Assembly: GCA_029778615.1 (NCBI GenBank)
Contig: JAKOPZ010000245.1
Location: forward strand, 1 to 47,125
Direction: 5' to 3'
DNA length: 47,125 bases
DNA from: Chloroflexota bacterium
Lineage (GTDB): Bacteria; Chloroflexota; Anaerolineae; UBA4142; SHND01
In this document: piece by piece, positions 1-47,125 of the stretch
Layout: each line of letters opens with the position of its first letter
How positions within the stretch are numbered: the stretch's first letter is position 1
Made by a program: the position numbers and the translations under genes
Notes under the pieces: model-generated
What the model was told of the DNA's origin: nothing
The model's database searches: none
The model's input: the letters and a program-made list of their open reading frames with translations, nothing else

Positions 1-203
1 CGGCGAAAAAAATGATAGAGCACACCCTCGCGCATTTCCGGCGCGTCGAGTGAAACAGGCAAATGTCCCGCGCCGTCATCGTCCGTCGTCGCGACCTCCA
101 CCTCGACTCCCACATTCGCCAACGCGCGCGTCATCGTCTCTAACGCAACGCTCGGTCCGCCGTGAACAGCACTGATAGACGGAATGACGTGCAAAATTTT
201 CAC
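1..203 (-). CDS. Glycosyltransferase family 4, N-terminal part (runs off the left edge)
   Basis: Only the first 67 codons lie in the window. The protein begins VKILHVIPSISAVHGGPS, the usual first beta strand and Gly-rich loop of a GT-B (GT4) glycosyltransferase, followed by a helix and a second strand (VEVEVATTDDDG) as in the N-terminal Rossmann domain. The start is GTG at 203, and its GTGA overlaps the TGA of the upstream glycosyltransferase gene by 4 bp, so translation is probably coupled. By family it would transfer a sugar from a nucleotide donor to a lipid-linked glycan at the inner face of the membrane. Donor and linkage cannot be read from this fragment. It is the most distal visible gene of the polysaccharide operon. 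Confidence 0.8.
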   Translation of the reverse strand, partial: MKILHVIPSISAVHGGPSVALETMTRALANVGVEVEVATTDDDGAGHLPVSLDAPEMREGVLYHFFR

Positions 204-1378
204 GCGGCTTCTCCGCGCGCGCGTTCGCAAACCTGTTCAAACTCGCGCGCCACATCGCCCCACGTGCGCGGCTGAAACTCAGTGTAGGAACGCTGAACCA
301 TCGCGGCAAGTTCGGCGCGCTGTTCGTCACACGCCAACAATCGTTCGCGCAATTTCTCGGGAGACCGAATTGGCACGAGCCACCCCGTTATGCCATCCTG
401 AATTAAATCCGGTGCGCCGCAATTGTAGGTACTCAAAATCGGCAGAGCATTCGCGCGCGCCTGTGCCAGTGTAATGGCAAAGCCATCTTCAATCGTCGGC
501 AAAATATAGATGTCACCCCAATCATACTGGGCGCGCAATTCGGACTGCGGCACTTTGGGGACCCACTCGATGCGGTCGCGCAAAGAGTTTATCATGGCAT
601 TGGTTTCCGCTAAACGCGGTCCCACACAGCGAATTACAAAACGCTCGCGCGGCAATGCACGCGCAACGCGTACCAAATCGAACATGCCTTTGCGGTACGA
701 AAGTGTGCCGACAAACAAAACCCGCAGCGGTTCGCCCCGACGTATCCGCGCGAGGCGAACGTCAATCGTCGCCCGGTCCGGACGAAATTCATCCGGGTTT
801 GCCGCAAGCGGCACGCAGACGAGCCGCCCGGGTGCAACACCACATTCCAAAAAAGTGCGCCGTGCGAAGGTGGAGATGGTCAGGATTTGGTCCGCCAAAG
901 CATATTCGCGTTCTTCGCGCGCGAGCATCCATGAGCTGGGTTTGTCTTGTTTCGTTCCTGTCCGCGCCTCTTCTTGACGCAAGAGGGCTGCCTGCGTGCG
1001 AATGTGCGCCGAACCGCGATGCAGCAGATAAAATGTCCCGACTTGGCGCCTTTCCAGCAACTCTTGTGCAATACCACTAAACGGGTGGACAACCTCCCAT
1101 GCTTGGCGCCGCAGCACGTCTGCTGCCCACGCTCCAAAGAGTTGATGCAGTGCCCCTTCGGGATACAGCGCCGGAAATCTGCCGCGCAGCTTCCACGCCG
1201 CGCGGGACAAAATGCCGTGCGCCGGAAAACTTGTGACCTGCGTGCGCGGAATCCCAAATTTCTCGACCGCACGCGCCGGATAATTCGTAAAGACTTGGAC
1301 CTGATGTCCGCGCCGCAAAAGCGCGCGCGCCAAATCAAATGCCGAAAAGCGCCCGTGCGCGACGATGGCGATACGCAT
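200..1378 (-). CDS. Glycosyltransferase family 4 protein
   Basis: 392 residues with GT-B architecture. The N-terminal strand is MRIAIVAHGRFSAFDLARAL, and the C-terminal donor-binding domain starts near residue 230 (LRVLFVGTLSYRKGMFDLV) and continues with DIYILPTIEDGFAITLAQA and a GAPDLIQDGITGWLV loop, all typical of GT4. The usual E-x7-E pair appears as EDGFAITLA, so the second Glu is replaced. The ATG at 1378 is preferred over one two codons upstream because AGGAG lies 7 nt before it, and it forms a TAATG junction with the upstream gene. It probably adds one sugar to the repeat unit made by this operon. The specific sugar is unknown. Confidence 0.85.
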   Translation of the reverse strand: MRIAIVAHGRFSAFDLARALLRRGHQVQVFTNYPARAVEKFGIPRTQVTSFPAHGILSRAAWKLRGRFPALYPEGALHQLFGAWAADVLRRQAWEVVHPFSGIAQELLERRQVGTFYLLHRGSAHIRTQAALLRQEEARTGTKQDKPSSWMLAREEREYALADQILTISTFARRTFLECGVAPGRLVCVPLAANPDEFRPDRATIDVRLARIRRGEPLRVLFVGTLSYRKGMFDLVRVARALPRERFVIRCVGPRLAETNAMINSLRDRIEWVPKVPQSELRAQYDWGDIYILPTIEDGFAITLAQARANALPILSTYNCGAPDLIQDGITGWLVPIRSPEKLRERLLACDEQRAELAAMVQRSYTEFQPRTWGDVAREFEQVCERARGEAA

Positions 1379-2469
1379 TAACATACTCCTGCCAACACCT
1401 TGCGAAAGCGTTGTTGAAAGTGCGCGGCAGTGAAATTTTCCACGTAGCGCTTTTGCGCGGCGCGCGCCAAGTTGTGCCATTCGTCGCCCGGCGTAAGCAA
1501 ACGCACCACTGCACGCACCAACGCGTCGGCATCGTCGGGATTCACGGCAAGCCCCGCTTCCGGCGGATTCACCACTTCGCGCCCCGCGTCCGCATCGCTG
1601 ACCAAACACGGACGCCCCGCGCGCATCGCCTCGACATACACCAAGCCAAACCCTTCGCCGCGACTCGGCATGGCGAACGCGCGGCACGCACGCAAAAGTT
1701 CTTGTTTCCGCGCGTCGCTCACCCGTCCAAAAAATTGAACGCTGTCCCGTACATTTTCTGCGCGCGCCAAGTGTTCCAAGTCGGCGCGCAAATCTCCTTC
1801 CCCCGCAATCCAGAGCTGCGCGTCGGGGATTTGTTGCAAATTCATCTGCGCACGCACGCGCGTCCACACACCAAGCATCTGCCGATGTCCTTTATAGTCC
1901 TCGCCGCGCTCCAAACGGCTGACCATCAACACGCTCGCGTGCGTCGGCGCGATAATTTCCCCGGTAGGGGAGTCAGCGCCCAGCGGTACGACACAGTGCG
2001 CGACTTTTGTAAGGTGCGGATTCGTATTCAAGAACCGTTCGTACGTATACCGGCTGTTCGCAAGAAACAAATTCACGCGCGGGAGCATCCGCCGCGTCCA
2101 CACATTTTGCCTGCGCCATGCTTCGATGCCGTGTAAAAAAACGACGATGCGCGCATTCGGCGCGCGCAAAAAGGGCACGAGCTGCAGCAATGCCATGTGC
2201 CACACCAAAATTATGCGCGGGCGCACACGCACGCGCAACATGCGCCAAAGCGCTTGCCCCTTGCCGCGCGCGGTAAAGGTCAACGCGTCCGCGATTTCAA
2301 AATCGGGCGCGTTGTAACAAAACAGTGCGGCAGTTTCACCCCGCGCGCGTATCTCTTGGCGCGCGGCATCCCACGCCAGGCGCCCACTCAATTCAACGCC
2401 GCCAACTTGATTTGGTTGAATGTTTGGAAACAGTCCAAACAACGCGGTGCGCGCCGTCACGGTTCCCAT
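1378..2469 (-). CDS. Glycosyltransferase family 4 protein
   Basis: 363 residues. The donor-binding half is clear: ASVLMVSRLERGEDYKGH, then LWIAGEGDLRADLEHLA, VQFFGRVSDARKQELL, and GEGFGLVYVEAM containing the E-x7-E pair of retaining GT4 enzymes. The N-terminal half has the acceptor-domain signature VVFLHGIEAWRR. The start overlaps the end of the polymerase gene by 13 bp. An in-frame GTG three codons later is an alternative start. The role by family is cytoplasmic transfer of a sugar to a growing undecaprenyl-linked glycan. Substrates cannot be inferred. Confidence 0.85.
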   Translation of the reverse strand: MGTVTARTALFGLFPNIQPNQVGGVELSGRLAWDAARQEIRARGETAALFCYNAPDFEIADALTFTARGKGQALWRMLRVRVRPRIILVWHMALLQLVPFLRAPNARIVVFLHGIEAWRRQNVWTRRMLPRVNLFLANSRYTYERFLNTNPHLTKVAHCVVPLGADSPTGEIIAPTHASVLMVSRLERGEDYKGHRQMLGVWTRVRAQMNLQQIPDAQLWIAGEGDLRADLEHLARAENVRDSVQFFGRVSDARKQELLRACRAFAMPSRGEGFGLVYVEAMRAGRPCLVSDADAGREVVNPPEAGLAVNPDDADALVRAVVRLLTPGDEWHNLARAAQKRYVENFTAAHFQQRFRKVLAGVC

Positions 2470-3869
2470 CCGTGCGTCGGGGGTTTGGGTCGCGGCAAGC
2501 CCGGTGGTTTGGGGCGCAGCGCGGGCGCGGGCTCCAGTTGCACCGCGTCCAAAAAGAACGGCACAAGAAATTCGTTGATAACAAATGCGGCGAGCACGGC
2601 TGCCGCGCTGGTTGCGGCAATATCAACCAGCGAACCTCCGGGCTGAATCAAACCCAATCCCACCAAAAAAAACAACGTAAAGCGTCGCGAATTTCCTTCC
2701 AACAAATAGCGCGATGCCCAACCGTCCAACAGCGCGAGCGCAATGCCCCACAGGACCGAGCCAAGAATGACGCCCGTCGCGCCAAAGTTGTAATAAAACT
2801 CGAGCACCTGTCCAACGCCCACACTCGTATTTTTTGAAAATGCAACACCTGTTGCATCCGTGACCAAATTGCCACTCCCCGCGCGCACCGGTTTGTCGGG
2901 CCACAAGATGCGCGGAATCGGCGCAATCAACGCGTCAAGCAGCGTCGCGCCGTCTTGATACTCTGCTTTGCCGCGCGCAAGGTTTTCGACAGCCGCGCCC
3001 ACAATCCAATTTTGATTCAGGCGCTGGTCTATGGCATTGAGATGACGCGTATTGTTCAGGTCAAACCATTCAAAATCCGCAAACGTCTGACCGACCCTGA
3101 ACACACGCTCTTCGATGGATTCGCCGCCCCAGACCACCTCACGAATTTGGGTACGGTCGCGAAAATACGTGACGAAGGCGGACGCGCCCAGCAGTACAAA
3201 TGCGGCACCAATGACAATAACCAAAACGCGCGGACGAAAGAAACTTGCAAAGAACGCCAAGCTGGTCAACAACGCCGAAATGCCAAAACCCAAAAATCCC
3301 TGAAACACCAATGTTATCACAGGCAAGAGACCCAACACAACAATCCACCAAAACAGCGTCCACCAATTTCTTGTGGGCCACGCTTGCCAAATGCCCAGAC
3401 AGATACCGAGCAAGAGCAGTTGGTTCATCACGGAGACCACTGCACTCAACGTCGGCACATTGCGCGCAATCGGCGAAAGGACAAAGAAACTAAAGAGCCC
3501 AAAGATAACATACAAGCGATGCACCCAGGGATTGAACAAAACCGCTTGCGGGAAACGCGCCTCCGAGCCCACAGACAGACGACGCGTCAAATGCAAAACC
3601 CACAGCGTAATCACCGCGCCCGCGCCAAAGGCAGCCACTGCCCACGTGCTCTGTTCAAATCCCAATTGAATCCACAACCGCCGATAAAAGGCATAGTCGG
3701 GGTTAAGGTACAAGAATGCGCCGGGCAGGTGAATCATTGCCAAGTTTGCAAGGTACGCCAATACCAATCCAACGCCGAGCGTTGCCTGCGCGCGCTGTGT
3801 GAACACAATCGCCAAAACCACGATGCCCCAAATGAGTATGCCCGTGCCAAAATCAAAATCGGATGTCAT
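2457..3869 (-). CDS. Wzy-like oligosaccharide repeat-unit polymerase, polytopic membrane protein
   Basis: 470 residues, almost wholly hydrophobic, with roughly ten to twelve predicted membrane segments, starting ILIWGIVVLAIVF. A large non-membrane stretch (about residues 225-330) contains a run of charged and aromatic residues and the sequence PRILWPDKPVRAGSGN, as is common in the periplasmic loop of O-antigen or exopolysaccharide polymerases of the oligosaccharide repeat-unit type. The tail is Pro-rich (KPPGLPRPKPP) and cytoplasmic or extracellular. Sequence alone cannot separate a Wzy polymerase from a WaaL-type ligase. Its place among glycosyltransferases supports one of the two. It overlaps the upstream gene by 17 bp. 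Having it beside an ABC exporter is unusual (see findings). Confidence 0.7.
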   Translation of the reverse strand: MTSDFDFGTGILIWGIVVLAIVFTQRAQATLGVGLVLAYLANLAMIHLPGAFLYLNPDYAFYRRLWIQLGFEQSTWAVAAFGAGAVITLWVLHLTRRLSVGSEARFPQAVLFNPWVHRLYVIFGLFSFFVLSPIARNVPTLSAVVSVMNQLLLLGICLGIWQAWPTRNWWTLFWWIVVLGLLPVITLVFQGFLGFGISALLTSLAFFASFFRPRVLVIVIGAAFVLLGASAFVTYFRDRTQIREVVWGGESIEERVFRVGQTFADFEWFDLNNTRHLNAIDQRLNQNWIVGAAVENLARGKAEYQDGATLLDALIAPIPRILWPDKPVRAGSGNLVTDATGVAFSKNTSVGVGQVLEFYYNFGATGVILGSVLWGIALALLDGWASRYLLEGNSRRFTLFFLVGLGLIQPGGSLVDIAATSAAAVLAAFVINEFLVPFFLDAVQLEPAPALRPKPPGLPRPKPPTHGWEP

Positions 3870-4887
3870 GTTCCTTGTCTTTCAGGTCCAACATTGCCGC
3901 GAGACGGTCTCGATAGGTATGCTTGCCGTGCGTAATCCGCTCATGTGCTGCCCCCGCCAAACGCGCGCGTTCGTCCGCGCGTGCCAACAGCCACCGCACG
4001 CGTTCCACCATTTCCTGCGGGGTTTGAAAATACAAAACGCTCTCGCCCTCTGCGCCGAACCACGCGCGATGCTGCGCCGTGTCTTCGGTCAACATGCAGC
4101 CGCGCATCGCCGGAATTTCAAACGTGCGCATGACGTGGTCATCGCGGTTCGCGCGCCGCACCAAATTCAAACAGACGCGCGCATTTTTCACCGCGCGGCG
4201 CAGAGCCGGTAAATCGGCGTGTCCGCGCGCAGCGCGCCGCGTATCTGCGTAACGTTCCCAGTATCCGCCAAACAAATGCGTGTCAAAACCTGCGCGCACC
4301 AATGCTGCGCCATACGGCGCGCGTTCTGCATCCGCGCCCCCCGCAAAAAAAACATCGCACGCGAATTTTTCATCCGGCGGTGCAGGGTCGGGAAAATGCG
4401 CGAATGGATTATACGCGAACGGCAAAAATTCCACGCGCGCGCAGCCCGCGTCACGCAAATCGTTTTCATTCGCGCGGCGCGGCGTAAATATGGCGTCGTA
4501 TTCGCGCACTGCGCGCAAAAACCATTCCGCGCGGTGCAGTGGATTCCACGGGTCATCGGTCAAAAAATTCAGCGTTTGGATGCTGTGCGCGCGCAGTTTT
4601 CTTAAGGTTGCATCGGTCAAAGGCGCGAGCCCGGTGGCAAGCAAATGGGTTGCCCGAAACGCGTCGCACGCCGCCAAGACCTGCGCGTTGAACGGGGACA
4701 TTCGCGCGGGCGCATGTCCGCGCACGCGCCAATGCCACTGCCGCGTCAACCACGCGCCCTCGAATGCCGCGCGCGTGTCGCAGAGTGTGACCGGAATGCC
4801 GAGCGCGTTGGCAGCATCGCGCAAATGCGCGCCCACATGAAACGGCTCGGGATTGCCGACCAGCACAAGTCTCACTGCGCGCGCCAT
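3853..4887 (-). CDS. CgeB/YkvP-like glycosyltransferase (GT-B fold)
   Basis: 344 residues. It lacks the ordinary GT4 signatures but has the pattern of the CgeB/spore-maturation-type family: an N-terminal VRLVLVGNPEPFHVG strand, a middle EYDAIFTPRRANENDLRDAG segment where the protein inspects a donor-like site, and a C-terminal VMRTFEIPAMRGCMLTED followed by FGAEGESVLYF. These last motifs (R-x-F-E-x-P-A-x-x-G) are characteristic of Glyco_trans_1_2 domains. ATG 4887 has GGAAAG a few bases upstream. A GTG at 4875 would give the same GTGA 4-bp overlap seen elsewhere in the operon and is a real alternative start. Function beyond glycosyl transfer is not known. Confidence 0.72.
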   Translation of the reverse strand: MARAVRLVLVGNPEPFHVGAHLRDAANALGIPVTLCDTRAAFEGAWLTRQWHWRVRGHAPARMSPFNAQVLAACDAFRATHLLATGLAPLTDATLRKLRAHSIQTLNFLTDDPWNPLHRAEWFLRAVREYDAIFTPRRANENDLRDAGCARVEFLPFAYNPFAHFPDPAPPDEKFACDVFFAGGADAERAPYGAALVRAGFDTHLFGGYWERYADTRRAARGHADLPALRRAVKNARVCLNLVRRANRDDHVMRTFEIPAMRGCMLTEDTAQHRAWFGAEGESVLYFQTPQEMVERVRWLLARADERARLAGAAHERITHGKHTYRDRLAAMLDLKDKEHDIRF

Positions 4888-6074
4888 ACACTTTCCAACG
4901 CCTCGACAATGCCTTGCGCGGCGCGGCGCGTGGAATACATTTCCGCGCGGGCGACGCATTGGGCGCGCCCGTTTTCATCACCAACGCGCGTCAGCACGTG
5001 GTGCAATGCGCGCGTCAAGTCCTCCACGTCGTCGGCGCGAAAAATTTCGCCGGTTTCGTGCGGAACGATTAAGTCGGGCGCGCCGCCCACGCGGTCGGAA
5101 ACGACGCACGGCAAACCGTGATGCAATGCTTCGTTCACCACAAGCCCCCACGTTTCCCCGACGCGCGAAGGCAGCACCAAAACATCGGCGGCGTGATAAA
5201 AACGGCTCAACTGCATTTGATTTTGGAAACCGACAAAATGCGCGCGCACGCGCGATGCGTCCGCCAACGCGGACAATTCCCTTCGCAATTCGCCGTCGCC
5301 GATAAACAACACATGTGTTTGCGCGCGCAATGGTTCCGGAAAGTTTTCCACCGCGCGCAACACCAAGTCAGGTGCTTTGCGCGGCGACAATTTTCCCGCA
5401 AACAAAAAAACATGTTCGTGCGCCGCAATGCCCAATTCGTTTCGCGTCGTCGCGCGCAAGGGTTTGTGCGCGGCATCGTCCAAACGAAATGGTGTTGTAT
5501 CCACACAGTACGGCGAGAAAAATAAACGCGACGCGGAAACGCCCAAGCGCAAAAAATGTTCGCGTGAACGCGCACCCACATACAGCAGCGCGCGAAATTG
5601 CGAATAGAAAGCGCGCAGTGCAAAATCGCGCACAGTCCCTTTCACGAACGAACGCTTGACTGCATGGTCTGTGGTTTCGCCGCGAAACAACAACGGATAG
5701 CCGCCGCGCCGCGCCGCGAAAAACGCGTCGCGGTGAAAACGCGGGCTGTAACCGACGAGCATCACCGCGTCAGGATTTACCGCGCGCAATGGTTTGCCCA
5801 AACCGCGCGCGCTCACTTGGTCCGCCGCACGCGCGCCGCCATGTTCAACGCGCGCGAGAAATTTCGCGTCATATCCCGACAGCAAGTCCGTGTCCCAATG
5901 AAAGGTCGCGCCAAATTCCGCATCGTGATAACCGACCACACTCAAATCCGAACCGTACAGCACCGTAACGGGAATTTTGAATTCTTGTTCCAACACACGA
6001 TACACCGGCGCGTGATATTGAATCGGATGCGTTTCGACGACGGCGAGGCGTCCGGTTATTTTGGCGGCAGACAC
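4872..6074 (-). CDS. Glycosyltransferase family 4 protein
   Basis: 400 residues. The N-terminal GRLAVVETHPIQYHAPVYRVL is typical of a GT4 subgroup found in exopolysaccharide clusters. The C-terminal domain carries HVFLFAGKLSPRKAPDLVLRA, VLFIGDGELRREL, and the E-x7-E pair in GETWGLVVNEAL, followed by VGGAPDLIVPHETGEIF. The gene overlaps the FkbM methyltransferase by 19 bp upstream and the CgeB-like gene by up to 16 bp downstream. It presumably acts on the same lipid-linked oligosaccharide as its neighbours, on the cytoplasmic side. Donor sugar unknown. Confidence 0.86.
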   Translation of the reverse strand: MSAAKITGRLAVVETHPIQYHAPVYRVLEQEFKIPVTVLYGSDLSVVGYHDAEFGATFHWDTDLLSGYDAKFLARVEHGGARAADQVSARGLGKPLRAVNPDAVMLVGYSPRFHRDAFFAARRGGYPLLFRGETTDHAVKRSFVKGTVRDFALRAFYSQFRALLYVGARSREHFLRLGVSASRLFFSPYCVDTTPFRLDDAAHKPLRATTRNELGIAAHEHVFLFAGKLSPRKAPDLVLRAVENFPEPLRAQTHVLFIGDGELRRELSALADASRVRAHFVGFQNQMQLSRFYHAADVLVLPSRVGETWGLVVNEALHHGLPCVVSDRVGGAPDLIVPHETGEIFRADDVEDLTRALHHVLTRVGDENGRAQCVARAEMYSTRRAAQGIVEALESVWRAQ

Positions 6075-6865
6075 AAGATGGTTCCACCTACACGCTCAGC
6101 TTGCGTAATGGGCTGTCCATTCAAGAGCGAGACCAGAGTATAGTCTGTCGCGCGCGCGAATTCCCAAGCTGCCTTATCACATTCGGGATTATGCAATTCA
6201 AGCAGAATGAATGGCTTGAATCGAGCCACCAGATCGCGCGCATGTCCAAGCGCTATTTTTTCTGCACCTTCGATGTCCAGTTTTATCAAGTGCGGCGGCG
6301 GCAACTGATAGCGGTCAATTGCGTTGTCCAAACTCAAGCAAGGCACACGAAGCGTCTCTACATGTCTTTCTATCACCTGATAAGCAATGTCTGACGCGCC
6401 GACATACGTGCCGGGAATGTGCGAATTTGTATTCCCGCTGACAATAAAATCAATTTCCGTCTCTGAACCTCCGACAGCGGCTTGCGCAAATTGGACATTT
6501 TTGAAACCATTCAACGCCACATTTGCGCGCGTGCGTCGCAAGTTTTCGGGGTCGGGTTCGATGGCAACAACCTTTCCATTTGCGCCGACCCAACGCGCAA
6601 AGAGGACGGTGTAATAGCCAAGGTACGTGCCACAGTCCCAAACCGTCCATTCGGGTCTACAGATGCGGGCGAGCCGAGATAAGATGGGTCCGTCGTACTT
6701 GCCCAAGACATAACTTGATTCTTGGCGCATTCTCAAATCAAAACGAAATACGAGCCCGCGTGCCGGTCCTGCCAATACCGGCAGCGTGACGAATCCTTCC
6801 GCGTCGCCGCCAAGGCGTGTGATTCCCTCAAAGAGCGTTTCCTTGAAACGGTTGTAGAGCGCCAT
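6056..6865 (-). CDS. FkbM-family SAM-dependent methyltransferase
   Basis: 269 residues. SAM-binding motif I is at residues 76-86 (WDCGTYLGYYT) and the acidic motif at 101-109 (AIEPDPENL), followed by RTRANVALNG, the standard FkbM pattern. Motif HLIKLDIEGAE comes later and IILLELH-like residues near the C terminus complete the fold. FkbM proteins in glycan clusters O-methylate sugar hydroxyls, so this enzyme probably caps or decorates the polysaccharide. The ATG at 6865 has GGGAG about 10 nt upstream. A 33-bp gap separates it from the upstream glycosyltransferase, one of the few non-overlapping junctions in this operon. Confidence 0.88.
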   Translation of the reverse strand: MALYNRFKETLFEGITRLGGDAEGFVTLPVLAGPARGLVFRFDLRMRQESSYVLGKYDGPILSRLARICRPEWTVWDCGTYLGYYTVLFARWVGANGKVVAIEPDPENLRRTRANVALNGFKNVQFAQAAVGGSETEIDFIVSGNTNSHIPGTYVGASDIAYQVIERHVETLRVPCLSLDNAIDRYQLPPPHLIKLDIEGAEKIALGHARDLVARFKPFILLELHNPECDKAAWEFARATDYTLVSLLNGQPITQAERVGGTILCLPPK

Positions 6866-6898
6866 AAGAATTTGCTCCCAAAAGTCACCGGCACAAAA

Positions 6899-8035
6899 TC
6901 ATTCGCGCAAGGATTTGTAGACGTTTACGAATTGCGTTTCATAATTCCACTCGCTCAAAATTTTTGCGCGCCCGCGTTCGCCCATCGCGCGGCGTTCGCG
7001 CGGATGGTCGAGATACCAACACACCGCTTGCGCGATGCTCGACGCGTCGGCGGGATTGCACGCGCGCGCGAATCCATTTTCCACAAAGAGCGCGCGCCAA
7101 TCGGCCAAGTCCGAAACGATGAGCGGCAGCCCGCACGCCAAATAATCAAACGGTTTGTTCGACGCGCCCGTCATCGTTTGCTCATTCACATCCGCGCTTT
7201 GCAGCGGCAGCAGCGCAAGTCCCACATCACATTCGCGCGCACGCTCGAGCAATTCAAAACGCGGAATGTGTTGGACATACTCCACTCGCGCTTCAAGATG
7301 CAATTCGCGCGCTCGCCGCAATAACGTCTCCACATATCCCGTGTGTCCAATCGTTTCATAGCCCACAATTCGCAAACAAACGTACTCGGGCAATTGTGTC
7401 AACGCATCAATGACAGCAAGCGGCAACCGCGATGGGACAATCGAACCGTGATACAACAAACGAAAACGCGAATCGACGCGCGCGGGCAAAGGTACAACTT
7501 CGGCACGTTCCGGACAATTCCACACGCAAAATGTTTTTGCCACAACATCAAATTGCTGCGCGAACATTTGCGCGCGTTTTTGATTCGGCAAGACGCACAA
7601 GGTCGCGCGACGCGCCAAACGCGCGCGCGTTGCGCGACAAATCCGTGCCAAGAAGGAAGTGCCGGCAGGCGTATCATGTTCGTGGTAAATCACCTTGACA
7701 GGCAACACATAATTCATCAGCAGCGCGGTAGGGGTCGCATACAAGTCCGACGCGTACAGCCATTGCGCGCGCCAACGCCACGTTTCATACATCGCCCACG
7801 CGCAAAATGTTAGAAAATGAATTTTCTGTTTCCAGCCGCGTGCTTGAAATGCAAGATAGCGCGTGGTGATGTGGGCGTGCGGGCGAAAGCGCATGACATC
7901 GTGCGGCGCAACCGTGCCAAGAAATAAAACGCGCCAACCCGCGTCCGCGAGCAAACGCGCGCTGTGTTCCAACGACGGATAGCCCGCCGGATTGGTGTAT
8001 TGAATGTACACAATGCGCCGCGCCGCGTCCGTCAT
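6899..8035 (-). CDS. Glycosyltransferase family 4-like protein
   Basis: 378 residues. It begins RRIVYIQYTNPAGYPSLEHSARLLADAGW, a GT-B acceptor domain with a Ser/Glu-rich turn. The donor domain starts near residue 195 (FRLLYHGSIVPSRLPLAVIDAL), with VEYVQHIPRFELLERARECDVGLALLPL and SNKPFDYLACGLPLIVSDL, which are the characteristic GT4-like motifs in which the usual first Glu is replaced by K-P-F-D-Y. The ATG overlaps the upstream TGA as ATGA. The role by context is assembly of the surface polysaccharide. Donor and acceptor are not deducible. Confidence 0.83.
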   Translation of the reverse strand: MTDAARRIVYIQYTNPAGYPSLEHSARLLADAGWRVLFLGTVAPHDVMRFRPHAHITTRYLAFQARGWKQKIHFLTFCAWAMYETWRWRAQWLYASDLYATPTALLMNYVLPVKVIYHEHDTPAGTSFLARICRATRARLARRATLCVLPNQKRAQMFAQQFDVVAKTFCVWNCPERAEVVPLPARVDSRFRLLYHGSIVPSRLPLAVIDALTQLPEYVCLRIVGYETIGHTGYVETLLRRARELHLEARVEYVQHIPRFELLERARECDVGLALLPLQSADVNEQTMTGASNKPFDYLACGLPLIVSDLADWRALFVENGFARACNPADASSIAQAVCWYLDHPRERRAMGERGRAKILSEWNYETQFVNVYKSLRE

Positions 8036-9366
8036 GTGCGCCCTCTCATCCCGGCAACCAATTCTTGATAAAACGTCGCGCGTTCCGCCGCGACCTCCTC
8101 CATCGCGCGCGGCGGTTTTACATTCCCGCGCAAGCGTGCCACAAGTGCGCGGTCATCCGCCAATGTACGAAACGCCTCACGCCACGCGCTCGCGTCCAAC
8201 GACGGCAGCAGCAAACCATTTACACCGTCTTGAACTTTTTCTGCGATGCCGCCGAGATTGGAACCGACGATGGGCAGCCCCGCCGCGAAACCCTCCAAGA
8301 CGACGAGCGGTCCCGTTTCCAACCACTGCGAAGGGACTGCCAACACATCGTACTGTGACAACAATGAAATCACCTGCGCGTGCGGGACGGGTGGCAGCAG
8401 ACGAATGCGCTCATCCCGTTGAATCAATTGTCCCAGCTCGCGCGCATACGGCGTTTCCGTCTCGCTTTGCGAAATTCCATAAATATCGAGCGTGATGGAA
8501 TGGGTGGGTAATGCGCGCAGCGCGTGAACCATCAGGTCAATCCCTTTGATAGGTTCCAAACGTCCGAGTGTGACCACTCGCAGCGCGTCCGCGCGCGCAC
8601 GGTTGTGTTCGACACGCACGCGTTCGCCCGGTTCATTTGCCAAGCCATGCGGGACGATACGGATTTTTTCGGGGGTGACACCATTGTTCAACAAGACGCG
8701 ATGCGTCCACCCGCACAGCACGATTATCAAATCCACATTTTCCATGAGCGCATGAAAGGCGGCATGTTGACGCGCCACAAGATCGCGCATTCGCAGCGCG
8801 GTGTACACACCTCCTTGCCGATGTTGCACCGCCGCGCGCAATGGCTGTGGGACGCGCGCAAAAAGCGTGGCGGCGGGCTTGGGCAAACCCAAACTGTGCA
8901 AGCGACAACGCGTACAGCGGTCCGCATCCAATTTGCCATCACACACCTCGCGCCCCCATAACATCAGACCACTCCGCAGACAACTCACCGTGGGCGTGTG
9001 ATACGTAAAGACAACGGGGATATTGTGTGCGTGTGAGATTTGCGCGAGACGCACGGAAACAATGCGCGTGAAGGCGTGCAAATGCACCACGTCCGGTTTT
9101 TCGCGCTGCAAGATTTTTTCAAACGCGCGCGCCGCGTCCACATCGCCCTCGCCGTACAACTCATTCAAGTCGCGCACGGCATCCGTGACGCCAATGCGAT
9201 AGACGCGCGTGTCTGCGTATTTGTACGCGGCATCCATTTTGCCCGGCGCGACGATGACGCTTTCGATTTCATGCGCGCGCAGACTCGATGCCAGCTGCTC
9301 GACATAGATTTCGGTGCCGCCAACGGGGTCGGGATAGTATGTGTAGGGAACGTGAACAATACGCAT
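8032..9366 (-). CDS. Glycosyltransferase family 4 protein with a cysteine cluster
   Basis: 444 residues, start ATG 9366 (MRIVHVPYTYYPDPVGGTEIY). The N-terminal G-G-T-E loop, DVVHLHAF, and the C-terminal LRVVTLGRLEPIKGIDLMVHAL and E-x7-E pair (LETGPLVVLEGF) define GT4. Between the halves lies a Cys cluster (CLRSGLMLWGREVC followed by DRCTRC), seen in a subset of GT4 proteins whose N-domain probably carries a structural metal site. The upstream gene ends 15 bp earlier and the downstream gene starts in a 4-bp ATGA overlap. It probably adds a sugar in repeat-unit assembly. Confidence 0.87.
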   Translation of the reverse strand: MRIVHVPYTYYPDPVGGTEIYVEQLASSLRAHEIESVIVAPGKMDAAYKYADTRVYRIGVTDAVRDLNELYGEGDVDAARAFEKILQREKPDVVHLHAFTRIVSVRLAQISHAHNIPVVFTYHTPTVSCLRSGLMLWGREVCDGKLDADRCTRCRLHSLGLPKPAATLFARVPQPLRAAVQHRQGGVYTALRMRDLVARQHAAFHALMENVDLIIVLCGWTHRVLLNNGVTPEKIRIVPHGLANEPGERVRVEHNRARADALRVVTLGRLEPIKGIDLMVHALRALPTHSITLDIYGISQSETETPYARELGQLIQRDERIRLLPPVPHAQVISLLSQYDVLAVPSQWLETGPLVVLEGFAAGLPIVGSNLGGIAEKVQDGVNGLLLPSLDASAWREAFRTLADDRALVARLRGNVKPPRAMEEVAAERATFYQELVAGMRGRT

Positions 9367-9381
9367 GAACAAAAAAGAATT

Positions 9382-10374
9382 CTACAGCACAGGTGGAAGG
9401 GGATGTTGAACGCCCGGGGTAGCGAGATGCAAAAATTGTTTCACCCGCCGATAGTGTAACGCGAACTGTTCGGCACGCGGATAACCGACCCACCGCGACA
9501 CAAATTTTAACCCGCGCGGACCCGGGGGAATATATGCGGGGTCGAGCGCCAAGAGTTCGCGATATGCCGCGTCGAATGTTGCGCGGTCCAGCTCGAACGC
9601 ACTGCGCGCGACATTGCCGTACACCTGAAGCAATGCGGCGCGGCGCGGCGCCGTCATCCCCGCTTGCTTCCATGCCTGATGCACCTCGCGCGCCAAGCCA
9701 AACCGTTCGCGCGCAAACTCGCGCGGGTCGCGTCGGGAGATTTGCGCGGCGTGCAAACGATAGTGCGCGACAACACCCGGCACATATTCAAAACGCGCGC
9801 CGTGCCGCGCACAGTCAAAAACAAAACGCGCGTCTTCGAGCAATGGTAAGGCAGGATTAAAGCCACCTGTTTTGTCCACGACCGCGCGCGTAAAAAGGTA
9901 CACACACAGCGGCGACCAAAAGCCGGTAAAGAGTGCGAGTTCGGGTTCGGCGTCCATTGCGCGCGCGACAGTTTGCGCGGGACGAAATGTCCCCTCGCGC
10001 TGCGGCATCAAGTACTGCCAATCGCCATACACCACATCCGCGTTTTTCTCGCGCAACGCGCCCAGCTGCGTTTCAATTTTGCGCGGCAGCAGCACATCAT
10101 CCGCGTCCAAGAATTGAATCACGTCACCGCGCGCCGCCGCCAAGCCGCGATTGCGCGCCGCGCTCGCGCCCTGATTCGTCGTCTGCACAAGTTCGACGCG
10201 CGGAAATTCGCGCGCCACAATTTCTGCCGTCGCGTCGGTGGAACCATCGTCCACCACAATCACTTGCAAGCTCACGCCCGTTTGCGCCCGGACACTCGCA
10301 AGCGTTTCGCGAATCCAACGCGCGGCGTTGAAGCAAGGCACGATAACCGAGACAAGCAAAAGGTTCGCGTTCAT
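9382..10374 (-). CDS. Glycosyltransferase family 2 protein
   Basis: 330 residues, start ATG 10374 in an ATGA overlap with the upstream GT2 gene. It has GT-A fold motifs: VSVIVPCFNAARWIRETL, VIVVDDGSTDATAEIV (nucleotide site), and the metal-binding FLDADDVLLPRKIETQ. An aspartate in ALPLLEDARFVFDCA fits the catalytic-base region. This is a typical single-domain inverting transferase used in O-antigen or exopolysaccharide synthesis. No membrane segment is evident. The C-terminal 100 residues are family-variable and probably set the acceptor. Confidence 0.88.
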   Translation of the reverse strand: MNANLLLVSVIVPCFNAARWIRETLASVRAQTGVSLQVIVVDDGSTDATAEIVAREFPRVELVQTTNQGASAARNRGLAAARGDVIQFLDADDVLLPRKIETQLGALREKNADVVYGDWQYLMPQREGTFRPAQTVARAMDAEPELALFTGFWSPLCVYLFTRAVVDKTGGFNPALPLLEDARFVFDCARHGARFEYVPGVVAHYRLHAAQISRRDPREFARERFGLAREVHQAWKQAGMTAPRRAALLQVYGNVARSAFELDRATFDAAYRELLALDPAYIPPGPRGLKFVSRWVGYPRAEQFALHYRRVKQFLHLATPGVQHPLPPVL

Positions 10375-11297
10375 GGCACGTGCAGGAACCGACGACGCAG
10401 TGACCTCGGCAACACAAGCCGCGCGAGCAAAGAACGCCCGCGCGCGGACAGCACACTGACCGGGTCCTGTATTAGCGCGCCGCGCAGCGCGTCCCACCCC
10501 GCGCGTGAATTTCCTTGCACCACCTCCGCCAATCCATCGCGACAATACTGCCGCGCGCGCATTCGCCGCAAGCCCCAAAAAATTCGCGCGCGTTCTACCG
10601 CGCTCACCTGATTCCAATAACGTCGCGTGATTTGTTCCACCGCGCGGAGCGCGGGTTGTCCGCGCTGCTCACCTTTCGCGGCGGGATGAAGACGTGAGCG
10701 GCTCAAACGCTGCGGCACATAATGCAATTCAAAATGTTGTCTCAAGCGCAGCCACAAATCCAAATCCATTGCGTAATGCAACGTGACATCCAACCCGCCA
10801 ACTTGTTCCCACGCGCGGCGTGAAAAAAAAACGCTCGGCTGCGGCAAATACTTGTCATCACAATAGTACAAAAGTTCGCGCAGTGTGTACGGCGCGCCGC
10901 GCACCGCCCATACTTGGCGCGTGCCGTCGGCGTTGACAAACATGCCGTCGCCGGTCACGAAATCACATTCGGGATGCTCCGCGCAATACGCACCAATCGT
11001 TTGCAGCGCGTTGGGGAGCAACATATCATCCGAATTGAGCCAGCCGAAAATTTCGCCCGTCGCGCGCGCGAACCCGCGATTCAACGCGTCCGACTGTCCC
11101 GCATCGGGTTCGCTCGTCCAGTACGCAAAATGTTTTTCATAGCGGCGCAAAATTTCGACACTGCCGTCGGTGCTGCCGCCATCCATCACAATATATTCAA
11201 GATTCGGATAGTTTTGCGCGCACACCGAATCCAACGTCGCTTGCAAGAACGCGGCTTGATTGTATGAGGGAGTGACGAGGGTAATGCGCGGGGTCAT
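10371..11297 (-). CDS. Glycosyltransferase family 2 protein
   Basis: 308 residues. MTPRITLVTPSYNQAAFLQATL starts at ATG 11297, 2 bp after the upstream stop. The motifs YIVMDGGSTDGSVEIL, YWTSEPDAGQSDALNRGF and FGWLNSDDMLLP belong to a well-recognised GT2 subgroup in which S-D-D replaces the usual D-x-D metal site. Later PQPSVFFSRRAWEQVGGLD positions the catalytic acid region. It is expected to act in the cytoplasm on a lipid-linked glycan. Which sugar it moves cannot be told. Confidence 0.9.
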   Translation of the reverse strand: MTPRITLVTPSYNQAAFLQATLDSVCAQNYPNLEYIVMDGGSTDGSVEILRRYEKHFAYWTSEPDAGQSDALNRGFARATGEIFGWLNSDDMLLPNALQTIGAYCAEHPECDFVTGDGMFVNADGTRQVWAVRGAPYTLRELLYYCDDKYLPQPSVFFSRRAWEQVGGLDVTLHYAMDLDLWLRLRQHFELHYVPQRLSRSRLHPAAKGEQRGQPALRAVEQITRRYWNQVSAVERARIFWGLRRMRARQYCRDGLAEVVQGNSRAGWDALRGALIQDPVSVLSARGRSLLARLVLPRSLRRRFLHVP

Positions 11298-11299
11298 GG

Positions 11300-12241
11300 C
11301 TATTTCAAAATTGTTTTCAAACGCGCATAGGCGCGCGGCGTATAGGATGCGGCAAAGCGACGCGCGAGTCCAGCATTCGCCATTGTGCGCGGCGACCAAC
11401 GCAGCGCGTGCCAATAACAGCGGCGCGCATCGGCGTACATTGCATTGCCAAAATACTTGTCGCCGAGCCGCGCAAAATTCACCGCGTAAATTTTTGCTTT
11501 GTGTTTCGCTTTTTCCGCCGCGTGGTCCGGTTCGCTGAACGCTTGGTCAAGCAAACGCACAATCGTTTTTTCTTCGCGATAATCGCGCGTCATGTGTGTA
11601 TGATAATTTCCGCCATGCACGCGGTATTCTGCCAACACGTCTCTGCAAAAATAAAGCGGATAGATACGCGCAATGCGGAGCGTCAAGTACCAATCCGAAA
11701 AGCCCAAGCCGTCGGGAATCGGTAACGCCGCGTCCCATGCGTTTCTGCGCGCAATCACGGTCGGCGCGGCGATAAAATTTTCCGCCAGGAGCGCGAGATA
11801 TTCGTCGCCGCAAAAATCGCGCCCGGCATGTTTGACATCCATGCGCGGCTGCAAGATATTTCCATCCGCATCAATCATTGCGGCATCGCCATAGACGAGA
11901 CCCACCTGCGGATTTTTTTCAAACACCTCCAGCGCGCGTTCCAAAAAATTTGGGCGATAGCGGTCATCGGAATCAATGCGCGCGATATACTGTCCGCGCG
12001 CGCGCGCAAACCCTTCGTCGATGGTGAACACGTGTCCGCGATTTTTCGCGTGGCGAATGTATGTTAGACGCGCGTCCGCGTACCCGGCGACCACCGCATC
12101 CGTATCATCAGGCGACGCGTCATTGACCAAAATAATTTCGTAATCGTCGGTTGCGGTTTGCGCGAAAATGGATTCGAGACACGCGCCGACAAAACGCGCG
12201 GCGTTGTAGGTGGGAACGACCAAACTGACCAGAGGGTTCAT
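11300..12241 (-). CDS. Glycosyltransferase family 2 protein
   Basis: 313 residues. The canonical GT-A start is MNPLVSLVVPTYNAARFVGACL, with EIILVNDASPDDTDAVV, the IDEGFARARGQY helix and the metal-binding RIDSDDRYRPNFLE. The C-terminal third is helical and basic (ADARRCYWHALRWSP), which is often seen in GT2 enzymes of surface-glycan clusters. It overlaps the upstream aminotransferase by 4 bp (ATGA), so it is probably translated together with it. It is one of three consecutive GT2 genes, which suggests a repeat unit of several sugars. Confidence 0.9.
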   Translation of the reverse strand: MNPLVSLVVPTYNAARFVGACLESIFAQTATDDYEIILVNDASPDDTDAVVAGYADARLTYIRHAKNRGHVFTIDEGFARARGQYIARIDSDDRYRPNFLERALEVFEKNPQVGLVYGDAAMIDADGNILQPRMDVKHAGRDFCGDEYLALLAENFIAAPTVIARRNAWDAALPIPDGLGFSDWYLTLRIARIYPLYFCRDVLAEYRVHGGNYHTHMTRDYREEKTIVRLLDQAFSEPDHAAEKAKHKAKIYAVNFARLGDKYFGNAMYADARRCYWHALRWSPRTMANAGLARRFAASYTPRAYARLKTILK

Positions 12242-13473
12242 TGCACGGTAACGGATAATGCAGTTGGCGCGTGCGGACGTTCATTCCACGCGCGCGCAAA
12301 TTCACTTGGCTGCTCAATCACCACGCGCAGCAAGTGACAAATCGTGCGAATATCATCGCCGCTCACCGCCGTACCCGTCGGCAGCACCAAAACGCGCTCG
12401 ACCATTTTTTCCGTAACGGGCAGCCAGCGATGCGTCATGGGATACAAGGAACGATACGGCTCCATGCGATGCACGCCGGGATAAAAATATCTGCGTGCGC
12501 GCACATTTTCTGCCCACAATATTTCGAGTAATTGGTCGCGCGTCACGCCGGTTTTTTCCGCGTCAATGTCCAAGACCACATATTGATAATTCGCGCGTTC
12601 GCCCGCGTCATACGGCAGCACACGCACGCCGCGCACATCGTCCAGCTCTTCATTGTATTGTTGATAGTGCGCGTAATTGATTGCGATAAATTCATCGAGC
12701 GCTTCGAGTCCCGTGAGCCCCATCGCCGCGCTCACCTCGCTCATCTTGCCGTTCGTGCCGACATAGACCACGTTATCGTAACCGGCAAAACCAAAATTTT
12801 TCATCAAACGCATTTTCGCCGCGAGGTCGTCGTTATTCGTCACCACTGCGCCGCCTTCGAACGTGTTGAAAAATTTGGTCGCGTGAAATGAAAAGACTTC
12901 GGCGTCGCCAAAATTGCCAATCATTTTGCCGCGATGGCTTGAAGCGAACGCGTGCGCCGCATCGTACAAGACGCGCAAATTGTGACGACGCGCGATATTT
13001 TCCAACGCGTCCGTATCACACGCGCGTCCCCACAAATGCACGCCGATAATGCCGGTCGTGCGCGGTGTGAGCAATTCCTCCACGCGGCGCGGGTCAAGCG
13101 TCAACGTGTCGGGGTCAATGTCGCAAAACACCGGCGTGATGTGCTGCCACTGCAACGCGTGCGCGGTGGCGACAAAGGTAAACGAAGGCACAATCACCTC
13201 GCCCGTCATGCCGAGTGCGCGAATCGCAATTTCGAGCGCGATCGTGGCATTACACATGGCAACACAATGTTTGACCCCAATCCTCTGCGCGACGCGTGTT
13301 TCCAATTCTTGAACATACGGACCCGCGTTCGTGAGCCAGCGTTCGTCGAGAATGTGATTGATGCGTTCGAGCAAACGCGCGCGGTCGCCGATATTCGGGC
13401 GTCCAACGTGCAGCGGTTCTGCGAATGCGGGCGCGCCGCCCAAGACAGCCAAATCAAAAATATTTTGTTTCAC
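12238..13473 (-). CDS. DegT/DnrJ/EryC1/StrS-family sugar aminotransferase
   Basis: 411 residues, PLP-dependent. The PLP lysine is K200 in SFHATKFFNTFEGGA. The aspartate contacting the pyridine nitrogen is D171 in VLYDAAHAF. Other family motifs are NATIALEIAIRALG and EVIVPSFTFVATAHAL. Members transfer an amino group to a keto-sugar nucleotide. Here the next gene is a PglD/NeuD-type acyltransferase, so the pair would make an N-acylated amino-deoxy sugar as building block of the polysaccharide. The start is GTG 13473 because it forms a GTGA overlap with the upstream gene and aligns with the family's N terminus. The dehydratase that would supply the keto sugar is not in the window. Confidence 0.9.
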   Translation of the reverse strand: MKQNIFDLAVLGGAPAFAEPLHVGRPNIGDRARLLERINHILDERWLTNAGPYVQELETRVAQRIGVKHCVAMCNATIALEIAIRALGMTGEVIVPSFTFVATAHALQWQHITPVFCDIDPDTLTLDPRRVEELLTPRTTGIIGVHLWGRACDTDALENIARRHNLRVLYDAAHAFASSHRGKMIGNFGDAEVFSFHATKFFNTFEGGAVVTNNDDLAAKMRLMKNFGFAGYDNVVYVGTNGKMSEVSAAMGLTGLEALDEFIAINYAHYQQYNEELDDVRGVRVLPYDAGERANYQYVVLDIDAEKTGVTRDQLLEILWAENVRARRYFYPGVHRMEPYRSLYPMTHRWLPVTEKMVERVLVLPTGTAVSGDDIRTICHLLRVVIEQPSEFARAWNERPHAPTALSVTVQ

Positions 13474-14117
13474 TCGAGTTTCCTGACCACGCGCGCGGGT
13501 ACACCGTACGCCACAACGCGCGGCGGGATATTTTTCAACACCACTGCGCCCGCGCCAAGAATGGATTCGTCGCCGATGGTGACATGGTCTTTGACGGTCG
13601 CGCCAATTCCGATCCACGCGCCGCGCCCCACCCGAACGCCTCCACCTAACCGCACTCCGGGACTAATGTGCGCGCCGTCTTGAATAACGCATTCGTGGTC
13701 CACACTGGCTGCTGTATTGATAATGACATTATCGCCAATCGTCGTTGCCGGATTTACAATCGCCCCTGCCGCGATTACCGTCCCCTCCCCAACGCGCGCA
13801 TCAGCCGCCATAACCGCAGATGGGTGCACCACCCATGCCAACGTAAAACCCAACCCGCGCGCATATGCCGCACACGTCAAGCGCGCCGCATTGTCGCCGA
13901 TGGCGACCACCAGATGGGCGACCCCGCGCGCGTGCGCTGGAGGCAAAACCTCGCGCCCGCCGAGAATATTTGCCGCGCAAAAAATTTCTCCCGCGCGCTG
14001 CGGATTGATATCATCAACGAATCCCGCAATCTCGTACCTACCTTGACGGCGCACAATATCAGCGACAACCCGTGCGTGCCCGGACGCGCCCCAAATCAAC
14101 AACGGTGGGTTTTTCAT
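13470..14117 (-). CDS. PglD/NeuD-family sugar O/N-acyltransferase (left-handed beta-helix)
   Basis: 215 residues. The N-terminal Rossmann-like part (LLIWGASGHARVVADIV) binds the UDP-sugar. The C-terminal half from about residue 98 is a hexapeptide-repeat left-handed helix (ARVGEGTVIAAGAIVNPATT and later turns). The histidine in SVDHEC (H141) matches the catalytic base of PglD. By family it acetylates the amino group made by the adjacent aminotransferase, using acetyl-CoA. It overlaps both neighbours by 4 bp (ATGA upstream, GTGA downstream), supporting a joint role in making a diacetamido- or acetamido-sugar nucleotide. Confidence 0.88.
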   Translation of the reverse strand: MKNPPLLIWGASGHARVVADIVRRQGRYEIAGFVDDINPQRAGEIFCAANILGGREVLPPAHARGVAHLVVAIGDNAARLTCAAYARGLGFTLAWVVHPSAVMAADARVGEGTVIAAGAIVNPATTIGDNVIINTAASVDHECVIQDGAHISPGVRLGGGVRVGRGAWIGIGATVKDHVTIGDESILGAGAVVLKNIPPRVVAYGVPARVVRKLE

Positions 14118-15361
14118 TCTCGCGCGATCGAATAATCCAGCTCCACGACGCCGCGTGCCATCGCGCGATACGGCACAAAATCGCCTTCGTTCACGTCCGA
14201 TATCACATTCAATGCGACCAGATCATTTTGCAAAAGGGTCACTTCATCACTCCGTATCCACAAAGCGACGCGGTACTCGCCTTCGACAAGCGGCAATTGT
14301 TTGAGCGATACGTGCAGCTTGAGCCGGTCCTGTCCCGTCATTTTGAGCGGTTGGCCCGAACGACGCAAATCAATCAACGCGATGCGGCGACTCAACGCAT
14401 CAAAAATCAACACGGCAAGTTCATCAATCCGCATTGCGCGCGCCGACTGCATTTCCAGATTAAAGACGAGCGGTTGTCCCGTGATAACGGGGTTCGGCGT
14501 AAAACCAAATCGGGCGAGCTGAGTGTTCGCCGTTAACGCTATCGGATGGTCGAGGTCGTTTTGGGCTTCGCCCCGGTTTTGGGCGAGATATGCGCCCACC
14601 TGTTCCCCCACAGCACCATAGCCGACCAGTTCGCCGTGGCTCAAACGAATCGCGCGACTGCACAGCGCTTGAATTGCCGTCAAGTCGTGACTGACAAAGA
14701 CGACCGTGCGTCCCTCACGCGTGACATCGCCCATTTTGCCGAGACATTTTTTTTGAAACGACGTGTCGCCGACAGCCAACACTTCGTCTATGACCAAAAT
14801 TTCCGGGTCAAGGTGCGCCGCCACCGCAAAGGCAAGCCGCATGTACATCCCACTCGAATAGCGTTTGACCGGCGTATCAATAAAATTTTCCACTTCGGCA
14901 AACGCGACGATTTCATCAAACTTGCGCGCAATTTCGGCGCGGCGCATTCCCAAAATCGCGCCGTTCAAGAAAATATTTTCGCGCCCCGTTAATTCACTGT
15001 GAAAACCCGTGCCGACTTCGAGCAGCGAACCGACGCGTCCGTACAATTCTACGCGCCCCGTCGTCGGTTTCGTGATACGCGACAAAATTTTTAGCAGCGT
15101 GCTTTTCCCCGCGCCGTTGCGTCCGATAATGCCCAACGCTTCGCCGTGCGCGAGTTCAAACGAAACATCGCGCAGTGCCCAAAACGATTCTGCGTTGTCC
15201 GGCGCCGCGTGCCCATCCCGCGCAAACAATGCCGCCACGCGCTGCATCGGACGTTTCACCGACGCGACAATTTCGTCGCCGAGCAGCCCATTCCGCGCCT
15301 GCCGCGCGCCGATGCGATATTTTTTCCCCAAATGTTCTACGCGTAAAGCAAGGTTACTCAT
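14114..15361 (-). CDS. wzt: Polysaccharide ABC transporter ATP-binding protein, Wzt-like, with C-terminal domain
   Basis: 415 residues, start ATG 15361 (ATGA overlap with the permease gene). Walker A is GRNGAGKST at 80-88, signature YSSGMYMR at 168-175, Walker B ILVIDE at 188-193, H-loop SHD at 224-226. The motif LLEVGTGFHSELTGRENI is diagnostic of the polysaccharide/teichoate exporter branch. Residues from about 265 to the end form an additional beta-rich domain (for example GQPLVFNLEMQSARAMRIDEL). In Wzt of O-antigen systems such a domain binds the glycan terminus before export. Together with the next gene it should form the exporter of the finished glycan across the inner membrane. Confidence 0.92.
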   Translation of the reverse strand: MSNLALRVEHLGKKYRIGARQARNGLLGDEIVASVKRPMQRVAALFARDGHAAPDNAESFWALRDVSFELAHGEALGIIGRNGAGKSTLLKILSRITKPTTGRVELYGRVGSLLEVGTGFHSELTGRENIFLNGAILGMRRAEIARKFDEIVAFAEVENFIDTPVKRYSSGMYMRLAFAVAAHLDPEILVIDEVLAVGDTSFQKKCLGKMGDVTREGRTVVFVSHDLTAIQALCSRAIRLSHGELVGYGAVGEQVGAYLAQNRGEAQNDLDHPIALTANTQLARFGFTPNPVITGQPLVFNLEMQSARAMRIDELAVLIFDALSRRIALIDLRRSGQPLKMTGQDRLKLHVSLKQLPLVEGEYRVALWIRSDEVTLLQNDLVALNVISDVNEGDFVPYRAMARGVVELDYSIARE

Positions 15362-16239
15362 ACGATGTCCGCGAACGAATCTTCCATGCGATGAAAATAA
15401 ACAAGTCCCGCTACCAATACGAATGCGACAATCAACGCCGAAAGCAAAATGAGTCCGCCCGGCTCCCAACTGGTTCCCAACAACGCCCAGCGAAAACCTT
15501 CAATCACGCCCGTGAGCGGATTCAAACCATACAGCCACTGCCATTGCGCGGGGATGAGCGTGCTCGAATACGCGACGGGCGACGCGTACAGCCAAACTTG
15601 TATGACGAACGGAATGATGTAATTCACATCGCGATAGCGCACATTCAATGCCGATAACCAAAGCCCAATGCCGAACGCGGCAGCCAGCGCGAGAAAAAGT
15701 AAAAACGGCAGGGCAAGGATGCGCCACGTTGGCACGATGCCATAAAAAATCATCATGCCAATCAAAATGAGAAACGCAAATCCAAAATCCACCAGTGCGC
15801 TCATCATCGCAGACAGCGGCACCAGCACGCGCGGGAAATATACTTTGCTGATGAGATTGGAACTCGCGACGAGACTCGACGTCGCGCGCGTCAGCGCACC
15901 GGAAAAAAGATTCCACGGCAGCAGCGCGGTGTACGTAAAAATCGGATACGGAATGCCGTCTGAAGGCAGCTTTGCCAATTGTCCAAACACAATGCTGAAA
16001 ATCACCATCGCGGTCAAGGGTTGAAGAATTGCCCACGCCGCACCGAGGACGGTTTGGCGATAACGGACTTTGATGTCGCGCCAGGTGAGGAACAAAAGCA
16101 ATTCGCGATAGTTCCATACTTCGCGCAGATTCAAGTGGAACAGCTGCGAATCGGGAACAATGACGAGCAGTGGTGTGTCCGCCAAAGTATCCGTCGCACG
16201 TTCCCGCGCGGGCTTGAGAGAAGATTGCGTCGCATTCAT
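15358..16239 (-). CDS. wzm: Polysaccharide ABC transporter permease, Wzm-like
   Basis: 293 residues, ABC-2 type permease with an amphipathic cytoplasmic N terminus followed by WNYRELLLFLTWRDIKVRYRQT, the conserved motif ahead of the first membrane segment. About six membrane segments follow (AAWAILQPLTAMVIFSIVF and later), and the C-terminal PVAYSSTLIPAQWQWLYGLNP region is characteristic of Wzm/TagG. It overlaps wzt by 4 bp and starts 17 nt after the amidotransferase stop codon. It forms the membrane channel of the glycan exporter. Confidence 0.92.
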   Translation of the reverse strand: MNATQSSLKPARERATDTLADTPLLVIVPDSQLFHLNLREVWNYRELLLFLTWRDIKVRYRQTVLGAAWAILQPLTAMVIFSIVFGQLAKLPSDGIPYPIFTYTALLPWNLFSGALTRATSSLVASSNLISKVYFPRVLVPLSAMMSALVDFGFAFLILIGMMIFYGIVPTWRILALPFLLFLALAAAFGIGLWLSALNVRYRDVNYIIPFVIQVWLYASPVAYSSTLIPAQWQWLYGLNPLTGVIEGFRWALLGTSWEPGGLILLSALIVAFVLVAGLVYFHRMEDSFADIV

Positions 16240-16255
16240 ACCTGCACCCGAAATA

Positions 16256-18124
16256 TCAAGATTGATTCTGCGCCAGCCACGCGTTCAAAACGTACAGCGA
16301 CCACGCGCGCGACCAGTGCATTTGTCCGCGTTCAAACGCGGCACAGACGCGCGCTGCCGCCTGCGGGTTCAAGAGGCGATTGTGCTCGAATGGAAATTGC
16401 GAGAAATAGTTTTTCAAATCGCCGTGCAGCCACCGCACGAACGGAAACGTGAATCCTTGTTTGACGCGACGTTCACGCACCACGTCGGGCAGCAGGTCCG
16501 CCACCGCGTGGTGCAATAGACATTTCGGTGTCCCCCCATTTTGTTTTGCGGAATCGGGCAGCGTAATAATTTTTTCAACCAAGAACGAATCGAGCAGCGG
16601 CACGCGCACTTCGAGCGAATGCGCCATGCTCATTGCGTCCGTGTCACGCAAGAGTTGATTGAGCGTGTACGTGCCCAGCTCGGCGCGGCTTGTCCACGCA
16701 AAAGAGTGTGGGGATTGGAGACCGGAGACTGCATGTGACGAAACATATTCGTGAGCGTCAAATTCGTGCGCCGCGTCCCAGACCTCAGGATTGACCAACG
16801 CGCGTGTTTCACTTGGCGCAAATACGCCGCGATACACGAGATACGCGCTCGTCGGTGAGGCAGGAAGTTGGAGGGCGTCGTGAACTTTGGCGTAACGCGG
16901 CGCGCACGCCAACGCGATGCGCACAAGGCGCGATGCGGCGGGAACGCGCTGTAGACGGCGCAGCTGTCGGGACAAGCGCGGCGCGGCGTAAAATGTGGGA
17001 TAGCCCCCGAACAATTCGTCACCACCCAAGCCGGACAGCGCGACGGTCAGCCCCGCCTGTCGCGCGGTCTGCGATACGAAATACGAATTCACTCCGTCAA
17101 TACTCGGCTGGTCGAGTGCCCACAAGATGCGCGGCATTTCGTCCAGCACCTCGCGCGCGGTGACGACACGTTCAAAATGTTCTGCGCCTACGTGCTCTGC
17201 CATTGCGCGCGCAAAGGGCGCTTCACTGTATTCCATTTCCTCAAAGACCATCGAACAGGTACGCAGGGTCCCGGTTGTCGCCGCGCGCATGAGCGCGACC
17301 ACCGCGCTTGAATCCAGTCCGCCGCTCAAAAACGCGCCCAGAGGCACATCGCTCACCAGCTGCGAACGCACAGCGTCGAACAACGCGGCGCGCGTTTCGC
17401 CGACAGCATCGCGCGGTTCTGCACGCGGATGGGTTGGCAAAGACCAATAACGCGACGTGCGCGTTTCCATCGTTCGCAAATCCACCCGCAGCATGGTTGC
17501 GGGTTCGAGCGCGCGGACGTTTTCAAAAATCGTGCGGGGGTTCGGCACGGCGCCCAATTCTAAATACGCGACGACGGACGCGGCATCTATTTGGTCCGAC
17601 ACAGCACCGGATGCGCGCAGTGCTTTTAATTCGGACGCAAAGAGCAGACCGATTTCCGTGTGCGCGTAATACAACGGCTTTACGCCGAGAGCGTCGCGCG
17701 CAAGCAGCATTGTCTCGGTGCGCGCGTCATAGAGCGCCAGCGCAAAAATCCCGCGCAAACGCGCAATGACTTTCTCGCCCCACGTTTCATAGCCGCGCAA
17801 AATCACTTCGGTATCGCTTGTCGAGCGAAACGCGCAGCCCGCGCGCGCCAGTTCCATTCGCAACGCGTCGGCGTTATAGATTTCACCGTTGTACGTCAGT
17901 ACGATGCTTGCATCGTCAGAGAGCATCGGCATATGCCCAAGCGGTGAGAGGTCACGAATGGCGAGGCGGCGATTTGCGAGCGCGACGCGTTGATTGCGCG
18001 CACAAAAGAGTCCCGCGTCGTCCGGTCCGCGATGCGTCATGCCATCGCGCATCTGCGTTACGCGCGCGCGCAAATCGGTGAGTGTGACGGAAGGTTTCAG
18101 TAGGATGCCGGCAATCCCGCACAT
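16256..18124 (-). CDS. asnB: Glutamine-hydrolysing asparagine synthetase-like amidotransferase
   Basis: 622 residues. ATG 18124 gives Met-Cys2-Gly, so after Met removal Cys is the class II glutaminase nucleophile. Glutaminase motifs are THRGPDDAG and TYNGEIYN. The synthetase domain has the PP-loop SGGLDSS at 267-273, LSGLGGDELFGGYP and the C-terminal LEVRVPLLD. In glycan clusters such paralogues often amidate uronic acids or other sugar acids rather than make free asparagine, so the substrate is uncertain. It is the first gene of the glycan operon. The protein contains LQSP encoded by a 7-bp heptamer repeat (16712-16730) that looks like a mobile-repeat footprint. A strong upstream terminator at 18173 separates it from the kinase gene. 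Confidence 0.9.
   Translation of the reverse strand: MCGIAGILLKPSVTLTDLRARVTQMRDGMTHRGPDDAGLFCARNQRVALANRRLAIRDLSPLGHMPMLSDDASIVLTYNGEIYNADALRMELARAGCAFRSTSDTEVILRGYETWGEKVIARLRGIFALALYDARTETMLLARDALGVKPLYYAHTEIGLLFASELKALRASGAVSDQIDAASVVAYLELGAVPNPRTIFENVRALEPATMLRVDLRTMETRTSRYWSLPTHPRAEPRDAVGETRAALFDAVRSQLVSDVPLGAFLSGGLDSSAVVALMRAATTGTLRTCSMVFEEMEYSEAPFARAMAEHVGAEHFERVVTAREVLDEMPRILWALDQPSIDGVNSYFVSQTARQAGLTVALSGLGGDELFGGYPTFYAAPRLSRQLRRLQRVPAASRLVRIALACAPRYAKVHDALQLPASPTSAYLVYRGVFAPSETRALVNPEVWDAAHEFDAHEYVSSHAVSGLQSPHSFAWTSRAELGTYTLNQLLRDTDAMSMAHSLEVRVPLLDSFLVEKIITLPDSAKQNGGTPKCLLHHAVADLLPDVVRERRVKQGFTFPFVRWLHGDLKNYFSQFPFEHNRLLNPQAAARVCAAFERGQMHWSRAWSLYVLNAWLAQNQS
16712..16730. repeat. Heptamer repeat tract inside the amidotransferase gene
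   Basis: The plus strand reads GATTGGAGACCGGAGACT-like units of 7 bp (GGAGACT variants). In the gene (minus strand) it encodes the tetrapeptide LQSP. The same unit occurs at 22223, 24020, 24394, 27040, 28469 and 29084. Confidence 0.75.
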
Positions 18125-18172
18125 GGGCGATAGAGTACGCGAAAACGCAATGTATGCAAACGCGCGCCAAAA

Positions 18173-18206
18173 CAAAAAAAGAGATTCTGCGCTTTGCAGA
18201 ATCTCT
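18173..18206 (-). terminator. Intrinsic terminator of the tyrosine-kinase gene
   Basis: On the minus strand an 11-bp perfect stem (AGAGATTCTGC with GCAGAATCTCT, loop about 5 nt) is followed by a run of seven T. It lies just after the stop of the autokinase gene at 18221 and before the glycan operon start at 18124, so the two are probably separate transcripts. Confidence 0.9.
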
Positions 18207-18220
18207 GAATCCAATTTCCT

Positions 18221-19900
18221 CTAGCGATTTTCTTGACGCTTGGGCACTGACTCGGGTGAGTGCCCGTTCGTCGAACCGCCGCGCCCGTTGCCGTTCCCAT
18301 TGCTCTTGGTTTTGTCCTTGCTCTTGTTCTTGGAAGAGGAATAGTAATAGTAATTGTTATAGTAATAGCCGCCGCGCCGACTGCTGAGACGATTCAACAC
18401 GACGCCGAGAATTTTTACTTGACTGCGCGTCAGCGCTTCGTTCACGCGGCGCGCGGCTTCGGTGCGCGTCCGCCCGCTGTCCACCACCAGCAGCGCGCCC
18501 GAACAACGCGACGCCAAAATGTTCGCGTCGGCGACGACGAGCGTGGGAGGCGAATCCAAAATAATCGTGTCGAATTTTTCTGCCAACTCACGCATCACAT
18601 TCGTCATGCGACGCGATTCCAACATTTCTGCGGGATTTGGCGGCGGAGCGCCTGAAACCAAAACGGACAATCCTTCCACCTCAGTCGGTTGAAGCACTTG
18701 GTCCAGCAATGGTGAATCTTCCAAAAAGAGCGAAGACAAGCCGCCTTGATTGTCCAAACCAAAGAGGATATGCAAACTGGGACGGCGCAAATCGGCGTCT
18801 ACTAACACGACGCGCTTGCCCGCCTGCGCGCTTGCCACCGCCAAATTTGCGGCAGTGGTCGTTTTGCCTTCGCCCGGATTCGCGCTCGTGACCAACAGCG
18901 CGCTGCCGTGACTGTCAATGCCCGCATAACGCAAGTTAGTACGGAGAATGCGATAGTCTTCGGCTGTCGGCGCGTGTGGATGATTCAGCGTAATCAGCGC
19001 GTCTTGTGGTTTATGCAAAGGATGGATGCGCGCGATACTGCCGAGCAAATTTTGTTTCATCACGCGCTGGACATCTTCGGAATTCTTGATGGTGTCGTCG
19101 AGATATTCGAGCAGCAGGACAACACCAAACGCAAACACCAAGCCCGCCAGCGCGGCGAACAAGACATTTTGCGGAATGTTGGGGCTCACGGGCGAACCGG
19201 GCAGCGGCGCGGACGCAATCACCGTAACATACTTGCCCGCCGATTGATTGAGCAGTGTGCCCATCGAAAGGTACGTGCGCTGCCAGTTATCAATTTTGGT
19301 TTGGAGCCCGGAAATGCGGGTATTGAGGTCGTCCAATTTCGCCGGGTCGGTTTCGAGCGCGGCTTGTTGGCTTAGGTTGGTTAAAAGTTTTTGGGTGGTA
19401 ACAATTTGAGATTGCAGTAATGCCTGTTGTTCCGTAATAAAGCCCCGCTGCGCATCCGATGCTTTTTGTTGTTGGCTGACGGGACTTTGCAGGATGACCT
19501 GGCGCGCAATTTCATTGGCAATCGCCTGCGCGCGCTCCGGGCTGTTGGACGTTGCCGAAATGCTTATCGTTTGTCCGCCTTGCGGCGCGCTTGCCGAAAC
19601 GGTGAAATAAAGCGCTTCCCAAGAGGGTGCCCAGTCCAATTCTTTGGCAGCCGCTTGCAGCACTGAAGGTTGATTGACCAGCAGCGCGTATGCTTGCGCA
19701 AGATTGTTGGAAACGTAAATGTCAGAGGGCGTGGGGTTGATGTTTTGCTGTTCTTGTCCCACCAGCAAAACCGCAGTCGAGCGATAGGTCGGGGGAATGG
19801 TCTCGCTGTAGAAATAACTGCCCGCCGCCGCAAGCCCCGTAATGAGGAGAATGAGCCAGCCCCATTTTTTTAACAGCGAGAGATAACGTCGAATTTCCAA
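18221..19900 (-). CDS. Polysaccharide-chain-length tyrosine autokinase (Wzc/CapAB-like fusion)
   Basis: 559 residues. A Wzz-type N-terminal domain with membrane segments at about 14-31 and 246-266 flanks a long extracellular coiled part (QQALLQSQIVTTQKLL). The cytoplasmic BY-kinase domain has Walker A ANPGEGKTT (340-348), A-prime LVDADLRRP (366-374) and Walker B ILDSPP (447-452). A Tyr cluster, GGYYYNNYYYY, at residues 510-520 is the autophosphorylation tail, followed by a Lys/Ser/Asn/Gly-rich end. The start is TTG 19900, chosen because AAGGTGG lies a few bases upstream. The kinase probably sets chain length or export of the glycan made by the next operon. Confidence 0.92.
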   Translation of the reverse strand: MEIRRYLSLLKKWGWLILLITGLAAAGSYFYSETIPPTYRSTAVLLVGQEQQNINPTPSDIYVSNNLAQAYALLVNQPSVLQAAAKELDWAPSWEALYFTVSASAPQGGQTISISATSNSPERAQAIANEIARQVILQSPVSQQQKASDAQRGFITEQQALLQSQIVTTQKLLTNLSQQAALETDPAKLDDLNTRISGLQTKIDNWQRTYLSMGTLLNQSAGKYVTVIASAPLPGSPVSPNIPQNVLFAALAGLVFAFGVVLLLEYLDDTIKNSEDVQRVMKQNLLGSIARIHPLHKPQDALITLNHPHAPTAEDYRILRTNLRYAGIDSHGSALLVTSANPGEGKTTTAANLAVASAQAGKRVVLVDADLRRPSLHILFGLDNQGGLSSLFLEDSPLLDQVLQPTEVEGLSVLVSGAPPPNPAEMLESRRMTNVMRELAEKFDTIILDSPPTLVVADANILASRCSGALLVVDSGRTRTEAARRVNEALTRSQVKILGVVLNRLSSRRGGYYYNNYYYYSSSKNKSKDKTKSNGNGNGRGGSTNGHSPESVPKRQENR

Positions 19901-19982
19901 GATGCCACCTTCTAATCAACCGGCGACTTGAACTGTCTTTAAATAAGGAACTGCGCCCGCGCTTTGAATCCCAATTTTGCCC

Positions 19983-20011
19983 ATTCTACATCGGTCACGC
20001 GCATTTGTCGA
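19983..20011 (-). promoter_or_regulatory. Sigma-70-like promoter of the tyrosine autokinase
   Basis: Reading the minus strand, TCGACA (20011-20006) is followed by a 17-bp spacer and TAGAAT (19988-19983). Five of six positions match consensus in each box. The leader to the TTG start is about 75 nt. Confidence 0.65.
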
Positions 20012-20019
20012 ATACTTTA

Positions 20020-20134
20020 TTCGGGCGATTCAAATCACGGCAACGTCTGGCAAATTCGACCTGCGTCGAATCACCACGCGCCAGTCAACGCAGGTTGACT
20101 TGACTTTGGGTCGCCGCGATTTGAATCGCCCGAA
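20020..20134. repeat. 115-bp nested inverted repeat between kinase and transketolase
   Basis: The outer arms TTCGGGCGATTCAAATC and its complement (22 bp each, 21 matching) lie at 20020-20041 and 20113-20134. Inside are two short perfect hairpins, TTCGAC-ctgc-GTCGAA (20055-20070) and AGTCAAC-gcag-GTTGACT (20083-20100), whose loops are complementary. The element starts 7 bp past the transketolase stop codon. No T run follows it, so it is not a simple terminator. Confidence 0.8.
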
Positions 20135-20140
20135 CAGAGC

Positions 20141-22210
20141 TCAAGCGTTATCCATTTCGCTCAGAACTTGTTTCGCGTGCGCGACCACATTGTCTACCGT
20201 GAAACCGAATTTTTCAAACAAGACCTGATATGGCGCCGACGCGCCGTACCGATTGATGCCCAGCACCGCGCCCTTGTCACCGACGTACTTGGTCCAACCC
20301 TGTGGAACGCCCGCTTCCACCGCGAGCCGTGCGCGCACGTTCGGCGGCAAAACGCTGTCGCGATACTCTTTGGACTGCGCGTCGAACAAGTCCCAACTCG
20401 GCATCGAAACAATGCGCGCGCGGATATTTTCCTCCGCCAATTTCTTTTGCGCGCCGACAACGAGCTGTACTTCGGAACCGCTCGCAATCAGAATGATATC
20501 GGGTCTGCCATTCGGCGCGTCGGACAAGATATAGCCGCCGCGCAATAATTCTTCGGCGGGCGCGTATTCACTGCGGTCGAGCGTCGGCACGTTCTGACGC
20601 GTCAAGACCAACGCGGTCGGCTGATGCGAATTTTCCATCGCCACGCGCCACGCGAACGCGGTTTCATTCGCGTCGGCGGGACGAATGACGGAAAGGTTTG
20701 GAATCGCGCGCAGCGCGGCGAGATGTTCAATCGGTTGATGCGTCGGACCATCTTCGCCCAACGCGATGCTGTCGTGCGTGAAAACAAAAATGACATGCAA
20801 GCCCATCAACGCGGCAAGCCGAATCGCCGGACGCATGTAATCGGAAAAGGTAAAGAAGGTCGCGGTAAAAGGAAGAATGCCGCCGTGCAGCGCCATGCCG
20901 TTCGAAGCCGAACCCATCGCGTGTTCGCGCACGCCGTAATGAATATTGCGTCCCGCAAAACTCCAGCCGCCGCCGACCGAACCTTGTTGGTCGCCGGGCG
21001 CGCTCGAGGCGGGTTCAAAATCGCCCATGCCCTTGAGCGCAGTCATCGTCGAAGGGTCAAGGTCTGCCGAACCGCCGATGAGACTCGGAACATTTTTTGC
21101 AATGGCATTGATAATTTGTCCGCCCGCCACGCGCGTGGAAATTCCTTTCGCGTCCGCTTTGAAGGTTGGAATGTCCACGTCCCAACCTTCGGGTTTCTCG
21201 CCGCGCATTACCATTTGAAATTCATGCGCGAGGTCGGGATACGCGGACGCGTACGCGGAAAATTTTGCGTTCCATTCTTTTTCTGCCGCGCTGCCTTGTT
21301 CCAACGCTTGACGGAAATGTTCCAACGCCTCACCCGGAATAAAAAACGCGGGTTCTTCGGGAAAACCCAAATTCTTTTTTGTCAATTTCACTTCGTCCGC
21401 ACCGAGCGGCGAACCGTGCGCCTCAAAGGTGTCTTGTTTGTTTGGCGAACCGAAACCGATGTGTGTGCGTACGATAATGAGCGAGGGACGCGTGGTATCG
21501 GCGCGCGCATTTTCGAGCGCGGCGAAAATCGCATCCAAATCATTTCCATCTTCGACGCGCTGCACATGCCAATCATACGCTTCAAAACGCGTTGCCACAT
21601 CTTCGGTAAAGGTGAGATGCGTTGTGCCCGCGAGTGAAATTTTATTGTCGTCATAGAGATAAATCATTTTGCCCAGTTTCAAGTGTCCCGCGAGCGATGC
21701 CGCTTCCGACGCGACCCCTTCCATCAAATCGCCATCCGTCACAATCGCGTACGTGTAATGATTGACGATTTCGTGTGCGGGGCGATTGTAGCGCGCGGCG
21801 AGGTACGCTTCCGCAATCGCAAAGCCCACGCCGTTCGCAAACCCTTGACCGAGCGGACCCGTTGTCACTTCGACGCCCGGCGCGAGCCCGTGTTCGGGGT
21901 GTCCCGGCGTGAGCGAATCCCATTGACGAAAGTTTTTGATTTCGTCGAGCGACAAAGCATAGCCCGTGAGATGCAAAAGCGAATACAACAACATCGAGCC
22001 ATGTCCGCCGGAAAGGATAAAGCGGTCACGGTCGTACCAGTTGGGATTGGCAGGATTGTGTTTGAGAAAACGCGTCCATAAAACGTACGCCATCGGCGCG
22101 GCGCCGAGCGGCAGACCGGGATGTCCACTGTTGGCTTTTTGCACTGCGTCAATGGACAGTGCGCGAATAGTGTTGATAGAAAGTTGGTCAAGGTCGGAAG
22201 GGATTGACAT
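20141..22210 (-). CDS. tkt: Transketolase
   Basis: 689 residues, full length for bacterial transketolase. The enzyme moves two-carbon units between ketose and aldose phosphates in the pentose phosphate pathway with thiamine diphosphate. The N-terminal motif [21 protein letters not shown], the ThDP/Mg site [20 protein letters not shown] through YDDNKIS, and the pyrimidine-domain [21 protein letters not shown] are all present. ATG 22210 is preceded by AAAGGA at a good spacing. Upstream sequence holds a heptamer repeat and a palindrome rather than a clear promoter. There is no evident functional link to the polysaccharide genes. Confidence 0.97.
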
Positions 22211-22222
22211 GAGAAATCCTTT

Positions 22223-22250
22223 GAGATTGGAGATTAGAGATTCGCGATTC
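22223..22250. repeat. Heptamer repeat tract upstream of transketolase
   Basis: GAGATTGGAGATTAGAGATT-type units, a diverged copy of the 7-bp family found at 24020, 24394, 27040 and 28469. It sits immediately before the transketolase ribosome-binding site, so the 5' leader is largely repeat sequence. Confidence 0.65.
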
Positions 22251-22260
22251 GGTTGCAAGC

Positions 22261-22291
22261 AATGCGATGGATTGCCGCAATCCATCGCATT
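22261..22291. repeat. Perfect 31-bp palindrome
   Basis: 15-bp arms (AATGCGATGGATTGC and its exact complement) surround a single C. The palindrome overlaps the stop codon of the kinase pseudogene and precedes transketolase. No T run follows on either strand, so it may be a REP-like element rather than a terminator. Confidence 0.8.
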
Positions 22292-22734
22292 ATACTTGAT
22301 TCAACCATTCGCGGAATTGTGGCGCGTCCATTTTGGTTGTCGCGCGCTGCCAGCGTTCATTCGCCCAGGCCCAAAAATCAAAATCGAGCGTCGAAATTTT
22401 TGCTTGAATCGCCGCCCACAATGTCCAACCGACATCGGACATGACCATGTTCAATTTCATGCGGACGAGTTTGTCATCCGGCGCGTCACCAAAATACGCG
22501 GCGCACAATTCGCGCAGCGGCGCTGTGTCAAATTGCTGCTCTGGCGCGGTGTCGCCCAAATCAAAGGTCGGGTCATTGTTGCCGCTGTATTCAAAATCAA
22601 TCAGCCAAATACGGCACCCCCTCCGCATCCACGCGATAATTCGTGTTCGTGAGTCCGCCGCTCAATGGTGTGATGACGAGCGTTTTGTTTTGGAAGGTGG
22701 CGAGGCGCGCAAGAATTTCTTGAAGGGTCAGCAT
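22290..22734 (-). pseudogene. Phosphotransferase (choline/aminoglycoside-kinase-like) remnant with internal deletion
   Basis: Two pieces of one protein are visible. From ATG 22734 the frame reads an N terminus (LTLQEILARLATF, then LSGGLTNTNYRVDAEGVPY) and then stops. The C-terminal piece is in another frame, beginning around IWLIDFEYSGNNDPTFDLGD and ending at 22290. Compared with the intact 304-residue paralogue at 26082, the region holding the ATP site and the catalytic H-N-D is missing, about 150 codons, with a frame change at the junction near 22605. The remaining C-terminal domain retains the D-F-E Mg motif. Kinase activity is therefore very unlikely. It lies 12 bp downstream of the small membrane-protein gene. 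Confidence 0.8.
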
Positions 22735-22746
22735 GTTGACGAGGCA

Positions 22747-23316
22747 TCAAGCGATGACGCGCAAATTGATAGAAATAAAAATCAAAAGATACACCAAAAA
22801 GAAAAGGGCATAGAACGCGTGGTATCTTTCATTGCGCGTAAACGCGGCGCCGAGATTCAAAACAAAAAGCAGCGACAACGTGATGGGATAGATTATACCT
22901 TGCGCGACAAAGTGGTCCCAGCCCTTCAAGTACGTATCCAGCGCGTCGAGCGGAAGCAGGAGCGCGCCGAGCGCAAAGAACCAGCGATGATTGGCAAAAT
23001 AGTGCTGCTTGAGGTCTGTCCCATTTTCAATTGTATCGGGAAACAAGAGGACGGCTTCCAAAAACGCGAGCGTCGGACTGAGCAATACAAAAAGAAAAAG
23101 AAAAAAATTCCACTGCGCTTGGGTCTGCCAACGATATTGAATCCACCAAATCAGCACCGCGTACAACAACAGATTCAGCGCCCACACCAAATGTACCCAA
23201 TAGACACGAATGCTGCCGCGCACCTGAAGCAGTCTGCCAATGCCGGTCATTACGCGTGTGATGCTCAACGCGAGCACCACCGAAGTTAAAAACGCGAGAT
23301 ATGAAAAAGGATTCAT
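22747..23316 (-). CDS. Small polytopic membrane protein of unknown function
   Basis: 189 residues with about five or six hydrophobic segments (for example YLAFLTSVVLALSITRVMTGIG, WNFFLFLFVLLSPTLAFLEAV and FYALFFLVYLLIFISINL). No recognisable domain. The start ATG 23316 overlaps the stop of the FAD/GcvT gene as ATGA, so translation is probably coupled. A transport or membrane-anchoring role for the oxidoreductase system is possible but not supported by any motif. Confidence 0.75.
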   Translation of the reverse strand: MNPFSYLAFLTSVVLALSITRVMTGIGRLLQVRGSIRVYWVHLVWALNLLLYAVLIWWIQYRWQTQAQWNFFLFLFVLLSPTLAFLEAVLLFPDTIENGTDLKQHYFANHRWFFALGALLLPLDALDTYLKGWDHFVAQGIIYPITLSLLFVLNLGAAFTRNERYHAFYALFFLVYLLIFISINLRVIA

Positions 23317-25982
23317 GCGCGAATCCTTTCGCCATTGGCATCGTACAATACCTCCGCGTCCACATACGCGGGAAAACGTTCACCAAAAATTTCAATTTCG
23401 AGCGGCGTGCCTATCGCTGCTCGCTCTAGCGGCAAATACACAAAGCCGATGGATTTTTCGACCGTGTAGCCGTACCCGCCACTGCGCAAGCGTCCGAGCA
23501 GCGCGCCGTTGTGATACACTGGTTCGCCGCCATACAATCCCATATTTTTTTCGAGCGTGAGCGTCGCGAGTTTGCGCGTAATGCCGTCCGATTTCACTTT
23601 CGCCAACGCCTCTTTACCCACAAAGTTTGCCTTGTGTAACTTGACACAAAAGCCCAAGCCCGCTTCATACGGATTTTCGTTCGGCGTAATGTCCGTACTC
23701 CAATACCGATACCCTTTTTCCAAACGCAGTGATTCGAGCGCTTTGTATCCCGCCGGACGAATTTCAAACTCGCGCCCCGCGTGGAACAACGCCTCCCACA
23801 CGCGCGCGGCGTCCGCGTTCGCCAAATAGAATTCCCAGCCCAACTCTCCAACATACGTCACGCGCTGTGCCCACACACGCGCATTGTCAATCAAAATAAA
23901 TTTTCCCGTCATGTACGGAAAATTTTCGTTCGATACATTTTCGCGCGTCACTTGTGCCAACACATCACGCGCGTTCGGTCCCCACATGCCAATCGTCGCA
24001 AACTCTTCTGTCACCTCTGCAATCTCCAGTCTCCAGTCCCCGGTCTCTCCTTGCATTCTCATCCACCCCAAATCGCTCGCGACAAAATTACTCCCGCAAA
24101 TCACGCGAAAATGTTCCGCGCCCATTCGCGCAATCGTCACATCGCTTTCGATTCCGCCGCGCGGATTGAGAAATTGCGTGTACGTAATGGTGCCAACCGG
24201 TTTGTTCAAATCATTGTCCGCGAGGTCATTCAAAAAATTCAACGCATCCGCGCCGCGCACATCAATTTTTCCGAACGAGGTCATATCCCAAAGCGCCACG
24301 CGTTCACGCGCCGCGCGATGTTCTTGACCTGCTTGTTCAAAGAACGGCGTGTTGAACCACCCTGTCGCGCGTTGGTCGGCACCTGAACGGCGCGAGAGAT
24401 TAGAGACTGGAGACTGGAGACCAGAGTCCCTAGTCTCCAGTCTCCCATCTCTCTCAAAGTAGTTGACCCGCTCCCACCCATTCTTTTCTCCAAACACCGC
24501 GCCGAGTTCGAGCAATTTCGCGTCGAGCGGCGATTTGCGTTTTTCACGCGCGCGTTCGTTTTCATCATGCGGAAAACGAAGCCAGTAATAATATTTGTAC
24601 GCTTCTTTGGCGCGTTCGCTCGCGTAATTTTTATCGCGATAGATTTCGCCGAATCGTCGCACATTCAATTCCGTCACATCATACGGTGGCTCACCATTCA
24701 CAATCCACTCGGAGATAATTTCACCAATCGCCGCGCCCGCGCCGAAACCTGTGTGCGAAAGTCCGCACGCCGCCCAAAAACCGGGGACGCCGGGAACGGG
24801 ACCGAGCAGCGGTTTGCTGTCGGGCGTAATCGCTTCGGGTCCGTGAACCAAATTCACCGCGTCCGCTTTTTCCAACATTGGCACGCGGCGAATCGCGCCC
24901 TCCAGAATCGGCGCAAACAATTCCCAATCGGGCGGCAAAAGTTTTTGGGTGAAATCCCACGGCACGCCGTCCATTGCCCATTCGCGGGGTTCCAGTTCAA
25001 AACCGCCAATCAACATGCCGCCCACTTCTTCGCGCATGTACACTAAATTTTCCGGGTCACGCAAGCAGGGTGTATTTTTCGGAAATGAATAATCGGGCAT
25101 ACGCGCGAGCAAGTGTTGATGTCCGAGGGGTGTCATGGGCAGATTTGCGCCGACCATTTCGCCAATCTGTCGTCCCCACATCCCGCCGGCGTTCACAACA
25201 CATTCGGTTTGAATCGAACCCGCGTCGGTCGTGACGCTACAAATTTTTCCATTCGCGTCGCGCAAAATTTCTATCACGCGCGTTTGGGTAAAAATTTGCG
25301 CGCCGTTTTGTTTGGCGCGCCGCGCAATTTCCATTGTCGCGCCGCTCGGGTCAATCCAGCCGTCCGTCGGCAAATACAATCCACCGTGTAGGGACGAAGC
25401 ATTTTGCGACATAGAGCGCCGCATTGAAAATGCTTCGCCCTTACCTATCCACGGATAAATTTCTAAACATTCGCGCGGTGAAATGATTTCGACATTCAAA
25501 CCAATCGCCTTTGCCAAACCGACTTGGCGTTTCAAAAATAAAAATTGGTCAGCACTCGACGCGACGCGCAGACTGCCAACCGCGTGCCAATGCTGCGCGG
25601 AATTCGAACGCTGCGGTGAGCGTTCGCTACCATCGTACGGAACGAACGCCGTTTCGTTCCCCGCCGTTTCGTTCCCCGCCGTTTCGTTCCCCGCCGTTTC
25701 GTTCCCCGCCGTTTCGTTCCCGTTCCCCAACGCCCGATACAAATCAATCGAATATTTTCGCATCCGCATCAACGTCGGCGACGTATGAAAATGCGTGACC
25801 ATGCCAGCGGCGTGCCACGTCGAGCCGCTGGTGAGTTCGCCCTTGTCCAACAAAACAACATCGCGCACACCCATTTTCGTCAGATGATATGCGATGCTCG
25901 TGCCGGCAATCCCGCCGCCGATAATGACGACGCGCACGTGCTGCGGAAATTGGCTGTGTGGGCGCTTGGGTGATTCGGGCAT
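23313..25982 (-). CDS. FAD-dependent oxidoreductase-GcvT fusion (dimethylglycine/sarcosine dehydrogenase-like) carrying several repeat insertions
   Basis: 889 residues. Residues 18-30 hold the FAD dinucleotide fold (VVIIGGGIAGTSIAYHL). The STWHAAG motif (H57) corresponds to the region of covalent FAD attachment in dimethylglycine and sarcosine dehydrogenases. The GcvT-like folate domain occupies about 550-889 (YMTGKF, VTYVGELGWEFY, YKALESLRLEKGYRYW). The predicted reaction is oxidative demethylation of an N-methyl amine with tetrahydrofolate accepting the one-carbon unit; the substrate is not fixed. Compared with the paralogue at 27077 it has extra segments: a NETAG tract and palindrome near 88-130, a 19-residue palindromic insertion at 181-199, and a heptamer repeat at 512-532. 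The start is ATG 25982; TTG 26000 is possible. Confidence 0.9.
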   Translation of the reverse strand: MPESPKRPHSQFPQHVRVVIIGGGIAGTSIAYHLTKMGVRDVVLLDKGELTSGSTWHAAGMVTHFHTSPTLMRMRKYSIDLYRALGNGNETAGNETAGNETAGNETAGNETAFVPYDGSERSPQRSNSAQHWHAVGSLRVASSADQFLFLKRQVGLAKAIGLNVEIISPRECLEIYPWIGKGEAFSMRRSMSQNASSLHGGLYLPTDGWIDPSGATMEIARRAKQNGAQIFTQTRVIEILRDANGKICSVTTDAGSIQTECVVNAGGMWGRQIGEMVGANLPMTPLGHQHLLARMPDYSFPKNTPCLRDPENLVYMREEVGGMLIGGFELEPREWAMDGVPWDFTQKLLPPDWELFAPILEGAIRRVPMLEKADAVNLVHGPEAITPDSKPLLGPVPGVPGFWAACGLSHTGFGAGAAIGEIISEWIVNGEPPYDVTELNVRRFGEIYRDKNYASERAKEAYKYYYWLRFPHDENERAREKRKSPLDAKLLELGAVFGEKNGWERVNYFERDGRLETRDSGLQSPVSNLSRRSGADQRATGWFNTPFFEQAGQEHRAARERVALWDMTSFGKIDVRGADALNFLNDLADNDLNKPVGTITYTQFLNPRGGIESDVTIARMGAEHFRVICGSNFVASDLGWMRMQGETGDWRLEIAEVTEEFATIGMWGPNARDVLAQVTRENVSNENFPYMTGKFILIDNARVWAQRVTYVGELGWEFYLANADAARVWEALFHAGREFEIRPAGYKALESLRLEKGYRYWSTDITPNENPYEAGLGFCVKLHKANFVGKEALAKVKSDGITRKLATLTLEKNMGLYGGEPVYHNGALLGRLRSGGYGYTVEKSIGFVYLPLERAAIGTPLEIEIFGERFPAYVDAEVLYDANGERIRA
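24020..24050. repeat. Heptamer repeat tract in the GcvT domain
   Basis: AATCTCCAGTCTCCAGTC-like units (7 bp). In the gene it encodes GETGDWRLEIAE. The paralogue has nearly the same length here, so the sequence was replaced rather than simply inserted. Confidence 0.7.
24394..24456. repeat. Inverted heptamer repeat in the FAD-GcvT interdomain linker
   Basis: GGAGACT units run in one orientation and then in the opposite one, so the tract can fold back on itself. It encodes RLETRDSGLQSPVSNL. A similar inverted tract occupies the same linker in the paralogue (28469-28523). Confidence 0.85.
25388..25444. repeat. 57-bp palindromic element inserted in frame
   Basis: Arms GTAGGGACGAAGCATTTT (25388-25405) and the complementary 18 bp at 25427-25444 match at 16 of 18 positions around a 21-bp centre. 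The element is exactly 57 bp, so it adds 19 codons (GKGEAFSMRR, SMSQNASSL) without a stop. The paralogous protein lacks them. Confidence 0.85.
25609..25725. repeat. GAACGCT palindrome plus five-fold 15-bp tandem repeat in frame
   Basis: GAACGCTGCGGTGAGCGTTC forms a short palindrome. It is followed by a spacer and then five copies of a 15-bp unit (GTTTCGTTCCCCGCC, the last one incomplete) at 25651-25725. On the coding strand this is NETAG repeated five times and then VPYDGSERSPQRS. Confidence 0.85.
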
Positions 25983-26023
25983 TGGCTTTTGGTTTTGCAA
26001 AATATTTGCCCTGCAACGCGCGA

Positions 26024-26050
26024 ATTATAAATCGTTTTGTGCCGTTGCAA
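26024..26050 (-). promoter_or_regulatory. Promoter of the minus-strand FAD/GcvT gene
   Basis: On the minus strand the -10 box is TATAAT (26029-26024). The -35 is TTGCAA with 15 bp spacing, or TGTTGC with 17 bp. It overlaps the -35 box of the divergent kinase promoter through the self-complementary GTTGCAAC. Confidence 0.6.
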
Positions 26051-26073
26051 CAGGGGGCGCGCGTTGTTATAAT
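26045..26073 (+). promoter_or_regulatory. Promoter of the kinase/oxidoreductase genes, leaderless
   Basis: TTGCAA (26045-26050), a 17-bp spacer and a perfect TATAAT (26068-26073). Only 8 bp separate the -10 box from the ATG at 26082, so transcription should start at or next to the start codon. No ribosome-binding site fits. Confidence 0.75.
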
Positions 26074-26081
26074 CTCGCTCC

Positions 26082-26996
26082 ATGTCGGACTCGCTTGAAC
26101 TAATTCTCCAACGCGTTCCCGCCTTTCACAATCACGCGGAAACCAAAATTACTTTTCTTTCCGGCGGCATCACGAATCAAAATTATCGCGTTGATATTGG
26201 CGACGCGAGTTTTGTCATGCGCATTGGCGGCGCGAAAACGGAACTGCTCGGCATTGACCGCGCGAATGAATACGCGGCGACAAAAGCGGCGGCAGAGATT
26301 GGCATTGCGCCGGAGGTTGTGGATTTCATCGAGCCCGAAGGATATTTGGTCACGCGTTTTATTCGCGGGCGCCAAGTTCCGCTTGACGAAATGCGTCAAG
26401 AAAAAACGATTCACGAAATCGCGCGCACCCTGAAAAAAATTCACGCGCTCTCGCCGATTCGCGCGACGTTTTCACCATTCAACGTTGTGCGCGACTATGA
26501 CAAACTCGCGCGGGAAAATGGCGTCACCACATTTCCCGAAAATTACGCGTGGCTGCGCGAACGAATGGCGGTGATTGAAACAGCGTTCAATCATTACAAC
26601 GCAGTACCTGTGTTGTGCCACAACGATTTGCTCAACGGAAATTTTTTGCGCGACGAAAAGAATCGCATTCGGATTCTCGATTGGGAATACGCGGGTATAG
26701 GCGATTTGTTTTTTGACCTCGCCAATTTTTCCGCGCATCACGAACTAAACGACGAACAAATTTTGGAATTGCTCGACGCGTATTTCGACAATCCATTACC
26801 CAAACATTTCGCGCATTTGAAACTGATGCAGTGCATGTCCGATTTCCGCGAAGCGATGTGGGGCGTCTTGCAGCAAGGTATCAGCGAACTCGATTTTGAT
26901 TTTCGCGGCTATGCGAATCAGTTTTTTGAAAGACTCACCGCGCGTTTGAATGATGCGCGTTATGCAGAGTGGAAGGATGTGGCAAGTAGCGGGTAG
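26082..26996 (+). CDS. Choline/ethanolamine-kinase-like phosphotransferase (APH/ChoK superfamily)
   Basis: 304 residues. Gly-rich nucleotide-binding start LSGGITNQNYRVD, a VMRIGG beta strand, the Brenner motif CHNDLLNGN (catalytic Asp and Asn), and ILDWEYAGIGDLFFDLANF (Mg-binding Asp). This matches bacterial choline/ethanolamine or aminoglycoside-like kinases; the small-molecule substrate is not known. It lies next to an N-methyl-amine oxidoreductase-GcvT fusion, suggesting use of choline, betaine or a related compound, but that is inference. The last residues VASSG and the stop codon are written in GTAGCAG heptamer repeats. Confidence 0.87.
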   Translation: MSDSLELILQRVPAFHNHAETKITFLSGGITNQNYRVDIGDASFVMRIGGAKTELLGIDRANEYAATKAAAEIGIAPEVVDFIEPEGYLVTRFIRGRQVPLDEMRQEKTIHEIARTLKKIHALSPIRATFSPFNVVRDYDKLARENGVTTFPENYAWLRERMAVIETAFNHYNAVPVLCHNDLLNGNFLRDEKNRIRILDWEYAGIGDLFFDLANFSAHHELNDEQILELLDAYFDNPLPKHFAHLKLMQCMSDFREAMWGVLQQGISELDFDFRGYANQFFERLTARLNDARYAEWKDVASSG

Positions 26997-27105
26997 CAGG
27001 TCGTAGGTAGTAGGTAGCAGGTAGCAGGTAGCACGTTTCAATCTCCAGTCTCCAATCTCCAGTCTCTAATCATCCAATGACCCAATCCCCCAATTCCCCA
27101 ATCCC
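26993..27105. repeat. Repeat bridge between kinase and oxidoreductase
   Basis: Three successive tandem families: six GTAGCAG-type 7-mers (26993-27034), AATCTCC/AGTCTCC 7-mers (27040-27071), and four CCAATnCC-type 8-mers (27074-27105). The kinase stop codon (26994-26996) lies in the first and the next start codon (27077) in the last. Confidence 0.9.
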
Positions 27106-29674
27106 TGTCCCGAGCGCAGTCGAGGGAACCCAATTTCCCCTCCACGCGCGCGTCGTCATTATCGGCGGCGGTGTCGGCGGCGCAAGCATCGCGTATCATC
27201 TCACGTTATTCGGATGGCACGATGTCGTTGTGTTGGAGCGCAGCGAACTCACAAGCGGCTCGACCTTTCATTCGGCGGGACTCGTCGGACAATTGCGAAC
27301 GTCAAGCAATTTGACCAAGCTGATTCGCTACAGCACCGATTTGTATCGCAAGTTAAAAGACGAAACGGAAGTTGACCCCGGTTGGCGCGAGGTGGGAAGT
27401 TTGCGGCTCGCGTCCTCCAAAGCGCGTTTGGAAGAATTGAAACATCTCGTCGCCGTGTCGCGTTCATTCGGTTTGCCGCTCGAACTCATCAGCGCAAACG
27501 ACGCGCAAAAATTATTTCCATTGATGACGGCGGATGGCGTGGAAGGCGCGGTGTATTTGCCGACCGACGGTTACATTGACCCGACCGGTTTGACGATGGC
27601 GCTGGTTGCCGGCGCCAAAGCGCGCGGCGCGAAATTTTTCACACACACGCGCGTTCAGAGCATCACCTTAAGAAATTCGCGCGTTCATTCCGTCGTCACC
27701 GACCAAGGCGTTATCGAAACCGAAATCGTGGTGAACGCGGCGGGACAATGGGCGGGTGAAATCGGCGCGATGGTTGGCTTGAATTTTCCAATCATTTCGA
27801 TGGCGCATCTCTATCTCATCACCAAGCCAATGGGCATTACGCAAACGCTGCCCACAATGCGCGACCCCGATTTGCTCGTGTATTTCCGCGAAGAAGTGGG
27901 CGGACTCATTATGGGCGGTTACGAACGCGAACCGGCGGCATGGGCGCTCGACGGCATTCCGCAAGATTTCAATGGAAAACTTTTGCCGCCGGATTGGGAA
28001 CGTTTCGCGCCGTTGATGGAAAATGCAATTCGCCGCGTGCCCGCCATCGAAAACGCCCAAGTGAATTTGTTGTTGAACGGTCCCGAAGGATTCACCCCCG
28101 ACGCGGAATATCTCATGGGTCCGACGACGGTGAAAGGTTTTTGGATTGCGGCGGCGTTTTGCGCGCACGGACTCGCGGGCGCGGGCGGCATCGGCAAAGC
28201 AATGGCGGAATGGCTCATCGAAGGACATCCCGAATGGGATTTATGGCGGCTCGACCATCGGCGTTTCGGCGCGAATTACGCGAGTCAAAAATACATTCTC
28301 GCGCGAACGATTGAAACGTACAGCAAGTACTATGACATTCATTATCCGAACGAAGAACGCGAGTCCGCGCGTCCCTTGCGCATTTCTCCCGCGTACGCGC
28401 GTTTGCAAGAGTTGGGCGCGGTGTTTGGTGAAAAGGCGGGGTGGGAGAGACCGAATTGGTTTGAAAAAGATTGGAGACTGGAGACTAGAGACTCGTCCAG
28501 TCTCCAGTCTCCAGTCTCCAGTTATTCCCCCCGTGGTTGGGCAAAACATCATTGGTCACCCGCCATCGGCGTCGAACATATTGGCACGCGGGAACGCGCG
28601 GGTTTGTTTGACGAAACATCGTTCAGCAAAATTTTTGTGCGCGGTCCGCGCGCGCTCGAAACCTTGCAGTCTCTTTGCGACAACGATATAGATAAACCGG
28701 TCGGCAGTGTGATGTATACACAGATGTTGAATCCGCGCGGCGGCATCGAATGTGATTTCACCGTCACGCGTCTTGCACTCGACCATTTTCAAATCATCAC
28801 CGGCACCGCGTTCGGCGCGCATGATTTACAACACATTCAGACGCACGCGCCCGACGATGGTTCGGTTTTGATTGACGACGTGACATCCCAATTCGCGTGT
28901 TTTGGTTTGTGGGGACCGCGCGCGCGGGATATTTTGGCGCGCGCGATGGGCGAACACAGCGAACACAGCGAACACAGCGAACACAGCGAACACAGCGAAC
29001 GCTACGGCGAGCGTTCGGTACGGAACGCTCGCGGCAGCGTTCCGAGCATTTCGAATGACGCGTTTCCGTACATGACAAGCAAGAGACTGGAGATTGGAGA
29101 CTGCCCGGTGTTGGCTTTGCGCGTAACGTATGTTGGCGAACTCGGTTGGGAATTTTATACGCCGATGGAATATGGGCGCGCGTTGTGGGACACATTATGG
29201 GACGCGGGACAGGAATTTGGAATCGTCGCGGGCGGCTATCGCGCGATTGATTCTTTGCGCGTGGAAAAGGGATATCGCTATTGGAGTGGCGACATTGGTC
29301 CCGATTACACGCCGTACGAAGCGGGATTGGGCTTTTGCGTCAAGTTGAACAAGGGCGACTTTATCGGGCGCGCCGCGTTGATGAAACAAAAAGAAAACGG
29401 CATCACGAAAAAATTGTGCTGCCTCACGCTCGACGATTCCTCCGCGATTGCGATTGGTAACGAACCTGTGCGTTACAATGACCGCGTGGTGAGTTGGATT
29501 ACGTCGGCGAGTTACGGTTATTCCGTACAAAAGAGCATCGCGTATGCGTACTTGCCGATTGAACTCGCAAAGATTGGGACACGGCTCGATGTGGAATTGC
29601 TTGGCGAACGCATCGGCGCGGTGGTCGCCCAAGACCCGCAGTGGGACCCGCGAGGGGAACGCATCAAAGCGTAA
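27077..29674 (+). CDS. FAD-dependent oxidoreductase-GcvT fusion, second copy
   Basis: 865 residues, paralogous to the minus-strand gene at 23313. FAD motif VVIIGGGVGGASIAYHL (27-43). STFHSAG with H65 at the equivalent of the covalent FAD site. The GcvT domain begins near 495. The N terminus, MTQSPNSPIPVPSAVEGTQF, is written in 8-mer repeats and a GAGCGCAGTCGAGGG repeat element, so the true start could be internal, but ATG 27077 is the first. Extra segments relative to the paralogue are an inverted heptamer tract in the interdomain linker (about 466-483) and a five-fold EHS tract plus palindrome (626-658). A heptamer-like stretch also encodes RLEIGD near 670. Probably an N-methyl-amine dehydrogenase. 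It starts 80 bp after the kinase, with no terminator between. Confidence 0.88.
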   Translation: MTQSPNSPIPVPSAVEGTQFPLHARVVIIGGGVGGASIAYHLTLFGWHDVVVLERSELTSGSTFHSAGLVGQLRTSSNLTKLIRYSTDLYRKLKDETEVDPGWREVGSLRLASSKARLEELKHLVAVSRSFGLPLELISANDAQKLFPLMTADGVEGAVYLPTDGYIDPTGLTMALVAGAKARGAKFFTHTRVQSITLRNSRVHSVVTDQGVIETEIVVNAAGQWAGEIGAMVGLNFPIISMAHLYLITKPMGITQTLPTMRDPDLLVYFREEVGGLIMGGYEREPAAWALDGIPQDFNGKLLPPDWERFAPLMENAIRRVPAIENAQVNLLLNGPEGFTPDAEYLMGPTTVKGFWIAAAFCAHGLAGAGGIGKAMAEWLIEGHPEWDLWRLDHRRFGANYASQKYILARTIETYSKYYDIHYPNEERESARPLRISPAYARLQELGAVFGEKAGWERPNWFEKDWRLETRDSSSLQSPVSSYSPRGWAKHHWSPAIGVEHIGTRERAGLFDETSFSKIFVRGPRALETLQSLCDNDIDKPVGSVMYTQMLNPRGGIECDFTVTRLALDHFQIITGTAFGAHDLQHIQTHAPDDGSVLIDDVTSQFACFGLWGPRARDILARAMGEHSEHSEHSEHSEHSERYGERSVRNARGSVPSISNDAFPYMTSKRLEIGDCPVLALRVTYVGELGWEFYTPMEYGRALWDTLWDAGQEFGIVAGGYRAIDSLRVEKGYRYWSGDIGPDYTPYEAGLGFCVKLNKGDFIGRAALMKQKENGITKKLCCLTLDDSSAIAIGNEPVRYNDRVVSWITSASYGYSVQKSIAYAYLPIELAKIGTRLDVELLGERIGAVVAQDPQWDPRGERIKA
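28469..28523. repeat. Inverted heptamer repeat in the interdomain linker, second copy
   Basis: Three GGAGACT-type units, a 5-bp centre, then three AGTCTCC units. It encodes RLETRDSSSLQSPVSS and remains in frame. Location matches 24394-24456 in the paralogue. Confidence 0.85.
28952..29050. repeat. Five-fold 9-bp tandem repeat plus GAACGCT palindrome in frame
   Basis: Five copies of GAACACAGC (28952-28996) encode EHS repeats. They run into GAACGCTACGGCGAGCGTTC (28997-29016) and a further palindromic stretch to about 29050. The paralogue lacks these roughly 30 residues. Confidence 0.85.
29084..29103. repeat. Heptamer-like tract in the GcvT domain of the second copy
   Basis: GAGACTGGAGATTGGAGACT encodes RLEIGD. 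The corresponding segment of the paralogue is the same length, pointing to sequence replacement. Confidence 0.6.
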
Positions 29675-29697
29675 ATGCGTTAACGAAAAATCCAGAG

Positions 29698-29719
29698 TGA
29701 TGATAGTTTGATGATAGTT
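29698..29719. promoter_or_regulatory. Two 11-bp direct repeats upstream of the beta-helix gene
   Basis: TGATGATAGTT occurs twice in immediate succession (29698-29708 and 29709-29719). The 11-bp period resembles the half-site spacing used by OmpR-type regulators. It lies 35 bp before the start codon at 29755. The regulatory role is an inference. Confidence 0.45.
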
Positions 29720-29754
29720 GTGTGCTACAAGGGACAATCAAGGAGAAAAAAATC

Positions 29755-31650
29755 ATGCAAACCATTGCTTCTCGATTTTCCGAACGTGCACCACTTGCCA
29801 TCATTTTGCTAGGAGCTGTGCTGGCATGTGCGCTCGCGTTTCTCTTTCTCGCGTTTGGCGTGTCATATGTCTCGGCAGCGGGAACGACCATTATCGTAAC
29901 CACGTTGGCGGATAATTCAACCGCCGACGCAAGTTGTACGCTGCGCGAAGCCATTTTGACGGCGAACGGCGCGCCTGCCAACGCGGATTGCGGCGCAGAC
30001 GGCGGTGTGCCATACACAATCAACTTTGGCTTGAGCGGGACGATTGTGGTCACGCCGACCCTCCCCGCGCTCAATCAAGACATGACGATTGACGGGACAG
30101 GACAAAATGTCACCGTAAGCGGCGGCAATCAAGTGCGCGTAATGACGATTAATTCGGGCAAGACCGTTACGCTGCAAAATCTCACCATCGCCGATGGCAA
30201 CAATACTCCCGATTACAATGGCGGTGGGATTTTCAATACCGGCACGCTTACCGTGAATAATGCGACGATTACCAACAACGCAACCGTATATCGCGGCGGC
30301 GGGATCTACAGCTCGGGCATTCTCAATGTGAGTAACAGCAGTTTTATCAGCAATACGACCACGGGTGGCGGCTGGGGCGGTGGCATTTTCAATACCGGCA
30401 CCTTGAACGTGCTCAACAGCACCTTTGCGGACAACAACGCTCCGGGGACACGCGGTGCGGGCATCTACAGCAGCGGCACAATGAATATAAGCAACAGCAC
30501 CTTCACGAACAATGTGGCAACGTGGGGCGGTGGTGTTAGCGTTTGGGGAGATGGAAGTATAAGCAACAGTACATTTTCGGGCAATCAAGCAAGTCTGAAC
30601 TGGGGTACCATCAATAACTACGGGAATCTGTCCTTGACCAACAACACCATTGCCAACAACACCGCCGGCGGCGGCATCGCCAGCTATGTCGCTCTCACCA
30701 TGACCAACAACACTATTTCCGGTAACGTTGACGGCGGACTCGCTTTCACCGGCACGCTCAGCTTTGTCAACAACATCATCGCCAACTCGACAGGCGACAG
30801 CGATTGCAATGATAGTGGCGGCACAATCACGGCAAACATCAACAATCTAATCGAGGACAATACCTGTTCACCCGCACTGGGCGGCGACCCACTGCTCAAT
30901 GCCCCCGCAAACAATGGCGGTTCGACTGAAACGATGTCATTGCAAAATGGCTCACCCGCCATCAATGCGGGAGACAATGCAACTTGCCTCGCCGCGCCTG
31001 TCAACAATCTCGACCAACGCGGCAATGTCCGCATCAGCGGAGCGAACACCATTTGCGACATTGGCGCATACGAAGCCAATTCAGCGGGCACGCCCACGTT
31101 CACGCCAACCAATCCACCAACCAATACGCCAACCAACACGCCGACTGCCACCAACACACACACCCCCACCAACACGGCGACGGCGACAAGAACAAACACA
31201 CCCACCAACACGGCAACTCCTACGCGCACCAACACGCCAACCAACACCGCGACAGCCACGCAAACGTCGGCTGTCAGTGCCACACCATCGCCCACGCCGT
31301 TTGCCGATTTGAGTATCATCAAAAAGGTGAAAAAGGTGAACGCGACCAAACACAAATACACGCTCAAAGTGACGAATCAGGGTGCAGACAGCGCCGCAGC
31401 GGTAGTCATACGAGACAAGCTGCCCAAGCATTACACCATCGGCAAAGTCAAAAGCGCCGTCGCCGCGTGCAGCAAGGTCAAGCGCACGGTCACTTGCAAT
31501 GTCCCATCTCTGGGCGGGGGCGCAACACTGAACATTGTAATTCTCGCCGTGCCCAACGGAGCCACCGGGAAAAACTGCGCCATCGTCAAGTCCGACACGA
31601 GCGAAGCCAACCCGGGCAACAACAAAGCGTGCGTGAACGTTCCGCAATAA
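29755..31650 (+). CDS. Secreted CSLREA/choice-of-anchor beta-helix protein with Thr-Pro linker and DUF11-like end
   Basis: 631 residues. Start ATG 29755, with AAGGAG well placed upstream. A hydrophobic signal segment is at about 17-41. The CSLREA-type motif follows (TTLADNSTADASCTLREAI), then a right-handed parallel beta-helix made of repeating NNTIxNN-like turns (about 110-440). A low-complexity linker of Thr/Pro/Asn (for example NTPTNTPTATNTHT) spans about 445-515. The last 120 residues form a DUF11-type beta sandwich (LSIIKKVKKVNATKHKYTLKV and later NPGNNKACVNVPQ). It is likely an extracellular adhesin or carbohydrate-related protein. This layout is common in Chloroflexota. Confidence 0.88.
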   Translation: MQTIASRFSERAPLAIILLGAVLACALAFLFLAFGVSYVSAAGTTIIVTTLADNSTADASCTLREAILTANGAPANADCGADGGVPYTINFGLSGTIVVTPTLPALNQDMTIDGTGQNVTVSGGNQVRVMTINSGKTVTLQNLTIADGNNTPDYNGGGIFNTGTLTVNNATITNNATVYRGGGIYSSGILNVSNSSFISNTTTGGGWGGGIFNTGTLNVLNSTFADNNAPGTRGAGIYSSGTMNISNSTFTNNVATWGGGVSVWGDGSISNSTFSGNQASLNWGTINNYGNLSLTNNTIANNTAGGGIASYVALTMTNNTISGNVDGGLAFTGTLSFVNNIIANSTGDSDCNDSGGTITANINNLIEDNTCSPALGGDPLLNAPANNGGSTETMSLQNGSPAINAGDNATCLAAPVNNLDQRGNVRISGANTICDIGAYEANSAGTPTFTPTNPPTNTPTNTPTATNTHTPTNTATATRTNTPTNTATPTRTNTPTNTATATQTSAVSATPSPTPFADLSIIKKVKKVNATKHKYTLKVTNQGADSAAAVVIRDKLPKHYTIGKVKSAVAACSKVKRTVTCNVPSLGGGATLNIVILAVPNGATGKNCAIVKSDTSEANPGNNKACVNVPQ

Positions 31651-31708
31651 AAGTTCAAGGCAAACAAAGTCCGCAAGACATTCCACGCTGTTGATGCACG
31701 AATGGAAT

Positions 31709-31737
31709 TTGACAGCGCGCGCGGGGTGAGTTAATTT
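31709..31737 (+). promoter_or_regulatory. Promoter of the second secreted protein
   Basis: TTGACA (31709-31714), a 17-bp spacer, then TAATTT (31732-31737). Predicted transcription start near 31744, right at the large hairpin. Confidence 0.55.
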
Positions 31738-31739
31738 TG

Positions 31740-31781
31740 GAATCGGAAACACTGGTTGCAAGCAACCAATGTTTCCGATTC
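31740..31781 (+). promoter_or_regulatory. 20-bp stem-loop directly before the start codon
   Basis: GAATCGGAAACACTGGTTGC pairs with the following 20 bp at 19 of 20 positions around a 2-nt AA turn. Four bases (AACA) separate it from ATG 31786. There is no T run. It could mask initiation or be a REP-like insertion. Confidence 0.7.
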
Positions 31782-31785
31782 AACA

Positions 31786-33396
31786 ATGAAGAAATTTCTT
31801 TGCGTATTCTTTTTTCTGGTCTCCGCCCTCATCCTTCCTGCTTTTTCGTTGCACGCCCAAGACGAAGTCGAACTCACCCTCCTCCCCGGAGCCAAACACG
31901 AATACCGTTTCGATTACAAAGGCGACCGGACGCAAATTGATATTGTCCTCGAAGCGCCCGAAGGTGTCGAGTTGTCCGTCTTTGTTCCGAACCAACCGGA
32001 ACCCATTGGGCAAGGTTCACGCAAAGGCGGCGAAATCACATGGTCGGGAAAATTTCGCGAAGCGGGCGCGTATCGCGCGACGGTGGAAAATAAAACACCC
32101 GGTCCAATTTTGTACAGCATCGCGTTTTTGGGTGAGAGCGTAAGCGGTGTGGGAATGATTATTTCCGACACGGAGAAAAATTCGACGGACGTTTCCACAC
32201 AAGGGGGGCGTCAAACCTTAACCGTCAAGTTGCCCGACGGCGCGCGCAAGCTCCAATCACCGGTGATTCCCAGGAATTGTACCCCTGCGAATTCAATCGC
32301 GCCCATCGTCAACACCTCTGTCAAACTGTGCGCGAACGAAATTTATCCGCCAATGCACTTGAGCGGAAATGGCATCGGTCTTTTCGATGATTCCCATTCG
32401 GCAGTCATCAACGCGGCGGGGCGACAATTTGCGGTGGTGTTCGAGGGAAATGGAAATTGGATTGACGGCGTGGTGATTCAGTCGTCGCCCGACGCGGCGG
32501 ACGCGGGCGCGTTTTTGTGTCAGTACGACGAATGTGTTTTTCCGACGCAGCCCGAAAAAACAATTTTGCGCGGCGGTTTGAATTACGGCGGCGGAATTTT
32601 ATTGCTCGGCAACAACAATGTGGTTCACAACACGACCGTGCGCGGCGGGACGATTGGTGTCGCGACAGTTGACGGATACAACAACACATTGGTCGAAAAC
32701 AATTTGAGTGATTTGAACGGTTGGGGTTCGTTCAACATTCGCAGTAACAATTCGGTATTCGTCGGAAATCGCTTTGACCGCGACAATCACGGCTGCACCA
32801 CACCCGACGGTCACAAGTTTGAACACGGCTGCGAAACGGCGGGCTGGGTCTGTTTGCAGTGCGCGCAGAATTTGATTGCCAACAATCACTGCGAGTATTC
32901 GGGGAACTGTTATTACTTGAGCGGCGAACGCGGACTCGCATCCAACAACAATCGTTTCATCGGGAATTACTGCGCGGCGTCGCCCAATAATTGTTTCGAG
33001 TTCACCTTTTCCAAAGGAAACATTTTGCAAGACAATATCGCGACCGCGCATCCGCAAACGGGCGCAGCGTGCAAATATCCGTTTTGGATTGGCGGCTCGA
33101 CCGTGTACTTTGGAAAAAATTCGTGGGGCTGTGCGATTTCGCCCGAAGACGCGTTGAACGATGCGGTTCGTTCCACCAATGTTTCGACGCTTGCGCTCGC
33201 GCTGGGCAACGCTGCCGTTCCGTATGCCAATGCGGCATCGCCGCCGGCAACTGCCATCGCGAAAACCGAATCGGTTGCTCCCACGCCGACCGCCGTGCCC
33301 AAGGGACGCGCGTGCAATCCGCGTTACCGCGTGCGCTTGTTATTTGATTGGAACAAATTGGTCGCGTGGATGGAATGCGCCAGCACTACGCGCTGA
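31786..33396 (+). CDS. Secreted right-handed beta-helix protein
   Basis: 536 residues with a clear signal peptide (KKFLCVFFFLVSALILPAFSLHAQ, cut after HAQ). A small beta-sandwich region comes first (YRFDYKGDRTQIDIVLEAPE), then a helix of short repeats rich in N-N (ILLLGNNNVVHNTTVRGGT, NNTLVENNLSD, NNSVFVGNRFD) with several Cys pairs, as in pectate-lyase-like or carbohydrate-binding helices. A Pro/Thr region and the basic CNPRYRVRLLFDWNKL follow. Function is not known; the fold suggests polysaccharide binding or cleavage outside the cell. No ribosome-binding site is visible; a hairpin abuts the start. Confidence 0.8.
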   Translation: MKKFLCVFFFLVSALILPAFSLHAQDEVELTLLPGAKHEYRFDYKGDRTQIDIVLEAPEGVELSVFVPNQPEPIGQGSRKGGEITWSGKFREAGAYRATVENKTPGPILYSIAFLGESVSGVGMIISDTEKNSTDVSTQGGRQTLTVKLPDGARKLQSPVIPRNCTPANSIAPIVNTSVKLCANEIYPPMHLSGNGIGLFDDSHSAVINAAGRQFAVVFEGNGNWIDGVVIQSSPDAADAGAFLCQYDECVFPTQPEKTILRGGLNYGGGILLLGNNNVVHNTTVRGGTIGVATVDGYNNTLVENNLSDLNGWGSFNIRSNNSVFVGNRFDRDNHGCTTPDGHKFEHGCETAGWVCLQCAQNLIANNHCEYSGNCYYLSGERGLASNNNRFIGNYCAASPNNCFEFTFSKGNILQDNIATAHPQTGAACKYPFWIGGSTVYFGKNSWGCAISPEDALNDAVRSTNVSTLALALGNAAVPYANAASPPATAIAKTESVAPTPTAVPKGRACNPRYRVRLLFDWNKLVAWMECASTTR

Positions 33397-33426
33397 AATC
33401 AAAGGACCAATAGTTTGAAAACAAAA

Positions 33427-33458
33427 ACATGCGAGCCATTCGACTCGCATGTTTTTTT
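33427..33458. terminator. Bidirectional intrinsic terminator
   Basis: Stem ACATGCGAG/CTCGCATGT around CCATTCGA, followed by seven T on the plus strand and by TTTTGTTTT on the minus strand. It terminates the beta-helix gene (plus) and may also end minus-strand transcripts from the cold-shock gene. Between 33459 and 33642 no gene is supported. Confidence 0.9.
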
Positions 33459-33642
33459 GTTCGACCTGTTTTTTGAATCCGCCTAGCGGAGCCGAGAACG
33501 GGTCTGGAATTGGTCTTCACTTTTTGCTCTGGTCTTCTGAGCATCTCGTCCATCACGCCTTTTGTGATGATCACAAAGTGTGGTGTCGTACGGATAATCT
33601 CTTATGATTGCAGCAATTCGTGAATTGCAAATTCTTCGCGTC

Positions 33643-33861
33643 CTAGTTCATGCGCACGACGTTGGTCGCTTGCAGACCTTTGGGACCCTGTTCAACATCA
33701 AATTCGACTTTTTCGCCTTCGTTCAGCGTACGATAACCACCGTTCGCGTCCTGAATCGCGGAAAAGTGAACGAACAAGTCTTTGTCGCCCCCATCGGGTG
33801 CGATAAAACCAAAGCCCTTGCTGTTGTTGAACCACTTGACTGTGCCCTGTTGTTTAGCCAC
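33643..33861 (-). CDS. Cold-shock-domain protein
   Basis: 72 residues. Start GTG 33861, with GGGAG about 10 nt upstream. The RNP1 motif KGFGFI and RNP2 motif LFVHFSAI are complete, and the GTVKWFN start and C-terminal [10 protein letters not shown] fit the CspA family. It binds single-stranded RNA and DNA and acts as an RNA chaperone. The leader contains a promoter and an intrinsic terminator (see findings), so expression may be set by attenuation. The gene is transcribed away from the beta-helix gene and shares its terminator. Confidence 0.95.
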
Positions 33862-33910
33862 TTTTGCGGAGCTCCCTTCTAAAGCGTCACCGAACAGAAC
33901 CATTGGACAT

Positions 33911-33952
33911 GAAAAAAAGCACTGTCGCTGCATTTCCGTCAGCGAACAGTGC
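33911..33952 (-). terminator. Intrinsic terminator within the cold-shock leader
   Basis: On the minus strand GCACTGTTCGCTG pairs with CAGCGACAGTGC (one bulge) and is followed by seven or more T. It lies between the promoter at 33989-34016 and the GTG start at 33861, so some transcripts would stop here. Confidence 0.85.
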
Positions 33953-33988
33953 CACTTCACTTTCCTACTGCCGTCCCGTGCAAATAGG

Positions 33989-34016
33989 ATTATATGCACG
34001 CGTACGTTCCTGTCAA
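33989..34016 (-). promoter_or_regulatory. Consensus sigma-70 promoter of the cold-shock gene or leader RNA
   Basis: On the minus strand TTGACA (34016-34011), a 16-bp spacer, TATAAT (33994-33989). Both boxes are exact. The predicted leader is about 120 nt. Confidence 0.85.
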
Positions 34017-34110
34017 ATTTATTTTGCGCTTTGTGATGGCGTTCCCATTCCAATCCCATCGGCAAAGGTTCTCGACTCAAACCTTCCAGGTTTTCAGAAA
34101 CCTCAAAACT

Positions 34111-36831
34111 TTATTCGACCCGCGTATCCCAATTCAACGCGCGCATAGCGGAATCGGACAAACCGAGCGCGTCCGCGAACGCGCGCTGACGCCGCAAAGC
34201 GCCGGCATAATCCAAACGGCGTAACCCCGCGCGCATTGCCGCGCGCGCGTCGTTGGCGGAGCGTGCCGCATTCTCGAAATCGTTTTGCTGCGCGTACGCG
34301 AATGCGCGATGCCAATGCGCTAAAAAATGATTCTCGAGCGCGGCAGGGTCAATTTTCTCCAACACCAACGTACTGTCCCGCAGATACAACGCCATGTTCG
34401 CCCACTCGAACCAACTCCACTTGAAATGTTCCAAGCTCTCGCCCCATCGCGTTTGCCACATTTCGCGCGCTCTTTGCAAATCCCCGCGCCGCGCGGCGAG
34501 CATTCCCACAAAGTATGCGCGTGTTTCCGCGCGTTCGATGGTTTCCACCACGGCAGCCGCCTCGTCCAATTCGCCGCACGCCATCAAGAGCCGCACCAAG
34601 CCCGCGTGATCGCGTTCCTCCGGCGGCAATTCATCATTGTATTGATGCCAATACGTTTTGCCCGCGTCACATTCGCGAAACGCGTCAAAATGTTCGAGCA
34701 AGGTGTCATACACGCGCTGCTCGTCTGAATCATCCGCCGCGGCTTGTTCAGCGCGCAGCAGAGTTTCCACCGCCGCGTCGGGCATTTGCAACAAACCCTC
34801 TTGCAGTTCTGCCAAAACAATGAGCGCTTGAAACGCGTTCTCCTCGTCTTGCGCCAACCGTTCCAATTCTGCTGCCGCCGCTTGCACAGCCGCAGGATTA
34901 TCAAAAATCGCACGCTCGATTTCGACGGCTTGACGTTCTGCCAATGCCCAATCCAACGCGTCCGCGTCCAACGCAATGTAATCGTCCAATAACGCGCGCG
35001 CGTCGTCAAAACGTTTTTCGCGCGCGAGCAGATGTTCCAGTGCCATTACCAATTCGGTCAGCGTTTCTTCCAAGTCCCATACTTCGGTAAACCACAAATC
35101 CTCTGCGCGCGATATCGGAAACAGTTCGCGAAATTTTTGCCATCCTGCCCATGCCGGGTCGGTTTGATGCAGCGCGGTCAGCTCCATGAGCAAAGACAAC
35201 ATTTCGTGCAGCAGTTCTTCGACGCGCGCTTCGTCCACAAATTCTTGTTCACTCAAACCCAATTCGCGCGCCACCGTACTCCAATCAAACGCCGCTTGCC
35301 CGCGTCGTGCATTCTCTGCTTCGCGCGCCTCGAAATCTTTCAATAGGCGAATCACTTGCAAACGTCCGCCAAAGGATTGCACCGCTTGGCGCGGCGTCTG
35401 ATTGTCGAGCGCGGGAATTTTTTGGTCAATCCATTCTTGATTCAAGTTCGCGCTGTACTGCGCGAGGAACTCTTGCAATTCTTTCGGCGGCGCGGAGAGG
35501 TTGGGAAGCATCGGCTCGAACGAAGATAACTCCGCGTCCAATGCATCAGCGTCATCCTCTTTATCGTCCGCGTTGAAATCCAATGCGTCGTCAAATTCGC
35601 CATCATCGAATTCATCCTCATCGAATTCGTCCGCGTCCTCAAATTCATCATCCACATCAAACTCGGCATCTTGGTCGCCCAACGCGTTCAACGCGTCAGC
35701 GAACGATTCAACCTTTTCGTCGCGGAACTGAATCGTCGCGCCCAAATGTTTTTCCAATAACGCTTTGCCCGCGTGCAGACGGCGGCGCGACATGACATCG
35801 AGCGTCAATTCATCCAAAGCCAACTTGACCGTTCCCAACGCGCGCACGCCGTTCGGGTCACCCGCCGGAGTCTGCCATTCAAACGGTGCGCCGTGCAAGC
35901 GCAGCTGCGCGAGCGATTCACCGGTTTCATTCCATGCAAAATCGCGCGCGGCGAGACCATCCGCTTCCATCTCTCGAAACTCTGGCGCCGCGCGCAAGCG
36001 CGCGAGCGCGTCGGCGTGATTCAAAACGGTAAAGGTGGCGACAGCATGTTCCATCAAATCGCCTTCGGGCGTTAACAGGTTGGGCAGTTGCTGCATCGCG
36101 CTGCCAATCTCATTGAGAATGTATTGATTGATGAGATGCGCGTGTGCGCGCATGAATTCTTGTATGGGTGCGTTGGGATAGCGCTGCGTGTACTCGGTGC
36201 GCAATCCTTCCACATACGCGCGCAGCATCCCGCGATAACCCGGTGGTACATTCAGCCCCGAGCCGCCCAGTGCATAGTGGTCATCCGTTCGCACAACGCG
36301 CGTAAAAGCAATGTTCCAGCGCGCCGTTGTTTCCGAACCCATTTTGTCGTGAATGTCGTAGATTTCGCCGGTGAAGAGGTCGCGCGCGTGAAAGCCCACA
36401 CCGCGTTCCACCGAAATGATTTCGAGCAGTGCGGGCGCGCCGTTCATCCAATCGCCGAGCCACGCGCGTTGGCGCGGTGACAAAAGGCGACTCTGTTCTT
36501 TGGCAAAGTGTTCAATGACGCGCGTATCATCGGGCAAACGATAGTCGAACAAAAAATAATCGAGCGCGCGTTCGAAATCGGCTTGTTCGTCCGCATCACC
36601 TTCGGGGTCCGGCGCTTCGTCTGCGTCAAAGAAAAATTTCGCGGCGGTGTTGAAATCTGTTTCGTACTTGCGCTGCAAAGCGAATTCGCCGAGCGCACGC
36701 CACAGCGCGTCTTTTTGTAATTTTTCACTCGCGCGTTCTTGGTCCGCGCGTTGGTGACAATGTTTGTATTTTTTGCCGCTGCCGCACCAACACGGGTCGT
36801 TGCGTCCGGGCATTTTTATATTTTCCATCAT
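34111..36831 (-). CDS. SEC-C motif protein with acidic linker and TPR-like C-terminal half
   Basis: 906 residues. The SEC-C zinc motif sits at the N terminus (NDPCWCGSGKKYKHCH, residues about 11-26), similar to the C-terminal Zn finger of SecA. Residues about 30-400 have no name I recognise. An acidic stretch (DEFEDADEFDEDEFDD and similar) lies near 395-445 and is encoded by a degenerate tandem repeat. The C-terminal half is helical with paired Leu/Ala helices (AFQALIVLAELQEGLLQ) resembling TPRs. By analogy with other SEC-C proteins it may bind a partner through zinc; the role is unknown. The first ATG of an ATG-ATG pair at 36831 is taken, with weak ribosome-binding support. Confidence 0.82.
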   Translation of the reverse strand: MMENIKMPGRNDPCWCGSGKKYKHCHQRADQERASEKLQKDALWRALGEFALQRKYETDFNTAAKFFFDADEAPDPEGDADEQADFERALDYFLFDYRLPDDTRVIEHFAKEQSRLLSPRQRAWLGDWMNGAPALLEIISVERGVGFHARDLFTGEIYDIHDKMGSETTARWNIAFTRVVRTDDHYALGGSGLNVPPGYRGMLRAYVEGLRTEYTQRYPNAPIQEFMRAHAHLINQYILNEIGSAMQQLPNLLTPEGDLMEHAVATFTVLNHADALARLRAAPEFREMEADGLAARDFAWNETGESLAQLRLHGAPFEWQTPAGDPNGVRALGTVKLALDELTLDVMSRRRLHAGKALLEKHLGATIQFRDEKVESFADALNALGDQDAEFDVDDEFEDADEFDEDEFDDGEFDDALDFNADDKEDDADALDAELSSFEPMLPNLSAPPKELQEFLAQYSANLNQEWIDQKIPALDNQTPRQAVQSFGGRLQVIRLLKDFEAREAENARRGQAAFDWSTVARELGLSEQEFVDEARVEELLHEMLSLLMELTALHQTDPAWAGWQKFRELFPISRAEDLWFTEVWDLEETLTELVMALEHLLAREKRFDDARALLDDYIALDADALDWALAERQAVEIERAIFDNPAAVQAAAAELERLAQDEENAFQALIVLAELQEGLLQMPDAAVETLLRAEQAAADDSDEQRVYDTLLEHFDAFRECDAGKTYWHQYNDELPPEERDHAGLVRLLMACGELDEAAAVVETIERAETRAYFVGMLAARRGDLQRAREMWQTRWGESLEHFKWSWFEWANMALYLRDSTLVLEKIDPAALENHFLAHWHRAFAYAQQNDFENAARSANDARAAMRAGLRRLDYAGALRRQRAFADALGLSDSAMRALNWDTRVE

Positions 36832-36900
36832 TCGGTATTGTTTGTGAAAACGTGGCGCGACGATTTTCTTGGCAAGAATGTCCGCCGGGTGTTAAAAAGC

Positions 36901-36927
36901 AAAGGGCATTCCCCGTGCTGCCCTTTT
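36901..36927 (-). terminator. Terminator after the SSB gene
   Basis: Stem AAGGGCA/TGCCCTT around 10 nt. On the minus strand it is followed by TTTGCTTTTT. It lies downstream of the SSB stop (36960). Confidence 0.75.
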
Positions 36928-36959
36928 TGTATGACCGTTATTCTAGTCAAACCGCGTGT

Positions 36960-37313
36960 TTATTCTTCCTCTCCGCCTTCTGCGCTCACTTCTTGCTCTT
37001 CGGGTTTGCGGTCCAGCATTTGCATTTGTGTGGCGACAACGTGTGTACGATATTGCATCTCGCCTTTGTCGTCCGTCCAGCGGTCATTTTGCAAACGTCC
37101 GCTTACAAACACCAAACGTCCCTTGCTCAAATACTGCTGACAGACTTCACCGAGCTTGCCCCATGCGTGGATTTGAAACCAATCGGGTTCTTTGGAGTTG
37201 GGGCGATTGACCGCGATAGAAAATTGACACACCGTCTTGCCGGTGGGCGTATAGCGCGTTTCGGGGTCGCGTCCCAAATGTCCGATGAGTTCGACGCGAT
37301 TCAATGCAGGCAT
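36960..37313 (-). CDS. ssb: Single-stranded DNA-binding protein, short form
   Basis: 117 residues. OB-fold motifs NRVELIGHLGRDPETRYTPTG, VCQFSIAVNRP, WFQIHAWGKLGEVCQQYLSKGRLVFVSGRL and the C-terminal part of the fold are present. ATG 37313 is preceded by AAGGAGG, a near-perfect ribosome-binding site. The protein is shorter than a typical SSB and ends in EEQEVSAEGGEEE rather than the DDDIPF-like tip used to recruit partners, so it may be an accessory SSB. It has its own promoter. Confidence 0.92.
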   Translation of the reverse strand: MPALNRVELIGHLGRDPETRYTPTGKTVCQFSIAVNRPNSKEPDWFQIHAWGKLGEVCQQYLSKGRLVFVSGRLQNDRWTDDKGEMQYRTHVVATQMQMLDRKPEEQEVSAEGGEEE

Positions 37314-37363
37314 GATAGACCTCCTTGAAGGAATTTGAAAAGGGTTTTAGTCGAGACGCGGAA

Positions 37364-37393
37364 ACTTTAGCATGTGCGGGGAATAGTTGTCAA
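37364..37393 (-). promoter_or_regulatory. Promoter of ssb
   Basis: TTGACA (37393-37388), an 18-bp spacer, TAAAGT (37369-37364), then a leader of about 45 nt. Confidence 0.65.
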
Positions 37394-37436
37394 GAGCGCG
37401 ACAAAATCATGAATCTCGCATGAATCTTTTTTTTTG

Positions 37437-38699
37437 TTACGAGATTCCCAAAATTACACTTAACGGAAGTGCCACAATGTTTTCGTCCAACCTTTTGATT
37501 TCATTCCCTTGATAAATTACCGCGCCCACTGCGGCCCTCGGATGCTCGGCAAGGAATAAGCGAAGGTTTTCAGCATCCGCGAAATTGACTCTCTCTCCCC
37601 TCTTGATTTCAAATGCAACCATGCGGCGTCCTTGTTCGATCACCACATCTACCTCTTTGCCGTTCATAGTCCGCCAGAACGAAAGATGCGCGCGTGGAGT
37701 GACGAGTTCTGCAAGCGCGCGCAGGTTTTGAACGACGAAGGTTTCAAAGAAATTTCCCAATTCGCGTGCCTGTTGCAAATTTGTTACATCAAAATATCCG
37801 GCGAGATAAATCGGCAGACCCGAATCTGCCCATTGCACTTGAGGCGATTTCATGAGCCGCGTGGTGCGACTGATTGTGAACGCAGGCAAACGCTGGAGCA
37901 AGTATGTTGCTTCCAGTAAATTGATATACCGATGCGTGGTAGGTTGTGACAACGCCGCGTCACGCGCCACTTCGGATTGGTTCAAAAGTTGTCCCGTTCG
38001 CAATGCCAGTAATTGCATCACGCGGCGAAAATCGGGCAATGATTCGATTTGCGAAATTTGCCGCAGGTCGCGTTCGAGATAAGTGGCGATGTATCCTTCC
38101 CACCATTGCAGCACGGCTTGCGATGTCGTCAAGCGCAAGAGTGCGGGCATCCATCCGCGCAGGAGCAACGGTAACAGGTCCGGCATCTTCGGTGCAACGC
38201 GTTTTTCAGGGGGCAAATTCCCGGCGAGCAATTCGCTCAAAATGGTTGGCGGCGGTTTGCGGACGGATTCACCATACGTCATCGGCTGCAAACCAAAATA
38301 AACCGCGCGCCCGGCAAGACTCTCGCTGACATGCTGCATCAAAAGTAGATTTGCCGAACCCGAAAGGACAAAACGCATTTTTCCTTTTGACTCATCTACC
38401 GCTTTTTTTACGGCGGGTAAAAGGACGGGGACTTTTTGCACTTCATCCAGAACGATATTGGAAACGCCTGACCATAGCGCGCGCGCGTCGCGCTCGGCTT
38501 GTTGAAGAATATCAAAATCATCGAGGGTGTAATATTTCCATGTGGCAAAGGGTTGAGCATGACGCAGTAGAGTGCTCTTGCCAACCTGCCGCGCACCGGT
38601 CAAAACAACAATGGGATGCTGTTCAACAGCACTTTGGAGTTCGGGCGTAACCCATCGGGGATAATATTCTGATTCTATCTCTGAATAATTATTATTCAC
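37437..38699 (-). CDS. AAA_14/DUF4143-family ATPase
   Basis: 420 residues. Walker A GARQVGKST at 35-43, Walker B NIVLDEVQK near 81-89, and FVLSGSANLL as sensor. The C-terminal DUF4143 part carries EVDVVIEQGRRMVAFEIKRG, resembling a restriction-nuclease-like fold with D, E and K. These proteins are widespread and often linked to mobile or defence regions, but function is poorly known. The start is taken as GTG 38699; it lies only 7 nt from a -10 box, so translation may be leaderless. Its sequence has fewer CGCG motifs than its neighbours, suggesting separate acquisition. Confidence 0.85.
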   Translation of the reverse strand: MNNNYSEIESEYYPRWVTPELQSAVEQHPIVVLTGARQVGKSTLLRHAQPFATWKYYTLDDFDILQQAERDARALWSGVSNIVLDEVQKVPVLLPAVKKAVDESKGKMRFVLSGSANLLLMQHVSESLAGRAVYFGLQPMTYGESVRKPPPTILSELLAGNLPPEKRVAPKMPDLLPLLLRGWMPALLRLTTSQAVLQWWEGYIATYLERDLRQISQIESLPDFRRVMQLLALRTGQLLNQSEVARDAALSQPTTHRYINLLEATYLLQRLPAFTISRTTRLMKSPQVQWADSGLPIYLAGYFDVTNLQQARELGNFFETFVVQNLRALAELVTPRAHLSFWRTMNGKEVDVVIEQGRRMVAFEIKRGERVNFADAENLRLFLAEHPRAAVGAVIYQGNEIKRLDENIVALPLSVILGIS

Positions 38700-38706
38700 A
38701 CATAGA

Positions 38707-38735
38707 ATAATAGTCGCGAATGAAAATCACGTCAA
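38707..38735 (-). promoter_or_regulatory. Promoter of the AAA_14 ATPase gene
   Basis: TTGACG (38735-38730), a 17-bp spacer, TATTAT (38712-38707). Start would be at or next to the GTG at 38699. A minimal ATG-TGT-GAA-stop reading frame overlaps it. Confidence 0.6.
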
Positions 38736-38783
38736 TATTTCCAAGATAGAGGTTGCCCTTAACGTGTCGGCGTTGTAAAGACC

Positions 38784-38816
38784 AAAAAAAGAGCACCTCA
38801 GCATCCAGGTTGCTCT
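38784..38816 (-). terminator. Terminator downstream of the Fic pseudogene
   Basis: AGAGCAACCT pairs with AGGTGCTCT (one bulge) around 8 nt, followed on the minus strand by seven T. No gene is supported between 38817 and 39013. Confidence 0.85.
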
Positions 38817-39013
38817 CACGGCGATGATTGAACCGCTACTCACGTCATGGCTTGACAAGAATGGATGTGCAAAAATGGTTTGTCTTTAGGCAAATCTCTC
38901 TTGCTATAGAGGATCTCCAAGCCGAACGCTAGTATGGATTTTGGATACATTGCTATTTCAAATCATTGCCAGCATTGGCGCAATAGAAAGCCACCATGTA
39001 GGGAGTGCGGCAA

Positions 39014-40166
39014 TTACTCAACAAATCGGGACAAAAGTCGCGCTGTCTCAAGCGTGGCAGCATGGAGCGTCTCAACAAGAAATATCACCCATGGGGTCAA
39101 ATTGCCCTTGTCAGCTGCACGCAATGTCTTGATATACTCCACACGTCGTTCATCAAACAGTTGCTGCAAGACCAAGACTTTATATTCAAACCCTTCGCGG
39201 CGCAGGATTAAGGTCATCAGCGCACGCGCAGTCCGCCCAGTGCGATCTCGAAATGGATGAATACCTGTAAATTCGTAATGAAAGATCGCGGCGCGTTCCA
39301 CGATTGTCAGCGCCTCGACTTTACGAGAATGGAACCACAGCAACAGAGCATCCAAAAGCGCGCCGACTTGATCATCAGGAGGAAAGTGTGTAACAAGTTC
39401 CCCCGTCTCAATGTCCATGACGGCAAGACCTAGATCGTCTGGCGAAACAATGGCGCACCGACGCGACCAATCTTCGGGTGCTTGCCAGTCCACTGTGGAG
39501 CGCGGTCGGCATGCTCAATAATCGCGATCGGTATTCTGCAAGACGAGTCTGTTGAAATAGCAAATCAGGTTGAGATTAAGTAGTATGTCGGGATGCGCGG
39601 TGAGATGGTCAATCCAGCCATCACCTCAACGCCATTCCGCATCTCTTGCTCGTCGCGGTGGCGAGGGGTCATTTTGGTGAGTCTGTGCTCGTGGAGACAG
39701 TTGTGGCTTGATGTTTCTGATACTCTTCGATGATTGCGGACGCTTCTTTAAAAGAAAGCGCGTTGCCTTCCACTCGATTCGTGTGATAAATGGCACGTGC
39801 AGTCAATTCGTTCCATAAACGCGCCTCCTGCGTTGCGGATAACTTACGAGAGCGCAGTCTGGAACGCAAGCGTTGTATTTCTCCCAACCGTTCGACCAAC
39901 TCGGGCGTACGGGCGTAGCGCGCGACGCGTTTGCCGATGATCACTTGTCGCCGGCGCCCGCGGGTTTCACTTTCGAGGGATACAATCAGGTCTCGCAAGG
40001 CGGAGCGCGTTGTCAGCCAAGTACCGCCGCTTTTGCGCGCGAGAAGGCGCCCTTCTGCCGCATATCGCGCCAAATTATTGCGGTCGAGTGGATGTCCCAA
40101 GCGCTGTGCGATTGTGACCGCTTCCGTCAAGGTGAGCGCTTCTTCCAAAATCTCAGTGGCAATCAT
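39014..40166 (-). pseudogene. HTH-Fic protein, disrupted
   Basis: Start ATG 40166 has GGAGGAG at ideal spacing. The first 165 codons give an excisionase-like helix-turn-helix (LTLTEAVTIAQRLG, then YAAEGRLLARKSGG) and the Fic inhibitory motif TNRVEGN (T129, E133, G134, N135). The reading frame then stops at 39669. Beyond it, LTKMTPRHRDEQEMRNG and then GWIDHLTAHPDILLNLNLI continue in the other two frames, with a stop (TGA 39517) where Trp is expected in NTDRDY-stop-ACRPRS. The last piece, from about 39493, holds the Fic core as HPFRDRTGRTAR, where the consensus is H-x-F-x-(D/E)-G-N-G-R-x-x-R. This fits two 1-base deletions, one nonsense change and a degraded core. Fic proteins AMPylate targets; this copy should be inactive. 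Confidence 0.8.
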
Positions 40167-40197
40167 CAAATGCTCCTCCGCATGCTGAACCGGTAGT

Positions 40198-40230
40198 GAC
40201 AATATACATATTTTCATGTATATTGTCCAA
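40198..40230 (-). promoter_or_regulatory. Operator palindrome overlapping the Fic-gene promoter
   Basis: Perfect 12-bp arms GACAATATACAT and ATGTATATTGTC around 6 nt (40198-40227). The -35 TTGGAC (40230-40225) and -10 TATATT (40206-40201) with an 18-bp spacer lie inside it. The next gene encodes an HTH protein, so autoregulation is likely. Confidence 0.75.
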
Positions 40231-40271
40231 CTCGTTGGCGACAGGGTCTCTGGTGCATCGCCTGTCGCCAG

Positions 40272-41144
40272 CTACTCGTGCATCAATGCCAGCGCGGCAG
40301 CGGCAACCTCACGATACGCGCGTTCCATGAGCGTAGTGAATTCCTGCTTGCCATGCCAAAATCCCGGCGCGCCCAGACGTTTCACCGCCACGGCATCTAC
40401 CTCTGCCGCGCGCACGTTTACGCGAAAATCGTCGAGCGTGTCATCGTTCCTCCAAAACACATTCACTAATTGTTCCAACGGCACAATTTTTTCTGGCGGA
40501 GATTTTTTCTTTGGCGGTTTCGCTTTCGGAGAAACCTGTTTCGCTTTTGCCGCGCCCGTTTCCGTCGCGCGCTGTGCGCGCAGCACTTCCATGATTTCGT
40601 TTTTGCTTTTGCCGCGCAGACGAAAAATCAAAAACGGGTCCGCGTCGAATTGTTCGCCCAACAACAAATAGACCGCCGCGGTGTGTTTGCACGGATTTGA
40701 CCAATCGGGACACGAACATTCCGTTTCCAAATCATTGCGACTCGTCGGAAACAAATTCACGCGCGCAGCAGTGAACGCTTCCTCGATATTCTGCGGCATC
40801 TCCCCCGCCAACAATTTCGCGGCAAAAATGGCTTGTCCCGCCATTTGCTCCGTGACGTGCTTCCAATTCTCTTCCGTCAGGGGTTTGATTTTGAGCCACA
40901 CCTTGTACGGTTGCGGACGACTGCCCTGCACGCGCGCGTCCACGCGCCCACTTTGAATGTCGAGATTCAACACTTGACCGCTGCGCGCATACGAACGACC
41001 GCGCTGCAAACGCGCCGGGTCAATCAATTTGTACAACGCGTCGAGCCAACGACTCGCCCACCACGTCTTGCCAAATTGTTTTGACTGCGCCCTGATACCG
41101 TGCGCCGGACGCCGCGGTTTCGGTTTTGGATACCAGTCCCACAT
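40272..41144 (-). CDS. SWIM zinc-finger protein (partner of the SNF2 helicase)
   Basis: 290 residues. SWIM motif CSCPDWSNPCKHTA (C143, C145, C152, H154). The N terminus WWASRWLDALYKLIDPARLQRGRSYARSGQV is typical of the bacterial SWIM proteins that lie next to SNF2-family helicases. A Lys/Pro-rich linker (KAKQVSPKAKPPKKK) precedes the C-terminal helical domain. It starts 2 bp after the SNF2 gene stop. Probably binds DNA or the helicase as a zinc-dependent adaptor. Confidence 0.88.
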   Translation of the reverse strand: MWDWYPKPKPRRPAHGIRAQSKQFGKTWWASRWLDALYKLIDPARLQRGRSYARSGQVLNLDIQSGRVDARVQGSRPQPYKVWLKIKPLTEENWKHVTEQMAGQAIFAAKLLAGEMPQNIEEAFTAARVNLFPTSRNDLETECSCPDWSNPCKHTAAVYLLLGEQFDADPFLIFRLRGKSKNEIMEVLRAQRATETGAAKAKQVSPKAKPPKKKSPPEKIVPLEQLVNVFWRNDDTLDDFRVNVRAAEVDAVAVKRLGAPGFWHGKQEFTTLMERAYREVAAAALALMHE

Positions 41145-41146
41145 AT

Positions 41147-44100
41147 TTACTCCCCAATCGCGTCCTGGCGTAACTTGAACAAATCACGCAGCGCGTCAGT
41201 GGAGAGCTCGGTCAGCCACCCTTCGCTCGTGCCGACGATGCTTTGTGCGAGTTGTTTTTTGCGTTCAATCATCGCGTCAATTTGTTCTTCAAATGTTCCC
41301 GCGCACAAGTATTTGTACACTTGGACATTGCGCGTTTGCCCGATGCGAAACGCGCGGTCGGTGGCTTGATTTTCGACGGCGGGATTCCACCAGCGGTCAA
41401 AATGAAACACATGATTCGCGCGCGTAAGATTCAAACCGGTGCCGCCGGCTTTAATAGAAAGCAAAAACACGAGCGGTCCATGCGCGTCATTTTGAAAACG
41501 GTCAATCATTTGCGCGCGCGTTTTAGTCGGCGTGTCGCCGTACAAGAACAACACCTCATCGCCGAACTCGGCTTGCAAGTACGCTTGCAACAGTTTCCCC
41601 ATTTCCGCGAATTGGGTGAACACGAGCGCGCGTTCGCGCACGGCGCGCGCTTCGCCCAACATTTCGGAGAGACGCGCGAGTTTGCCGCTGCGTCCGGAGA
41701 GCGCGCTGCCGTCGCCCAAAAACTGCGCGGGATGATTGCACACTTGTTTCAATTTCAACAACGTCGCCAACACAATCCCGCGTCGTTCGATGCCTTCCGC
41801 CTGCTCAATGCGCTGAATCGAATCGCGCACGACGGCTTCGTATAATGTTGCCTGCTCGCGCGTGAGATTGCAAAAAATTTTCATCTCGTTCTTGGCGGGC
41901 AAATCGCTGATGACTTGCGGATCGGTCTTGACGCGCCGCAAAATGAACGGACCGGTCAGGCGTTTCAATTGTTTGCTTGCGGTATCGTCGCCGCCGCGTT
42001 CGATGGGGTTGGCAAAGCGGCGTTGAAACTCGGCTTGCGCGCCGAGATAGCCGGGATTCAAAAATTGAAAAATGCTCCACAGTTCGCTCAAGCGATTTTC
42101 GACAGGCGTGCCGGTGAGCGCGAGCCGCCACTGCGCGTCGAGCTTGCGCGCGGCTTGCGCCTGTTTGGTCGTCGGGTTCTTGATGTTTTGCGCTTCGTCC
42201 AAAATCACATGACTCCACGCCAGCGCGGTCAATTGTTTTTCATCGCGCTGCAACAGCGGGTACGACGAAAGCACCACATCACTTGCGGGGGCGCGCGCGG
42301 CGAGGTCATTCTTTTTACGCGCCGCGCCGTGATGGGCGTACACGCGCAGCGTCGGCGCAAAACGCGCGAGTTCGCGTTCCCAATTGTTCACAACAGAGGT
42401 GGGACAAATAATCAGCGTCGGACGCGCGTTGCCGTTCGCGCGTGCGCGTGCGTGCAATAACAGCGCGATGGTCTGCGGCGTTTTCCCCAAACCCATATCG
42501 TCGGCGAGACAGCCGCCCAAACCCCACTGCCGCAAAAACGCGAGCCATGCCAAGCCCGCGTTTTGATACGGACGCAATTCGCCGTGAAATGTCTGTGGCG
42601 CGCGCAGCGGCTCGACGCGCTCACTTTGCTGCAATGACGCGAGCAATTCGCCAATCCAGCCGTCCGCCACCACTTCGGCAACGGGCAATCCGGCATCGGC
42701 TTTCGATGTTTCAAATCCCAACGCGAGCCGCAGCGCGTCTTGTGCATTGAGGGAACGCTGCGGCGAGCCTTCCTTACCCTTGTCCCAAAATTTCAACGCG
42801 GCTTGTAATTGGTCGGGACGCAATTCCATCCACTGCCCGCGAATTTGCACGAGCGGCGTTTTCAGCGCGGCGAGTTTATCAAATTCCTCGCGCGTCAAGG
42901 TCGTGTCGCCAATTACCAACTGCCAATCGTAATTGACGATTTCGTCGAATGAGATTCCTCCGACGCCTCCTTTGGGCATCGGCTTGGGCGGAGTTTTCAA
43001 ACGCACGCGCACGCCGAATTTTGCATTCAGCCCCGGCGCGAGTATGCCAAAGCCGAACGATTTCAACAGCAGCGCGGTCTCGCGCAAAAAGGTGTACGCG
43101 TCATCGGCGTTCAATTCGCAGAACGCGGGACGCGCTGCGCGCAAACTTGCTTCAATCGGCGCAAACAAACGCGACGCGTGCCCCAACCCTGCGAGTACGC
43201 GTTCGTGCGGCGCGTCGAACGCGCGATTCAAAAATTTTGCCGTGCTGCCGCGCGCGCTCCAGACCTCTTCCATCGGCACGAGCAAACTCGGGTCGTCATT
43301 CGCTTGCAGCAAATAGCGCAGCGTCCAATCCCGCGCGTTCGCGTTGGGCGCGTAAATTTCCAATTCGTCGCGCGGCGGTGGCGGTTCAAGGCGAAAACAC
43401 AAACGAAAACTTGCGCCCGCCGCCGCGGGAAATGGCTCCGCCCACGCGCGATATTGTTCATAAAACGCGCGGAGATCGGACGCGAACGCCTCAATGACGG
43501 GATTCTCGCGCAACCCGTCGAGCCATTGTTCCGCCGTCGTGTTGGCGTGAGAACTGCGCGGAATGGATACGTCGCCATGTTCGCGCGCGAACGCGTCAAT
43601 CACGCCAGACAGAAAATTTTCGACGAGCGCGCGCGGCGAATGCTTGGGCGGCGAGTTACTGGCACGCAGCGCATACGCGCGACACAATGGCGGCATCGCG
43701 TTAACGAGACGCGTTACGCGCGCGGCGTCGCTCGGTTCGTCCAATAGCGGCTGCCACAATGCAAGGAATTTTCCATCGCGTTCTGCAAGGGTTGGCACAA
43801 AGCGTTGACGCGCAATCAATTCCAACGCGAATTCTGCCGTCGCGTGCCAAAACTGTACGTCCGCTCCCGCGCGCGTGTTGGGCATCTCATCTTGCTTCGA
43901 CGGAAGCGCAGTGAGAAATGCTAATGCGTCCGCCGGTTCAAAGCGCAAACACTCGATTTGCCACGATTCAAGTGTGAGGGAGTCATTCGCATTTCTTTGT
44001 GGAACGTTCAAAGGCGAGACTGACGCTTGGGGAAGGTCTGCTCCTGTGGGGAGCCAGACATTTGCAGTAAAATCGGACGCGCGCTCCTTGATGAGGAATT

Positions 44101-44284
44101 CAGACGAGGGAATCCATTCGGTCAATACGCGGCGCAGTGCGCGTGCTGACGCGCCGAACGGATGAATACGCGATAACGCGCGTGTCGTCATGTCGGGTTT
44201 GAAATCCGTCTCGCCCCACACGACGAACCCGCGCCTGTTCTCCGTCGGCGCGGTCAACAACCAACTGCCATGCAAAATCAACAT
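41147..44284 (-). CDS. SNF2-family DNA helicase/translocase
   Basis: 1045 residues. An N-terminal region (about 1-560) of the bacterial SNF2_N type contains QVIGDTTLTREEFDKLA and RGQWMELRPDQLQAALKFW. Helicase motifs: I ADDMGLGKTPQT (about 594-605), II VILDEAQNIKNP (DEAQ), III ALTGTPVENRLSELW, V/VI DRAFRIGQTRNVQVYKYL. By family it is an ATP-driven DNA translocase without separate strand opening; the cellular job of this bacterial group is not settled. A short GAACGCT palindrome at 42754-42775 encodes GSPQRS in the linker before motif I. It is flanked by two SWIM proteins. ATG 44284 is only 9 nt after a -10-like box. Confidence 0.92.
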   Translation of the reverse strand: MLILHGSWLLTAPTENRRGFVVWGETDFKPDMTTRALSRIHPFGASARALRRVLTEWIPSSEFLIKERASDFTANVWLPTGADLPQASVSPLNVPQRNANDSLTLESWQIECLRFEPADALAFLTALPSKQDEMPNTRAGADVQFWHATAEFALELIARQRFVPTLAERDGKFLALWQPLLDEPSDAARVTRLVNAMPPLCRAYALRASNSPPKHSPRALVENFLSGVIDAFAREHGDVSIPRSSHANTTAEQWLDGLRENPVIEAFASDLRAFYEQYRAWAEPFPAAAGASFRLCFRLEPPPPRDELEIYAPNANARDWTLRYLLQANDDPSLLVPMEEVWSARGSTAKFLNRAFDAPHERVLAGLGHASRLFAPIEASLRAARPAFCELNADDAYTFLRETALLLKSFGFGILAPGLNAKFGVRVRLKTPPKPMPKGGVGGISFDEIVNYDWQLVIGDTTLTREEFDKLAALKTPLVQIRGQWMELRPDQLQAALKFWDKGKEGSPQRSLNAQDALRLALGFETSKADAGLPVAEVVADGWIGELLASLQQSERVEPLRAPQTFHGELRPYQNAGLAWLAFLRQWGLGGCLADDMGLGKTPQTIALLLHARARANGNARPTLIICPTSVVNNWERELARFAPTLRVYAHHGAARKKNDLAARAPASDVVLSSYPLLQRDEKQLTALAWSHVILDEAQNIKNPTTKQAQAARKLDAQWRLALTGTPVENRLSELWSIFQFLNPGYLGAQAEFQRRFANPIERGGDDTASKQLKRLTGPFILRRVKTDPQVISDLPAKNEMKIFCNLTREQATLYEAVVRDSIQRIEQAEGIERRGIVLATLLKLKQVCNHPAQFLGDGSALSGRSGKLARLSEMLGEARAVRERALVFTQFAEMGKLLQAYLQAEFGDEVLFLYGDTPTKTRAQMIDRFQNDAHGPLVFLLSIKAGGTGLNLTRANHVFHFDRWWNPAVENQATDRAFRIGQTRNVQVYKYLCAGTFEEQIDAMIERKKQLAQSIVGTSEGWLTELSTDALRDLFKLRQDAIGE
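42752..42776. repeat. Degenerate GAACGCT palindromic element inside the SNF2 gene
   Basis: GGAACGCTGCGGCGAGCCTTCC lies in frame (GSPQRS on the coding strand). It matches the palindromes at 25609 and 28997. Confidence 0.6.
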
Positions 44285-44293
44285 CGCGCGGGA

Positions 44294-44299
44294 ATTTTA
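44294..44299 (-). promoter_or_regulatory. -10 element of the SNF2 gene
   Basis: TAAAAT on the minus strand, 9 nt before ATG 44284. No convincing -35 box at 17 bp. It suggests a leaderless or almost leaderless mRNA. Confidence 0.45.
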
Positions 44300-44312
44300 G
44301 CATGAATAGGGA

Positions 44313-44354
44313 AGAATAAAAGTCGAGTATAGGAAGCAACTCGGATGCTCGACT
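44313..44354 (-). terminator. Terminator after the upstream SWIM gene
   Basis: On the minus strand AGTCGAG and CTCGACT form a stem around about 20 nt, followed by TTTATTC. The rest of the gap up to 44586 holds no gene I can support. Confidence 0.6.
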
Positions 44355-44586
44355 ACACCACTCTCATATTCAAGGCGCGTTGAAAATCGCGCGAAAAATA
44401 ATTTGTTTTCTATGAAAATCTTTCCTCTTTCAGAGGGTCACGCAGACAACACGTAGCGATAGGTTTCGACTTTACATTCTTTCAAGTGGTTGCAGGACTG
44501 TTGAATACTGGCAGGTCTTGACGCGCGGTTTTGCGTATCATCAAGTGGCTACTGCGAAACTGGACGCAAAAGGATTCACGCACTCC

Positions 44587-46443
44587 TTATAACCGTTTCA
44601 ACTGCTCTTGCAATGCGGGACGCCGTTTGTATTCCAGTTTCAAATCATTCAAATACGCGCGCCACGCGTCGTTTTGATTCAACACCGCGTATGCGTTTTT
44701 CATGCGTTCCAACCATTCGACGGCGTGAACGTAATATTTCGTTTGCGTCCGACCAATCAATTCCAGCGCTTGTTTCTTGCTCGCGCGAATGACCCATTCA
44801 GGACGCTGCTGCATCACTCCATCTGCCACAATCGCCACAATCGGATAACCCGCATCGCGCCTGTCCGCCACCGCAATCGCTTCGTCCCATTTTTCTTCAA
44901 ACAACAACACTTGCGCCAGCGCAGACTTGTCCCACGATTTTTTCAATGTGTTCATCACGCGCGTTTCTAATTTTTTCCAATCCCTTGCGCCGAGTTGTTT
45001 CACGCGTTTGTACGTGTCGAGTGACGGACGTTCGTCGAACGCGGCGAGCCACGCGTCCAATGCTTGCGCGTGGCGTCCTTGCGTTTCCTCCAGCGGCGCG
45101 AGCCATTGTCCCAACGCGAATTTGTATCCCTGCAATTTCAATCCGCGTTCGCCAATTGCCAATGCTTCGGGAAATTTTTTCAGTTCGCGTAATTGCTGCG
45201 CCAACGCCAACGCATCGTCTGCAAATTCCAAGTGTTCGAGCGCGTAATTCGTTCCTTCCGACACGCGTCCAAGTTCAATCAATTTGCGCGCATAGCGTAA
45301 ATGCTTGCCATGTTTTTGACACAGCGCGAGATATTCCTCAATTCTGTTTTGACGCGCCAACACATTCAACTTTGCTTCGGTCAAATCGAGCGCAGTGTCG
45401 CGCACATAAAATTTCGCGTCCGCGTATTCGTCCTCGTCTTCAAATTCATCGTCATCTTCAAACTCGTCCTCATCTTCAAATTCGTCATCTTCTTCAATCC
45501 ACTCTTTCCTCTCACCACGCGCAAATGGTGGCGCGCGGCGCGGCGGCGCCTCGTTCCAACCGTGCTCTGCCGCTTGCAGTGCCAACTCCAGACCTTCTTC
45601 CATTCCGTAATCACTCAACTCGCGTTCCCACTTTTTCAATCTCTGTGCCAGTTTCGTGCGTTCGCTTTCGCTCATCTCGATACTCAAAATCGCTTCTGCA
45701 AACGGCAACCCAATTTCATTGGCAAAACCACCTAATTCGCCATTCGAATCATCCAGATATTCGTACACGTGTGAGTTGGTCAATTCTTCCGTCAACGCCA
45801 ACAGAATTGCGAGCGCGGTGTCTGGGTCGTTCGCATCGAGAAATTTTTGCGCGCTTGCCACAACCTCCCGCAAACCGTTTGCCAATCCACCCATGCCCCA
45901 GTACGCTTCAGACGCGCGCAAGCCGTCCAGCGAATGTAAAACATTTCGCACCTGGCGGCGGTATACTTCGGAATCAATTTCCTTTTTGCGCGATGCGGAT
46001 GGTTTCTCCAAGTTTGGCGCAGCCGTCGTCGCCTGAATCCAATCATACAGTTCGGGTTCGCGCGTCATCAACTTCAAAGTCAGCGCGCGCAATTCCTCGC
46101 GGCTCAAGTTGTTGAGCAATTCTTCAGGCGCTTGGCGCGCGATAAATGATTTTGGTTTGTGAATGTACGTGAGTAACAGCGCGACGATGTGCTTGCAGTA
46201 TCCACCGTATTCATATTCGCAATCGCAATTCGCCTCACTCACGCCCGCGTCGTCCAACGTGACCGTGACGCGATAGTACGGCGCCATTGTGCCTTCGCAG
46301 TGCGCGGTCAACACATTGCCTTGCCGTGCCGCGTTCGAGATGGCATCCGCGTCGTACAATTCTTGTCCGCGCGAAAAACTCCGCGGCGTCGTCAACGCGC
46401 GCACGATGGATTCGGTGAGGTCAGGCAACTTGTGTTGTGGCAT
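44587..46443 (-). CDS. SWIM zinc-finger protein with acidic linker and helical repeat region
   Basis: 618 residues. SWIM motif CDCEYEYGGYCKHIVALL (C73, C75, C83, H85) after an N-terminal domain (LPDLTESIVRALTTPRSF). Acidic tract (DDEFEDEDEFEDDD-like) at about residues 315-345, encoded by a degenerate tandem repeat. The rest is a helical region with paired Ala/Leu helices (NYALEHLEFADDALALAQQL). This family is known in many bacteria but its function is not. It lies next to SNF2 and its SWIM partner. Start ATG 46443 follows an upstream TTG; the ribosome-binding site is weak. Confidence 0.85.
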   Translation of the reverse strand: MPQHKLPDLTESIVRALTTPRSFSRGQELYDADAISNAARQGNVLTAHCEGTMAPYYRVTVTLDDAGVSEANCDCEYEYGGYCKHIVALLLTYIHKPKSFIARQAPEELLNNLSREELRALTLKLMTREPELYDWIQATTAAPNLEKPSASRKKEIDSEVYRRQVRNVLHSLDGLRASEAYWGMGGLANGLREVVASAQKFLDANDPDTALAILLALTEELTNSHVYEYLDDSNGELGGFANEIGLPFAEAILSIEMSESERTKLAQRLKKWERELSDYGMEEGLELALQAAEHGWNEAPPRRAPPFARGERKEWIEEDDEFEDEDEFEDDDEFEDEDEYADAKFYVRDTALDLTEAKLNVLARQNRIEEYLALCQKHGKHLRYARKLIELGRVSEGTNYALEHLEFADDALALAQQLRELKKFPEALAIGERGLKLQGYKFALGQWLAPLEETQGRHAQALDAWLAAFDERPSLDTYKRVKQLGARDWKKLETRVMNTLKKSWDKSALAQVLLFEEKWDEAIAVADRRDAGYPIVAIVADGVMQQRPEWVIRASKKQALELIGRTQTKYYVHAVEWLERMKNAYAVLNQNDAWRAYLNDLKLEYKRRPALQEQLKRL

Positions 46444-46483
46444 GTTTTTGCTCGTTCTTGTCAAGCACCCAATATCAGTAGCG

Positions 46484-46816
46484 TCAATACGTCACTGGTT
46501 CAGTGGAGTGGTCTTCATGTTCGCTCCCCACATGTTCTGCGCAAACCAAAACATCGCGCTGATTCTTGGTTGAACATTGGAAACAAATCCATGTCGTGAT
46601 TTCTTGTTTGCCTTCCGCTTTGCAATCAGGACAATAGCGATAGCGCGGTTTGCTTTGTTCGACCACATGCAGATATTTTACAACGCGTTCGCACAAACCA
46701 ATCGCTTTAACTTTCAACACATATTGAATGTTGTCACCAAAGTCATCGGTGTACGAAAGCGTGTCATATTCGAGAATGTGTTCGAGCGCATCGGGTGGAT
46801 AGGGGTCTTGATACAA
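46484..46816 (-). CDS. Small zinc-ribbon protein, possibly frameshifted
   Basis: 110 residues from a TTG at 46816. Contains CPDCKAEGKQEITTWICFQC, a CxxC pair separated by about 14 residues, as in zinc ribbons. Upstream in another frame the sequence from GTG 46962 (VALKDFIHSFTGTGALCKTL, then NAETPPTFDELL) looks coding and could join this frame at TTTTCCC (about 46842), giving roughly 160 residues. I do not recognise the family. Confidence 0.45.
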   Translation of the reverse strand: MYQDPYPPDALEHILEYDTLSYTDDFGDNIQYVLKVKAIGLCERVVKYLHVVEQSKPRYRYCPDCKAEGKQEITTWICFQCSTKNQRDVLVCAEHVGSEHEDHSTEPVTY

Positions 46817-46952
46817 ACCGCGCGCAAGCGTGCGGCAATTGGGAAAATCGTGGCGGCGCGGGGCAAGAGTTCGTCAAAGGTCGGCGGCGTTTCCGCGTTC
46901 GCAAGTGTTTTACAAAGCGCGCCGGTGCCGGTGAAAGAGTGGATAAAGTCCT

Positions 46953-47125
46953 TTAGCGCCACGCACCAAGCAGCGTTTCCAAATACTCGAGAACGGGACC
47001 GCGTTGGAGATACTGATGCGCGAATTGATTGCGATAGCTGCGCAAACAGCCATAGCAGCTCGTTTCTTGACCGCAGCCGCAATTGCCGCTCACGCGTGCG
47101 CGCGCCGTGTTCAGCGTTGCGCGCA
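46953..47125 (-). CDS. C-terminal end of a DUF1998-type DEAD/DEAH helicase (runs off the right edge)
   Basis: The final 56 codons are visible, ending at TAA 46955-46953. The Cys-rich segment CGCGQETSCYGCLRSYRNQ followed by a conserved Leu/Arg-rich end is typical of the MZB/DUF1998 zinc module of such helicases. Its stop overlaps a candidate GTG start (46962) of the zinc-ribbon reading frame. Confidence 0.6.
   Translation of the reverse strand, partial: RATLNTARARVSGNCGCGQETSCYGCLRSYRNQFAHQYLQRGPVLEYLETLLGAWR

Follow-up and report, generated by a model that had tools for sequence, protein, structure and literature searches.

The window analysed here, a stretch of 47,125 nucleotides from an uncultured member of the Chloroflexota (class Anaerolineae; contig JAKOPZ010000245.1 of assembly GCA_029778615.1), carries a minus-strand gene for a multidomain FAD-GcvT protein related to dimethylglycine dehydrogenase/oxidase structures, and a plus-strand paralogue of it (Table 1). 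Within the gene lies a short palindrome that reads in frame through its whole length; it was originally predicted to be an inverted repeat with 18-nt arms, 16 of 18 positions complementary, around a 21-nt centre (57 bp in total), and both the structure and the in-frame reading within the minus-strand ORF were borne out. Copies of the same kind of palindrome recur elsewhere in the host genome (G000) and in other genomes of the class, and those within coding sequence are included in Table 1.

Table 1. Genes, element components and coding copies of the repeat family, with locations in the window or by genome and locus
Feature	Location	Strand	Length	Remarks
Host gene, dimethylglycine dehydrogenase/oxidase-like; DAO, FAO_M, GCV_T and GCV_T_C	23313..26000	-	895 aa	domain and structure matches
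Paralogue without element	27077..29674	+
Loop region replacing the 7-codon loop of orthologues (insert plus flanks)	25384..25449	-		approximate bounds; low-confidence predicted coil
Palindromic repeat, GTAG...CTAC family, short size class	25388..25444	.	57 bp	minus-strand reading lies mid-ORF
Left arm, GTAGGGACGAAGCATTTT	25388..25405	+		inverted-repeat analysis
Right arm, AAAATGCTTCGCCCTTAC	25427..25444	+		16/18 complementary to left arm
Centre	25406..25426	.	21 nt	homologous to centres at G000:C184:60722 and G003:C31:1974
Copy in BTAD/NB-ARC protein	C39:20602		60 bp	in frame, directly before Walker A strand
Copy in BTAD/AAA/TPR protein	C42:6474		71 bp	in frame
Copy in PMT-like protein	C5:6062		69 bp	in frame, between membrane segments
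Copy in other genus	G009 L319			in frame
Copy in other genus	G009 L303			in frame
Copy in other genus	G012 L300, at 501			in frame; one nSTAND1 match (326-649) spans the insert

The insertion in the FAD-GcvT gene

On the coding strand the element has a predicted folding energy of -28.9 kcal/mol against a mean of -11.8 for shuffled sequences (z -7.65). It encodes the peptide G-KGEAFSMRRSMSQNASSL-H (residues 186-205), flanked by the conserved residues P183 and G206. In the AlphaFold2 model these residues form a coil between a helix (175-181) and a strand (206-210), with pLDDT below 50 over residues 188-200, which is consistent with their occupying a flexible loop of the predicted fold.

Comparison with relatives allows the coding change to be counted. 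The G003 orthologue, 86% identical, reads YPW-LTDKDLY-GGLYLP at the site and that of G001 reads FPW-MTDENLY-GGMYLP, whereas the window protein has YPW-IGKGEAFSMRRSMSQNASSLH-GGLYLP; the tryptophan and the glycine pair are thus separated by 7 codons in both orthologues and by 21 in the window gene. The 57-bp element together with 6 bp has therefore replaced 21 bp, a net gain of 14 codons (42 bp), with about 15 bp of host DNA missing. The original count of 19 added codons needs correction accordingly: 19 are occupied by the element and 14 are gained, because about 15 bp of the host loop have gone. The extra 14 residues lie between conserved blocks, as had been proposed, and are missing from all 13 aligned homologues, comprising the paralogue and 12 proteins from other genomes; the condition originally set against the idea, orthologues that also carry the residues, did not arise.

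The two genes contain other repeats as well. The host gene holds a further in-frame palindromic repeat of an unrelated kind (window 24394-24453), with 28-bp arms and a 7-nt period (GAGACTG), which encodes RLETRDSGLQSPVSNL; 139 occurrences of its core 14-mer were counted in the genome. Another in-frame copy of this second family occupies the matching place in the paralogue (28468-28520, encoding WRLETRDSSSLQSPVSSYS), where G003, G001 and G004 have other inserts or none. Perfect in-frame tandem repeats are also present in the host gene (25647-25721, 15 bp x 5, encoding GNETA) and in the paralogue (28950-29000, 9 bp x 5.7, encoding EHS), and are missing from the orthologues.

A dispersed family of palindromes with a maintained stem

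Searching the host genome, a draft of 372 contigs, with the exact 57-mer returned no second copy at up to three mismatches, but a dispersed family defined by its arms was found. The arm consensus GTAGGGGCGAAGCATT, at no more than two mismatches, occurs 51 times in forward and 60 times in reverse orientation (111 in all), against 3 and 4 occurrences (7) of the reversed pattern used as control. When arms were paired within the fetched loci, 60 palindromes of the layout GTAGGGGCGAAGCATT...AATGCTTCGCCCCTAC were counted. They fall into two size classes, a shorter one of 54-60 bp (13 copies) and a longer one of 68-73 bp (47 copies), for an overall range of 54-73 bp. The consensus has GTAG at both ends, with variants such as ATAG, GTAA and GTTG, and a centre that is hypervariable across the family. 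The window element nevertheless belongs to a sub-family with a homologous centre: a BLAST search aligned the copy at C184:60722 through the centre also (E 3e-7), and a 57-bp copy in the same-genus genome G003 (C31:1974-2030) is homologous over its whole length. The sub-family thus has three loci in two species (copies of 57-58 bp), and further relatives occur in other genera. Uniqueness of the exact 57-mer would, taken alone, have counted against its being a repeat; it was the search relaxed to the arms that brought out the family.

Of the 149 genomes examined, 54 contain the arm sequence, all of them members of the same class, and it is most common in the same order; one genome of the same genus, G005, had no arm sequence within one mismatch. 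Relatives of the host that have names are MAGs of uncultured Anaerolineae/Chloroflexi. A search of Rfam gave only chance-level matches far under the gathering scores, and a literature search for the exact sequence GGGGCGAAGCATT gave no result.

The stem spans about 17-20 bp, with GTAG itself paired to CTAC. Stem positions 17, 18 and 19, which took no part in finding the copies, are paired in 42, 44 and 45 of the 47 long copies, compared with shuffled means of 17, 18 and 36, and the bases that form these pairs vary between copies. At the C250 site, where all three genomes have a copy, the host has TTGCA/TGCAA as its inner stem, and G003 and G004 have TGACA/TGTCA. Such covariation indicates that pairing has been preserved, whether through selection on the hairpin or through the way in which the element is copied.

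Copies at gene 3' ends

Coding insertion, the setting in which the element was first noticed, proved to be that of a minority; for the most part the copies are not in coding sequence but at the 3' ends of genes. ORFs of 180 codons or more ended between -90 and +80 of the element at 50 of 120 flanks. The end fell exactly on +1, where the GTAG end provides TAG or TAA, at 24 of 120 flanks compared with 1 of 2172 random points drawn from the same loci, and within -20 to +1 at 37 of 120 compared with 22 of 2172. Orthologues that lack the element mostly terminate no more than a few codons away from this point, with a TAA, TGA or TAG of their own, indicating that the genes flanking the element have not been truncated by it; in several of these orthologues the stop is immediately followed by a hairpin-like sequence. 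Where a copy is shared between genomes, the gene likewise stops at its TAG (G003 and G004 at the C250 site, G001 at the C184:74943 site). At gene 3' ends a GTAG end supplies the stop codon of the neighbour, TAG or TAA, and the hairpin could act in the RNA as a 3'-end structure or as one resembling a terminator.

In one G003 locus (L170, approximately 3312-3489), a longer and different repeat of the type CATTGCGAG...CAATGACA lies at the gene-end position where the host has a copy of the present family (G000:C114:3777), as if gene ends were common landing sites.

Copies within coding sequence

Intragenic copies are few in number, but they occur in unrelated genes, the pattern originally named as one that would support a mobile in-frame element: two BTAD/NTPase regulators and a PMT-like transferase of the host genome, and STAND-type and TPR-like genes of two further genera. 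In orthologues of the three host-genome genes the linkers are shorter at the element site, and the PMT-like orthologue of G001 seems to have a decayed copy in the same linker. The lengths of the intragenic copies (55, 57, 60, 69 and 71 bp) indicate that the frame has been kept by adjustment at the junctions and not by element length alone; the expectation that coding copies would be multiples of three fails for convincing copies of 71 and 55 bp.

A single reading phase ([G/S][R/K]GEA...), which gives a peptide of the form [x]RGEA...NASPL, is shared by L319 and by four of the five in-frame copies assessed in the host genome. L300 and L303 read VGAKH instead, and in the remaining phase TAG would be a stop codon. 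Survival of coding copies would depend on junctions that kept the frame, on a phase in which GTAG is not read as a stop and on a surface loop that tolerates changes in length. The event in the FAD-GcvT gene would be a net 14-codon insertion into a loop of the FAD domain with the loss of about five host codons, which the enzyme presumably tolerates.

A 73-bp sequence in a PMT-like gene (C37:33951) was weighed as a fifth copy within coding sequence. It is degenerate, however, and the corresponding linker of the G003 orthologue, though unrelated, is about as long, so that the case is regarded as possible. Many ORFs running through copies near the N-terminus or in antisense were set aside as spurious. 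Proteins of the relatives contain peptides of other repeats in frame, LTPGPSPNRRGE (L106), SPSPHRRGVGGEV (L161), TPLRSAQDVAVGG (L303) and RLQSPVSNLQSPISNL (L085), suggesting that several repeat families enter coding sequence in this group.

Origin of the element and alternative explanations

It is very probable that the window element is a copy of a non-autonomous, dispersed, GTAG-tagged REP-like palindrome that resides mostly at gene 3' ends, with a minority of copies tolerated in coding loops. A transposase may copy the element to new sites, leaving no target-site duplication. The dispersed family, the in-frame copies and the orthologues that do not have them agree with the mobility originally proposed, but the flanking short duplications expected of a mobile element did not emerge: exact duplications of 2-9 bp were not in excess of shuffled pairing at 59 copies, and the flanks showed weak biases but no consensus. 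The four Y1_Tnp loci of the genome, a draft in which a gene could be missed, had no convincing arms in flanks of about 1.5 kb. Among the fetched loci there was no long arm-flanked insertion sequence, and the only unpaired arms, seven in number, flanked no recognised transposase. With neither duplications nor a linked transposase or insertion sequence, movement is inferred from dispersal, and the arms may owe their conservation to gene conversion and not to recent transposition.

These same results bear on whether the family could consist of MITEs that descend from a DDE insertion sequence and have both terminal inverted repeats and a target-site duplication such as TA. The long inverted termini would suit such an origin, and GTAG/CTAC can be read as TA duplications within G...C; however, the G and C outside the TA are as conserved as the remaining bases, no parent insertion sequence with the same ends appeared among the fetched loci and duplications outside the element did not exceed shuffled pairing, making a MITE origin unlikely. 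It is more doubtful still that the element is a Rickettsia palindromic element or a direct equivalent, with a peptide adapted to carriage inside proteins. In-frame copies at loop or linker positions of unrelated genes, and the phase shared by most host-genome copies and by L319 of another genus, are what such an element would produce, but most copies lie at gene 3' ends outside coding sequence, two copies in other genera are in a different phase and the hypervariable centre means that no peptide is conserved beyond the arms. Moreover, the Rickettsia elements are reported to be about 150 bp long (PMC10969869) and several end in CGTC, not GTAG (PMC3733652). Local expansion of the loop, palindromic by chance or through local duplication, might be entertained given the loss of host bases at this position and the 15-bp tandem expansion elsewhere in the gene, but is scarcely credible when unrelated loci have the 57-bp sequence, with its centre, at about 88% identity.

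Relation to known repeats

The closest described kind to the REP-like palindrome favoured here is the GTAG-tagged palindromes, which occur in several phyla including Chloroflexi, often give a TAG stop to flanking ORFs through their termini and are sometimes located inside ORFs (Di Nocera et al., 2013; PMC3733652). The present family resembles them in being palindromic and dispersed, in the terminal GTAG of most copies, in its location at gene 3' ends, in supplying TAG and in its in-frame ORF copies; its behaviour is thus already known in kind, but its architecture differs. GTAG-tagged REPs measure 20-40 bp, have the tag on one end and form stems that are mostly 6-9 bp long and reach 13 bp at most (PMC3733652), whereas here a single palindrome of 54-73 bp has a stem of about 19 bp and GTAG paired to CTAC at both ends, a layout nearer to a head-head dimer, but without a separate hairpin for each arm. 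Association with RAYT genes (REPtrons) is frequent but not universal in GTAG-tagged REPs, and none was found linked here. The GTAG end signature and absence of a typical target duplication are likewise shared with RAYT-associated REPs/BIMEs (Nunvar et al., 2010; PMC2817692), from which the family differs in that convincing arms were not found next to the genome's four Y1_Tnp loci.

For in-frame coding insertion the closest analogue is the Rickettsia palindromic elements, several families of which are mostly intragenic (Ogata et al., 2000, 2002, summarised in PMC10969869). The likeness originally drawn to them stands for behaviour, namely palindromic DNA that is in frame in unrelated genes and retained, but not for length and ends: by published descriptions, including the CGTC termini of the R. 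conorii elements (PMC3733652), they differ from a family of 54-73 bp with GTAG ends, a hypervariable centre and a minority of coding copies.

Tentatively, the double-ended GTAG palindromes could be a lineage-specific class within the Anaerolineae, serving as a portable gene-end cassette that supplies a stop and a bidirectional terminator hairpin in either orientation; their occasional coding insertions would then repeatedly give rise to new protein loops. Insertions of palindromes into coding sequence are best known from Rickettsia and some Proteobacteria, and several orthologue-controlled cases can now be added from an uncultured, free-living lineage of Chloroflexota, among which the FAD-GcvT gene allows even the host bases lost at the site to be counted. 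A single repeat would appear to have two routes to retention, as a stop and hairpin at the end of a gene and as a tolerated loop within one.
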